This document shows, piece after piece, positions 1 through 64,000 of a stretch of DNA of 64,000 nucleotides. Source of the DNA: Luteibacter sp. UNCMF331Sha3.1 (GTDB taxonomy: Bacteria; Pseudomonadota; Gammaproteobacteria; Xanthomonadales; Rhodanobacteraceae); NCBI RefSeq assembly GCF_900109915.1, contig NZ_FOBU01000001.1, positions 688,764-752,763 of the forward strand. Direction: 5' to 3'. The position numbers were made by a program, and so were the translations under genes. The notes under the pieces are model-generated. The model was not told where the DNA came from. It ran no database searches and saw nothing but the letters and a program-made list of their open reading frames with translations. Every line of letters begins with the position of its first letter. Position 1 is the stretch's first letter.

Positions 1-617
1 GTGACGTAGTGCTCGACCACGTCCACGCTGGCGGCCTTGCCGATGTCGAGCAACAGACGCACGTGCCATGCGGTATCGGCCTGCCCTCCGCTGGAGACGT
101 GCACCACGTGCACGGGCCGGGCGATCTCGACGCCGTCGTCGACACGCAGCACGAGCCCGTCCACGGCGAGCGCCGCGTTGAGGTGCGCGAATGCGTCGGC
201 GGCGCCGTGACGGTAACGGTTGGCGAGCGCGAATCGCAGCGGCTCGGGATTCTGCGCCAGCGCGCCCGCCAGGGGCAGCAGCGTGACGCCGGCCGTCGTC
301 GCCGTGGAAAGGTCGGCGCGGTACGTGCCGTCGACGAAGACGACGCGATCGCCGTCGACACCGGGCAGCGCGATCCGCGTCGCGTCGACGGCCAGAGCGC
401 CGGCGGCACCGCGATCGGCGAGCGCGAGCGCGCGCTGTGCCAGCGCGCGGAGCGGGGTGTACTTCCAGGCCTCGCTCCGGCCTTCGGGAAGGCCATCGGC
501 GGCGAAGCTGTCGAGGTTCTCGCGACGCGCGGCATCCAGCCAGGCGATGCCCGTCGCGGGAATCCCGGCGGCGGCATCGAGCGCCGCCCGCACGAACGGG
601 GACGGCGCGTTCGTCAT
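1..617 (-). CDS. sufD: SufD, Fe-S cluster assembly scaffold subunit (partial, 5' part only)
   Basis: The frame is open from the ATG at 617 to the window edge, so only about 205 N-terminal residues are present. The stretch GLPEGRSEAWKYTPLRAL (residues 42-59) is the typical N-terminal signature of SufD, where the family reads R-x-E-x-W-K-Y-T-x-L. SufD pairs with SufB and the ATPase SufC in the SufBC2D scaffold that builds [Fe-S] clusters in the cytosol. The ATG overlaps the sufC stop as ATGA, so translation is coupled to sufC. The catalytic and beta-helix parts lie outside the window. Confidence 0.93.
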   Translation of the reverse strand, partial: MTNAPSPFVRAALDAAAGIPATGIAWLDAARRENLDSFAADGLPEGRSEAWKYTPLRALAQRALALADRGAAGALAVDATRIALPGVDGDRVVFVDGTYRADLSTATTAGVTLLPLAGALAQNPEPLRFALANRYRHGAADAFAHLNAALAVDGLVLRVDDGVEIARPVHVVHVSSGGQADTAWHVRLLLDIGKAASVDVVEHYV

Positions 618-1399
618 GCCGGCACTCCGGTGAGATCGGCCTTGCGCAGCTCGGGATGCTTCTCGGCCAGCCATGCGTAGCCCTGTTCTTCCAGCTTCAG
701 CGCGAGATCCTTGTCGCCGCTCTCGACGATGCGGCCGCCCGCGAGCACGTGCACGAAGTCCGGCTCGATGTAGTCGAGCAGGCGCTGGTAATGCGTGACG
801 ATGACGAACGAGCGATCGGGCGAGCGCAGCGCGTTGACGCCCTCCGCCACCTGCTTGAGCGCGTCGATGTCGAGGCCCGAATCGGTTTCGTCGAGGATCG
901 CGAGCTTCGGCTCGAGCACGGCCATCTGGAAGATCTCGTTACGCTTCTTCTCGCCGCCCGAGAAGCCCTCGTTCACCGCGCGGTGGAGCAGCTCGTCGGA
1001 GATCTGCATCACCTTCAGCTTCTCGCGCACGAGCTTGAGGAAGCGCATGGAATCGAGTTCTTCCTCGCCACGGAACTTCCGCTGCGCGTTGAGCGCGGCA
1101 CGCAGGAAGTAGGTGTTGTTGACGCCGGGGATTTCCACCGGGTACTGGAAGGCGAGGAACACGCCGACCGCGGCGCGCTCTTCGGGCTCGAGCGCCAGCA
1201 GGTCGCGGCCGGCGAAATCGACCGAGCCGGCCGTCACTTCGTAACCGTCGCGACCCGCGAGCACGTTGCCCAGCGTGGACTTGCCCGCGCCGTTGGGCCC
1301 CATGATGGCGTGCACCTCGCCCGGCTTCACGGTGAGCGAAAGGCCTTTGAGGATCTCCTTGCCTTCGACGCGGGCATGGAGGTTGTCGATCTTGAGCAT
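614..1399 (-). CDS. sufC: SufC, ABC-type ATPase of the SUF Fe-S assembly system
   Basis: This soluble ABC ATPase drives conformational changes of the SufB-SufD scaffold. It shows Walker A GPNGAGKST (about residues 34-42), the family signature SGGEKKRNE and Walker B LAILDETDSGLD, where the D-E-T-D-S-G-L-D run is typical of SufC rather than of transport ATPases. I chose the ATG at 1399 because homologues begin M-L-x-I. An in-frame ATG at 1405 and a TTG at 1420 are alternatives, and none has a strong Shine-Dalgarno. The gene lies 21 bp after the ACT-domain gene and overlaps sufD by 4 bp. About 261 residues is normal for the family. Confidence 0.95.
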   Translation of the reverse strand: MLKIDNLHARVEGKEILKGLSLTVKPGEVHAIMGPNGAGKSTLGNVLAGRDGYEVTAGSVDFAGRDLLALEPEERAAVGVFLAFQYPVEIPGVNNTYFLRAALNAQRKFRGEEELDSMRFLKLVREKLKVMQISDELLHRAVNEGFSGGEKKRNEIFQMAVLEPKLAILDETDSGLDIDALKQVAEGVNALRSPDRSFVIVTHYQRLLDYIEPDFVHVLAGGRIVESGDKDLALKLEEQGYAWLAEKHPELRKADLTGVPA

Positions 1400-1420
1400 G
1401 TGCATGGCGAGACGGTCCAA

Positions 1421-1828
1421 TCAGGGCGTGAGGTGCGAGAGCGCGTCGAGCGCGTCGTCGCGGCGGTCCCAGGGCACGAAGATGTGATCGTGCAGGAACG
1501 CGGAAACAGGATTGCAAGGGATGCCGCGCTTCGCGAGCGCGGCGGAAACGGCGGCCATCATGCCGACGGCGGTGAGACTGGACTGCACGCGCAGTGTGAT
1601 GCACGCCCAGAGCATGGCGCCGCTGGGCGCGTCGTCCGGATCGACATCCACGATGAGCGTCGTGCCTTCGGCCTCGCGGAACATCATCAGCGCATCGGCC
1701 ATGCGCTCGCGCGCCTTGTCGTGCGAGACGTGCAGGAAGCGCTTCGGCACGGGATCGAGCCCCGGATCGAGCGCGGCGAGCAATGCGCGCAGGTCCGAGA
1801 TTCCCGGCGCGGTACCGGCGATACCCAT
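1421..1828 (-). CDS. ACT-domain small protein inside the suf operon
   Basis: This 135-residue protein starts at ATG 1828, two bases after the sufB stop. The second half (IPCNPVSAFLHDHIFVPWD) resembles the small free-standing ACT-domain proteins, which usually bind amino acids or other small ligands and act as sensors; no enzyme motif is visible. It lies between sufB and sufC on the same strand and must be co-transcribed with them. The common suf order is sufB-sufC-sufD without an insert, so this gene is a local addition. Its role in Fe-S assembly is unknown. The ACT call rests on recognition of the C-terminal pattern only. Confidence 0.72.
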   Translation of the reverse strand: MGIAGTAPGISDLRALLAALDPGLDPVPKRFLHVSHDKARERMADALMMFREAEGTTLIVDVDPDDAPSGAMLWACITLRVQSSLTAVGMMAAVSAALAKRGIPCNPVSAFLHDHIFVPWDRRDDALDALSHLTP

Positions 1829-1830
1829 CG

Positions 1831-3305
<1,475 letters not shown>

Positions 3306-3309
<4 letters not shown>

Positions 3310-3758
3310 ACGTTCGCCTGCGCGGCCTTGGCCGCGTCAATGGCCGGCGCCACGGGGCGCGCAGCCAGCATCTGTGCCAGGGTCATGGCGCGCAGCACGC
3401 CGTCGATCGCCCCCGAGACGGATCGCCAGCTTCCGCTGACGCCGCACTGGGACTGACGCTCGCACTGGCCCTGGGCCGTGCTGCATTCGGTCATGCCGAT
3501 CGGTCCTTCCATCGCCACCACGATGTCGGCGAGGCTGATCGCCTCGGCCGGCCGCGCCAGGCGGTAGCCGCCGTTGACGCCGCGGAACGACTCCACGAGC
3601 CCGGCGTGACCCAGCAGCTTCAGCAGCTTGGACACGGTGGGCAATTCCAGGCGCGCCTCTTCGGCGATCTGAGCGGTGCTCAGAACGTCGGCAGGGTGCG
3701 CGGCGATGCAGGTCATCACCACCGTCGCGTAGTCGGTCAGTCGGCTGACACGGAGCAT
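3306..3758 (-). CDS. Rrf2-family Fe-S sensing regulator of the suf operon
   Basis: This is a 150-residue winged-helix protein of the Rrf2 family. A helix-turn-helix lies at about residues 28-47 and the wing [11 protein letters not shown] at 60-70. Cys92, Cys99 and Cys105 in [15 protein letters not shown] form the usual three-cysteine [2Fe-2S] site. It is first in the operon and overlaps sufB, matching the SUF-system regulators of proteobacteria that repress their own operon when clusters are plentiful. I chose ATG 3758 because homologues begin M-L-R-V/L-S-x-L-T-D-Y; the longer reading frame upstream is not needed. A 16-bp imperfect palindrome over the predicted -10 box would suit autoregulation. 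Confidence 0.92.
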
Positions 3759-3781
3759 GGGGGAAGGGGGACTTGGAAACC

Positions 3782-3797
3782 AGACCAAAATGGTACT
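3782..3797. promoter_or_regulatory. Candidate operator for the suf Rrf2 regulator
   Basis: The 16-mer AGACCAAAATGGTACT is an imperfect palindrome (core ACCA-AAA-TGGT) covering the predicted -10 box of the suf promoter. Its position fits a repressor site for the first gene of the operon. Assignment to the Rrf2 protein is inference. Confidence 0.4.
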
Positions 3798-3818
3798 GTT
3801 TTCGGGGCGGTGTTGCAA
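3790..3818 (-). promoter_or_regulatory. Predicted sigma-70 promoter of the suf operon
   Basis: Read on the minus strand, TTGCAA (3818-3813) and TACCAT (3795-3790) are separated by exactly 17 bp. Each box matches the consensus at four of six positions. The promoter ends 31 bp upstream of the regulator's ATG. No other candidate is as good in this interval. Confidence 0.5.
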
Positions 3819-3914
3819 TGCGGGCCCCGGGGGGGGGGCACCACGCCGCGCATCGCCTGGAGCGGTCGTGACCGGATCCGGCCACACAGACGATGCACCG
3901 ATGTGGCAACTAGC

Positions 3915-3931
3915 TGCACCATTACGGTGCA
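3915..3931. promoter_or_regulatory. NtrC-type binding site upstream of glnK-amtB
   Basis: TGCACC-ATTAC-GGTGCA is a perfect inverted repeat with a 5-bp spacer and closely matches the NtrC enhancer consensus (TGCACC-N5-GGTGCA). It is centred about 85 bp upstream of the start expected from the sigma-54 promoter below, a normal enhancer distance. A weaker GTGC-N7-GCAC repeat follows at 3949-3963. Confidence 0.75.
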
Positions 3932-3982
3932 TAGGCCTAGCTTAGCGAGTGCTCTTGCCGCACCGCACAAGGCTCTTACGGC

Positions 3983-3998
3983 TGGCACGCATCCTGCT
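3983..3998 (+). promoter_or_regulatory. Sigma-54 (-24/-12) promoter of glnK-amtB
   Basis: TGGCACG at 3983-3989, a 4-bp spacer and CTGCT at 3994-3998 fit the -24/-12 consensus TGGCACG-N4-TTGCW with one mismatch. Together with the NtrC-type site it predicts activation of the PII/ammonium-transport operon under nitrogen limitation. Confidence 0.7.
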
Positions 3999-4000
3999 GA

Positions 4001-5675
<1,675 letters not shown>

Positions 5676-5683
5676 TCGTGCCC

Positions 5684-5714
5684 GTCACCGCGGTCAGGGA
5701 CGTACCGCGGTGAC
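5684..5714. terminator. Bidirectional hairpin between amtB and the RidA gene
   Basis: GTCACCGCGGT at 5684-5694 and ACCGCGGTGAC at 5704-5714 form a perfect 11-bp stem with a 9-base loop. The right arm lies inside the 3' end of the RidA gene (stop at 5694-5696), so one hairpin serves both converging operons. There is no clear U-tract, so a transcript-end role is inference. Confidence 0.5.
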
Positions 5715-6185
5715 CTCGATCTCCACGAGGAAATTCGGGCTGACGAGGCCGGCGACCTGCATCGTCGAACGCGCTGGCAGGTTGGGCTGGGCCGCGGTAC
5801 CGAAGAACTGCTTGTAAGCCTCGGTGAAGCCGGCGAAGTCCATCTTGCCACCCTTGGCCGGGTCGCCGACGAGGAAGACCTGCATCTTCACCACGTCGCC
5901 CATCGTCAGACCCATTTCCTTGAGCTGCGCCTCGATCGAGCGCAACGCACCGGTCGCCTGCGTTTTCGTGTCACCGTAGGCCTGCACACTGTCTTTGGGC
6001 GCGCTCGTATCGGACACCGGCGGAACGGCGCCACTGACGAACACGAGCGTCTTGCCGGCAGGTACTTCCACCGCGCCCGCGATCGGAAGCATCGGGTTCG
6101 CCAGCTTGTGCCGAACGACGTCGGAAGCGAGAGCCGGCGCGGAGACGGCGAGCAGCGTCGCGGCAAGTAGAAGGGATCGGGTCAT
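5694..6185 (-). CDS. Secreted RidA-family (Rid/YjgF) imine deaminase-like protein
   Basis: This 163-residue protein begins with a clear signal peptide (MTRSLLLAATLLAVSAPALA), followed by a complete RidA domain. The C-terminal LPARSTMQVAGL...LVEIEVTA contains the arginine that binds the carboxylate of imine substrates in active RidA proteins. RidA enzymes hydrolyse reactive enamine/imine products of amino-acid or amine oxidation to ketones and ammonia. Most are cytosolic, so export is notable. The ATG overlaps the stop of the cytochrome gene by 4 bp. It is the last gene of the oxidoreductase-cytochrome-RidA operon, which suggests it clears imines made by the first enzyme in the periplasm. That pairing is inference. 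Confidence 0.88.
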   Translation of the reverse strand: MTRSLLLAATLLAVSAPALASDVVRHKLANPMLPIAGAVEVPAGKTLVFVSGAVPPVSDTSAPKDSVQAYGDTKTQATGALRSIEAQLKEMGLTMGDVVKMQVFLVGDPAKGGKMDFAGFTEAYKQFFGTAAQPNLPARSTMQVAGLVSPNFLVEIEVTAVRP

Positions 6186-6601
6186 GGTCGATGGCCTCGG
6201 GGTCGGTTGGGGGTGGTAGAACGGAAGGGTTCGACGTCGGCAGCGGTCACGGTGTCGGCGTAGTGATTGCCGAAATGCGTGCGGATGTAATTCACCACGT
6301 CGGCGACCTGTGCATCGGTCAGCAACATCGAGAACGGCGGCATGCCGCCCCGTCCGTTCATGACCATCACGACAGGATAGGCTTTCGCTGCCAGCTTCGG
6401 ATTGGACGCAAGTGCCGGATAGTGCCCCGCGCCGACGGCCCCCTTCGCGTCCGCCATGTGGCACCCCTGGCACACGTGCGTGAACGTCTGCTCGCCCGTG
6501 ATCTCGGCGGCGTGTTTCTGATCGATGAAACGCGGATCCATCGACTGCGCGTGGACAGCGGTGGCGATGCCCATCGAAAGAGCGACGATGACGGTCTTCA
6601 T
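6182..6601 (-). CDS. Secreted mono-haem c-type cytochrome
   Basis: This 139-residue protein has a signal peptide (MKTVIVALSMGIATAVHAQ) and one haem-attachment motif CQGCH at residues 44-48. A later methionine-containing segment (GRGGMPPFSMLLTDAQVADVVNYIR) is typical of class I cytochrome c domains, which use Met as the second axial ligand. It lies between the FAD amine oxidoreductase and the RidA gene, with 4-bp overlaps on both sides. The arrangement suggests it takes electrons from the flavoenzyme in the periplasm and passes them to the respiratory chain, making the enzyme a dehydrogenase rather than an H2O2-forming oxidase. That role is inference. Confidence 0.92.
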   Translation of the reverse strand: MKTVIVALSMGIATAVHAQSMDPRFIDQKHAAEITGEQTFTHVCQGCHMADAKGAVGAGHYPALASNPKLAAKAYPVVMVMNGRGGMPPFSMLLTDAQVADVVNYIRTHFGNHYADTVTAADVEPFRSTTPNRPRGHRP

Positions 6602-8202
6602 GAGCGGGCTCCTTCGATGGCGCGCCGGTGCACCATGTCGATCGCCGCGAGCGACGAGAGAACGGCGCCCTCCTGCCACGCGGGAAGATACGAAGCATGT
6701 TCGCCGGCCAGCACGATCCGTCCGTCCATCGAGCAAAGGTCCGCGTAGTGCTTCTCGCGCGCGGCGTCGGTCCACCAGCCGAAGCAACCCATGGCGAAAG
6801 GCACGCGATGCCATGCGATCGCCATGCCGCTCTCGAACGCGTCCGGAAACTGCGGGTGCACCTTCGCGCCGTACTCGATCGTCTTGCGGATGCGTTCGTC
6901 CGGATTCATCGCGGTGAACTCGTAGGCCTCGAGAAAGAACGCGTACGAAGCGAGCATCACGCCCTTCTTCGTGCCGATGCCGTGGCTCGGATACGCCATC
7001 ATGCCGATGGGCAGGTCCGTCATCGTCACACCGCCGTAGATCGCGTCGTCTTCTTCCCAGAACCGGCGCTTGAACTGGATGCCGACTTTCGACGACGACA
7101 TGTATGGCACCGCGGCGATCGCAGCCTGTTTCGCCGCCGAGACCTGGATCGGAATCTGGCTCAGCACGGACAGCGGAATCGTGCAGACGCACCAGTCGGC
7201 TTTCTCCCGACGTACGGCACCGGGCGACGCGGTGTCCTCGTAGCTGACGGTCACGCCGCGATCGTCCTGCGCGATCGCGGTGACCTTCGCGCCGTAGTGG
7301 ATCACACCCTCGCCGATCTCGCGCGCGAACGCTTTCGCGATCGCGTCCATGCCGCCCACCGGTTGCAGCATCGCGGGCTGGTAATCGTAGAACTCGGCCA
7401 TGCCGAGGCCCGTCCAGAGGCGCGCGTTCAGCACGTCCGATAGCCCCACGGGCTGAGAGAAGGCCGGCGCGGCGTCGGGGCCGCCGCCGGGGTCCTTCGC
7501 GTAGCCACGGTGGCCGCTGCTGTCCGGCCCTTTGACGTAGCGATACTGTGCATCGAGGCCGCCGAACTGCCGCAACGACTCGAGCAGGATTTCGCGGTCC
7601 TCTCGGCTGACCAGCTGGTCGAGACCGCCCTGGCCCGCCACCTTGGCGAGCAGGTCCGCGATTCCGCCGTGGAAATCGGCCTGCACTTCGCGCATGCGCT
7701 GAGGCTTGCCGCCGAAGGCGTCCTTCCCGTAGATGTAGGCGTTCTGATTGACCTGGATGAACGGCTCGAGCGCCACGCCGAACCGACGGCAGTAATCGAG
7801 CACACCGTGATGATGGTACGGAATGCGCCAGGGCCCCGGGTTGAAGTACATGCCCGGATCGAAGCGGCAGACCTGTCGCTGACCGCCCAGCTCGGTGAAC
7901 GCGTCGCCCGGACGAAGCGTCCAGGTCCGTCCGCCGGGGCGGTCGTTGTACTCCAACACGCGCACCTTGTAGCCGGCCTTGCCGAGCTCGTAGGCCGCCG
8001 TCATGCCCGCGAGGCCGGCGCCGAGCACCAACACGGTGCCGTGCCCCGTGCCCTGGAGCGACGTCGGCGGTCGATAGGGCGATGCGGCCGCGATGCCCAG
8101 GCTGGTCATCGCCTGGTACATCATCGCCCCTCCGCCGGCGAGGCCGATCATGCGGAGGAGGTCACGGCGCGTGATGGAAGCGGTGCCCGTATCGTTCGCC
8201 AT
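6598..8202 (-). CDS. Tat-exported FAD-dependent amine oxidoreductase
   Basis: This 534-residue flavoprotein belongs to the flavin amine oxidase family. The N-terminus carries a twin-arginine signal (TRRDLLRMIGLAGGGAMMYQ, residues 11-30). The FAD-binding segment VLVLGAGLAGMTAAYEL follows, with the acidic end of the second strand in VRVLEYNDRPGGRTWT. The C-terminal flavin motif is AGEHASYLPAWQEGAVLSS. Substrates are probably amines or L-amino acids; the sequence does not tell which. It heads an operon with a secreted cytochrome c and a secreted RidA, all overlapping by 4 bp. Tat export fits folding with FAD in the cytosol. The 150 bp to the divergent amgK gene must hold both promoters. Confidence 0.9.
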   Translation of the reverse strand: MANDTGTASITRRDLLRMIGLAGGGAMMYQAMTSLGIAAASPYRPPTSLQGTGHGTVLVLGAGLAGMTAAYELGKAGYKVRVLEYNDRPGGRTWTLRPGDAFTELGGQRQVCRFDPGMYFNPGPWRIPYHHHGVLDYCRRFGVALEPFIQVNQNAYIYGKDAFGGKPQRMREVQADFHGGIADLLAKVAGQGGLDQLVSREDREILLESLRQFGGLDAQYRYVKGPDSSGHRGYAKDPGGGPDAAPAFSQPVGLSDVLNARLWTGLGMAEFYDYQPAMLQPVGGMDAIAKAFAREIGEGVIHYGAKVTAIAQDDRGVTVSYEDTASPGAVRREKADWCVCTIPLSVLSQIPIQVSAAKQAAIAAVPYMSSSKVGIQFKRRFWEEDDAIYGGVTMTDLPIGMMAYPSHGIGTKKGVMLASYAFFLEAYEFTAMNPDERIRKTIEYGAKVHPQFPDAFESGMAIAWHRVPFAMGCFGWWTDAAREKHYADLCSMDGRIVLAGEHASYLPAWQEGAVLSSLAAIDMVHRRAIEGARS

Positions 8203-8352
8203 TGCAGTACCCCGGAAGGAACCCCTTGGGGCAGCATCCCAGATGGCGTCATGCGGGACAACTGGCCCGACGGTATAGCGTCGCGTCGACGCTGTGACAC
8301 GTCGCCACAAAGGCTCTAAGCTCATCGTTCGTATCGCATTCGCAGACGCCGC

Positions 8353-9363
8353 ATGACCGCCACGGAACGTTCCGCCGCACGCCTCGCCTGGGCCCGTCAG
8401 GTCACGGGCGACGCCACCCTGGACCTCGAACCCGCCTCCGCCGACGCCAGCTTCCGGAGCTACTGGCGCGGTTACGTCGACGGCCAGCCGGTCATCGTCA
8501 TGGATTCGCCGCCCGACCGCGAAGACCCGGCACCCTGGATCGCGATCGGCCGGCGCCTTGCCGAGGCCGGCGTGCACGTACCGAAGGTCATGGTGGCGGA
8601 CGAGGCGCAGGGCTTCCTGCTGATCGAAGACCTCGGCACGCGCACGTACCTGCCCGAGCTCGACGACGCCACCGTCGATGCGCTCTACGGCGACGCGCTC
8701 GACGCGCTGCTGCGCATGCAGATGCACGTGGATACCAACGGGCTGCCCTCGTTCAACCACGAGTGGCAGACGATGGAGCTCGAGATCATGCCGACGTGGC
8801 TTCTGCAGAAGCATCTCGGCGTGGACGTGGCATGCGAGGAATGGGACATCATCGAAGGCGCGTTCACCGCCATCATGCATGCCATCGACGAGCAACCGCG
8901 CGCGTTCATGCACCGCGACTACCACAGCCGCAACCTGCTGGTGACCACGGAACGTTCGCCCGGCGTCATCGACTTCCAGGGCGCGATGTCCGGCCCCATC
9001 ACCTACGATCTGGCTTCGCTATTGCGCGATGCCTACATCGTCTGGGACAACGAGCGCGTCGAAGGCTGGGTCGAGGCCTATCGCCTACGCCTGCTCGACG
9101 CGCGCCTGCTCGACGAAACGATCGATACCGACCGTTTCCGCCGCTGGTTCGACCTCACGGGCCTGCAGCGACACATCAAGATCCTCGGCCTGTTCTGTCG
9201 CCTGCATTACCGCGACGGCAAGACGGGCTACCTCGCCGACCTGCCGCGCGTGCTCCGCTACGTGGTCGACACCGCGCGCCGTCACGCCGACGTCGCACCG
9301 CTGGCCGACTACCTCGAAGCGAAGATCGGCGACGGCGACATCCGCGTGGCGCGCGACGCATGA
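8353..9363 (+). CDS. amgK: AmgK, anomeric MurNAc/GlcNAc kinase
   Basis: This 336-residue phosphotransferase has the aminoglycoside-phosphotransferase fold. The catalytic loop is FMHRDYHSRNLL and the metal site is GVIDFQGAMSGP. AmgK phosphorylates the anomeric hydroxyl of MurNAc released from recycled peptidoglycan, and MurU then makes UDP-MurNAc, bypassing de novo synthesis and the fosfomycin target MurA. The identification is strong because murU follows directly, overlapping at ATGA. This amgK-murU pair is the recycling route of many gammaproteobacteria that lack the E. coli MurQ pathway. Confidence 0.93.
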   Translation: MTATERSAARLAWARQVTGDATLDLEPASADASFRSYWRGYVDGQPVIVMDSPPDREDPAPWIAIGRRLAEAGVHVPKVMVADEAQGFLLIEDLGTRTYLPELDDATVDALYGDALDALLRMQMHVDTNGLPSFNHEWQTMELEIMPTWLLQKHLGVDVACEEWDIIEGAFTAIMHAIDEQPRAFMHRDYHSRNLLVTTERSPGVIDFQGAMSGPITYDLASLLRDAYIVWDNERVEGWVEAYRLRLLDARLLDETIDTDRFRRWFDLTGLQRHIKILGLFCRLHYRDGKTGYLADLPRVLRYVVDTARRHADVAPLADYLEAKIGDGDIRVARDA

Positions 9364-10037
9364 GACACGCGCTGATCCTCGCCGCCGGCCGCGGCGAACG
9401 CATGCGCCCGCTGACGGACAGCACGCCGAAGCCGCTGCTCGACGTCCACGGCAAACCGCTCATCGTCCACCACATCGAAAAGCTGGCCGCCGCCGACGTG
9501 CGCTACATCGTGATCAACACGTCGCATCTGGCGACGCGGTTTCCCGAGGTATTGGGCGACGGCTCCCGCTGGGGCGTGCGCATCCGTTATTCGTACGAAG
9601 GCCCGACACCGCTCGAAACCGGCGGCGGCATGCTTGCCGCCCTGCCCCTGCTGGGGCCCGAGCCGTTCATCGTGGTCAGCGCCGATATCTGGAGCGACAT
9701 CGACTACGCGGCCCTGCCGCGTGAACCGGACGGCGTGGCGCACCTCGTCATGGTGCCCAATCCCGACTTCCATCCCGTCGGCGACTTCGCGCTCGCGGGC
9801 GGCCGACTGTTCGAAGGAGACGGCCCGGCGGCCGCCGAGCGGCTGACGTTCGGCAACGTCGGCGTCTATCGACGCGAGATCGTGGAGAGCGAAGCGCCCG
9901 GATGCTTCAAATTGCTGCCGATGTATCGCAAGGCGATCGCCGAAGGGCGACTGGGCGGCGAACGCTTCGACGGCTTCTGGCGGAACGTCGGCACACCGGC
10001 GCAGCTCGACGAGCTGCGCGGTGTCGTGGCCCGCTGA
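9360..10037 (+). CDS. murU: MurU, MurNAc-1-phosphate uridylyltransferase
   Basis: This 225-residue nucleotidyltransferase has the N-terminal signature GRGERMRPLTDSTPKPLL of sugar-1-phosphate nucleotidyltransferases. ETGGGML and the metal-binding VVSADIWSD follow. It converts MurNAc alpha-1-phosphate and UTP to UDP-MurNAc in cytosolic cell-wall recycling. The start at 9360 overlaps the amgK stop by 4 bp, so the two are coupled. The protein lacks the acetyltransferase domain of GlmU, as expected for MurU. Confidence 0.93.
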   Translation: MRHALILAAGRGERMRPLTDSTPKPLLDVHGKPLIVHHIEKLAAADVRYIVINTSHLATRFPEVLGDGSRWGVRIRYSYEGPTPLETGGGMLAALPLLGPEPFIVVSADIWSDIDYAALPREPDGVAHLVMVPNPDFHPVGDFALAGGRLFEGDGPAAAERLTFGNVGVYRREIVESEAPGCFKLLPMYRKAIAEGRLGGERFDGFWRNVGTPAQLDELRGVVAR

Positions 10038-10061
10038 CGTCGTCGTCGATCCCGCGGAACG

Positions 10062-10289
10062 TTACTGCACCGTCTCGGCGCCGATTTCCCGCAGACGTTC
10101 GTGGCCCAGCGTGAAGGCTTCGTTGAAGGCGCTGGTGATATCGACGAAATCGTGCGTGCCCGTCTTCGCTTCGATTTCCTCGCCGATGTGGTCGAGGATG
10201 CGGTAGCTACCGCGGTACAGCTGTTCGCCCGCGTCGCCATGGTGCTTGACTGCTTTGGCGACCACCCGGTACTTGGTGTGATTTTCCAC
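10062..10289 (-). CDS. Conserved small protein of unknown function (75 aa)
   Basis: I chose the GTG at 10289 because GGGGAGGG ends 8 bp upstream of it on the minus strand, a strong Shine-Dalgarno. No ATG start is available nearby. The protein (VENHTKYRVVAKAVKHHGDAG... ITSAFNEAFTLGHERLREIG) is charged, soluble and helical, with no motif I recognise. It follows motB on the same strand after about 90 bp and converges on murU across 24 bp. No function is proposed. Confidence 0.6.
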   Translation of the reverse strand: MENHTKYRVVAKAVKHHGDAGEQLYRGSYRILDHIGEEIEAKTGTHDFVDITSAFNEAFTLGHERLREIGAETVQ

Positions 10290-10376
10290 TGCTTGTCCCT
10301 CCCCTATGCCCTGATACTGACTGGGGAAGATGACGGACGCAAGTGACACCGTGAAGGCTCGCCGGAGCTACGCCGG

Positions 10377-11390
10377 TCACTCCTGATCGGCGACGTGCGC
10401 GACCGCGCGACCCTCGGCGATGCGGGCGGACGGCGCCGGCGTGTCCGGCATGGCGCCGCCCACGTGCTCTGCCTCGGCGGCATGCAGCTTCGTCGCCTCG
10501 GGAAGCGACGGCTCCGCTGCGACTTCCGGCGAAAGCGCGGCCTTCGCCGCCTCGCGCGTCATCACCACGATGCTGATGCGCCGATTGATCGGCGCCGCCG
10601 GATCCGCCTTGTCGAACGGCACGGACGCGGCGAGGCCGACGACGCGTGCGACCTTGTCGGGCACCATGCCGCCTTCGACGAGCGTGCGCCGCGCGGCGTT
10701 CGCACGATCCGCGGAGAGCTCCCAGTTGCCGTAGGCGCTGTCGGCACTCACGTAGCGTGCGCTATCGGTATGGCCCGAGATACTGATGGTGTTCGACACC
10801 TGGTTCACGAAGCCGGCGAGCTCGTGCAGGATCTGCACCGTATAGGCCTTCATCACGCCGCTGCCCGTGTCGAACATCGGGCGATTCTGCTTGTCGACGA
10901 TCTGGATACGCAGGCCTTCCGACGTGATGTCGAGCAGCAGCTGATCCTTGTAGGGCGCCATCGCCTGACTCTTCGCGATCGCTTCCTTCAGGTCGTCCAT
11001 CAGCTTTTCGAGACGGCGCTTTTCCTGTTCCTTCGCAAGCTTGTCGACCTCGGCCGCGGCCGGCTTCGCGAACGCCTGCTGGTCGCCCGGACCCTTCGGC
11101 AGATCCATCGCACCGCCCAGCTTGATCATGCTCGTGCTCGCGCCGCCGGGACCCATCTTGCCCGAGGGCGCCATGGTCGACTGACCCGGCGTCATGCTCG
11201 GGTTCTTGAAGTATTCCGAAATGGCGGCGCGCTGCTGTTTGGTTCCGGCGCCCACGAGCCACATGACGAGGAAGAACGCCATCATCGCGGTCACGAAGTC
11301 CGCGTACGCCACCTTCCATGCGCCACCGTGGTGACCGTGGCCTCCGCCGCGCTTCTTGCGGACGATGATGACTTGCTTCAGTTCGCTCAT
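10377..11390 (-). CDS. motB: MotB, flagellar motor stator protein
   Basis: This 337-residue stator subunit has a single N-terminal transmembrane segment AYADFVTAMMAFFLVMWLV. Asp31 in this segment is the proton-carrying residue of the family. A plug and linker region and a C-terminal OmpA-like peptidoglycan-binding domain (ISGHTDSARY, ELSADRANAARR) follow. The KKRGGGHGHHGGAWKVAYADF start is typical of MotB. With MotA it forms the proton-driven stator anchored to peptidoglycan. Six bases separate it from motA, and both follow a sigma-28-like promoter. The rotor, hook and filament genes are not in the window. Confidence 0.96.
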   Translation of the reverse strand: MSELKQVIIVRKKRGGGHGHHGGAWKVAYADFVTAMMAFFLVMWLVGAGTKQQRAAISEYFKNPSMTPGQSTMAPSGKMGPGGASTSMIKLGGAMDLPKGPGDQQAFAKPAAAEVDKLAKEQEKRRLEKLMDDLKEAIAKSQAMAPYKDQLLLDITSEGLRIQIVDKQNRPMFDTGSGVMKAYTVQILHELAGFVNQVSNTISISGHTDSARYVSADSAYGNWELSADRANAARRTLVEGGMVPDKVARVVGLAASVPFDKADPAAPINRRISIVVMTREAAKAALSPEVAAEPSLPEATKLHAAEAEHVGGAMPDTPAPSARIAEGRAVAHVADQE

Positions 11391-11396
11391 GGCGAC

Positions 11397-12251
11397 TTAC
11401 CGTGCCGCCTTGAGGTGGGCTTCGAGGTCCTGGAACGTCGGACGGGTGGTCGACTTCAGCGACTTGCGTGCGAACTCGACCGACACCATCGGGTTGTAGC
11501 CGCGGAGGTTCGCCATCAGGGCGACCTTCACGCATTCGAACGCCTTGCCGTCGGTATTGACGCGCGACTCCATCGCCGCGGACAGCGGACCGATGAAGCC
11601 GTACGACAGCAGGATGCCCAGGAACGTGCCGACCAGCGCGCCCGCGATGTGCTCGCCGATGACGGCCGCGTCGCCGTCGATGGATTTCATGGTGATCACG
11701 ATGCCGAGCACGGCCGCCACGATGCCGAAGCCCGGCAGCGCGTCCGCCATTTTCTGCACCGCGAGCGCAGGAACCATGGCCTCGTGGTGATGGGTCTCGA
11801 GCTCGACCTCGAGCAGCGATTCGAGTTCGTGCGGATCCATGCTGCCGCCGACGATGAGACGCAGGCAGTCGGTGATGAAGTCGATCAGGTGGTGTTCCGC
11901 GACGAGGCGCGGATACGCCGAGAACAGGGAGCTGTTCGCGGGATCCTCGATGTGCGCCTCCATGCCCAGCTGACCTTCCTTGCGCATCTTCGTGAAGATG
12001 TCATAGAGCAGGGACAGCAGGTCGACGTAGTCCTGCTTGTGATACTTCGGCCCCTTGAACAGAGCCAGCGCGTCGCGGCCGGCGCCCTTGACGACGTCCA
12101 TCGAGTTCGCGCTGACGAAGGCGCCGACGGCGGCACCGAAGATGATCAGCAACTCGTACGGCTGCCACAGTGCGGCGATTTCGCCGTGCGAAAGCACGTA
12201 GCCGCCCAGCACCGACGCGAGGACGACGATAAAACCAATGATGACCAACAT
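11397..12251 (-). CDS. motA: MotA, flagellar motor stator proton channel
   Basis: This 284-residue protein has the N-terminus MLVIIGFIVVLASVLGGY and four predicted membrane helices. The cytoplasmic loop in the middle interacts with the rotor protein FliG. PGFGIVAAVLGIVITM and GALVGTFLGILLSYGF hold the prolines and hydrophobic faces of helices 3 and 4 of MotA. ATG 12251 is preceded by a GGGAGAAG Shine-Dalgarno. It is transcribed with motB, probably from the FliA-type promoter just upstream. Confidence 0.95.
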   Translation of the reverse strand: MLVIIGFIVVLASVLGGYVLSHGEIAALWQPYELLIIFGAAVGAFVSANSMDVVKGAGRDALALFKGPKYHKQDYVDLLSLLYDIFTKMRKEGQLGMEAHIEDPANSSLFSAYPRLVAEHHLIDFITDCLRLIVGGSMDPHELESLLEVELETHHHEAMVPALAVQKMADALPGFGIVAAVLGIVITMKSIDGDAAVIGEHIAGALVGTFLGILLSYGFIGPLSAAMESRVNTDGKAFECVKVALMANLRGYNPMVSVEFARKSLKSTTRPTFQDLEAHLKAAR

Positions 12252-12276
12252 GAAGACTTCTCCCGATCCGGACATT

Positions 12277-12303
12277 TTATCGGCCGGACCGGCACGAAAT
12301 TGA
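12277..12303 (-). promoter_or_regulatory. Sigma-28 (FliA) promoter of motA-motB
   Basis: On the minus strand TCAA (12303-12300), a 15-bp spacer and GCCGATAA (12284-12277) match the flagellar consensus TAAA-N15-GCCGATAA, with a perfect -10. It lies 26 bp upstream of the motA ATG. This places motAB in the late flagellar class. Confidence 0.75.
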
Positions 12304-12330
12304 GGCAGTGCATCATGGTTTTCGGCAAGA

Positions 12331-13644
12331 TTAGTCCGCAGGCTCCAGCGGCCCCGGATAACGGGGGAAGACCAGCCGGATGCGGGTGCCGACACCTAGC
12401 TCGCTCTCGATCTCGATGGCGCCGCCCGCCTGCGCGACGGTGCCGTAGACCTGCGCCAGGCCGAGGCCGGAGCCGCCTTCCTTGGTCGTGAAATAGGGTT
12501 CGAAGAGGCGCTGGCGCACCTCGTCGGGCATGCCGCCACCCGTATCCGCGATGCTGACGAACACCTGGCGAACGTTCACGGCGTCGTGCGCGAAGTCCGA
12601 CGGCACCGCCTCGCACGCGCGCTCGCCCACCTCGATCACCACATGCCCGAAGCCACTCATGGCGTCGCGGGCGTTGAGACACACGTTCATAAGCGCCTGC
12701 TCCGTGCCGTGCCGGTCGAGCCAGACGGGCAACGCGCCGGGCTGCCGGTAGACCTCCACGCCCACGCGGCCGCCGAGGGCATGACGCGCGAAATCGGCGA
12801 AAGCCATCACGAGGTCGCCCAGATCGATCGCTTCCGGCTGCGACTGCTGGTTGCGCGCAAAGGCGAGCAGACGGCGGGTGAGTGCCGTGGCATGTCGCGC
12901 GCCCTCCACCGCGTAGGTCACCATGCGCCGGTGGCGCGGCGAGAGCTCGTCGCCCTCGTCCTGCAGTCCGGATAGGCTGACGATCACCGTCTGCAGCATG
13001 TTGTTGAAATCGTGGGCGATGCCGCTGACGAGTTGCCCGATCGCCTGCTGCTTCTGCGCCTGGCGCGCACTGGCCTCGGCGAGCTCCCGGGCATGGTTGA
13101 CCAGTTCGAGCTGCTCGCTGACGCCGGCAAGCTGGCGCTCGGCGTCCCGGCGGGCGCCGTGCTCGGACTCGAGGCGCTCCATCAGCGTCCCGTAACGTGT
13201 CGATGCGGACACCGAACTCGCCACCGTCTGGTTGAGGCGGTCCTGCAGGAGTTCGATGATCGACTCGAGCGACGCCTGCAACTCGACGCGCTCGGTGACG
13301 TCGCGGCTGATCACGATGAAGTGGTCGAGCTCGTCGTCGGCGACGACGGGGGCGATCGTCACCTCCCACCAGCGCGGCAGACCGGCGGCCGGACGGCGGG
13401 TGCCGACGAAGTCGACCCGCTCTCCCGCGGCGGCGCGTTCGAGCGCGCGTCCCACCATGGCGCGGGCTTCCTCGGGCCAGAGGTCGAGCCATGGGCGCCC
13501 CAACAGGCGCTCCGGGCCTTCTGGGGCAAGTGCGGCACAGCCATGTCCCGCCACGAAGCGGATCACGCCATCCCGGTCGAGCTCCTTCATACAGTCGGAG
13601 GATGCCTCGACGAACTGTCTATACCGCCCATCCCAGTCGCTCAT
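12331..13644 (-). CDS. Soluble PAS-domain sensor histidine kinase
   Basis: This 437-residue kinase has no signal peptide or membrane helix, so it is cytoplasmic. A PAS-like domain covers about residues 10-115, a coiled coil about 115-200, and the dimerisation/H-box is QLVSGIAHDFNNML with phospho-acceptor His211. The ATPase boxes are NVCLNARDAM (N box), DTGGGMP and GGSGLGLAQVYG (G boxes). The AHDFNN form of the H-box is typical of hybrid-like kinases, but no receiver domain is attached. No response regulator gene lies nearby. It is just upstream of motAB on the same strand, separated by 79 bp with its own FliA-like promoter for motAB. A role in motility is possible but unproven. Confidence 0.9.
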   Translation of the reverse strand: MSDWDGRYRQFVEASSDCMKELDRDGVIRFVAGHGCAALAPEGPERLLGRPWLDLWPEEARAMVGRALERAAAGERVDFVGTRRPAAGLPRWWEVTIAPVVADDELDHFIVISRDVTERVELQASLESIIELLQDRLNQTVASSVSASTRYGTLMERLESEHGARRDAERQLAGVSEQLELVNHARELAEASARQAQKQQAIGQLVSGIAHDFNNMLQTVIVSLSGLQDEGDELSPRHRRMVTYAVEGARHATALTRRLLAFARNQQSQPEAIDLGDLVMAFADFARHALGGRVGVEVYRQPGALPVWLDRHGTEQALMNVCLNARDAMSGFGHVVIEVGERACEAVPSDFAHDAVNVRQVFVSIADTGGGMPDEVRQRLFEPYFTTKEGGSGLGLAQVYGTVAQAGGAIEIESELGVGTRIRLVFPRYPGPLEPAD

Positions 13645-13738
13645 GGCGCGTGGCCGCCCGTCACCGAAGATTGTGGGATATGACGCACCGCGGCATGGTC
13701 CGCTGTCAATACGGACCGAGGACAGATGCCGGGCGTCG

Positions 13739-14002
13739 TCACTCCTTGTCGTCGTCGAAACCGGTTTCGCCTTCGGCGAACACGGGCGCGCCGTCTTCTT
13801 CCACGCCCAGCACGAGGCCCAGCGCCTTTTCCGCGGCCTCCGCGGCGGCGGATTCCTCGCGGAAACTGCGGTTGTCGTACACCGTGAAGTAGCTCGGATA
13901 GCTGCCATCGGCGGGATGGGACGACAGCAGGGCCGTGTAGCGCGAGCCGTCGCGGGACGCGCTGCTGCGGAGGGTGAAACCGGGAAATTCGCGTTCTGCC
14001 AT
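13739..14002 (-). CDS. Small acidic protein of unknown function (87 aa)
   Basis: The protein begins MAEREFPGFTLRSSASRDGSRYTALLSS and ends with an acidic tail GETGFDDDKE. It contains no signal peptide, membrane segment or known motif. Codon use fits the genome, with G/C in third positions. It lies upstream of the histidine kinase on the same strand, with a 94-bp gap. I do not recognise it. Confidence 0.6.
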   Translation of the reverse strand: MAEREFPGFTLRSSASRDGSRYTALLSSHPADGSYPSYFTVYDNRSFREESAAAEAAEKALGLVLGVEEDGAPVFAEGETGFDDDKE

Positions 14003-14205
14003 GGATCGGACCTCGACGTGGAACGAAAGTCTAGCTTAGCCAGAGGCTTGCCCGAGCTCTTGCATGAAAAGCGTTATCAATCAACACAATGTTGCGGCGC
14101 TCAGCACTTGCCTCCCCTCGATTTGTACGGTATTTCGTACGTCAAGCAACGTCACGATATCTTCATGTCGTTGCGAAACAGGGGAAACACAGGGGCAACC
14201 GCAGC

Positions 14206-14445
14206 ATGAACCTCATCACCACCGCGTCGCCGTCCCGGCGTCTCGCGTGGGCCGTCGCAACCGTACTCGCGCTCGCCGGCATCGTCGGCCTGGCTCTCGC
14301 TCCGCAAGTTGCGGCCGCGATCCCGCGCACCGGCATTCAGATGGTCTACGCCTGGCTCTGCGCATCGCTCGTCGGCTCCGCCTATGTCGTCGTCACGCTG
14401 GCAAACGACAACGAAGGCGCGACGGACGATGGAGACGATTTCTGA
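14206..14445 (+). CDS. Small membrane protein of unknown function (79 aa)
   Basis: ATG 14206 is preceded by AGGGG about 10 bp upstream. The protein has two hydrophobic segments (AWAVATVLALAGIVGLAL and MVYAWLCASLVGSAYVVVTL) and a hydrophilic acidic tail (ANDNEGATDDGDDF), so it probably spans the membrane twice. A U-rich intrinsic terminator follows 25 bp after the stop, supporting a real transcription unit. No function is proposed. Confidence 0.6.
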   Translation: MNLITTASPSRRLAWAVATVLALAGIVGLALAPQVAAAIPRTGIQMVYAWLCASLVGSAYVVVTLANDNEGATDDGDDF

Positions 14446-14470
14446 TCCCAGGGATGAGGGATGTCTGACG

Positions 14471-14500
14471 AAAAGCCCGCCACTTTGGCGGGCTTTTTTT
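14471..14500 (+). terminator. Intrinsic terminator after the small membrane protein gene
   Basis: AGCCCGCC-ACTTT-GGCGGGCT is an 8-bp GC-rich stem followed by a run of T. It is flanked by A on the left, so it could also work on the opposite strand. Confidence 0.85.
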
Positions 14501-14511
14501 GTGCTGGGTGC

Positions 14512-14795
14512 GGCTCGGCTTCGCCATCGCGTTGGGTTTCGCGTGGCCGCGAAGAGCCGTCGGCCCTCACCCTCGGCGCTCCGAGCTCCGGCGTCGCTTG
14601 GGTAAGGAGGCCGCTGCGCGGCCATGTCTGATGGCTTACGCCCCGGCGCGCACGGGCTTCGCGCGGGGGGTTTCGATTCGGCCTCCGTGCCTCAACGAAA
14701 ACGGCCGGCCATCCGGGCCGGCCCCCTTCGGGCCTTTTCCGCGCGAATCCCTCACCTCCACAAGTCGCGCCGAGGGTGAGGGCCGACGGCTCTGC
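14512..14795 (+). repeat. Left arm of the composite inverted repeat
   Basis: It runs from GGCTCGGCTTCGCC to CCGACGGCTCTGCC. Its own ends are complementary (GAGCCGTCGGCCCTCACCCT near 14554 against AGGGTGAGGGCCGACGGCTC near 14793), so the arm alone can fold into a long hairpin. It includes a second palindromic core CGGCCGGCC...GGGCCGGCC near 14702. Confidence 0.8.
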
Positions 14796-14913
14796 CGGCT
14801 GTTGAGGCGCCGGGCGGGGGATGCAGCCGCGCGGGAAGCCTGCCAGCGACGAGGTGCGAGCAAGCCTGCTGGCGATGGGTGCTCGCCACGAGCGATGCCT
14901 TTGCCCGGTGCTC

Positions 14914-14981
14914 TGTGGGAGCGGCCTTGGCCGCGATGGGGCTCGCGGCAAGCACCCATCGCGGCCGAGGCCGCTCCCACA
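14914..14981. repeat. REP-like palindrome, class II copy 1
   Basis: The arms TGTGGGAGCGGCCTTGGCCG and its near-perfect complement flank a central GATGGG...CCCATC. It belongs to the GTGGGAGC family found elsewhere in the window. Confidence 0.85.
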
Positions 14982-15140
14982 GACAGCCAAAAGCTTGCCG
15001 CTGTAGCAGCTCCTACCAACAGCTGGCCTCGCCGAGGCGCCAGGTGGCGAAGCAGCCGCCAGGAAATCCCGCTGGCGATAACACGGCTACCGCCGGGTGG
15101 GAGCCAGCCTGCTGGCGATGGGTACTCGCCGCCGCAATTC

Positions 15141-15209
15141 TGTGGGAGCGGCCTTGGCCGCGATGGGTGCTCGCGGCAAGCTCCCATCGCGGCCAAGGCC
15201 GCTCCCACA
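15141..15209. repeat. REP-like palindrome, class II copy 2
   Basis: It is almost identical to the copy at 14914 and ends in GGCCGCTCCCACA. Predicted stem arms exceed 25 bp. Confidence 0.85.
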
Positions 15210-15378
15210 GACAGCCAAAAGCTTGCCGCTGTAGCGGCTCCTACCAACAGCTGGCCTCGCCAACCGCCGAGGCGCCGGGTGGCGAAGCAGCCGTCAGGAA
15301 ATCCCGCTGGCGATAACACGGCTACCGCCGGGTGGGAGCCAGCCTGCTGGCGATGGGTACTCGCCGCCGAAGCAGTTC

Positions 15379-15406
15379 TGTGGGAGCGGCCTTGGCCGCT
15401 CCCACA
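15379..15406. repeat. REP-like palindrome, class II copy 3 (short)
   Basis: TGTGGGAGCGGCC followed by its complement forms a compact perfect hairpin. The central part seen in copies 1 and 2 is deleted. Confidence 0.8.
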
Positions 15407-15464
15407 AAAAGCCAAGAGCTCGCCGCTATAGCGGCTCCTACACAGGCAGTTTGCCTCGCGGATT

Positions 15465-15746
15465 GGCAGAGCCGTCGGCCGCCGCCCTCGGCGCGACTTG
15501 CGGAACCGAGCGCGGCGAGCGGATCAGGCCCGCAGGGGGCCGGCCCGGACGGCCGGCCGTTTTCGTCGAGGCAGGAGCCGAGTCGAAAACCCCCGCTCGC
15601 CGCGCGGGCGCGCAGGGGCGTCAGCCATAGGACACGGCCGCGCAGCGGCATCCTTTCCCAAGCGACGGTGAAGCCCGGAGCGCCGAGGGCGGTGGCCGAC
15701 GGCTCTTCGCGGCCACGCGAAACCCAACGCGATGGCGCAGCCGAGC
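15465..15746 (-). repeat. Right arm of the composite inverted repeat
   Basis: Read on the minus strand it follows the left arm from GGCTCGGCTGCGCCATCGCG to GCCGACGGCTCTGCC, with scattered substitutions and short indels. The same element is therefore present twice in opposite orientation around the tandem core. Confidence 0.8.
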
Positions 15747-15827
15747 CGGAGCAACGAGGGCGCCGGCCGACGGCTCTTCGCGCTAACGCGAGGCAAAGCG
15801 CGACAGCGCAAGCCGAGCCGTCACAAA

Positions 15828-15857
15828 CAAAAAAGCCCGTCCAAAGACGGGCCTTTT
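15828..15857 (-). terminator. Intrinsic terminator after secF
   Basis: Read on the minus strand, GGCCCGTC-TTT-GGACGGGC is followed by TTTTTTG. It begins 26 bp after the secF stop and ends the tgt-yajC-secD-secF unit. Confidence 0.85.
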
Positions 15858-15882
15858 CGCCGTACCGAAGCGCATCCCAGGA

Positions 15883-16845
15883 TCAGGGGCGGCGCTCGAG
15901 TTCCGGGTCTTCCTTGCTGCGCGGCATCAGGTCCTGCTTCGACACGCCGAGCCAGAGGAGGATCGGGCTGGCGACGAAGATGGACGAGAGGGTACCGACG
16001 ACGATACCGATCAGCATCGTGATGGCGAAGCCGTGAACCACCGGGCCGCCGATGAAGAACAGGGCCGCCATGGTGATGCCGGTGAACAGCGAGGTGATGA
16101 TGGTTCGCGACAGCGTGCTGTTGATCGAACGATTCAGCACTTCTTCCGGCGTGGCGTTGCGGCTGGAGCGGAAGAGTTCGCGGACGCGGTCGAACACGAC
16201 GACCTTGTCGTTGATCGAATAGCCGACGACCGCCAGCACGGATGCGAGAACGGTCAGATCGAACTCGCGCTGCGTGATGGCGAAGATGCCGAGCGTCACC
16301 AGCACGTCGTGGATTTCCGTGGCCAGGGCCGCGATCGCGAAGCGCTTCTCGAAGCGGATCCACAGGTAGCCCATGATGCCGACGATGACGAAGATCACGG
16401 CGACGATACCGTCGCTGCGCAGTTCCTCACCAACCTGCGGACCGACGAACGAGCGGCTCTTCATCGTGACGTCCGGACGCGTCGCCTTGAGCGCCGCGAC
16501 GACATCGGCGGCGACCTTCACGGCCGCCTCGTCGTTGCTGAGCTGGCCCGCGCCGGTGTCGCCCTTCGGCTGCATGCGCACGGTGAATTCGCGTGAACCG
16601 CCCACCGCCTGCACCAGCGGGTTCTCGAGACCGGCATGCTCCAGCGCGGAGCGCACTTCGTTGACCTCGATCGGCGTGGTGTATTCCACGACGACCGCGA
16701 CACCGCCCTGGAAGTCCTGGCCGTAGTTGAAACCCTTGGTCACGATCAGCGCGATCGAACCGATCATGAGCAGGATCGCGAGGCCGATGCTGAATTTGCG
16801 CAGGCCGAGGAAGTTGAAGTTCGAATTGTGGTTGAAGATTTCCAT
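15883..16845 (-). CDS. secF: SecF, Sec translocon accessory subunit
   Basis: This 320-residue inner-membrane protein has six predicted membrane segments. KGFNYGQDFQGGVAVVVEY is the conserved periplasmic entry motif (family G-x-D-F-x-G-G). VVGYSINDKVVVFDRVRE is the conserved D/E-rich loop of SecF. With SecD and YajC it uses the proton gradient to complete protein export. ATG 16845 has GGGGAGGAACGCC upstream. It is 14 bp after secD and ends the operon before an intrinsic terminator. Confidence 0.96.
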   Translation of the reverse strand: MEIFNHNSNFNFLGLRKFSIGLAILLMIGSIALIVTKGFNYGQDFQGGVAVVVEYTTPIEVNEVRSALEHAGLENPLVQAVGGSREFTVRMQPKGDTGAGQLSNDEAAVKVAADVVAALKATRPDVTMKSRSFVGPQVGEELRSDGIVAVIFVIVGIMGYLWIRFEKRFAIAALATEIHDVLVTLGIFAITQREFDLTVLASVLAVVGYSINDKVVVFDRVRELFRSSRNATPEEVLNRSINSTLSRTIITSLFTGITMAALFFIGGPVVHGFAITMLIGIVVGTLSSIFVASPILLWLGVSKQDLMPRSKEDPELERRP

Positions 16846-16859
16846 GGCGTTCCTCCCCG

Positions 16860-18743
16860 TCAGACCGACAGGGTCTTGAGCTTGCGGCCGCCGTGGATCA
16901 GCGCGGTGATGGCATGCGTGACCGTCACCGACGTGAACATCGACGTGAGGATACCGATGAACAGCGTGACGCCAAAGCCCTTGATCGGGCCCGAGCCCAT
17001 GGTCATCAGGCCCAGCGCGGCGAGCAGATGCGTGACGTTGGCATCGAGAATCGTGGCCCAGGCCTTGTCGTAACCCGTGCGGATCGCCGCCAGCGGCGAC
17101 GAGCCGTTGCGCAGTTCTTCGCGGATGCGTTCGCAGATGAGCACGTTCGCGTCGATCGCCATACCCAGCGTCAGCACGATACCGGCGATGCCCGGCATCG
17201 TGAGCGTGACGCCGATGAGCGACATGACGGCCACGAGCAGCACGAGGTTGAAGAAGAGCGCGACGTCGGCGACGAGGCCGAAGAGCTTGTAGTAGATCGC
17301 GGCGGCGAGCAGCACGAGGCCGAGACCGAGCATCACCGCCTTGAAGCCCTTGTCGATGTTGTCCGCGCCGAGGCTCGGACCGATCACGCTCTCGCCGACG
17401 ATGTCGACCGGCGCGGCGAGGGAACCGCCGCGCAGTAGCAGTGCCAGCTCGGAGGCTTCCTGATCGCTCGGGAGGCCGTTGGTCGAGAACTGCTTGCCGA
17501 ACGGGGAACTGATGTTGGCGTAGTTGATCACCTCTTCGGTAATCTTCGGCGTCTTCACTTCCTTGCCGTCGACCATCTTCGTCTCGACCGTGCGCGTGAT
17601 GTAGAGCACCGCCATCGGCTTGCCGACGTTGTCGTTGGTGAACTCCTGCATCTTGCGCGCGCCGGCGCTGTTCAGCGAGACGCTGACGTTGGGCGAACCG
17701 TTCTGCTGGTCGCGACCGGACACGGCGCTGGTCAGCTCGTCGCCCTTCGCGATCACCTTCTTGCTGAGCAGATACGGGCGGCGGCCCTGCTCCTTGCTGC
17801 CGTAGTACAGCTTCGCGTCGGGCGGCACGCTGCCCGAATTGGCGGCATCGATCGCCTGCTGCGGCGTGTACAGGCCCGCGCGGTACTCCAGCGTGGCCGT
17901 CGCGCCGATGATCTTCTTCGCCTCGGCGGTGTCCTGCACACCCGCGAGCTCGACGATGATCTGGTTCGGGCCCTGCTGCTGGATCAGCGGTTCGGACACA
18001 CCCAGCGCATTCACACGCTGGCGCAGCGTGGTGACGTTCTGCGTGATCGTGCTCTGCGCGAGCTCGCGCAGCTTGGCCGGCTTGACCGTGGCATTGAGAA
18101 GGAACCGGTTGCCGGTGGTCGGGCCGTCGGTCACCGTGAGGTCCGGGTAATCCGTGCCGATCAGCGTGGCCGCCTGCTGGCGGTCGGCGTCGGTGCGAAG
18201 CACGACGCTGACACCCTGACCGCGTGCATTGCGGTTCACGGAGTCGTACGAGACGTTCTTGTCGCGGAGCAGCGAACGGATGTCGTCCGCGTAGCGCGTC
18301 TCCTGCGCGTCGATGACGGCGTTCTGGTCGACTTCCATAAGGAAGTGCACGCCGCCCTGGAGATCGAGACCCAGCGGCATCGAGTTCGCGTGGATGCCGC
18401 GCAGCCACGCCGGAACGGTGGACGCGAGATTCAGCGCCACCGTGTAGTTCTCGCCGAGGCCCGCGCGGAGGGCGTCGGACGCCTTCGTCTGCGCATCCAC
18501 GTTCGGGAAACGTGCCAGCAGGCGCGTGGCCTTGTCATCGACCTCGATCGAGGTCGCCGGCACCTTCGCGGTGGCCAGCATGGCTTCGACCTTGGTTTTC
18601 AGCGTGGCGTCGACGGCGGAACCGCGGTTGCCCGAAATCTGCACGGCCGGCTGCGGCGGGAAGACGTTCGGCAACGCATACACGATGCCGAACAGCAACA
18701 CGATCACGACCAGCGCGTACTTCCAGCGTGGAAAATCACTCAT
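16860..18743 (-). CDS. secD: SecD, Sec translocon accessory subunit
   Basis: This 627-residue protein has one N-terminal membrane helix, a large periplasmic domain and five C-terminal helices. LGLDLQGGVHFLMEVDQ is the SecD form of the conserved motif. AIDANVLICERIREELRNG is the membrane-proximal loop shared with SecF. It pulls exported proteins out of the SecYEG channel from the periplasmic side. The gene lies between yajC and secF, the standard order. Length agrees with other gammaproteobacterial SecD proteins. Confidence 0.97.
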   Translation of the reverse strand: MSDFPRWKYALVVIVLLFGIVYALPNVFPPQPAVQISGNRGSAVDATLKTKVEAMLATAKVPATSIEVDDKATRLLARFPNVDAQTKASDALRAGLGENYTVALNLASTVPAWLRGIHANSMPLGLDLQGGVHFLMEVDQNAVIDAQETRYADDIRSLLRDKNVSYDSVNRNARGQGVSVVLRTDADRQQAATLIGTDYPDLTVTDGPTTGNRFLLNATVKPAKLRELAQSTITQNVTTLRQRVNALGVSEPLIQQQGPNQIIVELAGVQDTAEAKKIIGATATLEYRAGLYTPQQAIDAANSGSVPPDAKLYYGSKEQGRRPYLLSKKVIAKGDELTSAVSGRDQQNGSPNVSVSLNSAGARKMQEFTNDNVGKPMAVLYITRTVETKMVDGKEVKTPKITEEVINYANISSPFGKQFSTNGLPSDQEASELALLLRGGSLAAPVDIVGESVIGPSLGADNIDKGFKAVMLGLGLVLLAAAIYYKLFGLVADVALFFNLVLLVAVMSLIGVTLTMPGIAGIVLTLGMAIDANVLICERIREELRNGSSPLAAIRTGYDKAWATILDANVTHLLAALGLMTMGSGPIKGFGVTLFIGILTSMFTSVTVTHAITALIHGGRKLKTLSV

Positions 18744-18806
18744 GCCTTACATTCCGTGAAAGCGGCCGTGCGCCGGCCGCGGCTGACGCTATAAGAAGAG
18801 GAAGCC

Positions 18807-19154
18807 TTACGACTTCTTCAGGCTGCCCTTCGGCAGGACCTGGGTGATCGAGCCCTTCTGCACCTGAACGACGGTGCCCGGGGCGATCTCGACACGGACG
18901 AACGACTCGCCCACGTCCTCGATGCGGCCGGCCATGCCGCCGCTCATGACGACCTCGTCGCCCTTGGCCAGCGCGGCGAGAAGGGCGCGGTGCTCCTTCT
19001 GACGCTTCATCTGCGGGCGGATCATCATGAAATAGAAGATGCCGAACAGCACCGCCATCATGATCAGCGGCGAGAAGCCAAAGGCCCCCTGCGGAGCGGC
19101 GCCGGCGGCGGGTGCAGTGGCCTGGGCAATGGCAGCGAACGTCGGAAGGCTCAT
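18807..19154 (-). CDS. yajC: YajC, Sec translocon auxiliary protein
   Basis: This 115-residue protein has one membrane helix (PLIMMAVLFGIFYFMMIRPQ) followed by the family motif RPQMKRQKEH. The rest (LAKGDEVVMSGGMAGRIEDV) is a small cytosolic beta domain. YajC associates with SecDF and the YidC-containing holo-translocon. It sits between tgt and secD, as in most gammaproteobacteria. The stretch before the helix is longer and Ala/Pro-rich, common in Xanthomonadales. Confidence 0.95.
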   Translation of the reverse strand: MSLPTFAAIAQATAPAAGAAPQGAFGFSPLIMMAVLFGIFYFMMIRPQMKRQKEHRALLAALAKGDEVVMSGGMAGRIEDVGESFVRVEIAPGTVVQVQKGSITQVLPKGSLKKS

Positions 19155-19297
19155 CGGATTTCTCGCAAGTCATGGAACGGCCAAGGAAAAGCTGCCGTTC
19201 ACGTAAAAAGATCGTGGATTATGCCACGCACCCCGGCGGTTATGTACCGCACCCCGTCAAGGCTTTGGGGGCGCCCGGGCGCCCCCGCAAGGCCTCG

Positions 19298-20437
<1,140 letters not shown>

Positions 20438-20500
20438 CTAACCCGGCGGCCTTCCGGTCACCTCCTGCCGGTTTGGCACAGCGGTTTTGCCCGCCGCGTC

Positions 20501-20527
20501 TAAAGTTCCGTAAGTTTCCGCCGATTC
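20501..20527 (+). promoter_or_regulatory. Sigma-28 (FliA)-like promoter of the fliK-like gene
   Basis: TAAA at 20501-20504, followed by GTT, a 15-bp spacer in all, then GCCGATTC at 20520-20527, matches TAAA-N15-GCCGATAA at 10 of 12 positions. It lies about 60 bp upstream of the chosen TTG start. Confidence 0.65.
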
Positions 20528-20586
20528 CCTTGGCATACAGGAGCGCGCCCACCGAGGGCTCGCCGGGCGCCGGGAGGACATCCCCC

Positions 20587-21741
20587 TTGATCATCCAGCC
20601 GACCAGTCTCGCTGCCCAGCTTTGGGCGGGCGCGGCCGCGGGTACCACGGCCGCAGCGGACAGCTGGCGGGTCGGGACCCTGCTGTCGGCGCGGGTCATG
20701 GGGCAGACCGACATCGGCCGCCTCCTTCTGGAGATCGGCGGCTTGACCGTCGAGGCCGACGCGCCCGGCGGACAGCTTCCGCAGCAGTTCCAGGTCCGCG
20801 TGCTCACGCAGGGTGCGCAGCCGCAGCTGGAGGTCGTCCCTGGCCAGGTCGACGAACGCGTCGCCATGCAGGGGCTTCGCGAACGTCTGCCGCTGCAGAA
20901 CGGCTACGCTCCCCTGCTCGGCGTCCTTGCCGCCCTCGCCCGCCGTCCCGTCGCCCGCATGTTGCCGGCGCCGCTGCGGGCCGCACTGGCAACGCTCGAG
21001 GCCGCCATCAACAAGCCGTCCGATGTCGGCTCCCCGCTCGGCATGAAGGAGGCGATCGCCAAGAGCGGCGCGTTCCTCGAGTCGCACCTCGCGGAGCCGA
21101 AGCACGACACCCCCGCCGCCGACGATTTCAAGGCGGCTTTGCTCGCGCTGCGGCGCGCGCTCGCCGACATTCCCACGGGCCGGGCCGGCGCCACGCTCGC
21201 CCGCCCGCCGATCGACACGCCGCCGCCGCTCGTGCAGCGGCCGCTCGTGCCGCAGCCACGCGCCGACGCGGTGCAGATCGCCGACGACGATGTCGACGCG
21301 GTGGTCGGGCAGTTGCGCGTCGACACGCGCGCCGCGCTGTCGCGCGTGGAAATCGCGCAGCTCGAATCGCATCCCCAGGCAGGCTTGTGGATCGTCGAGG
21401 TGCCGCTCGCCGGCGTGCGCGGCTACGACGTGCTCCAGCTCCGCATCGAGGAAGGCAAGCCAGTCGCCGGCGAGGCCGAAGGTCCCTGGACGGTCGGCTT
21501 CGCCATCGATCCGCCATCGCTCGGCGCCGTGCAAGGCGAGATCCAGCTGCGCGTGCCGCGCGTGTCCGTACGGCTATGGGCCCAACGCCCGGAGACCGTC
21601 GCGCGCCTCGAGAACGAATTCGTACCGCTGCGCCGTCTGCTCGAAAAGAGCGGCCTGATCCTCGATCACTTCGCCTGCATGCACGGCCTGCCGACACCGC
21701 CGAGCGCGTACAGCGCCGTCCTGCTGGAAGCCCGCGCATGA
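20587..21741 (+). CDS. FliK-like flagellar hook-length control protein
   Basis: I chose TTG 20587 because GGGAGGA ends about 9 bp upstream; an in-frame ATG at 20473 lies upstream of the predicted promoter and is not used. The 384-residue protein is Ala/Pro-rich in the first two thirds, with low complexity. A compact C-terminal domain at about residues 270-370 (LWIVEVPLAGVRGYDVLQLRIEE, RLENEFVPLRRLLEKSGLILDHF) matches the hook-length control C-terminal type. Such proteins time the export switch of flagellar secretion through FlhB. The neighbour downstream resembles the FlhB C-terminal tail, and a FliA-like promoter precedes the gene. The exact paralogue (FliK or a second copy) is unclear. Confidence 0.75.
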   Translation: MIIQPTSLAAQLWAGAAAGTTAAADSWRVGTLLSARVMGQTDIGRLLLEIGGLTVEADAPGGQLPQQFQVRVLTQGAQPQLEVVPGQVDERVAMQGLRERLPLQNGYAPLLGVLAALARRPVARMLPAPLRAALATLEAAINKPSDVGSPLGMKEAIAKSGAFLESHLAEPKHDTPAADDFKAALLALRRALADIPTGRAGATLARPPIDTPPPLVQRPLVPQPRADAVQIADDDVDAVVGQLRVDTRAALSRVEIAQLESHPQAGLWIVEVPLAGVRGYDVLQLRIEEGKPVAGEAEGPWTVGFAIDPPSLGAVQGEIQLRVPRVSVRLWAQRPETVARLENEFVPLRRLLEKSGLILDHFACMHGLPTPPSAYSAVLLEARA

Positions 21742-22001
21742 ACCAGGCCCTTCCTTCCCCACGCCGCAGCGTCACGCTGCGGCTCGCGTCGCCCACCAGC
21801 AACGGAAACAGCCAGCGCATCGACGCGCAGGGCGTGAAGACGATGCTGGAACGCGCGCAGGCGCTGGGCCTCGCGCCCCAGCTCGATCCACAGATCGCCA
21901 CACTGCTCGCCGCCGTGCGCCTTCGCGACGACGTGCCGCCGGAGCTCTATGCGGCGCTCGCCGCAGTGGTGGGAACGTTGCTCACGGCGACCGCCGAATA
22001 A
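21738..22001 (+). CDS. FlhB C-terminal-domain-like small protein (FlhX/YlqH type)
   Basis: This 87-residue protein corresponds to the cytoplasmic tail of the export-switch protein FlhB only: IDAQGVKTMLERAQALGLAP...LDPQIATLLAAVRL...VPPELYAALAAVVGTLL. The membrane part and the NPTH autocleavage motif are absent. Such free-standing tails are known as FlhX/YlqH and are often linked to flagellar genes. It overlaps the fliK-like gene at ATGA, so both are made together. It may modulate the substrate switch, but this is inference. It converges on murD2 across 11 bp with no visible terminator. Confidence 0.8.
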   Translation: MNQALPSPRRSVTLRLASPTSNGNSQRIDAQGVKTMLERAQALGLAPQLDPQIATLLAAVRLRDDVPPELYAALAAVVGTLLTATAE

Positions 22002-22012
22002 CACCGTCTGGG

Positions 22013-23365
22013 TCAGGCGATACCCAGATTCCGGATACCGGACGCCTCGCCGGTAAACCCCGCGAGCTCGGCGAACCGGCTTCCACGCTCGGCGTAGTCC
22101 CGGAACTGATCGAAACTCGGCGCGCCCGGCGACAGCACGATGCAACCATTGCCGGCGAGGACATGGCGCGCGGCCGCCACGGCGGCGGCGAGATCGGTGG
22201 TGCGATGCACGTTCGCGACGCCCGCCGCATCCAGCGCATCCGCGATACGCGCACCGTTCGCGCCCTGGCAGACGATCGCCTCGGGCGCATGCACACGCAT
22301 GGCCTCGACGAACGGCGTCCAGTCGAGGCCGCGATCGTGCCCGCCGACGATCAGCGCGACGCGCTTTGCGCCAACGCTCTCCAGGGCGGCAAGGCTGGCC
22401 AGCGGTGTCGTGCTGATCGAATCGTTGATCCACGTCAGGCCGTCGCGCTCGCCCAGCGGTTGCAGGCGGTGCGGCAGCGGCACGAACGTGGCGAGCGCGG
22501 GCGCCGCCGCTCGCGCGTCGTAGCCCATGATCTCGAGCGCGGCGAGCGCCGCGCACGCGTTGATCGCGTTGTGCAGCCCCGGCGCGGCGACGCGCGACGC
22601 TTCGATCACGCGCTCGCTCCCGCGCGCGATCCAGCCGTCCGCGACATGCCAGCCATCGCGGCTACCGAAGCCATGCAGGCCGGGGTGATCTTCCGCGCGC
22701 GCCAGGAGCGAGGGCTGCATGGCGTTGACCAGCACCTTCGACGACGCGGCGAGCAGCTTCAGCTTGTCGTCGACGTAACGCTCGCGCGATCCGTGCCAGT
22801 CGAGGTGTTCTTCGTACAGGCTCGTCACCACGCCGAGGTCGACGCCGGACGCGTCGCCCGTCTGGAAGCTCGACAGCTCGATCACCCAGAGATCCGCCTC
22901 CGAGTCGTCCAGTTCCAGCAGGGGCATGCCGATGTTGCCGGCGAGCGCGGTGCGTACGCCGAGCGATCGCGCGAGATGCGCGATGAGGGCCGACGTGGTG
23001 CTCTTGCCCTTCGTGCCCGTGACGGCGATGGTGCGTGCGCCGACATGCCCGGTGAACCAGAGCGCGGTACCCGACGTGAATCCGGTGCCGCGCGCTTGCG
23101 CGGCAAGCATCTCGGGCTTGTACGCGGAAATGCCCGGCGACTTCACCACGACGTCGTAACTCGCGAGCGTTTCGGCGTCGGGCGCGGTGGCATGCAACCG
23201 CACGGCCGGGAACGCGGCTCGCGCCGCTTCCGCTTCGTCCGCCGCGCAATACAGATCGACCACCTGTCCCGGCAGGCGTCGCGCCAGCGCATGCAGCGCC
23301 GCGCGACCCTCGCGACCGAAGCCCCAGACGGCGATGCGCCGTCCCTTCAGATCAGCCCAGCGCAT
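22013..23365 (-). CDS. murD2: MurD2, UDP-MurNAc-L-Ala-L-glutamate ligase
   Basis: This 450-residue Mur ligase has the ATP-binding motif TGTKGKSTTSALIAH, then ELSSFQ and LHNAINACAAL typical of the family. GLTWINDSISTTPLASLAALES replaces the more usual D-S-K-A-T-N of MurD. Next to a MurL gene, this indicates MurD2, which adds L-glutamate rather than D-glutamate to UDP-MurNAc-L-Ala; MurL then epimerises the glutamate. The ATG at 23365 overlaps the murL 3' end by 14 bp. Both lie behind lysAC, so wall precursor steps are grouped. Confidence 0.92.
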   Translation of the reverse strand: MRWADLKGRRIAVWGFGREGRAALHALARRLPGQVVDLYCAADEAEAARAAFPAVRLHATAPDAETLASYDVVVKSPGISAYKPEMLAAQARGTGFTSGTALWFTGHVGARTIAVTGTKGKSTTSALIAHLARSLGVRTALAGNIGMPLLELDDSEADLWVIELSSFQTGDASGVDLGVVTSLYEEHLDWHGSRERYVDDKLKLLAASSKVLVNAMQPSLLARAEDHPGLHGFGSRDGWHVADGWIARGSERVIEASRVAAPGLHNAINACAALAALEIMGYDARAAAPALATFVPLPHRLQPLGERDGLTWINDSISTTPLASLAALESVGAKRVALIVGGHDRGLDWTPFVEAMRVHAPEAIVCQGANGARIADALDAAGVANVHRTTDLAAAVAAARHVLAGNGCIVLSPGAPSFDQFRDYAERGSRFAELAGFTGEASGIRNLGIA

Positions 23366-24701
23366 CCAGTGCTCCGCGCAGACGCTCGGGAACCAGATGC
23401 GACGCACCCGGCTGCAGCCACGGCTCGATCGCCAGCTCGGCGCGGTCGAGCTGCGGCAGGATCTCGGTGCGAAACCGCGAGACGAGCGCGTCCTCGCGCC
23501 ACTCGGGACGCTCGGCGAGCGCCGCCATCGCAGCGCGCGCCTCGGCGCCCTCGCCCACGCACTCGAACGGCTTGTGATCCTTGTATTCCAGCAGCGCGTC
23601 GAAGGCGCCGGCGAGCGCGTCGTCGTCGAGCAGGTTGCGCCCGAAGATCGACACCAGCCGCGGCTTCGCCATGAAGGGCGCGAGCGCGAGGAAGACGAAA
23701 TGGCACTTCGGGCACTGGCCGCACCAGCGATCCGCGGGCTTGGGGCCGAGGATGCGGAAATTGCGGTTGCAGCTCGAGAACACATTGAAATAATCGCCGC
23801 CGAGGCGCGCGAACGCGCTCGTCACGGCCAGTTCGGACCATGGACGCAGCAGCGAGCAATAGTCGAGATCGGCGGCGACGTGCGAATGCAGGTAGTCGTG
23901 CAGGGTCTTCTCGAAACCGAACCCCTTGCTCCACTGATGATTCACCTGCTGGCCGTCGTATTCCAGCGTCGCCACCGACGCCGAGCGCTCGTTGGCGAAC
24001 ACGATGGAGTCGTAGCCGTACAGGATCGCCGCCAATGCCAGGATCGTGGAGTTGATGGCGGTGACCGGAATGTGGCCGTTCCACGCGCCGAGGCGATTCA
24101 GCTCGAACAGGCCAGAGGCCAGTTCGCGCGAGATGTTCAGCGTCGACAGCCCGGTGCGCGCCGCGCACTCCGCGATCAGCGGCGAGTTGCCGACCCATGC
24201 CGCGGTGGCGTCCGCTCCGATCGACTTGACGGCCTCCACGGCCACCACCGAGTCCTTGCCGCCGCCGATCGGCAGCAGCGAACGCTTCGGCAGGCCGATG
24301 GCCGCGGCGGCGGCTGGACGAGCGGCCGAGAACGGAAAGCGGATGCGTCCGCGCAGGTCGAGCCCGTTGCGGTAGGCGAACTCGGCCAGGCCATGCAGAT
24401 AGAGCGCATCGGCGAGGCTGGCGCTCTCTTCGTCGAGCGGCTCGCCATCGACGACGATCGTTTCGGGAATGCCGGCCTTGTAGTAGCTGACCCCCGCGAC
24501 GAGGTGCAGCAGGCGGAGGGCCGCCGCGAAGGCGGCCTCCCGCCCGGCCGGCACCGCCGGCGCACCGGGGAACGTGATGCGCTCGGCGAGCTCGGCGCCG
24601 TCGTCGAACGCATAGACGAGCTCGGCCACGCCGTCGGCGTAGGTATGGCGCACGAACCGGAAGGCACGGCTCTGGCGCGGATCGGAAAAAGCGGATGTCA
24701 C
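23352..24701 (-). CDS. murL: MurL, UDP-MurNAc-L-Ala-L-Glu epimerase
   Basis: This 449-residue ATP-dependent epimerase inverts the terminal L-Glu of UDP-MurNAc-L-Ala-L-Glu to D-Glu. Visible features are the ATP-loop LLPIGGGKDSVVAVEA, the NERSASVATL segment, and CGQCPKCHFVFLALAP with a cysteine cluster. The GTG start overlaps the lysAC stop as GTGA and no ATG fits better. The enzyme was described from Xanthomonas as an alternative to MurI plus MurD. The nearby murD2 gives the matching ligase. Whether the genome also keeps MurI and MurD cannot be told from this window. Confidence 0.93.
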   Translation of the reverse strand: MTSAFSDPRQSRAFRFVRHTYADGVAELVYAFDDGAELAERITFPGAPAVPAGREAAFAAALRLLHLVAGVSYYKAGIPETIVVDGEPLDEESASLADALYLHGLAEFAYRNGLDLRGRIRFPFSAARPAAAAAIGLPKRSLLPIGGGKDSVVAVEAVKSIGADATAAWVGNSPLIAECAARTGLSTLNISRELASGLFELNRLGAWNGHIPVTAINSTILALAAILYGYDSIVFANERSASVATLEYDGQQVNHQWSKGFGFEKTLHDYLHSHVAADLDYCSLLRPWSELAVTSAFARLGGDYFNVFSSCNRNFRILGPKPADRWCGQCPKCHFVFLALAPFMAKPRLVSIFGRNLLDDDALAGAFDALLEYKDHKPFECVGEGAEARAAMAALAERPEWREDALVSRFRTEILPQLDRAELAIEPWLQPGASHLVPERLRGALDALG

Positions 24702-27310
24702 GGGAGCAGCACCTCGTCGGCCTCGTCGCGCAGGTTGTATCGGGACGACATCACGGCGCCGTACGCGCCGCCCTGGGCGATCAGGACGACATCATCCTCC
24801 TTCGATTCGGGCAAACGCCTGTCCGAGCCGAGGATATCTCCGGATTCGCAGATGGGGCCGACGACCTGGTACATCGTGGTCGCCGGCTCGTCGAAGCGCG
24901 TGAGGTTGGCGATCTCGTGCCACGCGTCGTAGAGCGCCGGGCGGATCAGGCTGTTCATGCCGGTATCGAGGCCGAGGTAGCGGACGTTGATGCCCTTTTC
25001 CTTCTCCTGCGTGACCTTCGCGAGCAGCACGCCACAATCCGCCACCAGGTAGCGGCCCGGCTCCACCCACAGCTGGAACTGCGGATAGGCCTGGCGCACG
25101 CTGGTCAGCACGCGATCGAGCGCGGCGATGTCGAGCGCGCTCTCGCCGGGATGCGAAGGCACGCCGAGACCGCCGCCGATGTTCAGCACGGTGATCGTGC
25201 CGATGCGTTCCGCCAGCGCCGCGAGCTGCGAGTACACCTCGCCCCAGTGCGCATGGTCGAGAATGCCGGAGCCGAGATGCGCGTGCAGACCGATCACCTT
25301 CGCGCCCGCCGCATCGGCGAGACGCAGGAAGCGATCCACATGCTCGATCGGCACGCCGAACTTGCTGCCGGTGCCGCCGGTCTTCACCTTGTCGTGGTGA
25401 CCGAGGCCGCGACCGAGATCCACACGCAGCACGATGTCGCGACCGGCGAACATGTCGCCCCAGTGCTCGATGGGATGCAGCGCGTCGATCGTGATCGTGG
25501 CGCGCGTGCGCAGCGCGGCTTCGAAATCGCGACGCGAGGCGAAGTTGGGCGTGAACAGCAGCGGCACGTCGTCCGGCACCGCGGCGGACACGGCGGCCAG
25601 CTCGCCCGGCGAGACGCATTCGAACGCGAAGCCCTCTTCCGCCAGCACCTTCAGGATGCCGGGATGCGTGTTGGCTTTGACCGCGTAGTGCGCGCGATCC
25701 ACGGCCTTGAGCGACTTCACGCGGCGCGCCTGCGCGCGCACGGTGGGCAGGTGGTAGACGTAGCGCGGCGTGCGCTCGTCCGCGAGTCGCAGCAGCGTCG
25801 GCCGCTCGCCCTGCCACCACGCGGCGACGGGCGTCGCCTGCTCGCCGCCGCCGTAGAGCGACTGCCACGACGGCCCGAAGACCATGCTGTCGTCGGTGCG
25901 CAAGGCACCGGCACCGATGAGCAGTTCGTGCAGGCGCGGGAGCATGTCGTCCACCACGTCTTCGTCGACCACGAAGGTCAGGTTGAGGTTGTTCGACGAC
26001 TGCGAGATCAGGTGCACGCGCAGCTGGCCGAACTCGGCGAGCACGCCGGACAGCTTGTGCAGCATCGAACGCATGCCGCGCCCGACCAGCGTGATCGCGG
26101 CGCACGGCGCGATGACCTTGACGCGGCAGACGCGCGCGAGATCGGCGGCCAGCGCGGCGATCGCGTCGGAGTCGAGCAGGTTCTCGGTCGGATCGAGCGA
26201 GACCGTGACGTTGGTTTCGGCCGAGCCGATCAGGTCCACCGACAGGCCGTGACGCTTGAACGCGTCGAACACGTCGGCAAGGAAGCCGACCTGCTGCCAC
26301 ATGCCCACCGATTCCATCGAGATCAGCGTGATCCCCTTGCGGGCGCTGATCGCCTTGATGCTCGGCGCATGCTCGCGCACTTCCGGACCGATCGACGTGC
26401 CTTCCAGCTCCGGCCGGTTGGTGTCCTTGATCAGCAGCGGCACGCGCGGCTCGCGCAGTGGCGACAGGCAGCGCGGGTGCAGCACCTTCGCGCCGGTCGA
26501 GGCGATTTCCTGGGCTTCCTCGTAATCGAGGCGCTGCAGCAGGCGTGCGCCCGCCACCTGGCGCGGATTCGCGCTGAACATGCCCGCGACGTCCGTCCAG
26601 ATTTCCACGCGCGACGCGGCCAGCAGCGCGCCGAAGTACGCCGCCGACGTGTCGGACCCGCCACGCCCGAGGAGCACGGTACGGCCGGTCTCGTCCTGCG
26701 CGATGAAGCCCTGCGTGATGAAGACCTCGCCGCGCGCGGCCAGCGCCGCGGACAGACGCGGATCGTGATGCGGCTCGATCATCGCGGAAAGCAGGCGGGT
26801 GCGCTCGTTCTGGTTCGGCAGCGCCACGGAGTGCAGGCATTCGCGCGCGTCGACCCACGCCGTCGGCAGGCCGTTCGCCGAGAGAAACGCGGCGCCGAGC
26901 GCGCTCGACATCAGCTCGCCGTGCGCCTGCACGCGCGCCTGCCAGGCCAGTTCGCCGAGATCGGCGGCACCGGTGTCGGCCAGCTGCGCGAGGTCGGCGA
27001 GCCGGGCGCCGAGCGTGTCCGGCATCGCCAGCGACATCTCGGCGAGCAGGGCGTGGTGACGATCGGCCAGTGCGGCGGCCGCGTCCGAGCGACGTTTCGA
27101 GTCCGTGTGCGTGCAAAGCTGTTTCAGGCCGTCCGTAATACCGGACAGGGCCGAGACCACGATCAGCACGCGTGCGCCTTCGGCGCGGCGGCTGGCGGCC
27201 AGCTCGAGGATGTTGTGCCAGCGTGCGGCGGTGGCCACGGAGGTGCCGCCGAACTTCATGACGATCCAGGGCGCGTTGGCGGGCAACGGCGCGTTTGCGT
27301 TTTCGCTCAC
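24698..27310 (-). CDS. lysAC: Bifunctional aspartate kinase / diaminopimelate decarboxylase (LysAC)
   Basis: This is an 870-residue fusion. The N-terminal half is aspartokinase (IVMKFGGTSVATAARW at residues 16-31, GGSDTSAAYFGALL), followed by ACT regulatory repeats. The C-terminal half is the PLP enzyme LysA (YAVKANTHPGILKVLA holds the lysine, then LHAHLGSGI, GGGLGVPSH). The protein links the first step and the last lysine-forming step of the aspartate pathway, and competes with use of meso-DAP in peptidoglycan. GTG 27310 is the most upstream start that keeps the full kinase; ATGs upstream would extend into non-conserved sequence. It heads lysAC-murL-murD2, all overlapping. Confidence 0.94.
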   Translation of the reverse strand: MSENANAPLPANAPWIVMKFGGTSVATAARWHNILELAASRRAEGARVLIVVSALSGITDGLKQLCTHTDSKRRSDAAAALADRHHALLAEMSLAMPDTLGARLADLAQLADTGAADLGELAWQARVQAHGELMSSALGAAFLSANGLPTAWVDARECLHSVALPNQNERTRLLSAMIEPHHDPRLSAALAARGEVFITQGFIAQDETGRTVLLGRGGSDTSAAYFGALLAASRVEIWTDVAGMFSANPRQVAGARLLQRLDYEEAQEIASTGAKVLHPRCLSPLREPRVPLLIKDTNRPELEGTSIGPEVREHAPSIKAISARKGITLISMESVGMWQQVGFLADVFDAFKRHGLSVDLIGSAETNVTVSLDPTENLLDSDAIAALAADLARVCRVKVIAPCAAITLVGRGMRSMLHKLSGVLAEFGQLRVHLISQSSNNLNLTFVVDEDVVDDMLPRLHELLIGAGALRTDDSMVFGPSWQSLYGGGEQATPVAAWWQGERPTLLRLADERTPRYVYHLPTVRAQARRVKSLKAVDRAHYAVKANTHPGILKVLAEEGFAFECVSPGELAAVSAAVPDDVPLLFTPNFASRRDFEAALRTRATITIDALHPIEHWGDMFAGRDIVLRVDLGRGLGHHDKVKTGGTGSKFGVPIEHVDRFLRLADAAGAKVIGLHAHLGSGILDHAHWGEVYSQLAALAERIGTITVLNIGGGLGVPSHPGESALDIAALDRVLTSVRQAYPQFQLWVEPGRYLVADCGVLLAKVTQEKEKGINVRYLGLDTGMNSLIRPALYDAWHEIANLTRFDEPATTMYQVVGPICESGDILGSDRRLPESKEDDVVLIAQGGAYGAVMSSRYNLRDEADEVLLP

Positions 27311-27573
27311 GGGACTCTTTTTTGCGGTGGGGAAAGGGTTATCGACGCATGGACATATCCGCCGGAGTGTTGCGCCGCAACGGAAAAAAGGCAAACGGGG
27401 ATCCCGGTGCCGGCATACGCCGCTATCGCGACCCCGGTCGGCGGCGGTCCCATCGCCCGCACCGGCGCGGTCGACGCGGATACCGGCGTGCGCCGTTCCG
27501 ACGGTGCGATGGCTTGCGGGGTCGCGGTGTACAGGCCATCCTGCGGCCCTCTCCTCCTGCGCCTGCGATCCAC

Positions 27574-28887
27574 ATGGAAAACCCCGGTTACGCCCGACGC
27601 CTCACCCTCATGGACGCCGCGCTCATCGTGGTGGGCGGCATCATCGGTGGCGGTATCTTCCTCAACCCGGGCATCGCGGCACAGCGCACCGACTCCGGGC
27701 TGGTGCTTCTGGCCCTCTGGGTGGGCGCCGGCCTGCTGACGCTGATCGGCTGCCTGTGCTATGCCGAACTGGGCGCGCGGCGACCCGAGGCGGGCGGTAG
27801 CTACGTGTACCTGCGCGAAGCCTTCGGCAGGCTCGCCGGGTTCCTGTTCGGCTGGACGATGCTGCTGGTGATCTACAGCGGCAGCGCCGCCGCGGTCGCG
27901 ACGATCTTCGGCAGCTACGCCACCTCGGTGTTCGGACTCTCGCCCACGCTGGTGAAACCGCTCGCCGTCGGCGCGCTGGTCTTCGTCACCGGCCTGAACC
28001 TCTTCGGCATCCGCTTCGGCGCCCAGGTCCAGAACGTGTTCGCCATCCTCAAGCTCGCCGCCATCGCGGGCCTCGTCGTCACCGGCCTCGCCTTCGCCGG
28101 CGCGGGCACGACGCAGGCACTCGCGCCGTCGGCAGGCCACGCGTCCGGCGGCCTCGCCGGGGCGCTGCTGCCGGTGCTGTTCGCGTTCTCCGGTTTCAGC
28201 TACCTCAACAACCTCGCCGGCGAAGTGCGCGACCCGCAGCGCACGCTGCCGCGCGCCCTGGTGCTCGGCATGCTGGTGGTGATCGCCGCCTATGTGCTCA
28301 CCAACTACGCGTATCTCGCCGTGCTCGGCCACGATGGCCTCGCGGCGAGCCAGGCCCCCGCGGCCGATGTGATGAGCCGCGTGTTCGGCGACACGGGCGC
28401 GAAGATCATCGCCATCGGCATCGCGATCTCCACGCTCGGCTTCTGCAACATCACCCTCGTCGCCGGCGCGCGCGTGCTGCAGGTGATGGGCGACGACGGC
28501 CTGTTCTTCGCCAGCGTCGCGAAGCTGCATCCGCGATACCGCACGCCGAACGTCGCGCTGATGGCGCTGTCCGCCTGGGCGATCGTGCTCGTGCTGGTGG
28601 CCAATTACGGCCAGCTGCTCGATTTCGCCACGTTCGGCGACTGGGCCGCCTACGCGGTGACCATCGCCACCCTGTTCTGGTATCGCCGGCGCGCGGCCGA
28701 CCGTCCTGCGTTCGTCACGCCCGCCTACCCGTTGCTGCCGCTGACCTTTCTCGCCGTGGTGATCGCGGTGGTCGTCGCCTATGCGTGGGACAAGCCCGCC
28801 AGCGCCGCGGTCGTGTGCGGCGTCGTCGCCGCCGGCCTGCCGGTGTATGCGGTATGGCGACGCCTGTTCAGTAAAGTGGCTCGCTGA
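27574..28887 (+). CDS. APC-family amino acid permease
   Basis: This 437-residue inner-membrane protein has about 12 hydrophobic helices. GGIIGGGIFLNPG in helix 1 is the substrate-binding loop of the APC superfamily. ELGARRPEAGGSYVYLREAFG and AFSGFSYLNNLAGEVRDPQRTLPRAL are also typical. It is probably an amino acid:proton symporter or exchanger; the substrate is unknown. It is divergent from lysAC across 263 bp. No lysine riboswitch or other structured leader is visible there, so a lysine link is only positional. Confidence 0.93.
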   Translation: MENPGYARRLTLMDAALIVVGGIIGGGIFLNPGIAAQRTDSGLVLLALWVGAGLLTLIGCLCYAELGARRPEAGGSYVYLREAFGRLAGFLFGWTMLLVIYSGSAAAVATIFGSYATSVFGLSPTLVKPLAVGALVFVTGLNLFGIRFGAQVQNVFAILKLAAIAGLVVTGLAFAGAGTTQALAPSAGHASGGLAGALLPVLFAFSGFSYLNNLAGEVRDPQRTLPRALVLGMLVVIAAYVLTNYAYLAVLGHDGLAASQAPAADVMSRVFGDTGAKIIAIGIAISTLGFCNITLVAGARVLQVMGDDGLFFASVAKLHPRYRTPNVALMALSAWAIVLVLVANYGQLLDFATFGDWAAYAVTIATLFWYRRRAADRPAFVTPAYPLLPLTFLAVVIAVVVAYAWDKPASAAVVCGVVAAGLPVYAVWRRLFSKVAR

Positions 28888-28934
28888 TCCCGGGCACGGA
28901 TGCCACAATGACCCGGTTCAGCTGAGGAAAGCAG

Positions 28935-29486
28935 ATGGCACAGCAAGGCCCGACGTCGCCGATTCCCGTTCCGCCCCGCGAGGACGCCGCCCAACCGGCG
29001 CCCAAACCGGTGCGCGAGGGCATCGACCTCATCGTCAACGGCAAACGCTACCGGCACACGGGCGACGCGGCGATGCCGCTGCTCTGGTACCTGCGCGACG
29101 TGCTGCGCCTCACGGGCGCCAAGTACGGCTGCGACCAGGGCGACTGTGGCTTCTGCACCGTCATCGTCGACGGCAAGGCGGTCGCCGCCTGCCAGACGAA
29201 GATGGAAAAACTCATCGGCAAGCGCGTCACCACGGTCGAAGGGCTGGCCGACGGCGATGGCAAGCTGCATCCGGTGCAGCAGGCCTGGATCGACGAAGAC
29301 GCCATCATGTGCGGCTTTTGCCAGCCGGGCCAGATCATGGCCGCCGTGGATCTCCTCTCGCGCCAGAAGAATCCGTCCGACGCCGACATCGACCGCATCG
29401 GCAACCTCTGCCGCTGCGGCAGCTACGGCCGCATTCGCAAGGCGATCAAGCGCGCGGCCGGCGCGATGAAGGACCCGAAGGCATGA
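28935..29486 (+). CDS. Molybdenum hydroxylase [2Fe-2S] small subunit (IorA-like)
   Basis: This 183-residue protein carries both [2Fe-2S] sites of the xanthine oxidase family: CDQGDCGFCTVIVDG with a later AAC, then MCGFCQPGQIMA and NLCRCGSYGRIRKA. It passes electrons from the molybdenum centre of the large subunit. There is no signal peptide, so it probably rides out with the Tat-exported large subunit. A Pro-rich N-terminal extension of about 25 residues precedes the plant-type ferredoxin fold. The stop overlaps the next ATG by 4 bp. Confidence 0.93.
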   Translation: MAQQGPTSPIPVPPREDAAQPAPKPVREGIDLIVNGKRYRHTGDAAMPLLWYLRDVLRLTGAKYGCDQGDCGFCTVIVDGKAVAACQTKMEKLIGKRVTTVEGLADGDGKLHPVQQAWIDEDAIMCGFCQPGQIMAAVDLLSRQKNPSDADIDRIGNLCRCGSYGRIRKAIKRAAGAMKDPKA

Positions 29487-31759
29487 GTGGCGAAGTCCGT
29501 CTTTCGCGCCGTCGCTTCCTCAAGTACGCCGCGGGCACCGCCGGTGCGCTGGTCGTCGGCATCGGCACGGTCGGCGCCGTGGATCGACCGCCGCCGCTCG
29601 GGCTGCTCGGCGACGCGTGGGCGCAGCTCGGCCCTTACCTGCGCATCGCCGCGGACGGGCGCATCTTCATCGGCGTCCGCGATCCGGACAACGGCGAGGG
29701 CACGGCGACGTCGCTGGCGCGCATCATCGCCGACGAACTCGACGCCGACTGGTCGCGTGTCATCGTCGAACCGCTCGGCGTGGGCGTCGTGCAGGGTAAC
29801 GGCGAACCGAAATTCACCTATGGCCGGCAGCGGAGCGGCGATGCGACGAGCATCCCCGCGGCGTGGGCCGACCTTCGCCAGGCCGGCGCCCTCGCCCGCT
29901 GGCTGCTCCTCCAGGCCGCCGCGCGCCGCCTCGGCGTTCCCGCGGAGCAGCTGCGCGGCGAGAACGGCACGGTGGTGGCCGCCGACGGCCGCACCATTCC
30001 GTACGGCGACCTGGCCTCCACCGCCGCGACCATCGACGCGCCGACGTCGGCTCCGCCGCTCAAGCCGGCGGAGCGCTACCAGCTGATCGGCAAGCCGGCC
30101 GGCGACGTCGACGCCCGCGCGATCGTCACCGGCACGCAGCGCTATGCATTCGACGAAACCATCGGCGATCCGGTGATCGCGGTGCTCGCCCGCTGCCCGT
30201 ACCCGGGCGGCACGCTGGAAAGCGCGGATCGCGACGCCGCGACGAAGGTGCCCGGCGTCTATGCCGTGATCGACATCGCGCCCGAGCAGGGGCAGCCCGC
30301 CGGTACGGCGGCGCAGTCGGCCGCTCTCGCCGTGCTCGCGCGCGACACGTGGTCGGCACTTTCCGGACGCGCGGCACTGAAGGCGACGTGGAAAGCGGGC
30401 GACGACCCCGAACCCACGGCGTCGGCGCACGAACAGAAGGCCCTGGAAGCCTTCGGCGACGACACCGTCGTCCCATCCACGGTGCGCAACGACGGCGATG
30501 TGATGGCCGTGCGCAAGAAGGCGGCGCGGGCGCTCGAAGCCACGTATTTCCAGCCGTGGATCGCGCACGCCACGGCCGAGACGCCGAACTGCGTGGTCCG
30601 CCTCGATCCGGAAACCAGCGTCACGGTGATCGCGTCGACGCAGTCGCCCCGTCAGGTGTACACCGTCGTGCAACGCATGACCGGTTTCCGCGCCGACCAG
30701 ATCGACATCCAGGTGCCGCGCGGCGGCGGCGGCTTCGGTCGCCGCCTCGAGACCGACTACGTCGCCGAAGCGATGGCCATCGCCCTGGCGAAGAAGCCCG
30801 ACGACATCCGCAACCGGCCGGTGAAGGTCCTCTGGACGCGCGACGACGACCTCGTACGCGACTACTACCGCCCCCTGGCGGTGCACCGCCTAAACGCGTC
30901 GCTCGATCGCAAGAAGAACATCGTCGGCTGGCACCAGCGGATGGCGAGCCCGTCGGCCATCGCCGGCCGCGGCACGCCCGAAAACCGCCTCTGGCAATCC
31001 GAGGTGGTGGCGGACGCGTTGCCGGCCGGGCTCGTCCCGAATTTCCGCAGCGACTGGTATCCGCTTGCCTCGAAGATGCAGCGTGGCGAGTGGCGCGGGT
31101 CGCCCAACGTCACACCGACCTTCGCGAGCGAAAGCTTCATCGACGAACTCGCCCACTCGGTGAAGGCCAATCCGCTGGACTTCCGCCTCGCGCTGCTCGG
31201 CGAGCCGCGCCAGCTGCCCTACGGTGGCCGCGGCGGTCCCATCGACACCGCGCGCATGGCCAACGTACTGAAGCTGGCCGCCGAGCGGCTGGACTGGAGT
31301 CGCTGGCTGCGCAGCGAGAACGGCCTCGGCATCGCGTGCGCCTACGTTTTCGGTGCTTACGTGGCCCATGCCGTGGAGGTCGCGCCGACCACCGACGGCA
31401 TCGACATCCATCGCGTGGTCTGCGTCGCCGACGTCGGTCGCGTGGTCAATCCGCTGGGCCTGGAAGCACAGCTGCAGGGCGCGACGATGGACGCGTTGTC
31501 CACCGCCCTCAACCTCGCCATCACGGTGAAGGACGGTAAGGTGCAGCAGACGGGGTTCCGCGACTATCCGGTCGCCGCCACGCAGCCCCTGCCCTATGAG
31601 GTCGAGACGATCGTCGTCCCGTCGACCGCCGATCCGTCCGGCGCCAGCGTCATCGGCGTACCCTCGGCGGCACCGGCGCTCGCCAACGCCGTCTTCCGCG
31701 CCACCGCGGTGCGTGTCCGCCGCCTGCCCCTGCTGCGCGAGCTGGCGCGACTGCGCTAG
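29483..31759 (+). CDS. Tat-exported molybdopterin-binding large subunit (IorB-like hydroxylase)
   Basis: This 758-residue protein has a twin-arginine signal (SRRRFLKYAAGTAGALVVGI, residues 8-27). A pterin-binding body of the isoquinoline oxidoreductase/aldehyde dehydrogenase kind follows, with VPRGGGGFGRRLETDYVAEA and GLGIACAYVFGAYVAHAVEV as family landmarks. Such enzymes hydroxylate N-heterocycles or aldehydes in the periplasm. The substrate is not readable from sequence. No cofactor chaperone (XdhC) or c-type cytochrome gene is linked here, so the electron acceptor must be encoded elsewhere. It forms an operon with the iron-sulfur subunit. Confidence 0.92.
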   Translation: MSGEVRLSRRRFLKYAAGTAGALVVGIGTVGAVDRPPPLGLLGDAWAQLGPYLRIAADGRIFIGVRDPDNGEGTATSLARIIADELDADWSRVIVEPLGVGVVQGNGEPKFTYGRQRSGDATSIPAAWADLRQAGALARWLLLQAAARRLGVPAEQLRGENGTVVAADGRTIPYGDLASTAATIDAPTSAPPLKPAERYQLIGKPAGDVDARAIVTGTQRYAFDETIGDPVIAVLARCPYPGGTLESADRDAATKVPGVYAVIDIAPEQGQPAGTAAQSAALAVLARDTWSALSGRAALKATWKAGDDPEPTASAHEQKALEAFGDDTVVPSTVRNDGDVMAVRKKAARALEATYFQPWIAHATAETPNCVVRLDPETSVTVIASTQSPRQVYTVVQRMTGFRADQIDIQVPRGGGGFGRRLETDYVAEAMAIALAKKPDDIRNRPVKVLWTRDDDLVRDYYRPLAVHRLNASLDRKKNIVGWHQRMASPSAIAGRGTPENRLWQSEVVADALPAGLVPNFRSDWYPLASKMQRGEWRGSPNVTPTFASESFIDELAHSVKANPLDFRLALLGEPRQLPYGGRGGPIDTARMANVLKLAAERLDWSRWLRSENGLGIACAYVFGAYVAHAVEVAPTTDGIDIHRVVCVADVGRVVNPLGLEAQLQGATMDALSTALNLAITVKDGKVQQTGFRDYPVAATQPLPYEVETIVVPSTADPSGASVIGVPSAAPALANAVFRATAVRVRRLPLLRELARLR

Positions 31760-31789
31760 CCGATCCGCTATCCATCACCGAGGTATCGC

Positions 31790-32554
31790 ATGACCATCGC
31801 ATCGCTCACCTCGGCCACGCCGGCGTCGCGGACCGACGCCGACCTGATCGGCAGCAACAAGCGCTTCTACGACGCGCTCTGGTCCGACGCGAAGCTGTTC
31901 TCGCCGGACCGCTTCAACACCTGGCCGCTGGTTGCCGAGATCGCCGCCGAAACGTCGCGACGGCTCGAAGTGGCTCCGGGCCTGCGGCCGCGCCTGCCGC
32001 TGCCGGATACGCAGTTCGTCGACCTCAGCCTGCCCGCGCTGGCCGAACTCGGCCGGCACGGCGCCCGAGTGGCCAACGCCATGATCGGCGCGCTGCCTTT
32101 TCGCGACGCGAGCTTCGATTTCGTCTGCGCCTTCGACATCCTCGAACACGTGGTGGACGACGAGGGCGCACTGGGCGAACTGGCACGCGTGGCGGAGCCC
32201 GGCGCGAGGCTGCTGATTTCCGTGCCGCTGGATCCCGACGCCTGGACCGCCTTCGACGACTTCGTCGGCCACTTCCGCCGCTACGAACCGGACGCCATCC
32301 GCGCGCTGCTCGCCCGGCACGGCTTCACGATCGAGCGCAGCGCCGTCTACGGGATGCAGCCGAAGTCCTCGCGCCTGCTCGACCTCGGCCAGTGGTTCCT
32401 GACCCACCAGCGGGCACGCGCCATGTGGTGGTACAACCGCGTGTTCATGCCGCTCGGCGTCCGTTTCCAGAAGCCGCTGGCCTTCACGCCGGGCTTCGCG
32501 CCAGGCCCCGGGGTCGACGAAGTACTGCTGGTCTGCCGCAAGACGGGTACCTAA
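31790..32554 (+). CDS. Class I SAM-dependent methyltransferase
   Basis: This 254-residue protein is recognisable by FDFVCAFDILEHVVDDEGAL and VAEPGARLLISVPLDPDAWTAFDDFVGHFRRYEPD, the post-II and post-III regions of Methyltransf_11/25-type enzymes. The usual glycine loop (E/D-x-G-x-G) is not obvious in the N-terminal part (LEVAPGLRPRLPLPDTQFVDLS), so the SAM pocket may be divergent. The substrate is unknown. It starts 30 bp after the hydroxylase large subunit, perhaps as a third gene of that unit. Confidence 0.8.
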   Translation: MTIASLTSATPASRTDADLIGSNKRFYDALWSDAKLFSPDRFNTWPLVAEIAAETSRRLEVAPGLRPRLPLPDTQFVDLSLPALAELGRHGARVANAMIGALPFRDASFDFVCAFDILEHVVDDEGALGELARVAEPGARLLISVPLDPDAWTAFDDFVGHFRRYEPDAIRALLARHGFTIERSAVYGMQPKSSRLLDLGQWFLTHQRARAMWWYNRVFMPLGVRFQKPLAFTPGFAPGPGVDEVLLVCRKTGT

Positions 32555-32639
32555 ATCGAGCAAAAACAGGGGCTTTACACATGGCGCGGCGCAACTGGTT
32601 ATGATGCGCCACCCCTACCGGCCCCGGAAGTGAAGCGGC

Positions 32640-33923
32640 ATGCTCTACCTCATGCACGAATGGCAACGCTCGATGCTCAGCCCGCTTTCCTATTGGGCCG
32701 AGGCCGGGGCGAAGATGTTCGGCGACATCGCCAGTCCCTTTGCCCGCGTACCAGGCGCCGAGCGCGCCGCCGCCGGCTACGAACTGATGTACCGCCTGGG
32801 CAAGGCGTACGAGAAACCGGCGTTCGACATCCATAGCGTGCACGCGCACGACCACGACGTCGCGATCGTCGAGCAGGTCTCGATGGCGAAGCCGTTCTGC
32901 ACGCTCAAGCGCTTCAAGCGCTTCTCGGACGACCAGGCCACGGTCGACAAGATGAAGAACGACCCGGCGGTACTGGTCGTCGCGCCGCTGTCGGGTCACC
33001 ACTCGACGCTGCTGCGCGACACGGTCCGGACGCTGCTGCGCGACCACAAGGTGTACATCACCGACTGGGTCGACGCGCGCATGATCCCGCTGGACGAAGG
33101 CTCGTTCTCGCTGGCGGATTACGTGTCGTACATCGAGGAATTCATTCGCCACGTGGGCGTGCATCGCGCGCACGTGGTGTCGGTCTGCCAGCCCACCGTG
33201 CCGGTGCTCGCCGCCGTGTCGCTGATGGCCGCCCGCGGCGAGCCGACGCCCGCCACGCTCACGCTGATGGGTGGGCCGATCGACACGCGCAAGAGTCCCA
33301 CCAGCGTCGACAACCTGGCCACCACGCGACCGCTGTCGTGGTTCCGCAACCAACTCATCCACAAGGTGCCCTACCAGTATCCGGGCGCCGGCCGCGACGT
33401 CTATCCCGGCTTCCTGCAGCATGCGGGCTTCCTGGCGATGAATCCGAGCCGCCACGTGATGTCGCACTGGGATTTCTACGAGAACCTGCGCAAGGGCGAC
33501 CTCGACGACGCCGAGGCGCATCGCAAGTTCTACGACGAATACAACGCCGTGCTCGACATGCCGGCCGAGTACTACCTCGACACCATCGAAACCGTGTTCC
33601 AGGAACACCGCCTGCCCAAGGGCACGTGGGAAGTCCACGGCGAGCTGGTACGCCCGGCGAAGATCAAGGACACCGCGCTGCTCACCATCGAAGGCGAGCT
33701 CGACGACATCTCGGGTCTCGGGCAGACGGAAGCCGCACACGGCCTCTGCAAGGGCATCCCGAAAAAGCGCCGCAAGCACCTCACCATCGAAGGCGCCGGC
33801 CATTACGGCATCTTCAGCGGCCGCCGCTGGCGCGATGTGGTCTACCCGGACGTGCGCGACTTCATCCGCACGTTCGACAAGGGCAACAGCAACACGGGCG
33901 CGCAGGGCAACCGCAAGGCCTGA
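32640..33923 (+). CDS. phaZ: Intracellular polyhydroxyalkanoate (PHB) depolymerase
   Basis: This 427-residue protein starts MLYLMHEWQRSMLSPLSYWAE, typical of intracellular PhaZ. The nucleophile elbow is HVVSVCQPTVPVLAAV with Cys183, where many intracellular PHB depolymerases carry cysteine instead of the lipase serine. Later conserved aspartate (LTIEGELDDISG) and histidine (IEGAGHYGIFSGRRW) complete the triad. It hydrolyses stored PHB granules to release 3-hydroxybutyrate. No synthase gene is in the window. A TTTACA...TATGAT pair 40-60 bp upstream has a 20-bp spacer, too long to call a promoter with confidence. Confidence 0.92.
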   Translation: MLYLMHEWQRSMLSPLSYWAEAGAKMFGDIASPFARVPGAERAAAGYELMYRLGKAYEKPAFDIHSVHAHDHDVAIVEQVSMAKPFCTLKRFKRFSDDQATVDKMKNDPAVLVVAPLSGHHSTLLRDTVRTLLRDHKVYITDWVDARMIPLDEGSFSLADYVSYIEEFIRHVGVHRAHVVSVCQPTVPVLAAVSLMAARGEPTPATLTLMGGPIDTRKSPTSVDNLATTRPLSWFRNQLIHKVPYQYPGAGRDVYPGFLQHAGFLAMNPSRHVMSHWDFYENLRKGDLDDAEAHRKFYDEYNAVLDMPAEYYLDTIETVFQEHRLPKGTWEVHGELVRPAKIKDTALLTIEGELDDISGLGQTEAAHGLCKGIPKKRRKHLTIEGAGHYGIFSGRRWRDVVYPDVRDFIRTFDKGNSNTGAQGNRKA

Positions 33924-33935
33924 TCGTTACGCTCT

Positions 33936-34004
33936 GGTGGGAGCCAGCCTGCTGGCGATGGGTACTTGCCGCGGGCACCCATCGCCAGCAGGCTGGCTCC
34001 CACC
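33936..34004. repeat. REP-like palindrome, class I
   Basis: GGTGGGAGCCAGCCTGCTGG and its exact complement form 28-bp perfect arms around TACTTGCCGCGGG. It lies between converging phaZ and the transporter gene and ends 3 bp from the transporter stop, so it may also act as a bidirectional transcript end. Confidence 0.9.
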
Positions 34005-34006
34005 CA

Positions 34007-35110
34007 TCAAAGCAGCCACGACCCGATCAGGCCCATCACCACGAAAAACGGCACCGACCACAGGTGGAACGTGCCGTACGCCTTGCGCTCGCCCAGCAGC
34101 CGCAGCGCGATCAGGTTCGCCAGCGAACCGACCATGAAACCGAAGCCGCCCACGTTCACGCCGAACGCGATGGTCCGCCAGTCGTGCGAGTACTCCGCGA
34201 GCAGGATCGCCGCCGGCACGTTGCTCACGACCTGCGAGGCGAGCGCACCCGTCGCGTACAGATGACCGGCCTGCTGCAGGCCCAGTCCGCCGACGAACGC
34301 CTTTACCGCGTCGAGCCCCGCCAGCAGGCGCAGGTCGATGAACATCAGGACGAACGTCAGCAACAGCCCCCAGTCGATCGCCGCGACCACGCGGCGCCGC
34401 AGGATCAGGAACACCGCCAGCACGCCGCCAAGCGCCCAAGCGACCTCGTGCAGGTCGGTGAGCACGATGAAAGGGATGTAGAGCGCCGCGGCGACGACGA
34501 GCATCGTGCGGTCGACGGACTCCTCGCCGCGCTCGTGCACCTCGAGCGGCGTCGACGGAAAGGCGATGGCGGTCAGCGCCAGCAGCAGCACGAGCGCGAT
34601 GCCGGCCAGCGGCAGCATGGCCCAGACGAAGGCACCGAAGCCGTTGTTCCACTGCTGCCAGACGAACAGGTTCTGCGGGTTGCCGATCGGCGTGAGCATC
34701 GAACCGGCGTTGACCGCCAGCGCCTCGAACACGACGAGCCGCGTGGCGGGCATGCGCGCGATGCGGCACATGCTCAGCGTGAGCGGAACCATCACGAAAA
34801 GCGCCACGTCGTTCGTCAGCAGCATCGACAGCAGCGCCGTCGCGGCCACGAGGCCGATGGCCGCGACGCGTCGCGTCGACGTGCGGTCGATCAGCCAGCG
34901 CCCTGCGATGTCCAGCGCGCCGCTCCGTTCGACCGCCTTGGTCAGTACCAGCAGGCCCGCCAGCGCCGCGATCGTCGGCCAGTCGACCAGCGCGGGCCAG
35001 CCACCGACGCGCGAGGGCAACGCGATCGCCAGCACGATGGCGACCGCGAGCAATACGAGAAAGAGCACATCGCGGCGCAGCTGTCGCAGCGATTCGGGCA
35101 ACCACGTCAT
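34007..35110 (-). CDS. ArsB/SLC13-type anion transporter
   Basis: This 367-residue membrane protein has about ten hydrophobic helices. TNDVALFVMVPLTLSMCRIA and GSMLTPIGNPQNLFVWQQW are the two hairpin motifs of the ion-transporter superfamily that includes ArsB and citrate/dicarboxylate carriers. SNVPAAILLAEYSHDW and GSLANLIALRLL are the second-half counterparts. The substrate is not determined; no arsenic-resistance genes lie nearby. ATG 35110 gives a start before the first helix pair. Confidence 0.82.
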   Translation of the reverse strand: MTWLPESLRQLRRDVLFLVLLAVAIVLAIALPSRVGGWPALVDWPTIAALAGLLVLTKAVERSGALDIAGRWLIDRTSTRRVAAIGLVAATALLSMLLTNDVALFVMVPLTLSMCRIARMPATRLVVFEALAVNAGSMLTPIGNPQNLFVWQQWNNGFGAFVWAMLPLAGIALVLLLALTAIAFPSTPLEVHERGEESVDRTMLVVAAALYIPFIVLTDLHEVAWALGGVLAVFLILRRRVVAAIDWGLLLTFVLMFIDLRLLAGLDAVKAFVGGLGLQQAGHLYATGALASQVVSNVPAAILLAEYSHDWRTIAFGVNVGGFGFMVGSLANLIALRLLGERKAYGTFHLWSVPFFVVMGLIGSWLL

Positions 35111-35166
35111 CCGACGATATCCGGGAAGAGGAAGCCGGATGATAACGGGCACGGGCGATGGACAGC

Positions 35167-35216
35167 GCGATGGGTACCTGGCGCGAGCACCCATCGCCAG
35201 CAGGCTGGCTCCTACC
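35167..35216. repeat. REP-like element, class I, one arm degraded
   Basis: GCGATGGGTACCTGGCGCGAGCACCCATCGC keeps the centre. The right arm CCAGCAGGCTGGCTCCTACC is intact, while the left outer arm is missing. Confidence 0.75.
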
Positions 35217-35222
35217 GCGGAT

Positions 35223-35990
35223 TCAGTTCCGCGGCACGTCGACCTTGCCGGTCACGCCCTTGTGGTCGACATCGCCGCTGCCGACGCTGCGCACGCTGAG
35301 ATCGCCGCGCACGCCGTCCACGTCGAGATCGCCCGACCCCAGCGTGCCGATCGCCACGTTGCCGGCCACGTCGATCAGCTTCGCATCGCCCGAACCGACG
35401 GAACCGATGCGTACGCCACCCTTGACGCGACGCGCAGTGAAATCGCCCGAGCCCACGGACGCGATGTCGAGGGGACCGGTGCCGTCCATCTTCAGATCGC
35501 CGGATCCCACCTTGCCGCGGAAGGGACCCGTCACGTCACGCGCTTCGAGATCGCCCGAGCCGATGTTCCCTTCCTGCAGCGTGACGCCGGTCACCGTCGC
35601 ATCCCCCGAGCCCACATCGAGCAGGACGGGAACATCGGCGGGCACGCTCGCCTCGACCTTCAGGTAGGCGTAGTGGCTGCCGAAGCCGGACCAGCCGTCG
35701 CGCTTGTTGCTGAGCTCGACGAGCAACGTGTCACCGTCCCGTTGCTGCGTGACCACCAGATTGTGCAGCGCCTTCTCGTCCGACGCGCATGCCCTGCCCC
35801 GCACGGTGCCCTTGCCGCTCGCGGCGCCGCCGGACAGGTGCAGATCGTGGCTGTTGGTCGCGAAGCGGATGGTGCGGACGCCGCGCAGATCGAGGTCGAG
35901 GCTGCGATCGGCGTGGAACTGGCAATGCTCCTCGTCGGCCATGGCGACGGCAGGCAGCAGGAGCAGGGACGCAAGGAGCAATGAACGCAT
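35223..35990 (-). CDS. Secreted GSGD-repeat protein (DUF2807/DUF4097-like beta-solenoid)
   Basis: This 255-residue protein has a signal peptide (MRSLLLASLLLLPAVAMA). The second half has seven GSGD motifs starting at residues 127, 144, 162, 180, 199, 218 and 237, so repeats are 17-19 residues long, as in a right-handed beta-solenoid or the putative auto-adhesin type. The first half has CQ and a second cysteine (RACAS) that could form a disulfide. Function is unknown. It faces an intergenic repeat at its 3' end and is divergent from the His/Gly-rich secreted protein. Confidence 0.85.
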   Translation of the reverse strand: MRSLLLASLLLLPAVAMADEEHCQFHADRSLDLDLRGVRTIRFATNSHDLHLSGGAASGKGTVRGRACASDEKALHNLVVTQQRDGDTLLVELSNKRDGWSGFGSHYAYLKVEASVPADVPVLLDVGSGDATVTGVTLQEGNIGSGDLEARDVTGPFRGKVGSGDLKMDGTGPLDIASVGSGDFTARRVKGGVRIGSVGSGDAKLIDVAGNVAIGTLGSGDLDVDGVRGDLSVRSVGSGDVDHKGVTGKVDVPRN

Positions 35991-36156
35991 CGGGTTTTCC
36001 CCTCGAAATGGGTGGCATGGAACAGCATGGATGCCGCTCCGCGCCGAAAGGTTGCAGCCGTGGGTTCTCACGAACCTGACCGGACGGCAACGAGGCCGTC
36101 AACCGCGTCCGGACCGGCACGTTTTTCACCGTGCAAGTCCAACCGGGAGACACCCT

Positions 36157-36678
36157 ATGCAACGCAAGACCCTTCTCGCCAGTGCCGCTTCCCTCCTACT
36201 CGCCGGCTCGGCCGCCTTCGCGTATGCGCAGGATGCCGCCCCGCAGGCCCCCGCCGCCCCGTCGGCCCGCACCAGCCAGCCGGCGCCTCCGCAGCAGCCC
36301 GGCCCGAAGTGGGGCCACGGCGATCGTGACCACGACCGCGGCGGCTGGGCCCGTCACGGCCGCGGCGGCGACCACGGCGGCCAGCGCGGTGGCGTGATCG
36401 GCGACCTTCGGGCACTCGAACGCCTCTACGTGACCAGCGGACGCAGCAAAGAGTTGCCGGCGCTGTACAACGAGGTGCTGGCGAAGTCGCAGAACCCGAT
36501 GGTGCGCGACTATGCGTATCGCCATCTGGCCCGCGCACAGATGCAGCCGCAGAATGTCGACGCGGCGATCGCGACGATGCGCAAGAGCCTCGACGAGAGC
36601 CTGGCGCAGGACACGAAGCGCCATCAGGAGATGGAAGCGTTCAAGCAGCGCATGCAGCAGCGGGCTGCTGCCAAGTAA
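36157..36678 (+). CDS. Secreted His/Asp/Gly-rich protein with a C-terminal helical domain
   Basis: This 173-residue protein has a signal peptide (MQRKTLLASAASLLLAGSAAFAYA). An Ala/Pro-rich stretch is followed by a metal-binding-looking region, WGHGDRDHDRGGWARHGRGG and HGGQRGG, at about residues 51-77. The rest (ALERLYVTSGRSKELPALYNEVLAKSQ...) is helical and charged, with no membrane segment. CGGGAGACACCCT before ATG supports the start. A strong intrinsic terminator follows. No family recognised; histidine-rich segments suggest divalent metal binding, but that is inference. Confidence 0.75.
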   Translation: MQRKTLLASAASLLLAGSAAFAYAQDAAPQAPAAPSARTSQPAPPQQPGPKWGHGDRDHDRGGWARHGRGGDHGGQRGGVIGDLRALERLYVTSGRSKELPALYNEVLAKSQNPMVRDYAYRHLARAQMQPQNVDAAIATMRKSLDESLAQDTKRHQEMEAFKQRMQQRAAAK

Positions 36679-36683
36679 GGACA

Positions 36684-36713
36684 GGGCGGGGGCCGATGGC
36701 CCCCGCCCTTTTT
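36684..36713 (+). terminator. Intrinsic terminator after the His-rich secreted protein
   Basis: GGGCGGGGGCC-GAT-GGCCCCCGCCC is an 11-bp stem followed by TTTTT. It lies between converging genes; mazG ends 11 bp further on. Confidence 0.9.
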
Positions 36714-36723
36714 ATGTGGGCCG

Positions 36724-37515
36724 TCAGACCTCGTCGCGCTTCACGCGCACCCACAACGCTTCCTGTTCCCGCAGCGAATACGACGACAGTTCACGCCCCT
36801 CCGAGGCCGCGATCGCCTCCATGCCGCGGAAGCGCCGCTCGAACTTCGCGTTCGCGCCGCGCAGCGCGCGCGACACGTCGACCTTCGCGTGCCGCGCGAG
36901 ATTCGCCGCCACGAAGAGCACGTCGCCGATCTCGTCGGCAAGGCGCTCTTCGTCCGCACCGTTGTCGAACTCGTGGCGCACTTCCTCGAGCTCTTCGGCG
37001 ATCTTGTCGAGCACCGGCCGGTGATCGGGCCAGTCGAATCCGACGTTCGCCGCGCGCTTCTGCAGTTTCACCGCGCGCTGCCATTCCGGCAGGCCACGCG
37101 AGATACCGGCGAGCGCGCTCGCGTCGTCGACGCCTTTCGCCGCGCGCTCTTCCGCCTTGAGCCGGTCCCAGTCGCGCGAGCGCGCCGTGTCGCTCGCGTG
37201 CGTCACGTCGCCGAAGACGTGCGGATGCCGGCGTTCCATCTTGTCGCAGATCGCGGCGACGACATCGGCGAATGCGAACGCACCGGCTTCTTCGGCCATG
37301 CGGGCATGGAAGACCACCTGCAGCAGCAGGTCGCCGAGTTCGTCGCGCAGGTCGTGCATGTCGCCGCGGTCGATCGCGTCGGCGACTTCGTACGCCTCTT
37401 CGATGGTGTACGGCGCGATCGTCGCGAACGACTGCCTGACGTCCCACGGACAGCCGTCGTCGGGATCGCGCAGCCGCGCCATGATCGCGAGCAATTCGTC
37501 GACGTGTCGGGTCAC
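36724..37515 (-). CDS. mazG: MazG, nucleoside triphosphate pyrophosphohydrolase
   Basis: This 263-residue protein has the tandem all-alpha MazG fold. The first domain has CPWDVRQSFATIAPYTIEEAYEV and DELGDLLLQVVFHARM with the E-x-x-E and E-x-x-D metal ligands. The second has EELEEVRHEF and ADEIGDVLFVAANLARH. It hydrolyses NTPs, including non-canonical ones, to NMP. The GTG start at 37515 is preceded by GGAGGACGC and overlaps the cysQ stop at GTGA. It ends an operon of phosphate-ester clearing enzymes. Confidence 0.95.
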   Translation of the reverse strand: MTRHVDELLAIMARLRDPDDGCPWDVRQSFATIAPYTIEEAYEVADAIDRGDMHDLRDELGDLLLQVVFHARMAEEAGAFAFADVVAAICDKMERRHPHVFGDVTHASDTARSRDWDRLKAEERAAKGVDDASALAGISRGLPEWQRAVKLQKRAANVGFDWPDHRPVLDKIAEELEEVRHEFDNGADEERLADEIGDVLFVAANLARHAKVDVSRALRGANAKFERRFRGMEAIAASEGRELSSYSLREQEALWVRVKRDEV

Positions 37516-38327
37516 GCGTCCTCCGGATCGATGAGCCGGGCCGCCCAGTCGACGCTCGTGTCGCCGCAGGCGATGAATTCGGGGTTGATGAGCGAATCGC
37601 GCGTGTTGTAGCGGAACGGTCGTCCGGCGAGATCCAGCACGCCGCCGCCCGATTCTTCGAGCACGCACTGCGCCGCCGCGGTATCCCACTCGGACGTCGC
37701 GCCCAGACGCAGGTAGATGTCGGCGTCGCCACGCGCGATGACGCAGAACTTCAGCGACGAGCCCAGCGCGAAGGTTTCGTGTTCGCCGAGGCGGTCGAGC
37801 AGCGTCATCGTGCGGCCGGTGCCATACGAACGGCTGCCCGTGACCATCAGCAGACCGTTCGCGCCGCGGGTGGACAGCGTCTCGCGCGGGGCGTCGGGCG
37901 TGCGCTGCCGCCAGGCGCCCTCGCCGCTCACCGCGGCGTAGAGATCGCCCGTGACGGGCGCGAGCACGACGCCGAGTACGCTTCGGTGATCTTCGATGAG
38001 TGCGATGTTGACGGTGAATTCGCCATTGCGCTTGACGAATTCACGGGTGCCGTCGAGCGGGTCGACGAGCCAGTGGCGTCGCCACGTCCGGCGTTCCGAC
38101 CACGGCGCGGCGAGCGCTTCCTCGGAGATCACCGGCACGCCGGGCGCGAGCGCGTTGAGGCCTTCCTCGATGACGCGCTGCGCCGCGAGGTCGGCGGCGG
38201 TCACCGGGGAATCGTCGTCCTTGCAGATGACTTCGAAATCCTGCGCGTAGACGGCGAGGATCGCGTCGGCCGCGCGTCGCGCGATGGCGCAGACGGGGTC
38301 GAGCCAGAGGGCGGCGGGTGCGGTCAC
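37512..38327 (-). CDS. cysQ: CysQ, 3'(2'),5'-bisphosphate nucleotidase
   Basis: This 271-residue enzyme of the inositol monophosphatase family has the metal-binding motif WLVDPLDGTREFVKRNGEF and the second motif EWDTAAAQCVLEESGGGV. CysQ hydrolyses 3'-phosphoadenosine 5'-phosphate from sulfate assimilation to AMP. The E-F-V-K-R segment after D-G-T is typical of CysQ. The GTG start overlaps the nudE stop as GTGA. It is one of two family members in this operon; the other is a HisN-like gene. Confidence 0.92.
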   Translation of the reverse strand: MTAPAALWLDPVCAIARRAADAILAVYAQDFEVICKDDDSPVTAADLAAQRVIEEGLNALAPGVPVISEEALAAPWSERRTWRRHWLVDPLDGTREFVKRNGEFTVNIALIEDHRSVLGVVLAPVTGDLYAAVSGEGAWRQRTPDAPRETLSTRGANGLLMVTGSRSYGTGRTMTLLDRLGEHETFALGSSLKFCVIARGDADIYLRLGATSEWDTAAAQCVLEESGGGVLDLAGRPFRYNTRDSLINPEFIACGDTSVDWAARLIDPEDA

Positions 38328-38881
38328 GCCGGGCGATAGCGGCCGGCGAGGTATTCGCGGGCCATGAACAGCGCCGCGATGGAGCGGCCTTCCGTGACGT
38401 CGTCGCGGGCGATCAGCTCGTGCAGTTCGTCGATGCGCCAGGGGACCACTTCCAGTTCCTCGGGCTCGTCGCCCTGAAGGCGCTCGGGATAGAGGTCTTC
38501 GGCGAGCACCACGTGGGCGAGGTGCGTCATGTACGAGGGGGACATCGACAGCGTGCCGAGGATCTTCAGCTTGCGCGCGCCGTAGCCGACTTCTTCCTTC
38601 AGTTCGCGGTCGGCGCCCTGCTCGGCGGTTTCGTCGCGGTCGAGGCGGCCTTTCGGCACGCCGAGCTCGTAGCGGTCGACGCCCACCCCGTACTCGCGCA
38701 CGAGCAGCACCGTCTCCGGATCGCGCATCGCGACGATCAGCACGGCACCGAAGCCGCTGCCTTTCAGCCGCTGGTAGGTCCGGCGCTCGCCGTTGGAGAA
38801 CTCGAGGTCCACTTCCTCCGCCCGGCGGAGGGGACTGTCGGGCGCGTCGCGCGTCGCGAGGATCGTCGGGCGTTTGTTCAT
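38324..38881 (-). CDS. nudE: NudE, ADP compounds Nudix hydrolase
   Basis: This 185-residue Nudix hydrolase has the box GRLDRDETAEQGADRELKEE preceded by LGVPK. The region upstream (YQRLKGSGFGAVLIVAM) is typical of the NudE group, which hydrolyses ADP-ribose, Ap3A and NADH-type compounds. GTLSMSPSYMTHLAHVVLAEDLYPERL follows the box as in other NudE proteins. The ATG overlaps the HisN-like stop by 4 bp. Neighbouring enzymes also act on small phosphate esters. Confidence 0.93.
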   Translation of the reverse strand: MNKRPTILATRDAPDSPLRRAEEVDLEFSNGERRTYQRLKGSGFGAVLIVAMRDPETVLLVREYGVGVDRYELGVPKGRLDRDETAEQGADRELKEEVGYGARKLKILGTLSMSPSYMTHLAHVVLAEDLYPERLQGDEPEELEVVPWRIDELHELIARDDVTEGRSIAALFMAREYLAGRYRPA

Positions 38882-39666
38882 CGGTCGATTGTAGCGCCGG
38901 TGAGCCGGGTGAGCGCTTCGGCGTGGATGGCGGGCGTGCCGGCCAGCACGCTGCGCGACGCGAGGTCGAGCTCCGCGCCGTGAATATCGGTGAAGACGCC
39001 GCCTGCCTCGCGGACGATCACCGCCAGCGCCGCCACGTCGAGGATGCTGACGTCGGATTCGATCACCAGATCGAGCCCGCCGCGCGCCAGCAGGTGGTAA
39101 TGGCAGAAATCGCCGTAGCCGCGGATGCGGTTGCTGTCGCGGATCATCGCGCCCAGCGCGTCCCAGCGAGCGTCCCGCGTGAGCGTCTTCACGTTGCCGG
39201 TGGAGATCGACGCGTCGCGCATCGACGTCGTGGGCGCCACGCGGACGGGCTCGCCGTCGAGCCACGCGCCGCGCCCGCGCACGGCCCACATGCGTTCGCC
39301 GTACACCGGGGCCGACGACACGCCGAGCACCAGCTCGCCCCGGTGCATCAGGGCGATCTGCGTGGAAAAGAACGGCGTGCGGCGGACGAAGCTCTTCGTG
39401 CCGTCGAGCGGATCGACCAGCCAGAGGTAGTCGCGCGACGTATCGTCCGCGCCGTACTCCTCGCCGTAGATGCCCGCCTCGGGCAGCGCGGCGGCGAGAA
39501 TGCCGCGGATCGCCATCTCGGCTTCGCGGTCGGCGACGGTCACCGGCGTGTCGTCGCCCTTGACGATGACGTCGACGCCGGCGCGCCAGTAGTGCTGGAT
39601 GATCTCGGCGGCGGCGCCCGCCGCGTCGCGTGCCGCACCCAGTGCCTTGTCGAGAATGTCGGTCAT
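38878..39666 (-). CDS. HisN-like inositol-monophosphatase-family phosphatase
   Basis: This 262-residue protein of the inositol monophosphatase family has the metal motif LWLVDPLDGTKSFVRRTPFF and the second site SDVSILDVAALAVIVREAGG. The T-K-S-F-V-R-R-T-P-F-F form is characteristic of histidinol-phosphatase (HisN) type members; related proteins dephosphorylate inositol-1-phosphate or PAP. It overlaps gspN at its 5' end and nudE at its 3' end by 4 bp each. The substrate is therefore open between histidinol phosphate and a related monophosphate. Confidence 0.82.
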   Translation of the reverse strand: MTDILDKALGAARDAAGAAAEIIQHYWRAGVDVIVKGDDTPVTVADREAEMAIRGILAAALPEAGIYGEEYGADDTSRDYLWLVDPLDGTKSFVRRTPFFSTQIALMHRGELVLGVSSAPVYGERMWAVRGRGAWLDGEPVRVAPTTSMRDASISTGNVKTLTRDARWDALGAMIRDSNRIRGYGDFCHYHLLARGGLDLVIESDVSILDVAALAVIVREAGGVFTDIHGAELDLASRSVLAGTPAIHAEALTRLTGATIDR

Positions 39667-40436
39667 GGCTCGATCCGCGGGGCGAGGCCCGCCTTGCGTT
39701 GCAGGTTGACGGAGCCGTCGCGGCCCGGTGGGCCGAAACGGGCGACGAGATGGGCGAGCGCGCTGTCGTCGACACGCGGCACGAGCCTGCCCTCCACGCG
39801 CCAGCCGAGCGGCGACGCGGCGAGCGAGGCGTTCACGGCCAGCGAGCCCTGGCCGTCGTCGACCAGGGTCGCGTGCATGACGCCGCCGCTCGCGCCCGTC
39901 TTCAGCGCGATGCCGCCGAGCGTCACGTCGCCCTCGGGCGTACGGATGGAGGCCTTGCGCCATGCCACGTCGGCATCGAGCGCGACGGGCCAGTTGCCCT
40001 GCAACTCGGCGCGCGGGATACGGCCCTCGACCACACCGGCCGGGACCATGCCCGCCGGCATCATCGGCCCGGCCAGCGCGGCGGCGTCCAGACGGAAATC
40101 GACACCGCTCCAGGTCATGGCGTCCGGACCGGTGCGCTCGAGGTGCCCATCGAAGCGCCCGGCGCGACCGTCGAGATGGAGGTCGAGATCGACGCGGCCC
40201 AGGATGGCGGCCCGGTCGAGGCGCCAGGTGAGGCTGCCCAGCTCACGGCCGTCGGCGGTCGCCACGCGGCCCGCGCGGCCGTCCCAGAGCGTGCCGGAGA
40301 GGTCGTGCAACGCCACGCCGTGCACGCGTCGGGCCAGCAACGGCACCGCGACGCCGGCGGGCATGAACCAGTAGAAGACGCCGGCGGCCGCCACGAGGAG
40401 CACGACGACCAGGGCGAACCAGCGGAACCATTTCAA
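39663..40436 (-). CDS. gspN: GspN, type II secretion system protein N
   Basis: This 257-residue bitopic protein has one N-terminal helix (WFALVVVLLVAAAGVFYWF) and a periplasmic beta-rich body (LHDLSGTLWDGRAGRVATADG, GSLTWRLDRAAILGRVDLDL) typical of GspN. The only in-frame start before the helix is TTG 40436, preceded by GAGGTGATGGA as a good Shine-Dalgarno. No other type II secretion gene is nearby, so this copy lies apart from the system it serves. It heads the hisN-like-nudE-cysQ-mazG run, with 65 bp to divergent bioA. Confidence 0.85.
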   Translation of the reverse strand: MKWFRWFALVVVLLVAAAGVFYWFMPAGVAVPLLARRVHGVALHDLSGTLWDGRAGRVATADGRELGSLTWRLDRAAILGRVDLDLHLDGRAGRFDGHLERTGPDAMTWSGVDFRLDAAALAGPMMPAGMVPAGVVEGRIPRAELQGNWPVALDADVAWRKASIRTPEGDVTLGGIALKTGASGGVMHATLVDDGQGSLAVNASLAASPLGWRVEGRLVPRVDDSALAHLVARFGPPGRDGSVNLQRKAGLAPRIEP

Positions 40437-40501
40437 TCCATCACCTCACCTCGAAAAACCGTGGACTTGAGGACGGGAGAACGCGGGGCGATCATGGGCG
40501 G

Positions 40502-41872
40502 ATGACCGAAGCCCTTTTCACGCCTCCGGCGGTCGACGCGTTCGTCGCCCGCGACCTCTCCGTCCTCTGGCACCCGTGCACCCAGATGCATGACCACGAG
40601 ACCCTGCCCATGGTACCCGTGGTGCGCGGCGAAGGGGCGTGGCTGGTGGGCGCCGACGGCAAGCGCTACCTCGACGCGGTCAGCTCGTGGTGGACCAACC
40701 TCTTCGGCCACGCGGAGCCGCGCATCGGCGCGGCGCTGAAGGACCAGCTCGATCGCCTGGAACACGTGATCTTCGCCGGATTCACGCACGAGCCCGCCGT
40801 CGAACTCGCCGAGGAGCTGGTGCGCATCACCCCGCCCGGCCTCGAGCGCGTGTTCCTCGCCGACAACGGCTCGGCCGCGATCGAAGTCGCGCTGAAGATG
40901 AGCTTCCACTACTGGCTGAACCGGGGTCGCGGCGAGAAGACCCGATTCATCGCGCTGACCGGCAGCTACCACGGCGAAACGCTCGGTGCGCTCTCCGTCA
41001 GCGACGTGGCGCTGTATCGCAAGACATACGCACCGCTGCTGCTCACGCCCGAACTCGCGCCCTCCCCGGACGCCTACGAAGGCGAGCCGGGCGAATCGCC
41101 GGCCGACGTCGCGGCGCGACGACTGGGGGAAATGCGCACGCTGCTCGAACGCCACGCGCACGAAACCTGCGCCATCATCGTCGAACCGCTGGTGCAGTGC
41201 GCGGGCGGCATGCGCATGTACCACCCGTCGTACCTGACCGGCCTGCGCGCGCTATGCGACGAGTTCGACGTGCACTTCATCGCCGACGAGATCGCCGTGG
41301 GCTTCGGCCGGACCGGCACGCTCTTCGCGTGCGAGCAGGCGAACGTGTCGCCGGATTTCATGTGCCTCTCCAAGGGCCTCACCGGCGGCTTCCTGCCGCT
41401 CTCGGCGGTGGTCACCACGCGCGACGTGTACGAAGCGTTCTACGCCGAATACGCCGCGGGCAAGGCGTTCCTCCACTCGCATAGCTACACGGGCAATCCG
41501 CTGGCGTGCCGCGCCGCCACCGCGACGCTGAAGATCTTCCGCGACGATCCGGTGATCGAGCGCAACCGCGTGCTCGCCGCGCACATGGCCTCGCGTATCG
41601 CGCCGCTCGTCGATCATCCGCACGTCGCCGACGTGCGCCAGACCGGCATGATCGCGGCGATCGAGCTCGTGGCGGACAAGACCACCCGCGCCCCCTTCCC
41701 GGCCGCCGAACGGCGCGGCCTTCGCGTCTACCGGCACGGACTCGACCACGGCGCCCTGCTGCGTCCGCTGGGCAACATCGTGTACTTCATGCCGCCGTAC
41801 GTGGTGACCGAAGACGAGATCGATTTCATGGTCGACACCGCGATCGCCGGGATCCGGATCGCAACGGGCTGA
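40502..41872 (+). CDS. bioA: BioA, adenosylmethionine-8-amino-7-oxononanoate aminotransferase
   Basis: This 456-residue class III aminotransferase makes 7,8-diaminopelargonate in biotin synthesis. LWHPCTQMHDHETLP is the BioA-specific start. DNGSAAIEVALKMSFHYW binds the cofactor phosphate. LSKGLTGGFLPLSAVVTT carries the PLP lysine. HSHSYTGNPLACRAA is also family-typical. Other bio genes are not in the window. The intergenic 65 bp to gspN must hold both promoters. Confidence 0.97.
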   Translation: MTEALFTPPAVDAFVARDLSVLWHPCTQMHDHETLPMVPVVRGEGAWLVGADGKRYLDAVSSWWTNLFGHAEPRIGAALKDQLDRLEHVIFAGFTHEPAVELAEELVRITPPGLERVFLADNGSAAIEVALKMSFHYWLNRGRGEKTRFIALTGSYHGETLGALSVSDVALYRKTYAPLLLTPELAPSPDAYEGEPGESPADVAARRLGEMRTLLERHAHETCAIIVEPLVQCAGGMRMYHPSYLTGLRALCDEFDVHFIADEIAVGFGRTGTLFACEQANVSPDFMCLSKGLTGGFLPLSAVVTTRDVYEAFYAEYAAGKAFLHSHSYTGNPLACRAATATLKIFRDDPVIERNRVLAAHMASRIAPLVDHPHVADVRQTGMIAAIELVADKTTRAPFPAAERRGLRVYRHGLDHGALLRPLGNIVYFMPPYVVTEDEIDFMVDTAIAGIRIATG

Positions 41873-41895
41873 CCGGCCCGCCGTCCGTCCCGCCG

Positions 41896-42522
41896 TCAGA
41901 CGCGCGACAGGCCTACCGGCAAATCGCCCAGACGGGCCATCTCGCCACGGGTGAATTGCGCCGGATCCGCGAGGTAGTCCATCGCGAACCCGTGCGCGTC
42001 GGCACCCCAGAAGAGTTCGTCACCGATGGCGAGCGTGGGGACACCGAACAGCTGCTGGCGCATCGCTTCCTCGAAGTTCGCCTGCAGCGCGGCCTTGACG
42101 TCGGGAGCGGCCAGCGCCACGCGCACATCGTCGATGCCCAGCGATGCCGCTAGCGGTTCGAGCGCTTCGGCGGTGTCGGCCGCGCGGCCGTGCGCCCATA
42201 TCCATTCGAAGATCGCGCCCACGGCGTCGACCGTGACGCCCGCCGCGATGGCGAGGCGCAGCGCGGGAAGCGGATTGAACGGGTGGGTCGGCGGAAAACG
42301 CATCGGTACGCCGTCCTGCCGGGCGCGCCACTGCGCGTAGCGGTAGGTGAATTCCCGCTTGCGCGGAATCTCGGCCGGACCGCGGTGGTTCATCTGCTTG
42401 AGCAGCGCACCGAACAGGATCGGCCGCAACGCCACCTCGCGCTGGCCCGCCAGCTCGCGCACTTGCTGCCACTGAAGCCAGGCGAACGGCGAAACGAAAT
42501 CGAAATACCAGGCGATCGGCAT
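41896..42522 (-). CDS. DsbA-family 2-hydroxychromene-2-carboxylate isomerase-like protein
   Basis: This 208-residue protein has the thioredoxin fold with an inserted helical domain. WYFDFVSPFAWLQW holds the serine of the glutathione site seen in the HCCA isomerase family. LFGVPTLAIGDELFWGAD is the cis-proline region. The usual CxxC pair is absent, supporting a glutathione-dependent isomerase over an oxidase. Metabolic role unknown; no naphthalene-type degradation genes are linked. It converges on bioA and diverges from rsmE. Confidence 0.85.
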   Translation of the reverse strand: MPIAWYFDFVSPFAWLQWQQVRELAGQREVALRPILFGALLKQMNHRGPAEIPRKREFTYRYAQWRARQDGVPMRFPPTHPFNPLPALRLAIAAGVTVDAVGAIFEWIWAHGRAADTAEALEPLAASLGIDDVRVALAAPDVKAALQANFEEAMRQQLFGVPTLAIGDELFWGADAHGFAMDYLADPAQFTRGEMARLGDLPVGLSRV

Positions 42523-42605
42523 GCTCAGGCTCCGGGGCGTCCCGGCCGACGATAGCGGCCCGCGTGCCCCGCTACAATGCATGTTTCGTGACACGAGGCA
42601 CATCC

Positions 42606-43340
42606 ATGCGCACCATCCGCATCCACGTCGACGCACCCCTGGCCAGCGGCAGCGAGGTCACCCTGCCCCCGCAGGCCGGCGAGCACGTGGCCCGGGTGCT
42701 GCGCCTGGAAACCGGCGCCCCGGTCGTCCTCTTCTCCGGGCACGACGGCATGGAGTACGACGCGACGCTGGCGTCCGTCGGCAAGCGCGACGTCGTTGCC
42801 GCGATCGGCGCCGGGCGCGCGGTGACGAACGAGTCGCCGCTCTCGCTCACCCTCGCCCAAGGCGTGGCGCGCGGCGAGAAGATGGACCTCATCGTGCAGA
42901 AGGCGACCGAGCTCGGCATCGCGCACATCGTGCCGATCCTTACCGAGCGGTCGGAGGTGAAGCTCGACGCGGCACGCGGGGAGAAGCGTCTGGCGCACTG
43001 GCGTGCCGTGGCCGCGAGCGCGTGCGAGCAGTCGGGGCGCGCACGCGTGCCGTCGATCGCGCCTGCCGTACCGCTTGCCGCGTGGCTCGCTTCGCTGGAA
43101 CAGGGCGGATCGCTTCGTCTCGCGCTGCTGCCCGAAGGCACGACGCGTCCGTCCGAACTCGGTGCGATCGACGCTGCCATCCTCGCCATCGGGCCGGAGG
43201 GCGGCTTCGGCGAGCGCGATCGGGCGGCACTGGCGGCGGCCGGTTTTACCGGGTTGCGGCTCGGGCCGCGCATCCTGCGCACGGAGACGGCTGGCCTCGC
43301 GGCGATCGCAGCGTTGCAGGCGCTGTACGGCGATATCTGA
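42606..43340 (+). CDS. rsmE: RsmE, 16S rRNA m3U1498 methyltransferase
   Basis: This 244-residue SPOUT methyltransferase starts with a PUA-like domain (HVARVLRLETGAPVVLFSG). It ends with the knot motif AILAIGPEGGFGERDRAAL and GLRLGPRILRTETAGLAAIAAL. QKATELGIAHIVPILTERSE is the central signature. It methylates U1498 of the small-subunit rRNA. A TACAAT -10-like box lies 28 bp upstream of the ATG; GAGG serves as the ribosome site. A REP-like palindrome separates it from the converging aldo/keto reductase. Confidence 0.96.
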   Translation: MRTIRIHVDAPLASGSEVTLPPQAGEHVARVLRLETGAPVVLFSGHDGMEYDATLASVGKRDVVAAIGAGRAVTNESPLSLTLAQGVARGEKMDLIVQKATELGIAHIVPILTERSEVKLDAARGEKRLAHWRAVAASACEQSGRARVPSIAPAVPLAAWLASLEQGGSLRLALLPEGTTRPSELGAIDAAILAIGPEGGFGERDRAALAAAGFTGLRLGPRILRTETAGLAAIAALQALYGDI

Positions 43341-43351
43341 CTCGCTGCTCT

Positions 43352-43420
43352 GGTGGGAGCCAGCCTGCTGGCGATGGGTGCTTGCCGCGAGCACCTATCG
43401 CCAGAAGGCTGGCTCCCACC
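43352..43420. repeat. REP-like palindrome, class I
   Basis: GGTGGGAGCCAGCCTGCTGG opens it and GGCTGGCTCCCACC closes it, with two mismatches in the right arm (ACCTATCGCCAGAAGG). It lies between converging rsmE and the aldo/keto reductase. Confidence 0.88.
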
Positions 43421-43429
43421 AGAAGCTCG

Positions 43430-44398
43430 TCAGCTCAGCGCCGCTGCGATTCGCGCCATCACCGCCTCGTCGAGCAGCGGCACCGCGTCCAGCGCCCTGA
43501 GGTTCTCTTCCAGCTGCGACGTGCGGCTCGCGCCGAGGATCACCGTCGACACGTTCGGGTTCTTCAGGCACCACGCGAGCGAGAGGCGCGCGAGCGGTAT
43601 GCCGAGATCGTCGGCGATCGGTGCGAGTGCGCGCACGGCCTTCAGGCGCGCCCCGTCGTTTTCGAGCAGCGCGTCGCGGAGCCACGCGTAATCCGGATGC
43701 CCGAGGCGCGAATCGTCGGGCACGCCGTCGTTGTACTTGCCCGTGAGCAAGCCCGAGGCGAGCGGCGACCAGATCGTGGTACCCATGCCGTAGCGGTCGT
43801 AGAGCGACGCGTACTCACGCTCGAAACGCTCGCGGTGCAACAGGTTGTACTGCGGCTGCTCCATCGACGGCGCGACGAGGTTGCGCTCGCGCGCGACGCG
43901 GTGGGCCTCCTCGATGAGGTCGGCGGACCATTCGCTCGTGCCCCAGTACATCACCTTGCCCTGGCGCACGAGCGTATCCATCGCGAGCACCGTTTCTTCC
44001 ACCGGCGTGTCCGGATCGGCGCGGTGGCAGAAGTACATGTCGAGATAGTCGACGCGCAGGCGCTGAAGTGCCTGATGGCAGGCATCGAAGACGTGCTTGC
44101 GCGAGAGACCGCGCTGCGTCGGCTTCGGCGTTTCCGTGGCACCGAAGTAGACCTTGCTCGACACGGTGTAGGCGTCGCGTGGCAGGCGCAGGTCGGCGAT
44201 CACGTCGCCCATCAGGCGTTCCGCGTCGCCCGCGTTGTAGGTCTCGGCGTTATCGAAGAAGTTGACGCCATGGTCGTAGGCGAGCGCGATCAGCTCGCGC
44301 GCTTCCGAACGGCCGACCTGCCGCCCGAACGTGACCCACGCGCCGTACGACAACGCGGAAACCTTGAGGCCGGTCGAACCGAGGCGACGATATTCCAT
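43430..44398 (-). CDS. Aldo/keto reductase (Kv-beta/YghZ-like)
   Basis: This 322-residue NADPH-dependent reductase starts MEYRRLGSTGLKVSALSYGAWVTF. The tetrad is in GVNFFDNAETYNAGDAE (Asp, Tyr), the lysine in TVSSKVYFG and the histidine in DMYFCHRADPDTP. SEWSADLIEEAHRVA and VLGASRTSQLEENL place it in the subfamily of voltage-gated potassium channel beta subunits and bacterial YghZ-type methylglyoxal reductases. Natural substrate unknown. It is 9 bp upstream of pgpA on the same strand and could be read with the riboflavin/thiamine cluster. Confidence 0.93.
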   Translation of the reverse strand: MEYRRLGSTGLKVSALSYGAWVTFGRQVGRSEARELIALAYDHGVNFFDNAETYNAGDAERLMGDVIADLRLPRDAYTVSSKVYFGATETPKPTQRGLSRKHVFDACHQALQRLRVDYLDMYFCHRADPDTPVEETVLAMDTLVRQGKVMYWGTSEWSADLIEEAHRVARERNLVAPSMEQPQYNLLHRERFEREYASLYDRYGMGTTIWSPLASGLLTGKYNDGVPDDSRLGHPDYAWLRDALLENDGARLKAVRALAPIADDLGIPLARLSLAWCLKNPNVSTVILGASRTSQLEENLRALDAVPLLDEAVMARIAAALS

Positions 44399-44407
44399 GG
44401 GGGTTCC

Positions 44408-44908
44408 TCAGGCGAAGAAATGAACCAGGGCGGCTAGCGCGACCGCCGCGAAGATACCCGCGATCACGTCGTCGAGCATGACGCCGAGGCCGCCTTTCAC
44501 GCGACGGTCGAACCAGGCGATCGGCCACGGTTTCCACACGTCGAAGAGGCGGAACAGCGCGAAACCGCAGAGCACCGTCCACCACGGCCCATGCAGGGCC
44601 GGGAGAAGCGCGATCCACTGGCCGGTGAATTCGTCCCAGACGAGGCTGCGGTGATCGTCGACGCCGAGGATCTTTCCCGCGATGTCGCACGCGGCGACGC
44701 CCACGACGAACGAGACGACGATCACGCCGACCCACGCCAGCACGGTGAGGTCGCGAAGGAAGAGCCAGGGCAGGATCGCGGCCAGCGAGCCGAAGGTTCC
44801 CTGCGCTTTCGGCGCGAGGCCGGAGCCGAACCCCACGGCGAGCCACCCCGCCGGGGTCTTGAGAAGGCGTCGCCGGTCGGCCGGATCGAGGACGTATTTG
44901 GTGCTCAT
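44408..44908 (-). CDS. pgpA: PgpA, phosphatidylglycerophosphatase A
   Basis: This 166-residue inner-membrane phosphatase removes the terminal phosphate of phosphatidylglycerophosphate. GSGLAPKAQGTFGSLAAI and VWDEFTGQWIALLP are the conserved PgpA motifs, and VKGGLGVMLDDVIAG closes the active-site region. Several hydrophobic segments are present. The ATG overlaps the thiL stop by 4 bp, an arrangement seen in many gammaproteobacteria (nusB-thiL-pgpA). Confidence 0.96.
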   Translation of the reverse strand: MSTKYVLDPADRRRLLKTPAGWLAVGFGSGLAPKAQGTFGSLAAILPWLFLRDLTVLAWVGVIVVSFVVGVAACDIAGKILGVDDHRSLVWDEFTGQWIALLPALHGPWWTVLCGFALFRLFDVWKPWPIAWFDRRVKGGLGVMLDDVIAGIFAAVALAALVHFFA

Positions 44909-45858
44909 GTCGCGAAGTGGTTCCAGCCGATGCGCGCGGGTTCGTACGTGCCGCCCTGCCCGTCGATCACGCGCACGCCGGCGCCCTCGACGATGCGGCC
45001 GATACGCGTGCCGCCGCAGCCCAACCGGGCCAGCGTTGCGCCGACTTCACCCGCGCGGTTCTCCGGCACGGCGAAGCAGAGTTCGTAATCGTCGCCGCCG
45101 CCCAGCGCGAATTCCAGCGCGTCGGCATCGGCGAAGTGCGCGAGCATGCCGGACGATCGCGGCAGCATCGCCGCGTCGATGTCCGCGCCGACACCGCTTG
45201 CCGCGCAGATATGAGCGAGATCCGCGACGAGACCGTCGGAGATGTCGATACAGGCCGTGGCGATACCTCGCAGCGCCTGCCCCGCGGAAACGCGCGGCGT
45301 CGGGCGGTTCAGCCGTTCGACGAGCGAGGCGTACGGCGACGCATCGGCCTCGGCGAGACAACGCAGGCCCGCGGCGGCGTCGCCGAGCGTACCCGTCACC
45401 ATCACGACATCGCCCACGCGCGCCCCGGAACGCAACAGGGCTTCGCCCGGCGCGGTGAAACCGTGCACCGCGACGGTGACCGTCAGCGGACCTCGCGTGG
45501 TATCGCCGCCGATCAACGCGAGCCGGTACGGCGTCGCCAGTTCCGCGAAACCCCGCGCGAGGCCATCGAAGAAGGCTTCGTCGCCATGCGGCGTGGTGAG
45601 GGCGAGCAACGCCCACGCGGGCGTGGCGCCCATCGCGGCGAGATCGGAGAGATTGACGGCGAGGGCCTTCCAGCCGATGTCGGCGGGATCGGTGCCCTGC
45701 GGAAAATGGACGCCCTCGACGAGGGTGTCGACGGCGATCGCGAGTTCGCGTCCCGCCGGGACCGCGACCACCGCGGCATCGTCGCCGATGCCTTCGACGA
45801 CGTCGTCGCGGTGGACTTCCGTATGCCGGCGGATACGGTCGATCAGGTCGAATTCCAT
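44905..45858 (-). CDS. thiL: ThiL, thiamine-monophosphate kinase
   Basis: This 317-residue kinase phosphorylates thiamine monophosphate to thiamine diphosphate. GIGDDAAVVAVPAGRELAIA and VDTLVEGVHFPQGTDPADIGWKALAVNLSDLAAMGA form the metal and ATP site. ALIGGDTTRGPLTVTV and CIDISDGLVADLAHICAASG are equally conserved. It lies 46 bp after nusB and overlaps pgpA. This is the common ribH-nusB-thiL-pgpA order. Confidence 0.97.
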   Translation of the reverse strand: MEFDLIDRIRRHTEVHRDDVVEGIGDDAAVVAVPAGRELAIAVDTLVEGVHFPQGTDPADIGWKALAVNLSDLAAMGATPAWALLALTTPHGDEAFFDGLARGFAELATPYRLALIGGDTTRGPLTVTVAVHGFTAPGEALLRSGARVGDVVMVTGTLGDAAAGLRCLAEADASPYASLVERLNRPTPRVSAGQALRGIATACIDISDGLVADLAHICAASGVGADIDAAMLPRSSGMLAHFADADALEFALGGGDDYELCFAVPENRAGEVGATLARLGCGGTRIGRIVEGAGVRVIDGQGGTYEPARIGWNHFAT

Positions 45859-45904
45859 GCGTTTCCTTGAGGCAGGAGAGCGCGCGGGATCGCGACGCCG
45901 GGGA

Positions 45905-46351
45905 TCAGGATCGCTTCTCGGCCGTACGCCAGTGCGTCGCGAGTTTGTCGAGCACGCCGTTCACATAGCTGTGGCCGTGATCGGCACCGAAGCGCTTCGT
46001 GGCTTCCACCGCTTCGTTGATGACGACACGGTACGGCACGTCGGGGCGGTACTTCAGCTCGTACGCGCCCATGCGCAGCGCCGCGCGCTCGATCTGGTCG
46101 ATCTGCGACACCTCGCGGTCGATGAACGGCTTGAGGCCGTCGTCGAGCTCCTTCACGTGCTGCTCCACGCCCTTGAGGATGTCCTCGAAGTACTCGAGGT
46201 CGGCCACTTCCATGTCCTGCTCGTGGCGGAACTGCGCGATGACGTTACCCATCTTGCTGCCGCCGACCTGCCAGGCGTAGAGCGCCTGGACCGCGCGGCG
46301 GCGGGCGCGCGAGCGCGCCGCCATGTCGATGCCCTGACGAGGCGCGGTCAC
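45905..46351 (-). CDS. nusB: NusB, transcription antitermination factor
   Basis: This 148-residue helical protein binds boxA RNA with NusE/S10 in rRNA antitermination. [19 protein letters not shown] and [37 protein letters not shown] are family signatures. I chose GTG 46351, which overlaps the ribH stop at GTGA. ATG 46324, nine codons later, is an alternative. Related Xanthomonadales proteins have a short N-terminal extension of this sort. Confidence 0.94.
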
Positions 46352-46815
46352 TGGCCGATCTTCGTGTAGAGGTTGACCATTTCGATGGCGACCACGGCGG
46401 CATCGGCACCCTTGTTGCCGGCCTTGGTGCCCGAACGCTCGATGGCCTGCTCGATGCTGTCGGTGGTCAGCACACCGAAGCACACCGGCACGCCGGAGGC
46501 GTAAGCGGCCTGGCCGAGACCCTTGGCGGCTTCGCCGGCGACGTAGTCGAAGTGCGGCGTCGAACCGCGGATCACCGCGCCGAGGCCGATCACGGCGGCG
46601 TACCGACCCGAGTTGGCGACCTTGTACGCGGCCTGCGCGATTTCCCAGGCGCCGGGCACGCGGATCAGGTCGATCGCATCGTCCTTCACGCCGTGGCGGA
46701 CGAGCACGTCGCGCGCGCCTTCGACCAGCGGCTCGACGACGAACGCGTTGAAACGGCCTGCCACGATGGCGAAGCGGCCCTTGGGAGTGGCGAAATCGCC
46801 TTCGATGATCTTCAT
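46348..46815 (-). CDS. ribH: RibH, 6,7-dimethyl-8-ribityllumazine synthase
   Basis: This 155-residue subunit of lumazine synthase condenses 5-amino-6-ribitylaminouracil with dihydroxybutanone phosphate. [54 protein letters not shown] and [18 protein letters not shown] are all hallmark segments. It lies after ldcA and couples to nusB. Together with ribE and ribB upstream it belongs to the riboswitch-led cluster. Confidence 0.97.
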
Positions 46816-46860
46816 GTTCGGGATGTCCTGGGCGGATCGGCCGCCGCGCGACCGGATATT

Positions 46861-47793
46861 TTACGGGGTTTTCGGCCTTGGGTGGCCGCTGAAACGAAGG
46901 GTGGCCCTGCCGTCCGCCACCACGAGCCGGCCGGCCGCGCCGAACGGGAGGGTGAACTTGGCCGGACCGTGCCCGAACGGCAGGCCCCGGACGATGGGAA
47001 TGCCCGCCGCGCCGGCGATCCGCTCGAAGACGGTGTCGAGGTCGTAGCCGTTGTCGTATTCGGCCACGCGATAGCCGGTGAAGTCGCCGACCAGCAGGGC
47101 CTTCTGCGCACCGAGCACCCCCGCGTGCAGCAGGTGATAGAGCATGCGTTCCACCCGGAACGGCGGCTCTGCGATGTCCTCGATGTAGAGCAGGCCGCCC
47201 TCGATCGATGGAAAGTACGGCGAGCCGACGAGGCCCGCGAGCATGGCGAGGTTGCCGCCCCAGAGCGTGCCGTCGACGGCGATATCCGGGGTGTGCGGCG
47301 CCTCCCATTCCCCGAGGCCCTCCTCGTCGGCGAGGGTTCGCCAGACGTGTTCCCACGTCAGCGGGTCGAGCTCCGGCGCACCGAAGTCGGCGCCGAGCAT
47401 CGGGCCGCCGTAGGTGACGATGCCCGCGCGGGCATAGAGCGCGGACTGCAGCGCCGTGAAGTCGCTGTGTCCGATCATCGCCACGGGCGCGTCGCGCAGA
47501 CGCTCGCCGAGTGCGTCGTAATTCAGCAGCGGCAACAGCGGGTGTGCGCCATAGCCACCGCGGATGGCGAGCACCACGTCGGGCAGCGGACGCGACGGGT
47601 CGGCCAGCCCGTTGAGGTCGGCCGCGCGCTCGGCGTCCGTGCCCGCGAAACGCAGGTCGAGGCGATCGAGGACCTCACGGCCGGCGATCCGGTGACCGGC
47701 GGCTTCCAGCCGCTCGATGCCCCGACGCATGGCCTCGGGGATATGGGGGTAACCGGAAGGAGCGATCAGGCGGATCTCGTAACGTGCGGACAT
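46861..47793 (-). CDS. ldcA: LD-carboxypeptidase (LdcA)
   Basis: This 310-residue S66-family peptidase trims the terminal D-Ala from recycled muropeptide tetrapeptides. The nucleophile serine is in APVAMIGHSDFTALQSALY. AIRGGYGAHPLLPLLNYD, GTLWGGNLAMLAGLVGSPY and LYIEDIAEPPFRVERML hold the other conserved parts, including the catalytic Glu. The final catalytic His is in LPFGHGPAKFTLPFG. It interrupts the rib genes between ribB and ribH. Function relates to amgK/murU recycling elsewhere in the window. Confidence 0.92.
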   Translation of the reverse strand: MSARYEIRLIAPSGYPHIPEAMRRGIERLEAAGHRIAGREVLDRLDLRFAGTDAERAADLNGLADPSRPLPDVVLAIRGGYGAHPLLPLLNYDALGERLRDAPVAMIGHSDFTALQSALYARAGIVTYGGPMLGADFGAPELDPLTWEHVWRTLADEEGLGEWEAPHTPDIAVDGTLWGGNLAMLAGLVGSPYFPSIEGGLLYIEDIAEPPFRVERMLYHLLHAGVLGAQKALLVGDFTGYRVAEYDNGYDLDTVFERIAGAAGIPIVRGLPFGHGPAKFTLPFGAAGRLVVADGRATLRFSGHPRPKTP

Positions 47794-47865
47794 GCGGGAT
47801 ACGTCGTGTTCCAAAGCGATAGCAATAATGGCTTGGCGGACCTTTCGCAACATCGGGTTGCGTGA

Positions 47866-48957
47866 TCACCCCGCCTGTTCGACCACTTCGAGGCCGAACC
47901 CCGCGATGCCGACGAACTTACGCGGCGTGCCCATCACGCGGAGCCGTTTCACGCCGAGGTCCGCGAGGATCTGCGCGCCCAGACCCAGCTGACGCCATTC
48001 CTGGTCATCCTTCGGCGCGGGCATGGGGGCCGCGTCGCGCTTGAGCCGGGCCAGCAGGGCCTCGGGCGTGTCGGCGCCGGAGAGCACGAGCAGCACGCCG
48101 CGGTCCTCGGCGTCGATGCGACGCAGGGCGTCGGTCACGGTCTGCCCGAGGTCGTCGCGCTTGAGGTGGAGCACGTCGGAAAGCGTATTGCGCACGTGCA
48201 CGCGCGTGATCACGGGCTCGCCATCGCCGATGTCGCCACGCGTGAGCGCGAAGTGCAGCCCATGCCGGATGGCGTCGCGGAAGGCGATGAGGCGAAAAGG
48301 ACCGAACTCGGTATCGACGTCGTCGGCGAACACGCGCTCGACCGTCTTTTCGGTTTCGAGGCGATAGCGGATCAGGTCGGCGATCGTGCCGATCTTCAGG
48401 CCGTGCTTCGCCGCGAAGACTTCGAGCTCGGGGCGACGCGCCATCGAGCCGTCGTCGTGGAGGATTTCGATCAGCACGGACGCGGGCTCGAGGCCCGCGA
48501 GCGCGGCCAGGTCGCAACCGGCTTCGGTGTGGCCCGCGCGCGACAGCACGCCGCCGGCCTGCGCGGTGAGCGGAAACACGTGCCCCGGCATGGTGATGTC
48601 GGCGGGCGAGGCGTCCTTCGCGACGGCGGCCTGCACGGTGCGCGCGCGGTCGTGCGCCGAGATGCCGGTGGTGACACCCTCGGCGGCCTCGATCGAGACG
48701 GTGAAGTTGGTGTGGTACGGCGAGTTGTTGTCGCTGACCATCGGCTTCAGGCCGAGCTGACGCGTGCGCTGCTCGGTAAGCGTCAGGCACATGAGACCGC
48801 GTGCCTCGCGAACCATGAAGTTGACGTCCTCCGGCCGGACCTTTTCGGCGGCCATGACGATGTCGCCTTCGTTTTCGCGATCCTCGTCGTCGAGGATCAC
48901 GACCATGCGGCCGTTGCGAAGGTCTTCGAGGATCTCGGGAATGGTGTTGAAGGGCAT
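47866..48957 (-). CDS. ribB: RibB dihydroxybutanone-phosphate synthase with degenerate RibA-like domain (RibBX type)
   Basis: This 363-residue protein has an intact RibB domain at residues 1-200 ([41 protein letters not shown]). It makes 3,4-dihydroxy-2-butanone 4-phosphate from ribulose-5-phosphate. The C-terminal 160 residues follow the GTP cyclohydrolase II fold ([19 protein letters not shown]) but contain no cysteine, so the zinc site (normally three Cys) is gone and this half should lack GTP cyclohydrolase activity. Similar RibBX proteins are known. A separate ribA must exist elsewhere. The gene is 14 bp downstream of ribE. Confidence 0.93.
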
Positions 48958-48971
48958 GGAGGTCGTTCCGC

Positions 48972-49613
48972 TCAGGCGAAGCCGTGCTGTTTCAGGAAGG
49001 CCTCGTCGAGGCGCGGGCTGCCGCCGGCGCCGAGCAGCCGCTCGATGTACCGCGCGACCACGTCGACCTCGATGTTCACGGCGTCGCCGGCGCGGCGCGC
49101 CGAGAACGCGGTGTGTTCGACCGTGTGCGGAATGAGGTTGACGCCGAAACGGTTGCCCTCGACCTCGTTGACCGTGAGGCTGGTACCGTCGATGCAGACG
49201 GAGCCCTTGTGCGCGATGTAACGCGCGAGGTCGGAGGGCACCTCGAAGCTCCAGCGCAGCGATCGACCGTCTGGCACGACCGAAACGACCTTGCCGGTGC
49301 CGTCGACGTGTCCGGATACCAGGTGGCCGCCAAGACGGTCCGCCAGGCGCAAGGCTTTTTCGAGGTTCACCGGGTCGCCCGCCTTGTGTCGGCCGAGCGT
49401 GGTGTGCGCGAGCGTCTCGTTCGAGACGTCGGCCGCGAAGCTGGCGACGTCGAACGCGATCACGGTGAGGCAGACGCCGGAAACGGCGATGCTGTCGCCG
49501 AGGGCGACGTCGGTCATGTCGAGGGAGGCGGTGTCGACCGTGAGACGGACGTCGCCGCCGCGCGGTTCGAGGCGCGCGATGCGGCCGACCGCCTGGATGA
49601 TGCCGGTGAACAT
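48972..49613 (-). CDS. ribE: RibE, riboflavin synthase alpha chain
   Basis: This 213-residue protein with two lumazine-binding repeats begins [16 protein letters not shown], the classic start. [16 protein letters not shown] and [17 protein letters not shown] are the repeat landmarks, and [18 protein letters not shown] lies between them. It dismutates two lumazines to riboflavin. The GGAGG Shine-Dalgarno, 8 bp before ATG 49613, can pair with an upstream CCTCC. The gene is the first of the FMN-riboswitch-controlled cluster. Confidence 0.97.
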
Positions 49614-49614
49614 G

Positions 49615-49659
49615 TCAGCGACCTCCGACGAAGGAGGCGTGGCGCAGTGTGGTTTTCAT
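49615..49659 (-). CDS. Possible 14-codon leader peptide overlapping the ribE ribosome site
   Basis: An ATG at 49659 opens MKTTLRHASFVGGR, ending in TGA one base before the ribE ATG. Translation of it would cross the CCTCC/GGAGG hairpin and expose the ribE Shine-Dalgarno. No strong Shine-Dalgarno of its own is visible (GGGAAACG about 8 bp upstream). It may be chance. Confidence 0.3.
   Translation of the reverse strand: MKTTLRHASFVGGR
49622..49637 (-). promoter_or_regulatory. Shine-Dalgarno-sequestering hairpin of ribE
   Basis: On the minus strand CCTCC-TTCGTC-GGAGG forms a 5-bp GC stem whose 3' arm is the ribE Shine-Dalgarno. It is the expected effector of a translational FMN riboswitch upstream. 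Confidence 0.65.
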
Positions 49660-49677
49660 GAAACGTTTCCCGCGGTG

Positions 49678-49715
49678 GTGAGCGAAAAACGCCCCAAGGC
49701 ATGGCCTTCGCTCAC
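49678..49715 (-). promoter_or_regulatory. Hairpin in the riboswitch expression platform
   Basis: GTGAGCGAA and TTCGCTCAC form a perfect 9-bp stem. The loop holds a smaller AAGGC-CAT-GCCTT hairpin and the run GCGTTTTT. It lies between the FMN aptamer and the ribE start and could be an anti-sequestor or a weak terminator. Confidence 0.45.
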
Positions 49716-49739
49716 TCCCCGGGGGAACGAGCGAACGCC

Positions 49740-49878
49740 GTCTTCTTTCATCCGGACTATGACCGTCGGCTCCGGCATCGGACCGGATCTGCTGACCTTC
49801 CGGCAGGACCGGAAGCGCTCGCGGGCTCGTTCACTGGGAACCTACCGCCGGTGGGGATTTACACCCCGCCCTGAAGAC
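49740..49878 (-). ncRNA. FMN riboswitch (RFN element)
   Basis: On the minus strand the aptamer opens with GTCTTCAGGGCGGGGTG and AATCCCCACCGGCGGTAGG, the diagnostic RFN sequence. It closes with CCGATGCCGGAGCCGACGG and TAGTCCGGATGAAAGAAGAC. GTCTTC and GAAGAC pair as P1. FMN binding should reduce ribE expression. The expression platform (49614-49739) carries the hairpins listed separately. Confidence 0.93.
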
Positions 49879-49962
49879 GCTGTGGAGGCGCAAGGATAGC
49901 ATGGTGCTGCTTGCGCCCCCTGCCGGAATGGGGGCTGAGACGCCGTCTTTTCAAGGTCCAGC

Positions 49963-50006
49963 GTGGGAGCCAGCCTGCTGGCTGCAGGTACCCGGTGGCT
50001 CCTACC
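49963..50006. repeat. REP-like element, class I, degraded
   Basis: GTGGGAGCCAGCCTGCTGGC is followed by a short centre and GGTGGCTCCTACC. It sits between the FMN riboswitch and the 3' end of the Gfo/Idh gene. The rest of the 49879-50012 gap shows no gene. Confidence 0.75.
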
Positions 50007-50012
50007 GAAACG

Positions 50013-50996
50013 TCAGGGCCTCAGCACCCGATCCATCACCCAGCTCGTGCGCGCGCCCGTGCGCGCCGTCGACGGACAGATGCCCTTCCCCGTGAGCTCC
50101 GCCACGATCGATGCGATCAGCGGCTGCTGGATATGCTCGGGGTTGGCGATGTGGATGTCCTCCACGTGCCCGCCCGATTCGAGCCGGATCGGCCCGTCGC
50201 CGAACGTGGCGAACGTGAGCCGCCCGCCGTTGCCCACGATCTGCACGCGATCCTCGCGGCGGTCGGCGGCGAAGTTCCACAGGCCGGTGCCCAGCACACC
50301 GCTGTAGAAGCGAAACGCCATCGCCACGGTGTCCTCCGCTGGATACGCACCGAGCTGGTTCGACACCATGCCGCGGGCGTCGACGATAGGGCCAAGCAGG
50401 AAATCGAGGATGTCGAGGGTATGGCAGCCGATGTCGACGAAGATGCCGCCACCCGAGATCGCCGGTTGCACCGTCCACGGCAGGTTCGCCGGATCGCGGT
50501 AGCGCGACTCGAACGGGTGGTGCAGCAGCACGTCGACGATGCGCGGCGCACCGATCGCACCGTCGGACAGCAGCTGCGCGATGCGCCGGAAGCGCGGCAA
50601 CATGCGGCGGTAATACGCGACGAAAACGGGCACACCGGCGGCTTCGCCCGCGCGCACGATGTCCTGACATTCGGCGTGATCGATCGCCATGGGCTTTTCG
50701 ACGTATACCGGCTTGCCCGCCGCGATCGCCTTCAGCGCGAGTTCGCGATGGCTCGACGGCGGCGTGGCGACGTACACCGCGTCGACACCGGGATCCGCGA
50801 TCAGGGCGTCCGCATCGTCGTACCAGCGCGGCACACCGTGACGGCGTGCATAGTCGCGCGCCTTGTCGCCGTCGCGGCGCATCACCGCCACCAGCGACGA
50901 ATCGGGTACTTTCGCGAAGGCCGGGCCGCTCTTGACCTCCGTCACGGCGCCGCAGCCGACGATCCCCCAGCGAACGTGCGCCAGGCGTGGCGTCAT
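50013..50996 (-). CDS. Gfo/Idh/MocA-family oxidoreductase
   Basis: This 327-residue NAD(P)-dependent dehydrogenase has the N-terminal Rossmann motif VRWGIVGCGAVTEVKSGPA. The catalytic lysine is in GKPVYVEKPMAIDHAEC and the C-terminal active-site Asp/His in GGGIFVDIGCHTLDILDFLLG. Substrates of the family are sugars, polyols or related compounds; this one is undefined. ATG 50996 overlaps the ribD stop; a GTG three bases earlier is possible. It probably shares the glyA-nrdR-ribD transcript. Confidence 0.9.
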   Translation of the reverse strand: MTPRLAHVRWGIVGCGAVTEVKSGPAFAKVPDSSLVAVMRRDGDKARDYARRHGVPRWYDDADALIADPGVDAVYVATPPSSHRELALKAIAAGKPVYVEKPMAIDHAECQDIVRAGEAAGVPVFVAYYRRMLPRFRRIAQLLSDGAIGAPRIVDVLLHHPFESRYRDPANLPWTVQPAISGGGIFVDIGCHTLDILDFLLGPIVDARGMVSNQLGAYPAEDTVAMAFRFYSGVLGTGLWNFAADRREDRVQIVGNGGRLTFATFGDGPIRLESGGHVEDIHIANPEHIQQPLIASIVAELTGKGICPSTARTGARTSWVMDRVLRP

Positions 50997-52117
50997 CACG
51001 CCCCGGCCTTCGCCGTGTGGGCGGGACGAAGCTGCAGCCGCGTGTCGTCGCCGACCTGACGCCGGTCGACGGTATCGAGCTTCCAGCGCGACGCCATGTC
51101 GTCGAGCGGCGGCAACGCCAGCATCGGGCGCGCGCTGCTGCCGAGCAGCACCGGCGCGACGTACACGAGCAGCTCGTCGGCGAGTCCCGCCGCGAGCAGC
51201 GCGCCGCAGAGCACCGGACCGGCCTCCACGTGCACTTCGTTGACGTCACGGAGCGCCAGTACGTGCAACGCGGCACGCAGATCGAGGCCACCGCGATCGT
51301 CGAGACGCACCGCGGCGCGGTCCACGCCGGCCAGATGCGCGGGCACGGCGACGTCCGGGGCGTGCATCAGCAGCGTCGGCGCGGCGGCGTCGAGCACGTT
51401 CGCGCGGTGCGGTGTGCGCAGGCGCGAATCGAGGATCGCACGCAGCGGCGGTACGAATCGTTCGTCGCCCGGAAGACGCACGGTGAGGTGCGGGTCGTCC
51501 GCCAGCACGGTGCCACTGGCCGACAGGATGGCGGACGCACGGGCGCGCCAGCGCTGCACGTCCGCGCGCGCGGCCTCGCCGGTAATCCATTTCGACGAAC
51601 CGTCGGCGAGCGCGGTGCCCCCGTCGAGGCTCATCGCGAGCTTCACCCGCACCCACGGGCGCCCCCGTTCGATGCGGCTGAAGAATCCGATGTTGAGCTC
51701 GCGCGCCTGCTCGCGCATCAGGCCGACCTGCACGCCGATGCCCGCGTCGCGCAGCTTCGCGATACCGGCGCCATCGACCTTGTCGAACGGGTCCTCGTGC
51801 GCGACGACCACGCGCCCGACGCCCGCCGCGATCAGCGCGTCGGCGCAGGGCGGCGTGCGGCCATGGTGCGCGCAGGGCTCGAGCGTGACGTACGCCGTGG
51901 CGCCGCGGGCGGATTCGCCGGCTTCGCGCAGCGCGTGCACTTCGGCATGCGGCTCGCCGGCACGCCGGTGCCAGCCGGTGCCGAGCACGGTGTCGCCGCG
52001 CGCGACGACGCAGCCGACGCGCGGATTCGGTTGCGTGGTGTGCATGCCCTGCGCGGCGAGGCGCAGCGCATGGGCCATGTGGACGTGGTCCATGGCCGGA
52101 AAGAACGGGCGCGACAT
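50996..52117 (-). CDS. ribD: RibD, pyrimidine deaminase/reductase
   Basis: This 373-residue bifunctional protein performs the deamination and reduction steps of riboflavin synthesis. The N-terminal deaminase has HAEVHALREAGESARGATAYVTLEPCAHHGRTPPC with the zinc ligands. The C-terminal reductase has VRVKLAMSLDGGTALADGSSKWITGEAAR. It is in the classic glyA-nrdR-ribD order, away from the riboswitch-led cluster, and no second FMN element is seen upstream. The ATG overlaps the nrdR stop by one base. Confidence 0.96.
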   Translation of the reverse strand: MSRPFFPAMDHVHMAHALRLAAQGMHTTQPNPRVGCVVARGDTVLGTGWHRRAGEPHAEVHALREAGESARGATAYVTLEPCAHHGRTPPCADALIAAGVGRVVVAHEDPFDKVDGAGIAKLRDAGIGVQVGLMREQARELNIGFFSRIERGRPWVRVKLAMSLDGGTALADGSSKWITGEAARADVQRWRARASAILSASGTVLADDPHLTVRLPGDERFVPPLRAILDSRLRTPHRANVLDAAAPTLLMHAPDVAVPAHLAGVDRAAVRLDDRGGLDLRAALHVLALRDVNEVHVEAGPVLCGALLAAGLADELLVYVAPVLLGSSARPMLALPPLDDMASRWKLDTVDRRQVGDDTRLQLRPAHTAKAGA

Positions 52118-52632
52118 CAGCTCTTGCGTCCGCGCCGGGCGGCGTCCAGCAGGGGCAGCTGCATGCCTTCGATGGACGGCAGGTCGCGCTCGAGTTTCTC
52201 GATCTCTTCGCGGAACGCGTGGACGTCTTCGAAGCGCCGGTACACCGAGGCGAAACGCACGTACGCGACCTGGTCGAGCTTCTTCAGTTCGCGCATGACG
52301 AGTTCGCCGACCTGGCGCGACGGCACTTCGCGTTCGCCGCAGCGGCGCAGGTCGTTCGTGACCGCGCGCATCGCGGTATCCACGGCGTCGCTCGCCACGG
52401 GACGCTTCTGCAACGCGCGCTCGAAGCTGACACGCAGCTTGTGCTCGTCGAACGGCTCGCGACGATCGCCGGATTTGACGATCGCCGGGAGTTTCAGCTC
52501 GGCCGTTTCGAACGTGTTGAAACGCTCGCCGCACTGCGGGCACTCGCGACGACGCCGCACCGTGCTCCCGTCTTCCGTGAGGCGGGAGTCGATGACGCGC
52601 GTGTCTTCATGCTGGCAGAACGGACAATGCAT
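52117..52632 (-). CDS. nrdR: NrdR, ribonucleotide reductase transcription repressor
   Basis: This 171-residue protein has a zinc ribbon ([34 protein letters not shown]) followed by an ATP-cone. It binds NrdR boxes and represses ribonucleotide reductase genes depending on ATP/dATP. Residues [18 protein letters not shown] mark the cone start. It overlaps glyA by one base and ribD by one base, so the three genes are one unit. Confidence 0.97.
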
Positions 52633-53888
52633 CAGCCGTAGACGGGGTATTTAGCACACTGCGCGGTGACCTTGCCACGCACCGTGGCCAGCACCGTCTC
52701 GTCGGCCGGCGCGTCGAGCACGTCGCAGATCCAGCCTGCGAGATCGATGGCATCGGCTTCGGTGTAACCACGCGTCGTGATCGCCGGCGTGCCGATGCGC
52801 AGGCCCGACGTGACGAACGGCGAACGCGGATCGTTCGGCACGGCGTTCTTGTTGACGGTGATGTGCGCCTTGCCGAGCGCGGCCTCGGCGTCCTTGCCCG
52901 TCACGTCGCGACCGATCAGGTCGATGAGCATGAGGTGGTTCTCGGTGCCGCCGGACACGACCTTGTAGCCGCGCGCGATCAGCGTCTCCGCCATGGCCTT
53001 GGCGTTCTTCACCACCTGCTTCTGATACTCCGTGAAGGCCGGCTCGAGGGCTTCCTTGAACGCGACGGCCTTGGCGGCGATCACGTGCATGAGCGGACCG
53101 CCCTGAATGCCCGGGAACACGATGGACTGGAGTTTCTTCTCCAGCTCTTCGCCGATGCCCTTCGCCACGATGATGCCACCGCGCGGACCGCGCAGCGTCT
53201 TGTGCGTGGTGGAGGTGACGACGTGCGCGTGCGGTACCGGGTTCGGGTAGACGCCCGCGGCCACGAGGCCGGCGACGTGCGCCATGTCGACGAACAGGTA
53301 CGCACCCACCTTGTCGGCGATGGCGCGGAACTTCGCCCAGTCGAGCACCTGCGAGTACGCCGAGAAGCCGGCGACGATCATCTTCGGCTTGTGCTCGACG
53401 GCGAGCTTCTCGATCTCGTCGTAGTCGACCAGACCGGTGTCCGGATCGATGCCGTACTGCACCGCGTTGAATAACTTGCCCGACATGTTCACCTTGGCGC
53501 CGTGCGTCAGGTGACCGCCGTGAGCGAGGCTCATGCCGAGGATCGTGTCGCCCGGCTGCAGCAACGCGAAGTACACGGCCTGGTTGGCCTGCGAGCCCGA
53601 ATGCGGCTGGACGTTGGCGTAATCGGCACCGAAGAGCTTCTTCAGGCGGTCGATGGCCAGCTTCTCGGCGACGTCGACGTATTCGCAACCGCCGTAGTAG
53701 CGCTTGCCGGGGTAACCCTCGGCGTACTTGTTCGTCAGGACCGAACCCTGGGCTTCCATCACGCGCGGGCTGGCGTAGTTCTCGGAGGCGATCAGCTCGA
53801 CGTGATCTTCCTGGCGACGGGCTTCGCCCGCGATGGCCTGGGCCAGCTCGTCGTCGTAACCGGCGATCGTTGCATCCTTCGGGAACAT
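52632..53888 (-). CDS. glyA: GlyA, serine hydroxymethyltransferase
   Basis: This 418-residue PLP enzyme converts serine and tetrahydrofolate to glycine and methylene-tetrahydrofolate. [35 protein letters not shown] and [16 protein letters not shown] (with the PLP lysine) are the hallmark segments. [22 protein letters not shown] is also conserved. It is the first gene of glyA-nrdR-ribD. The 200 bp upstream, shared with a divergent secreted protease gene, has no structured leader that I recognise. Confidence 0.98.
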
Positions 53889-54089
53889 CTGAACCTCGTG
53901 CAGAGCGCAATGGGAAAGGGGAAAAGTGTAGCCGAGGTGGGGGTTTGCAGCCAGCCGGACAAGGTCCGGAGCGGCATTCGCGACCCAGGCCTACCCACCT
54001 GCGGGGCACAGGCCTACTCCACCGCACGGGCACCCCACCTAGGCTTGCCGAGGGCGATTGCCCCTCCCCCTCCCCAAGGAATGGACACC

Positions 54090-55070
54090 ATGCGACTGCG
54101 ACACCTTCCCCTGGCACTGGCCCTCGTCGCCGGCACCCTGGCGACCGCCCCGGCGGCCATCGCCAGCTCTTCCGCGCTGGCCTTCGACATGGCCGTGGCC
54201 GACCGCCAGGTCACGGAATTCACCCTTGAACACAACGGCGCGGTCCACCGCATCGCCGGCCTGGAGCGCCTGGACGTGGAACTCGAAGGCCCCGACGGCC
54301 GACCCGGCGCCATGTACGTCGCGCGGGTCGACGGCCGCCCGGCCACGCTCGTCCGGCTGGGCGACGCGCTGGACATCGCGTTCGACGACGCCGCGCCGAC
54401 GTCTGCGGCCGCGAGGTCGCGGCGTTCGGGCGAGTGGACTGCCGACTACACCGGATTCGGCGACCTCGTGACCAGCGACGACGCCGAGCCGTACGACCCG
54501 GAGGCCGACGAGCCGGGCGGCGACGGGCTCAATGTCTGGATCTTCCTCCACGACCAGTCGAAGGAACCGGATCACGCCCATTTCCTCAACTGGTACACGA
54601 CCTGGTGGGTCCGGGAGATGCAGAAGGACATCGTGCCGGGCAAGAAGGTCCGCGTTTTCCTCAAGACGAACGTCCCGGGGCTGACCGATCTCGACTACCA
54701 CGCCGGCACGGCCGCCCAGCGCCTGAAAGACGTCCATCTGCGCGGCTTCGAGCACGTCCACGACGCGCACGGTGCGCCGGGTCAGCTCGCCCGTTACGTG
54801 CTGTTCGTCGACGAGCCGGCGGCGAACTGGGGCGAAGACGTCGTCGGCGTCGCGCTGGACAACGGAAAGTCGGCGCTGGCGAGCCGGCGGGGACCGCGTC
54901 ACATCGTGGCGCACGAGATCGGCCACACCATCGGCGGCGTGCACGAGCTAGCCCAGAAGGCCTGGTGCGCGAGCAGCATGGCCGGGTACGTCTGGCTCAC
55001 GGCCAGCTGCCTCTGGTACACCACCCCCAACCAGCGCGGCATTCGCGACTATCTCCTGCCGCGCCTGTAG
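54090..55070 (+). CDS. Secreted putative zinc metalloprotease with a metzincin-type motif
   Basis: This 326-residue protein has a signal peptide (LPLALALVAGTLATAPAAIA). A poorly conserved 100-residue region carries an acidic segment (DAEPYDPEADEPGGDG). HEIGHTIGGVH at residues 275-285 gives the three zinc histidines and catalytic Glu276 of the HExxHxxGxxH type. SSMAGYVW (Met298) could be the Met-turn. AAGGA ends 9 bp before ATG 54090; ATG 54081 is too close to it. I cannot assign a family; the protease call rests on the motif and the secretion signal. Confidence 0.72.
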   Translation: MRLRHLPLALALVAGTLATAPAAIASSSALAFDMAVADRQVTEFTLEHNGAVHRIAGLERLDVELEGPDGRPGAMYVARVDGRPATLVRLGDALDIAFDDAAPTSAAARSRRSGEWTADYTGFGDLVTSDDAEPYDPEADEPGGDGLNVWIFLHDQSKEPDHAHFLNWYTTWWVREMQKDIVPGKKVRVFLKTNVPGLTDLDYHAGTAAQRLKDVHLRGFEHVHDAHGAPGQLARYVLFVDEPAANWGEDVVGVALDNGKSALASRRGPRHIVAHEIGHTIGGVHELAQKAWCASSMAGYVWLTASCLWYTTPNQRGIRDYLLPRL

Positions 55071-55078
55071 GACGAGCC

Positions 55079-55103
55079 CGGGGCCCGGCCCGTCCGGGCC
55101 CCG
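55079..55103. terminator. GC-rich hairpin after the metalloprotease gene
   Basis: CGGGGCCCGG-CCCGT-CCGGGCCCCG is a 10-bp stem 8 bp after the stop. It has no U-tract, so intrinsic termination is uncertain. Confidence 0.5.
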
Positions 55104-55143
55104 CCGCGACGACTCCGCCCTCCGCCCCGTCACGCCGACCGGT

Positions 55144-55149
55144 TATAAT
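55144..55149 (+). promoter_or_regulatory. Perfect -10 box upstream of ettA
   Basis: TATAAT stands 62 bp before the ettA ATG in an otherwise GC-rich interval. No matching -35 box is evident at 16-18 bp. Confidence 0.4.
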
Positions 55150-55211
55150 CGGGGTTTGCCTGCCCGGAGCCTCCCTCGCTCCGACGGCCCGCATCGCCTG
55201 ACGGAGCACCC

Positions 55212-56870
55212 ATGCAATACATCTACACCATGAACGGGGTGAGCAAGATCGTTCCCCCGAAGCGCCAGATCATCAAGGACATCTCCCTGTCCTTCTTCCC
55301 CGGCGCCAAGATCGGTCTCCTCGGCCTGAACGGCGCGGGCAAGTCGACGGTGCTGAAGATCATGGCGGGCGTCGATACCGACTATCAGGGCGAGGCGCGC
55401 GCCAATCCGGGCACCAAGATCGGCTACCTGGCGCAGGAGCCCGACCTCGACCCGAACAAGACCGTGCGCGAAGTGGTCGAGGAAGGCGTGTCCGAGGTTC
55501 TCGACGCGCAGAAGCGCCTCGAGGAGGTCTATGCCGCCTACGCCGAAGAAGGCGCGGATTTCGACAAGCTGGCCAAGGAGCAGGAAGCCCTCGAAGGCAT
55601 CCTCGCCGCCAACGACGCGCATGCGCTGGAGCGCCAGCTCGAAGTCGCCGCCGACGCGCTGCGCCTGCCGCCGTGGGACGCCCTCGTCGGCCCGCTGTCC
55701 GGTGGCGAGAAGCGCCGCGTGGCCCTGTGCCGCCTGCTGCTCTCGAAGCCCGACATGCTGCTGCTCGACGAGCCGACCAACCATCTCGACGCCGAGTCGG
55801 TCGACTGGCTGGAAACCTTCCTGCACGACTACCCGGGCACGGTCGTCGCGGTCACCCATGACCGCTACTTCCTCGACAACGCCGCCGAGTGGATCCTCGA
55901 GCTCGACCGCGGCCGCGGCATTCCCTGGAAGGGCAACTACACCGACTGGCTGGAGCAGAAGGGCGAGCGCCTGAAGCAGGAAGCCAACCAGGAGAAGTCG
56001 CGCCAGAAGGCGCTGGCGAAGGAACTGGAGTGGATCCGTTCGGCCGCCAAGGGCCGCCAGTCGAAGGGCAAGGCGCGCATCAACCGTTTCGAAGAGCTGA
56101 ACTCGGTCGAGTACCAGCGCCGCAACGAAACCAACGAGATCTTCATCCCGCCGGGCGAGCGTCTGGGCCAGGAAGTCATCGAGTTCAAGAACGTCACCAA
56201 GTCATTCGGCGACCGCGTGCTGATCGAAGACCTCTCGTTCAAGATTCCGCCGGGCGCCATCGTCGGCATCATCGGCCCGAACGGCGCCGGCAAGTCCACG
56301 CTCATGAAGATGATCATGGGCAAGGAGAAGCCGGACTCCGGCGAAGTGAAGACCGGCCACACGGTCAAGCTCGCCTATGTCGACCAGTCGCGCGATGCGC
56401 TCGATGCGAAGAACAACGTCTGGCAGGAAGTGTCGGGCGGCTCGGACATCCTGACCATCGGCACGTTCGAGATCCAGTCGCGCTCGTACATCGGTCGCTT
56501 CAACTTCAAGGGCACCGACCAGCAGAAGATCGTCGGCCAGCTGTCCGGCGGTGAGCGCGGTCGCCTGCACATGGCCAAGACCCTTCTGCAGGGCGGCAAC
56601 GTGCTGCTGCTCGACGAGCCGTCGAACGATCTCGACGTCGAAACGCTGCGCGCGCTCGAAGACGCCCTGCTCGAGTTCCCGGGCTGCGCCGTGGTCATCT
56701 CGCATGACCGCTGGTTCCTCGACCGTATCGCCACGCACATCATCGCGTTCGAAGGCGACTCGCACGTCGAGTTCTTCCCGGGCAACTACAACGAGTACGA
56801 AGCCGACAAGAAGCGCCGCCTCGGCGACGATGCCGGCCCGAAGCGCGTGAAGTACAAGAAGCTGGTCTGA
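55212..56870 (+). CDS. ettA: EttA, energy-dependent translational throttle (ABC-F)
   Basis: This 552-residue ABC-F protein binds the ribosome E site and gates translation by the ATP/ADP ratio. It has two ATPase modules: Walker A GLNGAGKST and GPNGAGKST, signatures LSGGEKRRVALCR and LSGGERGRLHMAK, with DEPTNHLDAESVDWLE between. The arm/linker WLEQKGERLKQEANQEKSRQ and AAKGRQSKGKARINRFEELN is the EttA-type ribosome contact. YIYTMNGVSKIVPPKRQI is the typical start. Length matches E. coli EttA (555). A REP-like hairpin follows. Confidence 0.96.
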   Translation: MQYIYTMNGVSKIVPPKRQIIKDISLSFFPGAKIGLLGLNGAGKSTVLKIMAGVDTDYQGEARANPGTKIGYLAQEPDLDPNKTVREVVEEGVSEVLDAQKRLEEVYAAYAEEGADFDKLAKEQEALEGILAANDAHALERQLEVAADALRLPPWDALVGPLSGGEKRRVALCRLLLSKPDMLLLDEPTNHLDAESVDWLETFLHDYPGTVVAVTHDRYFLDNAAEWILELDRGRGIPWKGNYTDWLEQKGERLKQEANQEKSRQKALAKELEWIRSAAKGRQSKGKARINRFEELNSVEYQRRNETNEIFIPPGERLGQEVIEFKNVTKSFGDRVLIEDLSFKIPPGAIVGIIGPNGAGKSTLMKMIMGKEKPDSGEVKTGHTVKLAYVDQSRDALDAKNNVWQEVSGGSDILTIGTFEIQSRSYIGRFNFKGTDQQKIVGQLSGGERGRLHMAKTLLQGGNVLLLDEPSNDLDVETLRALEDALLEFPGCAVVISHDRWFLDRIATHIIAFEGDSHVEFFPGNYNEYEADKKRRLGDDAGPKRVKYKKLV

Positions 56871-56886
56871 CCAGGACCACCGATCC

Positions 56887-56914
56887 TGTGGGAGCGCGCT
56901 GGCGCGCTCCCACA
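56887..56914. repeat. Short REP-like palindrome after ettA
   Basis: TGTGGGAGCGCG-CTGG-CGCGCTCCCACA is a perfect 12-bp stem. It lies 17 bp after the ettA stop, between co-directional ettA and pyrF, and may stabilise or end the ettA transcript. Confidence 0.85.
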
Positions 56915-56951
56915 AGGAGCCCGATTCCCGCCTTACCGTGTGGTGCACCCC

Positions 56952-57764
56952 ATGAACTTCATGACGGCTCTGAAGGACGCCTGGCGTCGCAACGACTCCC
57001 TGGTGTGCGTGGGCCTCGACCCGGAGCCCGGCCGTTTGCCGGCGGGCCTGTCCGGCACCGAGGGCATCTTCGAATTCTGCCGCGACATCGTCGATGCGAC
57101 GGCCGGCTCCGTCTGTGCGTACAAGCCCCAGATCGCCCATTTCGCCGCCCAGCGCGCGGAAGAGGTGCTCGAGCGCCTGATCGCGCACATCCATGACCGG
57201 CACCCCGACATTCCGGTGATCCTCGACGCCAAGCGCGGCGACATCGGGTCGACGGCGAAGCAGTACGCCGCCGAAGCCTTCGACCGTTACGACGCCGACG
57301 CGGTCACGCTGAATCCGTACCTCGGCCACGATTCCGTCGCCCCGTTCCTCGACCGCGCCGACAAGGGCGTGATCCTGCTCTGCCGCACCTCGAACCCCGG
57401 CGGCAAGGATTTCCAGGCGCTCGACTGCGGCGGCGAGCCGCTCTACATCCGGGTGGCGGAAACCATCGCGCGCGAGTGGAACGGAAACGGCAACTGCGCA
57501 CTGGTCACGGGCGCGACCTGGCCGGAAGAGCTCGGCCGCGTTCGCAGGATCGTGGGCGACATGCCATTGCTCGTTCCCGGCATCGGCGCGCAGGGTGGCG
57601 ACGTCGAGGCGGTGATGCGTCATGGCCGGACGGCGGACGGAACGGGCCTGATGATTTCATCCTCGCGCGCCATCCTTTACGCTAGCGGCGGCTCCGACTT
57701 CGCCGACGTAGCACATCGCGCGGCGGAAGAAATGAGAAAATCGGTCAACTCATTCCGCTCGTAA
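56952..57764 (+). CDS. pyrF: PyrF, orotidine 5'-phosphate decarboxylase (type 2)
   Basis: This 270-residue enzyme makes UMP in the last de novo pyrimidine step. [35 protein letters not shown] and [17 protein letters not shown] mark the longer type 2 subfamily. Asp and Lys of D-A-K-R-G-D are catalytic. [15 protein letters not shown] closes the barrel. I chose ATG 56952; ATG 56961 is also possible and neither has a strong Shine-Dalgarno. It is not linked to other pyrimidine genes. Confidence 0.95.
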
Positions 57765-57821
57765 GCCAAAAAACAAATAGCAGTCGCAAATTGCACGATT
57801 CAGCAACTGCAAAAGGCTTAC
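57761..57821. promoter_or_regulatory. AT-rich inverted repeats upstream of the HTH regulator
   Basis: GTAAGCC and GGCTTAC (57761, 57815) enclose a stretch with GCAA-A-TTGC at 57786-57794. Base composition here is far lower in G+C than its surroundings. The position suits operators for the regulator downstream, which is a repressor-type protein. Function is inference. Confidence 0.35.
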
Positions 57822-57886
57822 GCTGCTACTCCGCGCTATCGAACAATACCGGGCTAGAAGCGCCACAGCGTTCCACCGGAGTTGTC

Positions 57887-58270
57887 ATGCCACCTATCAA
57901 CCGAGGTTTTTCCCAACGTCTGCATGTCGCGCTGGACATGGCTGGCGTGAAGAAAGGCCGCGGCCGAATCACGCAGCTGGCCGACCTTTTCGACGTCAGT
58001 CGTGAAACCGCGCGGAAATGGCTCAGCGATCTCGGCCTGCCGGAACTGGAACGCCAGATCGACATGGCGACGCGCTTCGGCGTCAACTTCGAGTGGCTCG
58101 CCACGGGCCGCGGTTCGCCGAACGGCGCGACCGGCGTGCGCGAAAGCCCGGCCCTCTATCGTGCGGATTCGCGCGAGCAACTGCGCCTGGTCGGCCTCGT
58201 CAGCCGCCTGCCCAAGGAGCGCCGCAAGGCCCTCCTGGTCATCATCGAAGCGCTCGCCGACGCAGAGTAG
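57887..58270 (+). CDS. Small helix-turn-helix regulator with a phage-repressor-like N-domain
   Basis: This 127-residue protein has an HTH at about residues 27-50 (ITQLADLFDVSRETARKWLS). NFEWLATGRG near residue 67 is the ending seen in CI-type repressor N-domains. The C-terminal part (LRLVGLVSRLPKERRKALLVIIEALA) is a short helical tail; there is no S24 peptidase domain, so no self-cleavage is expected. GGAG precedes ATG 57887. No phage genes lie nearby. It probably regulates its own promoter and other unknown genes. Confidence 0.82.
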   Translation: MPPINRGFSQRLHVALDMAGVKKGRGRITQLADLFDVSRETARKWLSDLGLPELERQIDMATRFGVNFEWLATGRGSPNGATGVRESPALYRADSREQLRLVGLVSRLPKERRKALLVIIEALADAE

Positions 58271-58277
58271 CGCCGTG

Positions 58278-58301
58278 CAGGCGCCGCCATGGCGGCGCCT
58301 G
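58278..58301. terminator. Perfect palindrome between converging HTH gene and def
   Basis: CAGGCGCCGCCA followed directly by TGGCGGCGCCTG is a 24-bp exact palindrome, 7 bp after the HTH stop and 13 bp after the def stop. It has no U-tract. Confidence 0.5.
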
Positions 58302-58314
58302 ACTGACCCGTCGC

Positions 58315-58851
58315 TCAATCGTCCGCGACGTCCATGCCCGGGAACAGCACCTCGGTATAGCCGAAGCGCGAGAAGTCGGTAATCCGCGACGGATATAAGC
58401 GTCCGATAAGGTGGTCGCACTCGTGCTGCACCACCCGGGCGTGGAAGCCCTCGGCGACGCGGTCGATCGGCTTGCCCTTCGGATCGACGCCCGTGTAGCG
58501 GATCGTCGCATAGCGATCGACGACGCCGCGAAGTCCCGGAACGGACAGGCACCCTTCCCACCCTTCTTCCATCTCGTCCGACAGCGGCACGATCACCGGA
58601 TTGAGCAGGATGGTCTGCGGCACCGGCGGCGCGTCGGGGTAACGCTCGCTGCTGTCGAACCCGAAGATCACCAGCTGGAGATCCACGCCGATCTGCGGCG
58701 CGGCGAGGCCCACGCCACCGACGTGGTGCATCGTTTCGAACATGTCGTCGATGAGGGCGTCGAGCTCGGGCGAGCCGATCATGTCCGGTGGCACCGGCGG
58801 CGCGATGCGAAGCAGACGCTCGTCGCCCATTTTCAGGATCTCGCGAATCAT
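58315..58851 (-). CDS. def: Def, peptide deformylase
   Basis: This 178-residue iron/zinc enzyme removes the N-formyl group from nascent proteins. All three motifs are intact: [18 protein letters not shown] and QHECDHLIG. Its C-terminal tail ([17 protein letters not shown]) is longer than in E. coli Def, so it may be one of two deformylases; fmt, which usually neighbours the main copy, is absent here. That is inference. It converges on the HTH regulator gene. Confidence 0.93.
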
Positions 58852-59013
58852 GGGGGTCCGGCGGGGAGGGGGAAGGCGTCAGCATAGCGCGGATGCACGC
58901 GCGCCACGGCGCGGCCATTCGACCAATGGCTAATACGTGAAACCCCGCATGGCGATTGACCCCCGAAGCGACGGGGACGACCCTTGGGCCATCCGCACGG
59001 GGAGCTCCAAGCC

Positions 59014-61086
59014 ATGAACAGCGCCATCCCGAAACCCAGTCCCGCAGGCAAGATCCTGTGGGCTGCCATCGCCATCGTCGGCGCGTGGTGCCTCGGCGTC
59101 GTCGCCCTGCGACGCGGCGAGCCGATCAACGCGATCTGGCTGGTCACCGCGTCGATCGCGGTGTTCCTGATCGGCTATCGCTTCTATAGCCGCATGATCG
59201 CGACGCGTGTGCTTCAGCTCGACCCGACACGCGCGACGCCCTCGGTGCTGCGCAACGACGGGCTCGATTACGTGCCCACCGACCGATGGGTGGTCTTCGG
59301 CCACCACTTCGCCGCCATCGCCGGCGCCGGGCCGCTCGTCGGCCCCGTGCTCGCGGCGCAGATGGGCTACCTGCCCGGCACGCTCTGGATCCTCGTCGGC
59401 GTGGTATTCGCCGGCGCGGTGCAGGATTTCATGATCCTGGGCCTGTCGCTGCGCAGGGACGGTCGCTCGCTCGGGCACATGCTGCGCGCCGAGCTGGGCG
59501 AGGTGCCCGGGGTGATCGCCATGGTCGGTGTGCTGGTCCTGATGATGATCGTGCTGGCGGTGCTCGCACTGGTCGTGGTCAAGGCCCTGACGCACAGCCC
59601 CTGGGGCACCTTCACCGTGGCGGCCACGATTCCGATCGCGCTGCTGATGGGCGTGTACCTGCGCTACATCCGGCCCGGAAAGATCCTCGAGGTGTCGATC
59701 ATCGGCCTTGTCCTGTTGCTGGCTTCCATCTGGTACGGCAAGGCGGTCAACGACTCGCCGACACTCTCGGTCCTTTTCGACTTCGATGCCAAGGCGCTGG
59801 CGTGGCTGCTCATCGGCTACGGGTTCTTCGCCTCCGTGCTGCCCGTGTGGCTGCTGCTGGCACCGCGCGATTACCTGTCCACGTTCCTGAAGATCGGCAC
59901 CATCGCCCTCCTGGCGCTCGCCATCTTCCTTGCCGCGCCGACGCTGCAGATGCCGGCGATCACGAAGTTCGTCGATGGCACGGGCCCGGTCTTTGCGGGC
60001 AACCTGTTCCCGTTCCTGTTCATCACCATCGCCTGCGGCGCGGTCTCGGGCTGGCATTCGATCATCGCCTCCGGCACCACACCGAAGCTGCTCGCCAACG
60101 AGGGCGAGGCGCGCCTCGTCGGTTACGGCGGCATGCTGATGGAAGCCTTCGTCGCGATCATGGCGCTGATCGCCGCCGCCTCGCTGCATCCGGGCGTCTA
60201 CTTCGCGATGAACTCGCCCGGCGCGCTCGTCGGGACCACCGCCGAGCAGGCGGCGGCGACGATCAGCAGCTGGGGCTTCCTGGTCACGCCCGCGGAGCTG
60301 ACGCAGACCGCACGCGACATCGGTGAGGGAACGATCCTCGGTCGTGCCGGCGGCGCCCCCACCCTGGCGGTCGGCATGGCGCAGCTGCTGCACGGGATCA
60401 TGCCCGGCGAAGGCATGACGGCGCTCTGGTACCACTACGCCATCCTCTTCGAAGCCCTGTTCATCCTGACCACGGTCGACGCGGGCACCCGGGTGGGGCG
60501 CTTCATGATCCAGGAACTGGCGGGCATGGCATGGGCACCGCTGAAGCAGACCGAATCGTGGCTGGGCAACGTGGTGGCCACGGTGATCTGCGTCGGGCTG
60601 TGGGGTTATTTCCTCTATCAGGGCGCCGTGGATCCGCTGGGCGGCATCAACACCCTGTGGCCCCTGTTCGGTATCGCGAACCAGATGCTCGCGGCGATCG
60701 CCCTGATGCTGGCGACGGTCGTCACCGTGAAGCTGAAGCGCGAGCGTTACGTGCTCGTGCCGGCGGTCCCGGCCGCGTGGCTGGTGATCTGCACGCTGAC
60801 CGCCGGCTGGCAGAAACTCTTCGATGCGAAGATCAGCTTTACCGCCGCCGCGCAGAAATACGCGGATGCCGCGGCCAGCGGCAAGCTGCTGGCACCGGCG
60901 AAGACCGCGGAGGAAATGCAGCGGATCATCGTCAACAACCGCGTGGACATGGTGCTGACCGGCCTGTTCATGCTGCTGGTGCTGACGATGCTGTTCTTCT
61001 CGCTGCGGTCCATCGTCCGCGCGTGGAAGGCCAACCATCCCACCGCACAGGAAGAACCGTACGTCGCGCTGTCGAGCGTGGGCTGA
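59014..61086 (+). CDS. cstA: CstA, carbon starvation/pyruvate transporter
   Basis: This 690-residue inner-membrane protein has about 16-18 hydrophobic segments. NDGLDYVPTDRWVVFGHHFAAIAGAGPLVGPVLAAQ is the CstA N-terminal hallmark; SGWHSIIASGTTPKLL and LFGIANQMLAAIALML are others. CstA proteins import peptides or pyruvate during carbon limitation. GGGGAG 9 bp before ATG 59014 sets the start. A small YbdD/YjiX gene follows after 10 bp, the usual partner. Confidence 0.96.
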   Translation: MNSAIPKPSPAGKILWAAIAIVGAWCLGVVALRRGEPINAIWLVTASIAVFLIGYRFYSRMIATRVLQLDPTRATPSVLRNDGLDYVPTDRWVVFGHHFAAIAGAGPLVGPVLAAQMGYLPGTLWILVGVVFAGAVQDFMILGLSLRRDGRSLGHMLRAELGEVPGVIAMVGVLVLMMIVLAVLALVVVKALTHSPWGTFTVAATIPIALLMGVYLRYIRPGKILEVSIIGLVLLLASIWYGKAVNDSPTLSVLFDFDAKALAWLLIGYGFFASVLPVWLLLAPRDYLSTFLKIGTIALLALAIFLAAPTLQMPAITKFVDGTGPVFAGNLFPFLFITIACGAVSGWHSIIASGTTPKLLANEGEARLVGYGGMLMEAFVAIMALIAAASLHPGVYFAMNSPGALVGTTAEQAAATISSWGFLVTPAELTQTARDIGEGTILGRAGGAPTLAVGMAQLLHGIMPGEGMTALWYHYAILFEALFILTTVDAGTRVGRFMIQELAGMAWAPLKQTESWLGNVVATVICVGLWGYFLYQGAVDPLGGINTLWPLFGIANQMLAAIALMLATVVTVKLKRERYVLVPAVPAAWLVICTLTAGWQKLFDAKISFTAAAQKYADAAASGKLLAPAKTAEEMQRIIVNNRVDMVLTGLFMLLVLTMLFFSLRSIVRAWKANHPTAQEEPYVALSSVG

Positions 61087-61096
61087 GGAACGCGGC

Positions 61097-61294
61097 ATGG
61101 CCATCACCCATACCCGTTCGATCTGGCGCTGGGCGGTACAGACCGCCCGGCTGTGCTGCGGCGTACCCGATTACGATGTCTACGTGAAACACCTGCGCGA
61201 GCACCACCCGGAACGGAAGGTGCCCAGCTACGGGGAGTTCTTCCGGGAACGGCAGGAAGCGAGGTATCGGGGAACGGGCGGGCGCTGTTGTTGA
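61097..61294 (+). CDS. YbdD/YjiX-family small protein, CstA partner
   Basis: This 65-residue protein matches the family well: GVPDYDVYVKHLREHHPE, then YGEFFRERQEARYRG and the terminal GGRCC with a double cysteine. Such proteins are encoded directly after cstA or btsT and are needed for full transport activity. It starts 10 bp after the cstA stop, so both are one operon. The N-terminal Trp/Arg segment may touch the membrane. Confidence 0.92.
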   Translation: MAITHTRSIWRWAVQTARLCCGVPDYDVYVKHLREHHPERKVPSYGEFFRERQEARYRGTGGRCC

Positions 61295-61296
61295 CT

Positions 61297-61365
61297 GGTG
61301 GGAGCCAGCCTGCTGGCGATGGGAGCTTGCGACGAGCACCCATCGCCAGCAGGCTGGCTCCCACC
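61297..61365. repeat. REP-like palindrome, class I
   Basis: GGTGGGAGCCAGCCTGCTGG and its exact complement flank GATGGGAGCTTGCGACGAGC. It lies between the ybdD-type gene and the converging outer-membrane-type gene. Confidence 0.9.
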
Positions 61366-61387
61366 CCTCACCGAGGATCGTGAACGA

Positions 61388-62323
61388 TCAGAGATCCTGG
61401 TGGTACTGCACGTACGGCGTGCGCGACTGGTCCGGCTCGGGACCGACCGGGCCGGTCGGGGCGTTGCCCGACGACCAGACGTTCTGCGCACCGACCGAGA
61501 GTTCGCCGCGCCACGGCAGGCGCCAGGTGACGCCGAGGTCGATGGCGCTCCAGCGGCGGTCCGGATTGAGACCGTTCACCGCGGTAGCCTCGGGCTGCAT
61601 GGTGCGGCCCGTGATCAGACCCGACAGCGGACCGCGATCGACGCCGAAGCTCAGCGCCTTCTGGTCGACGGTACCGATCCCGAGGAGGTTGCCCGGCAGC
61701 AGGCGGATACGGCCGATGCTCGCGCCGAGGTCGATGCCGCTACGGGCGCCGAGATCGACGCGGCCGTGGGCGTTGAGTTCGGTGGACGACGACAGGGCGT
61801 TGACCGGGAGCCCGGACGCCGTGGTCAGCCCCGGCAGGACCCGGGGAAGTGCCGCGCCCGTGCCGGTCGGACGGCTGGAACCCACGCCGAGGCCGACGCT
61901 GTAGCCGGCGCCGCGATACGTGGCGCCCACTTCGCTGCCGACGATGCGCGGCGGCGCGCCAGGCGCACTGCAACGATCGCCCTTGCTCCCGCTCGCGCAG
62001 GATTCGGCCGAATTGATCCAGCCCTGACCGCTGACAGTGGCGTGTGCCTGGACGCGGGGGCCGATGTCGTACTGGAGGCCGCTGGTCAGCGCCGGACCCG
62101 CGGTCACCGCCTGAGGCGCCAGCGGCTGGGTGGTGTCGGCGCGGTCGTCGGCCTGCAGGGAAAGGGCGCGGCCATCCGGCGCGAGCCAGACGGGAATCGC
62201 ACCGCGAGAACCCGCATCGCCACCCAGAAGGCGCGACGCCGTGGCGTCCTGTCCGACCGGCGCGACCTGTCCTGCCGCGGCGAGCGGCATCAACAGAAGC
62301 ATGGTCAGGACAGATCGGCGCAT
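61388..62323 (-). CDS. Secreted or outer-membrane beta-barrel-like protein of unknown function
   Basis: This 311-residue protein has a signal peptide (MRRSVLTMLLLMPLAAAGQVAP). The body alternates short amphipathic strands with Gly/Ser turns (VGATYRGAGYSVGLGVGSSR, GVTWRLPWRGELSVGAQNVW), as in outer-membrane beta-barrels. A possible disulfide pair CASGSKGDRC lies mid-protein. It ends YVQYHQDL, without the terminal aromatic typical of barrels. No family is recognised. Confidence 0.7.
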   Translation of the reverse strand: MRRSVLTMLLLMPLAAAGQVAPVGQDATASRLLGGDAGSRGAIPVWLAPDGRALSLQADDRADTTQPLAPQAVTAGPALTSGLQYDIGPRVQAHATVSGQGWINSAESCASGSKGDRCSAPGAPPRIVGSEVGATYRGAGYSVGLGVGSSRPTGTGAALPRVLPGLTTASGLPVNALSSSTELNAHGRVDLGARSGIDLGASIGRIRLLPGNLLGIGTVDQKALSFGVDRGPLSGLITGRTMQPEATAVNGLNPDRRWSAIDLGVTWRLPWRGELSVGAQNVWSSGNAPTGPVGPEPDQSRTPYVQYHQDL

Positions 62324-62580
62324 GGAGGGTTCGTCTGTGACGGCTGAGTTTCCCCGCGTCCCGCCTCAGCCTGACGGGAACGACCCGAGTATACGCCGTT
62401 TTACTTTTTACTAACACCCCGGGGAGGGGCCCTTAAGGAAACAGCCTGCCTGCCGTTTATGACCATGAAGGGTCGCCGCCGGGGGGCGACGGCCCCCGGA
62501 ACCGCGCCACGGCGCCCCATCGCGCGGCCGCCGCAACGCATATAGACTGAACCGACCACGACCGGAACCTTAGTCAGGCG

Positions 62581-64000
62581 ATGACCTTCGCTCCATCCCA
62601 AAGCCCGACCCTGCAGGCTCCCGGTTCCGCTGTGGCTGAGCCCTTGCAGGCGGCTGTCGAACGCCTCCTGCGCGCCGCGGACGCCGAGTCCGTGCGGGTG
62701 GATTGCGAGGCCTTCGTCCATTGCCTCGTCGCCGATGCCACCGTGACGTGGCGGCCTGCTTCCGAGTCTGCGCCGGCCGGCGCGCTGGAACTGGCGATCG
62801 ATCCACAAAACGAGCGCTACATCGACGTCCGCGCCGCGGACGGCGAACTGCGGGCGTCCGCCGACCTGCTCGCCTGGGTCGGCCGCCTCGCCGCCGCCCG
62901 TCTTCGGCAGCTGGCGGAAACGGCGAACCTCTACGAGGCCATCTCGCGCCTCGCCCTGGCGGAACGTCTTCAGCGCGCCCTCTACGCGATCGCGGAGCAG
63001 GCCGGTGCCGAGCACAACATGAAGGACATGATGAGCGCGCTCCACGGCATCGTGGGCAGCCTCATGTACGCCGAGAATTTCTTCATCGTGCTGTACGACG
63101 CGCAGAACCGCACGGTTCGCTTCCCGTACTTCGTGGACACCGAAGACCAGGACATCCCGGATCCGGAAGGCGTGCGCGCGATCGAAGCGATCGAGAACAC
63201 GCTGACCTGGCACGTGCTGCAGAGTGGTCGCGCGATGATGGGCGCGAGCAGCGAACTCGAGAAGAACCTGCCCGGCCCGCGCGTGCCGATCGGTCCGCCC
63301 AGCGACGACTGGCTCGGCGTGCCCATGAAGCGCGGCGACGACGTCGTCGGCGCGCTGGTGGTGCAGAGCTACCGCGACGACACCCGCTACACCGAGAACG
63401 ATCGCGACCTGCTCACCTACGTGGCGCAGCACGTGCAGACGGCGCTGGAGCGCCGCCAGGCACACGAGGAACTGGAACGTCGCGTCACCACGCGCACGGC
63501 GGCATTGCGCGAAGCCAACCGCGTGCTGCGCCAGCAGGTCCTGCAGCGCCAGCGGGGCGAGCGCCTGCAGGCGGCGCTGTTCCGTATCGCGGAACTGGCG
63601 AACACGTCGGACAGCATCGAAAACTTCTATGCCGCGGTCCATCGCGTGATCGGTGGCCTGCTCTACGCACGCAATTTCTATATCGCGCTGCTTTCGGAAG
63701 ACCAGAACAAGCTGACCTTCCCCTACTCCGTCGACGAACTCGATGGCGTGCGCGAGCCCCGCGAACTCGGCCGTGGCCTCACCGAGTACGTGCTGCGCAA
63801 CGGCAAGGCGCTGCTGGCCGACCGCGACGAGATCGATCGCCTCAATCGCGACCAGGTGCTGTCGACCTCGGGTGCGCGCTCGCTGCACTGGCTCGGCGTG
63901 CCGCTGATCTGGAACGAGAAGTCGATGGGCGTGCTCGCGGTGCAGAGCTACACGCCCGAGCACACGTACAGCGCACGCGACCAGGAACTGCTGACCTTCG
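62581..64000 (+). CDS. Multi-GAF signalling protein (partial, 3' part outside the window)
   Basis: The frame is open from ATG 62581 to the right edge, about 473 residues. Two related GAF-type domains are present. The first has HGIVGSLMYAENFFIVLYD and WLGVPMKRGDDVVGALVVQ; the second has HRVIGGLLYARNFYIALLS and WLGVPLIWNEKSMGVLAVQ. A coiled coil with many Arg/Gln (ELERRVTTRTAALREANRVL) separates them. No GGDEF, EAL or kinase domain is yet reached; such proteins in Xanthomonadales often end in cyclic-di-GMP or kinase domains. The output is therefore unknown. Confidence 0.85.
   Translation, partial: MTFAPSQSPTLQAPGSAVAEPLQAAVERLLRAADAESVRVDCEAFVHCLVADATVTWRPASESAPAGALELAIDPQNERYIDVRAADGELRASADLLAWVGRLAAARLRQLAETANLYEAISRLALAERLQRALYAIAEQAGAEHNMKDMMSALHGIVGSLMYAENFFIVLYDAQNRTVRFPYFVDTEDQDIPDPEGVRAIEAIENTLTWHVLQSGRAMMGASSELEKNLPGPRVPIGPPSDDWLGVPMKRGDDVVGALVVQSYRDDTRYTENDRDLLTYVAQHVQTALERRQAHEELERRVTTRTAALREANRVLRQQVLQRQRGERLQAALFRIAELANTSDSIENFYAAVHRVIGGLLYARNFYIALLSEDQNKLTFPYSVDELDGVREPRELGRGLTEYVLRNGKALLADRDEIDRLNRDQVLSTSGARSLHWLGVPLIWNEKSMGVLAVQSYTPEHTYSARDQELLTF

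Follow-up and report, generated by a model that had tools for sequence, protein, structure and literature searches.

A Luteibacter gene trio predicted to encode a periplasmic L-amino-acid:cytochrome c oxidoreductase with an exported Rid3-type partner

Three adjacent genes on the minus strand of the window (the whole 64,000-nucleotide stretch of Luteibacter DNA that was analyzed) raise the question of whether a flavoenzyme, a cytochrome c, and a RidA-family protein act together outside the cytoplasm, and on which substrate. The flavoenzyme gene (6598..8202, 534 aa) matched PF01593 (E = 2.7e-51), the cytochrome c gene (6182..6601, 139 aa) matched PF13442 (E = 1.7e-12) and encodes a one-heme protein with a CQGCH heme-binding motif (6458..6472, read from 6472 to 6458), and the Rid gene (5694..6185, 163 aa) matched PF01042 (E = 4.8e-19). 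Translation bore out the 4-bp overlap originally reported at each junction (6598-6601 between flavoenzyme and cytochrome c, 6182-6185 between cytochrome c and Rid); these overlaps vary among relatives, with intergenic gaps of -4 to +60 bp for the start codons that we chose. No sigma-70-like promoter or terminator-like site was found in 5500-8500, where shuffled sequences gave 0.6 and 1.6, respectively, and the result is uninformative. A phosphotransferase-family gene, which we take to be amgK-like, lies divergent from the trio (8353..9363, plus strand; PF01636 and synteny) and is mentioned for context.

The export signals of the three proteins were read by eye and fit those named in the original prediction. 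The flavoenzyme N-terminus, ITRRDLLRMIGLAGGGAMMYQ, is consistent with a Tat signal (8080..8202, minus strand); its twin Arg (residues 12-13) was invariant in 10/10 and 36/36 aligned relatives, and the structure model had low confidence over residues 1-41, where this signal lies. The N-termini of the cytochrome c (MKTVIVALSMGIATAVHAQ) and the Rid protein (MTRSLLLAATLLAVSAPALAS) are consistent with Sec signals, and the Luteibacter genome encodes TatC along with cytochrome c assembly genes. The original prediction regarded exported RidA proteins as unusual; beside this flavoenzyme, where the partner is of the Rid3 type, they are not rare, as our own rule detected a Sec-like signal in 109 of 134 linked Rid proteins. 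In a lineage of 24 loci without the cytochrome, the letters as read with our rules indicate that the Rid signal peptide is absent and the Tat signal weakened. Rule A (at least three charges) flagged 14 of these 24 loci, and rule B (an uncharged stretch of fewer than 15 residues after the twin arginine) flagged 22; since rule B also flagged seven loci outside the lineage, four with a signal-bearing Rid protein and three with no Rid protein, the weakened Tat signal is an interpretation of the letters, not the prediction of a proper program. One locus, L015, was scored as signal-less by rule, yet its upstream frame is hydrophobic. A sign test of Tat change (rule A) against Rid-signal change had at most one independent pair and was uninformative.

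The three genes proved to be linked in relatives beyond what chance would give, and the proposed mechanism thereby withstood the refutation that the original prediction had set for the case of unlinked genes. The 151 genomes of the order contained 17 relatives with at least 57% identity; twin arginine and an adjacent cytochrome c gene were present in 17/17 and RidA came next in 14/17, and the four remaining matches from the order (27-36% identity) had neither cytochrome c nor RidA within 1.5-kb flanks. Within the genus, 19 of 23 Luteibacter genomes possessed the flavoenzyme, and the full trio was found in all 19. Among 77 testable named loci (relatives with at least 56% identity; L066, L071, and L092 were left out for having too little downstream DNA), the cytochrome c gene followed that of the flavoenzyme in 76, with L095 as the single exception, and RidA was present in 49, the other 28 having none within 1.5 kb downstream. 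A flavoenzyme tree was built after removal of four rows with HMM scores below 300 (L018, L019, L022, and L230) and of repeat fetches of the same places, and the 179 remaining rows were merged at 85% identity or above to give 101. RidA adjacency changed 23 times on this tree and cytochrome adjacency 3 times, the latter figure being soft because L095 was merged away and L066, whose downstream DNA ended after 298 bp, was scored as cytochrome-less. Three distant relatives carry a two-heme cytochrome in the cytochrome slot, two of them confirmed by Pfam, and the wider family includes 29 loci with a Tat-like signal and a Rid gene for which no cytochrome was found alongside. A sign test of cytochrome change against Rid change had at most three independent pairs and was likewise uninformative. 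Given the 23 changes and the 28 loci without it, RidA is helpful to the module at most.

The Rid protein is assigned by sequence to the Rid3 type, which is new relative to the earlier description of such a trio discussed below. Its closest solved relatives are PFL_1385 (9bkc, E = 2.1e-37) and PSPTO_3006 (9bka, E = 2e-31), followed by TdcF (E = 4.6e-10), and the first two belong to the Rid3 subfamily (PMC5619798, Table 3). R139 (5769..5771, minus strand) and E157 were invariant in 13/13 relatives; the former is taken as the counterpart of the RidA catalytic Arg from its PARS/PSRS context. I35 was also invariant (13/13) and may match, at a position outside any alignment to RidA, the Tyr of RidA that is replaced by Ile in Rid3 (PMC4433059). 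Purified Rid3 proteins, PFL_1385 and PSPTO_3006 among them, act as imine deaminases in vitro, decreasing the trapped imine that an L-amino acid oxidase forms from Leu, Gln, Phe, Met, and His; the main text of that study (PMC5619798) contains neither "signal" nor "periplasm", whereas the Luteibacter protein is predicted to be exported. The in vivo substrates of Rid3 were termed unknown in 2015 (PMC4433059). In a sample of 398 genomes, 24 of 26 Rid3-type genes were located within 5 kb of a gene for this flavoenzyme, and Rid3 thus looks like a dedicated helper of the roLAAO-type flavoenzyme.

The flavoenzyme itself is assigned to the roLAAO type, with the carboxylate-binding Arg and Tyr retained. 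L-amino acid oxidases headed its PDB sequence matches (best 60 of 102), led by the Rhodococcus opacus L-amino acid oxidase (roLAAO, 2jae; 36% identity) with 290 bits and E = 2.4e-85, and the next match scored 150 bits. Comparison of the structure model with 2jae gave Z = 51.3 and an rmsd of 3.8 over 409 aligned residues, the next different protein having Z = 37.4; Foldseek returned E = 1.3e-44 for the same entry, but with an rmsd of 12.8 over 486 columns. R126 (7825..7827, minus strand), Y420, and W509 map onto roLAAO residues, the first two onto Arg84 and Tyr371, which we take to be the binders of the substrate carboxylate. R126 was invariant in 36/36 and 21/21 aligned relatives, and Y420 occurred in at least 90% of the rows of the 36-row alignment. 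At two other sites, presumably pocket residues Gln228 and Trp426 of roLAAO, the Luteibacter enzyme has Tyr274 and Phe474, partly where the model has low confidence, and its specificity may therefore differ from that of roLAAO. These sequence and model comparisons suggest that the substrates are probably L-amino acids, not amines, and so narrow the "amine or amino acid" of the original prediction to its second half. A generic amine oxidase was dropped on the grounds of sequence, fold, and active-site residues; y4wF of rhizobia, considered as a relative, was not established as such.

The same gene make-up is already in print, although the original prediction knew of no named system for the trio. 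The lao-cccA-ridA cluster of Gluconacetobacter diazotrophicus PAL5 (GDI2456-GDI2454) was described with mutant phenotypes in 2016 (PMC5053998); it has the same order of Tat LAAO, cytochrome c, and RidA side by side in one operon, and its enzyme (533 aa) is roLAAO-like with 34% identity to roLAAO. According to that report, two lao mutants had no detectable indole-3-acetic acid (IAA) and left most of the tryptophan, cytochrome c maturation mutants are reported at 5% of wild-type IAA, and roLAAO is said to oxidize 39 of 43 L-amino acids, including tryptophan. The insertions reduced all three transcripts, and thus the roles of the individual genes were not separated; the passages used here do not take up the Rid subfamily. 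Its authors noted the trio in Caulobacter and Xanthomonas as well, and among our best 80 relatives the trio was found in four of four Xanthomonas loci (L070, L076, L079, and L107); this statement and these four loci are the link between the clades of the two clusters. The Luteibacter trio, known from its sequence, is a good new example and no new system, whereas mutants connect the G. diazotrophicus cluster with IAA and the use of tryptophan. Analogy with that bacterium alone makes tryptophan, which would give indole-3-pyruvate, a likely substrate in Luteibacter. A search for indole-pyruvate decarboxylase found no match in the genome above the family cut-off, and no control genome passed either.

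We consider it probable that the trio encodes a periplasmic L-amino-acid:cytochrome c oxidoreductase with an exported Rid3 imine hydrolase. The flavoenzyme would fold with FAD in the cytoplasm, exit by Tat, and oxidize L-amino acids to 2-imino acids in the periplasm; single electrons would pass in turn from the reduced FAD to the cytochrome c of the operon and from there to the respiratory chain, while the Rid3 protein would accelerate hydrolysis of the imino acid to 2-oxo acid and ammonia. The mechanism first proposed, of an FAD dehydrogenase, cytochrome c, and RidA, is the best-supported reading, with RidA less essential than supposed. Cytochrome c use has been shown biochemically for NicA2 and Pnao, members of the same superfamily, and a Tat signal with an adjacent cytochrome c gene is a good predictor of cytochrome c-using dehydrogenases, although oxidases and dehydrogenases are not reliably separable from sequence alone (PMC12224317). 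That survey was grown from NicA2 BLAST hits, and "RidA" and "L-amino acid" are absent from its main text.

A possible but rather doubtful account, compatible with the periplasmic oxidoreductase, is that the operon serves mainly nitrogen scavenging, with periplasmic ammonia entering through AmtB and oxo acids or IAA arising as by-products. The ammonium uptake gene amtB (4362..5675, plus strand; PF00909 and synteny) meets the trio end to end, beyond it is glnK (4034..4372, plus strand; PF00543), encoding the uptake regulator, and amtB also adjoins the trio in four Luteibacter loci (L003, L004, L030, and L031) and one of Pinirhizobacter (L038). In Chlamydomonas, according to PMC10805672, the extracytoplasmic LAAO LAO1, with its RidA-like partner LAO2, frees ammonium from external amino acids and is tied to IAA formation from tryptophan; LAO1 makes H2O2, and the passages used here name no cytochrome c for the algal cluster. 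However, both amtB and glnK are convergent with the trio, amtB is outside the operon, and no other locus had amtB beside the trio within the 1.5 to 4 kb of flanking DNA covered, and a shared ancestral neighborhood explains its position.

The enzymes of the roLAAO and snake type are oxidases that use O2. A periplasmic L-amino acid oxidase that makes H2O2, with the cytochrome c scavenging peroxide or serving something else, would agree with the conserved flavin lysine (K372, linked to the O2 reaction and kept relative to roLAAO), with the relatives that have a Tat signal and no cytochrome, and with the fast O2 reaction of Tat-only FAOs (PMC12224317). We judge it quite unlikely in view of the near-perfect cytochrome linkage (76/77), the different, two-heme cytochrome that fills the slot in distant relatives, and the IAA loss in the G. 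diazotrophicus maturation mutants, as told in PMC5053998. An amine dehydrogenase in the periplasm, similar to NicA2 and Pnao and with an amine other than an amino acid as its substrate, would share the Tat flavoenzyme and adjacent Sec cytochrome c but is highly improbable given the grouping of the flavoenzyme with L-amino acid oxidases, the invariant Arg126 (36/36), and the prevalent Tyr420; the absence of NicA2 from the PDB sequence or fold matches listed is not evidence against kinship.

If the trio is a periplasmic L-amino-acid:cytochrome c oxidoreductase, the Rid3 subfamily gains a concrete partner and compartment, and the idea of cytochrome c dehydrogenases is widened from amines to L-amino acids. 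A bolder extension, which we offer as speculative and on balance unlikely, is that a whole branch annotated as L-amino acid oxidase consists of periplasmic respiratory L-amino-acid:cytochrome c dehydrogenases, with Rid3 as their dedicated, usually exported imine hydrolase, and that the Luteibacter module converts tryptophan to indole-3-pyruvate outside the cytoplasm. An endohyphal Luteibacter makes no IAA alone, yet with tryptophan supplied it increases the amount of IAA that its host fungus produces (PMC3782478); such extracytoplasmic conversion, if true, would explain this boost, and one knock-out would probe how Luteibacter raises auxin in the fungal host. The analysis also suggests that many "flavin monoamine oxidase" annotations may be misnomers.

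The flavoenzyme (8202-6598; 534 aa, Pfam Amino_oxidase), the cytochrome c (6601-6182; 139 aa, Cytochrome_CBB3) and the RidA-family protein (6185-5694; 163 aa, Ribonuc_L-PSP) are translated from consecutive minus-strand genes, and their coordinates bear out the original prediction of 4-bp overlaps. When read by eye, without a signal-prediction program, the N-termini also fit the predicted Tat signal on the flavoenzyme and Sec signals on the cytochrome c and RidA. TatC and cytochrome c assembly proteins are encoded in the host genome, which has four RidA-family genes. Among these, only that of the trio matched our Rid HMM, and only its product begins with a signal-like N-terminus; the remaining three products have plain cytosolic N-termini. 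Among the matches listed, the closest named relative was Luteibacter sp. UNC138MFCol5.1 (88%). The convergent glnK-amtB genes (4034-5675) are separated from the end of the trio by 18 bp; amtB adjoins the trio in several relatives (L003, L004, L030, L031 and L038), and glnK lies near it in three Rhodanobacter-type loci (L011, L074 and L104). Elsewhere in the window, 14511-15810 is built of repeats, with inverted arms of 172 nt (87%) and 109 nt (84%) flanking direct repeats of 96-105 nt each at a spacing of ~230 bp.

The trio is real and well conserved. Within the host genus, 19 of 23 genomes encoded the flavoenzyme and all 19 carried the full trio; second copies in two of these genomes (L020 and L021) comprised the flavoenzyme and cytochrome without RidA. 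A TonB receptor gene lies upstream of the second copy in L. rhizovicinus (L041). A search for the three-gene neighborhood across Xanthomonadales, which had been proposed as a check, found it linked: flavoenzyme matches occurred in 18 of 151 genomes (21 places), and at the 17 places with ≥57% identity cytochrome c was next in 17 and RidA in 14, while the other four (27-36% identity) had neither within 1.5 kb. Named genomes encoded a relative in at least 575 of at least 595 candidate stretches; among the 77 of the best 80 with at least 1.1 kb downstream, cytochrome c was present in 76 and RidA as well in 49, and one locus (L095) had neither. Across the phylum, the flavoenzyme was found in 27 of 398 genomes (31 places), and the 30 fetched loci yielded cytochrome c by HMM in 19, RidA in 21 and both in 13. 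Beyond those 19, a two-haem cytochrome (~200 aa; Pfam run on two of the three) stood between a distant flavoenzyme and RidA at L128, L129 and L133. Plasmid records also matched the flavoenzyme (n = 37), and among the five with inspected annotation those of Comamonas and Ketogulonicigenium carried all three genes, those of Rhizobium tropici and Mesorhizobium carried the flavoenzyme and cytochrome c, and that of Deinococcus had cytochrome c upstream, with no RidA annotated within 4 kb.

Linkage was also apparent from the Rid side. A profile built from 13 linked Rid proteins (E ≤1e-15), a training set that favors finding linked copies, matched 26 places in 25 of the 398 phylum genomes; 22 of these places had a same-strand flavoenzyme no more than 1.5 kb away, and 24 had one when the distance was extended to 5 kb. 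One unlinked place was in a genome with linked copies; the other was a partial match in a genome lacking the flavoenzyme. For Xanthomonadales, 14 of 16 Rid places were within 1.5 kb of the flavoenzyme, the other two being in genomes without a flavoenzyme match. In the reverse direction, a Rid gene lay within 5 kb of 24 of the 31 phylum flavoenzyme places. The nearest solved structures to the Rid protein of the trio are PFL_1385 and PSPTO_3006, which are classed as Rid3; both decreased the amount of imine trapped when a venom L-amino acid oxidase acted on Leu, Gln, Phe, Met and His (PMC5619798). Another study reports that FAD amine oxidase genes cluster with RidA or sometimes Rid3 genes, and that the in vivo substrates of Rid1-3 were all unknown at the time (PMC4433059).

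A FastTree phylogeny of 101 flavoenzymes indicated at least three changes in cytochrome adjacency, 23 in RidA adjacency and two in Rid signal state, the last confined to one lineage and to L015, whose signal state is ambiguous. One genus, which we take to be Pseudomonas, encoded a flavoenzyme relative in 50 of 199 genomes (52 places, 51 fetched); one locus in this comparison (L229) had the full trio. In one lineage of 24 loci, including two from the phylum sample, no cytochrome was found adjoining the flavoenzyme, charged residues break the Tat region and the Rid protein lacks a signal; this lineage is nested among 25 cytochrome-less loci that keep the Tat signal and a Sec-signal Rid. Rid export thus seems to have been lost along with enzyme export, as a single event and not a statistic. 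At L230 (genome G654), a cytochrome-less flavoenzyme is split across two frames.

The flavoenzyme shares 169 of 469 residues (36.0%) with the L-amino acid oxidase of Rhodococcus opacus (roLAAO; 2jae), which was also the top fold match, by both Foldseek and VIA-align, of its AlphaFold model (pLDDT 79.8, pTM 0.82; low confidence at residues 1-41, 188-194 and 267-274). Arg126, Tyr420 and Trp509 align onto roLAAO pocket residues that bind the amino acid; two further pocket positions are unmatched, with Tyr274 and Phe474 in the flavoenzyme. This argues for L-amino acids as the probable substrate class, with the side chain left open.

Other neighbors were examined in the best 80 of at least 575 named loci, with Pfam run on one member per group and the remainder grouped by BLAST. 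A TonB-dependent receptor gene lies directly upstream on the same strand in nine (L036, L037, L040, L041, L048, L049, L058, L085 and L106), which hints at a possible outer-membrane uptake step. Twelve loci of Bradyrhizobium and Tardiphaga (L055, L057, L062, L063, L067, L072, L075, L083, L084, L089, L091 and L094) carry, after the pair or trio, a gene for an M20 peptidase whose N-terminus is Sec-like. In five, from four Xanthomonas and one Pseudoxanthomonas (L070, L076, L079, L107 and L058), RidA is followed, ~1 kb beyond the flavoenzyme, by a gene whose product, a class I/II aminotransferase bearing a Tat-like signal, is a candidate for a PLP enzyme outside the cytoplasm. The window's own operon has none of the three; together these neighbors hint at extracytoplasmic work on amino acids or peptides.

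The original prediction knew of no named system that matched the trio; this is an already known kind of cluster, in print as lao-cccA-ridA of Gluconacetobacter diazotrophicus (PMC5053998). In that study, two Tn5 mutants lost IAA and left most tryptophan unused, transcripts of all three genes dropped, and cytochrome c and RidA were proposed to aid the oxidase. Many Tat flavoproteins with an adjoining cytochrome c are dehydrogenases (PMC12224317), and an algal counterpart has been described (PMC10805672). In the open-licence literature searched, we found no report assigning Rid3 to such an operon or measuring cytochrome reduction by this flavoenzyme clade. The predicted mechanism, in which an exported flavoenzyme would pass electrons to cytochrome c and Rid would hydrolyze the imine, is well supported by comparison. 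An endohyphal Luteibacter boosts the IAA of its fungal host when tryptophan is present, yet produces no IAA when grown alone (PMC3782478). Release of indole-3-pyruvate by the trio, if that strain carries it, would fit this effect.
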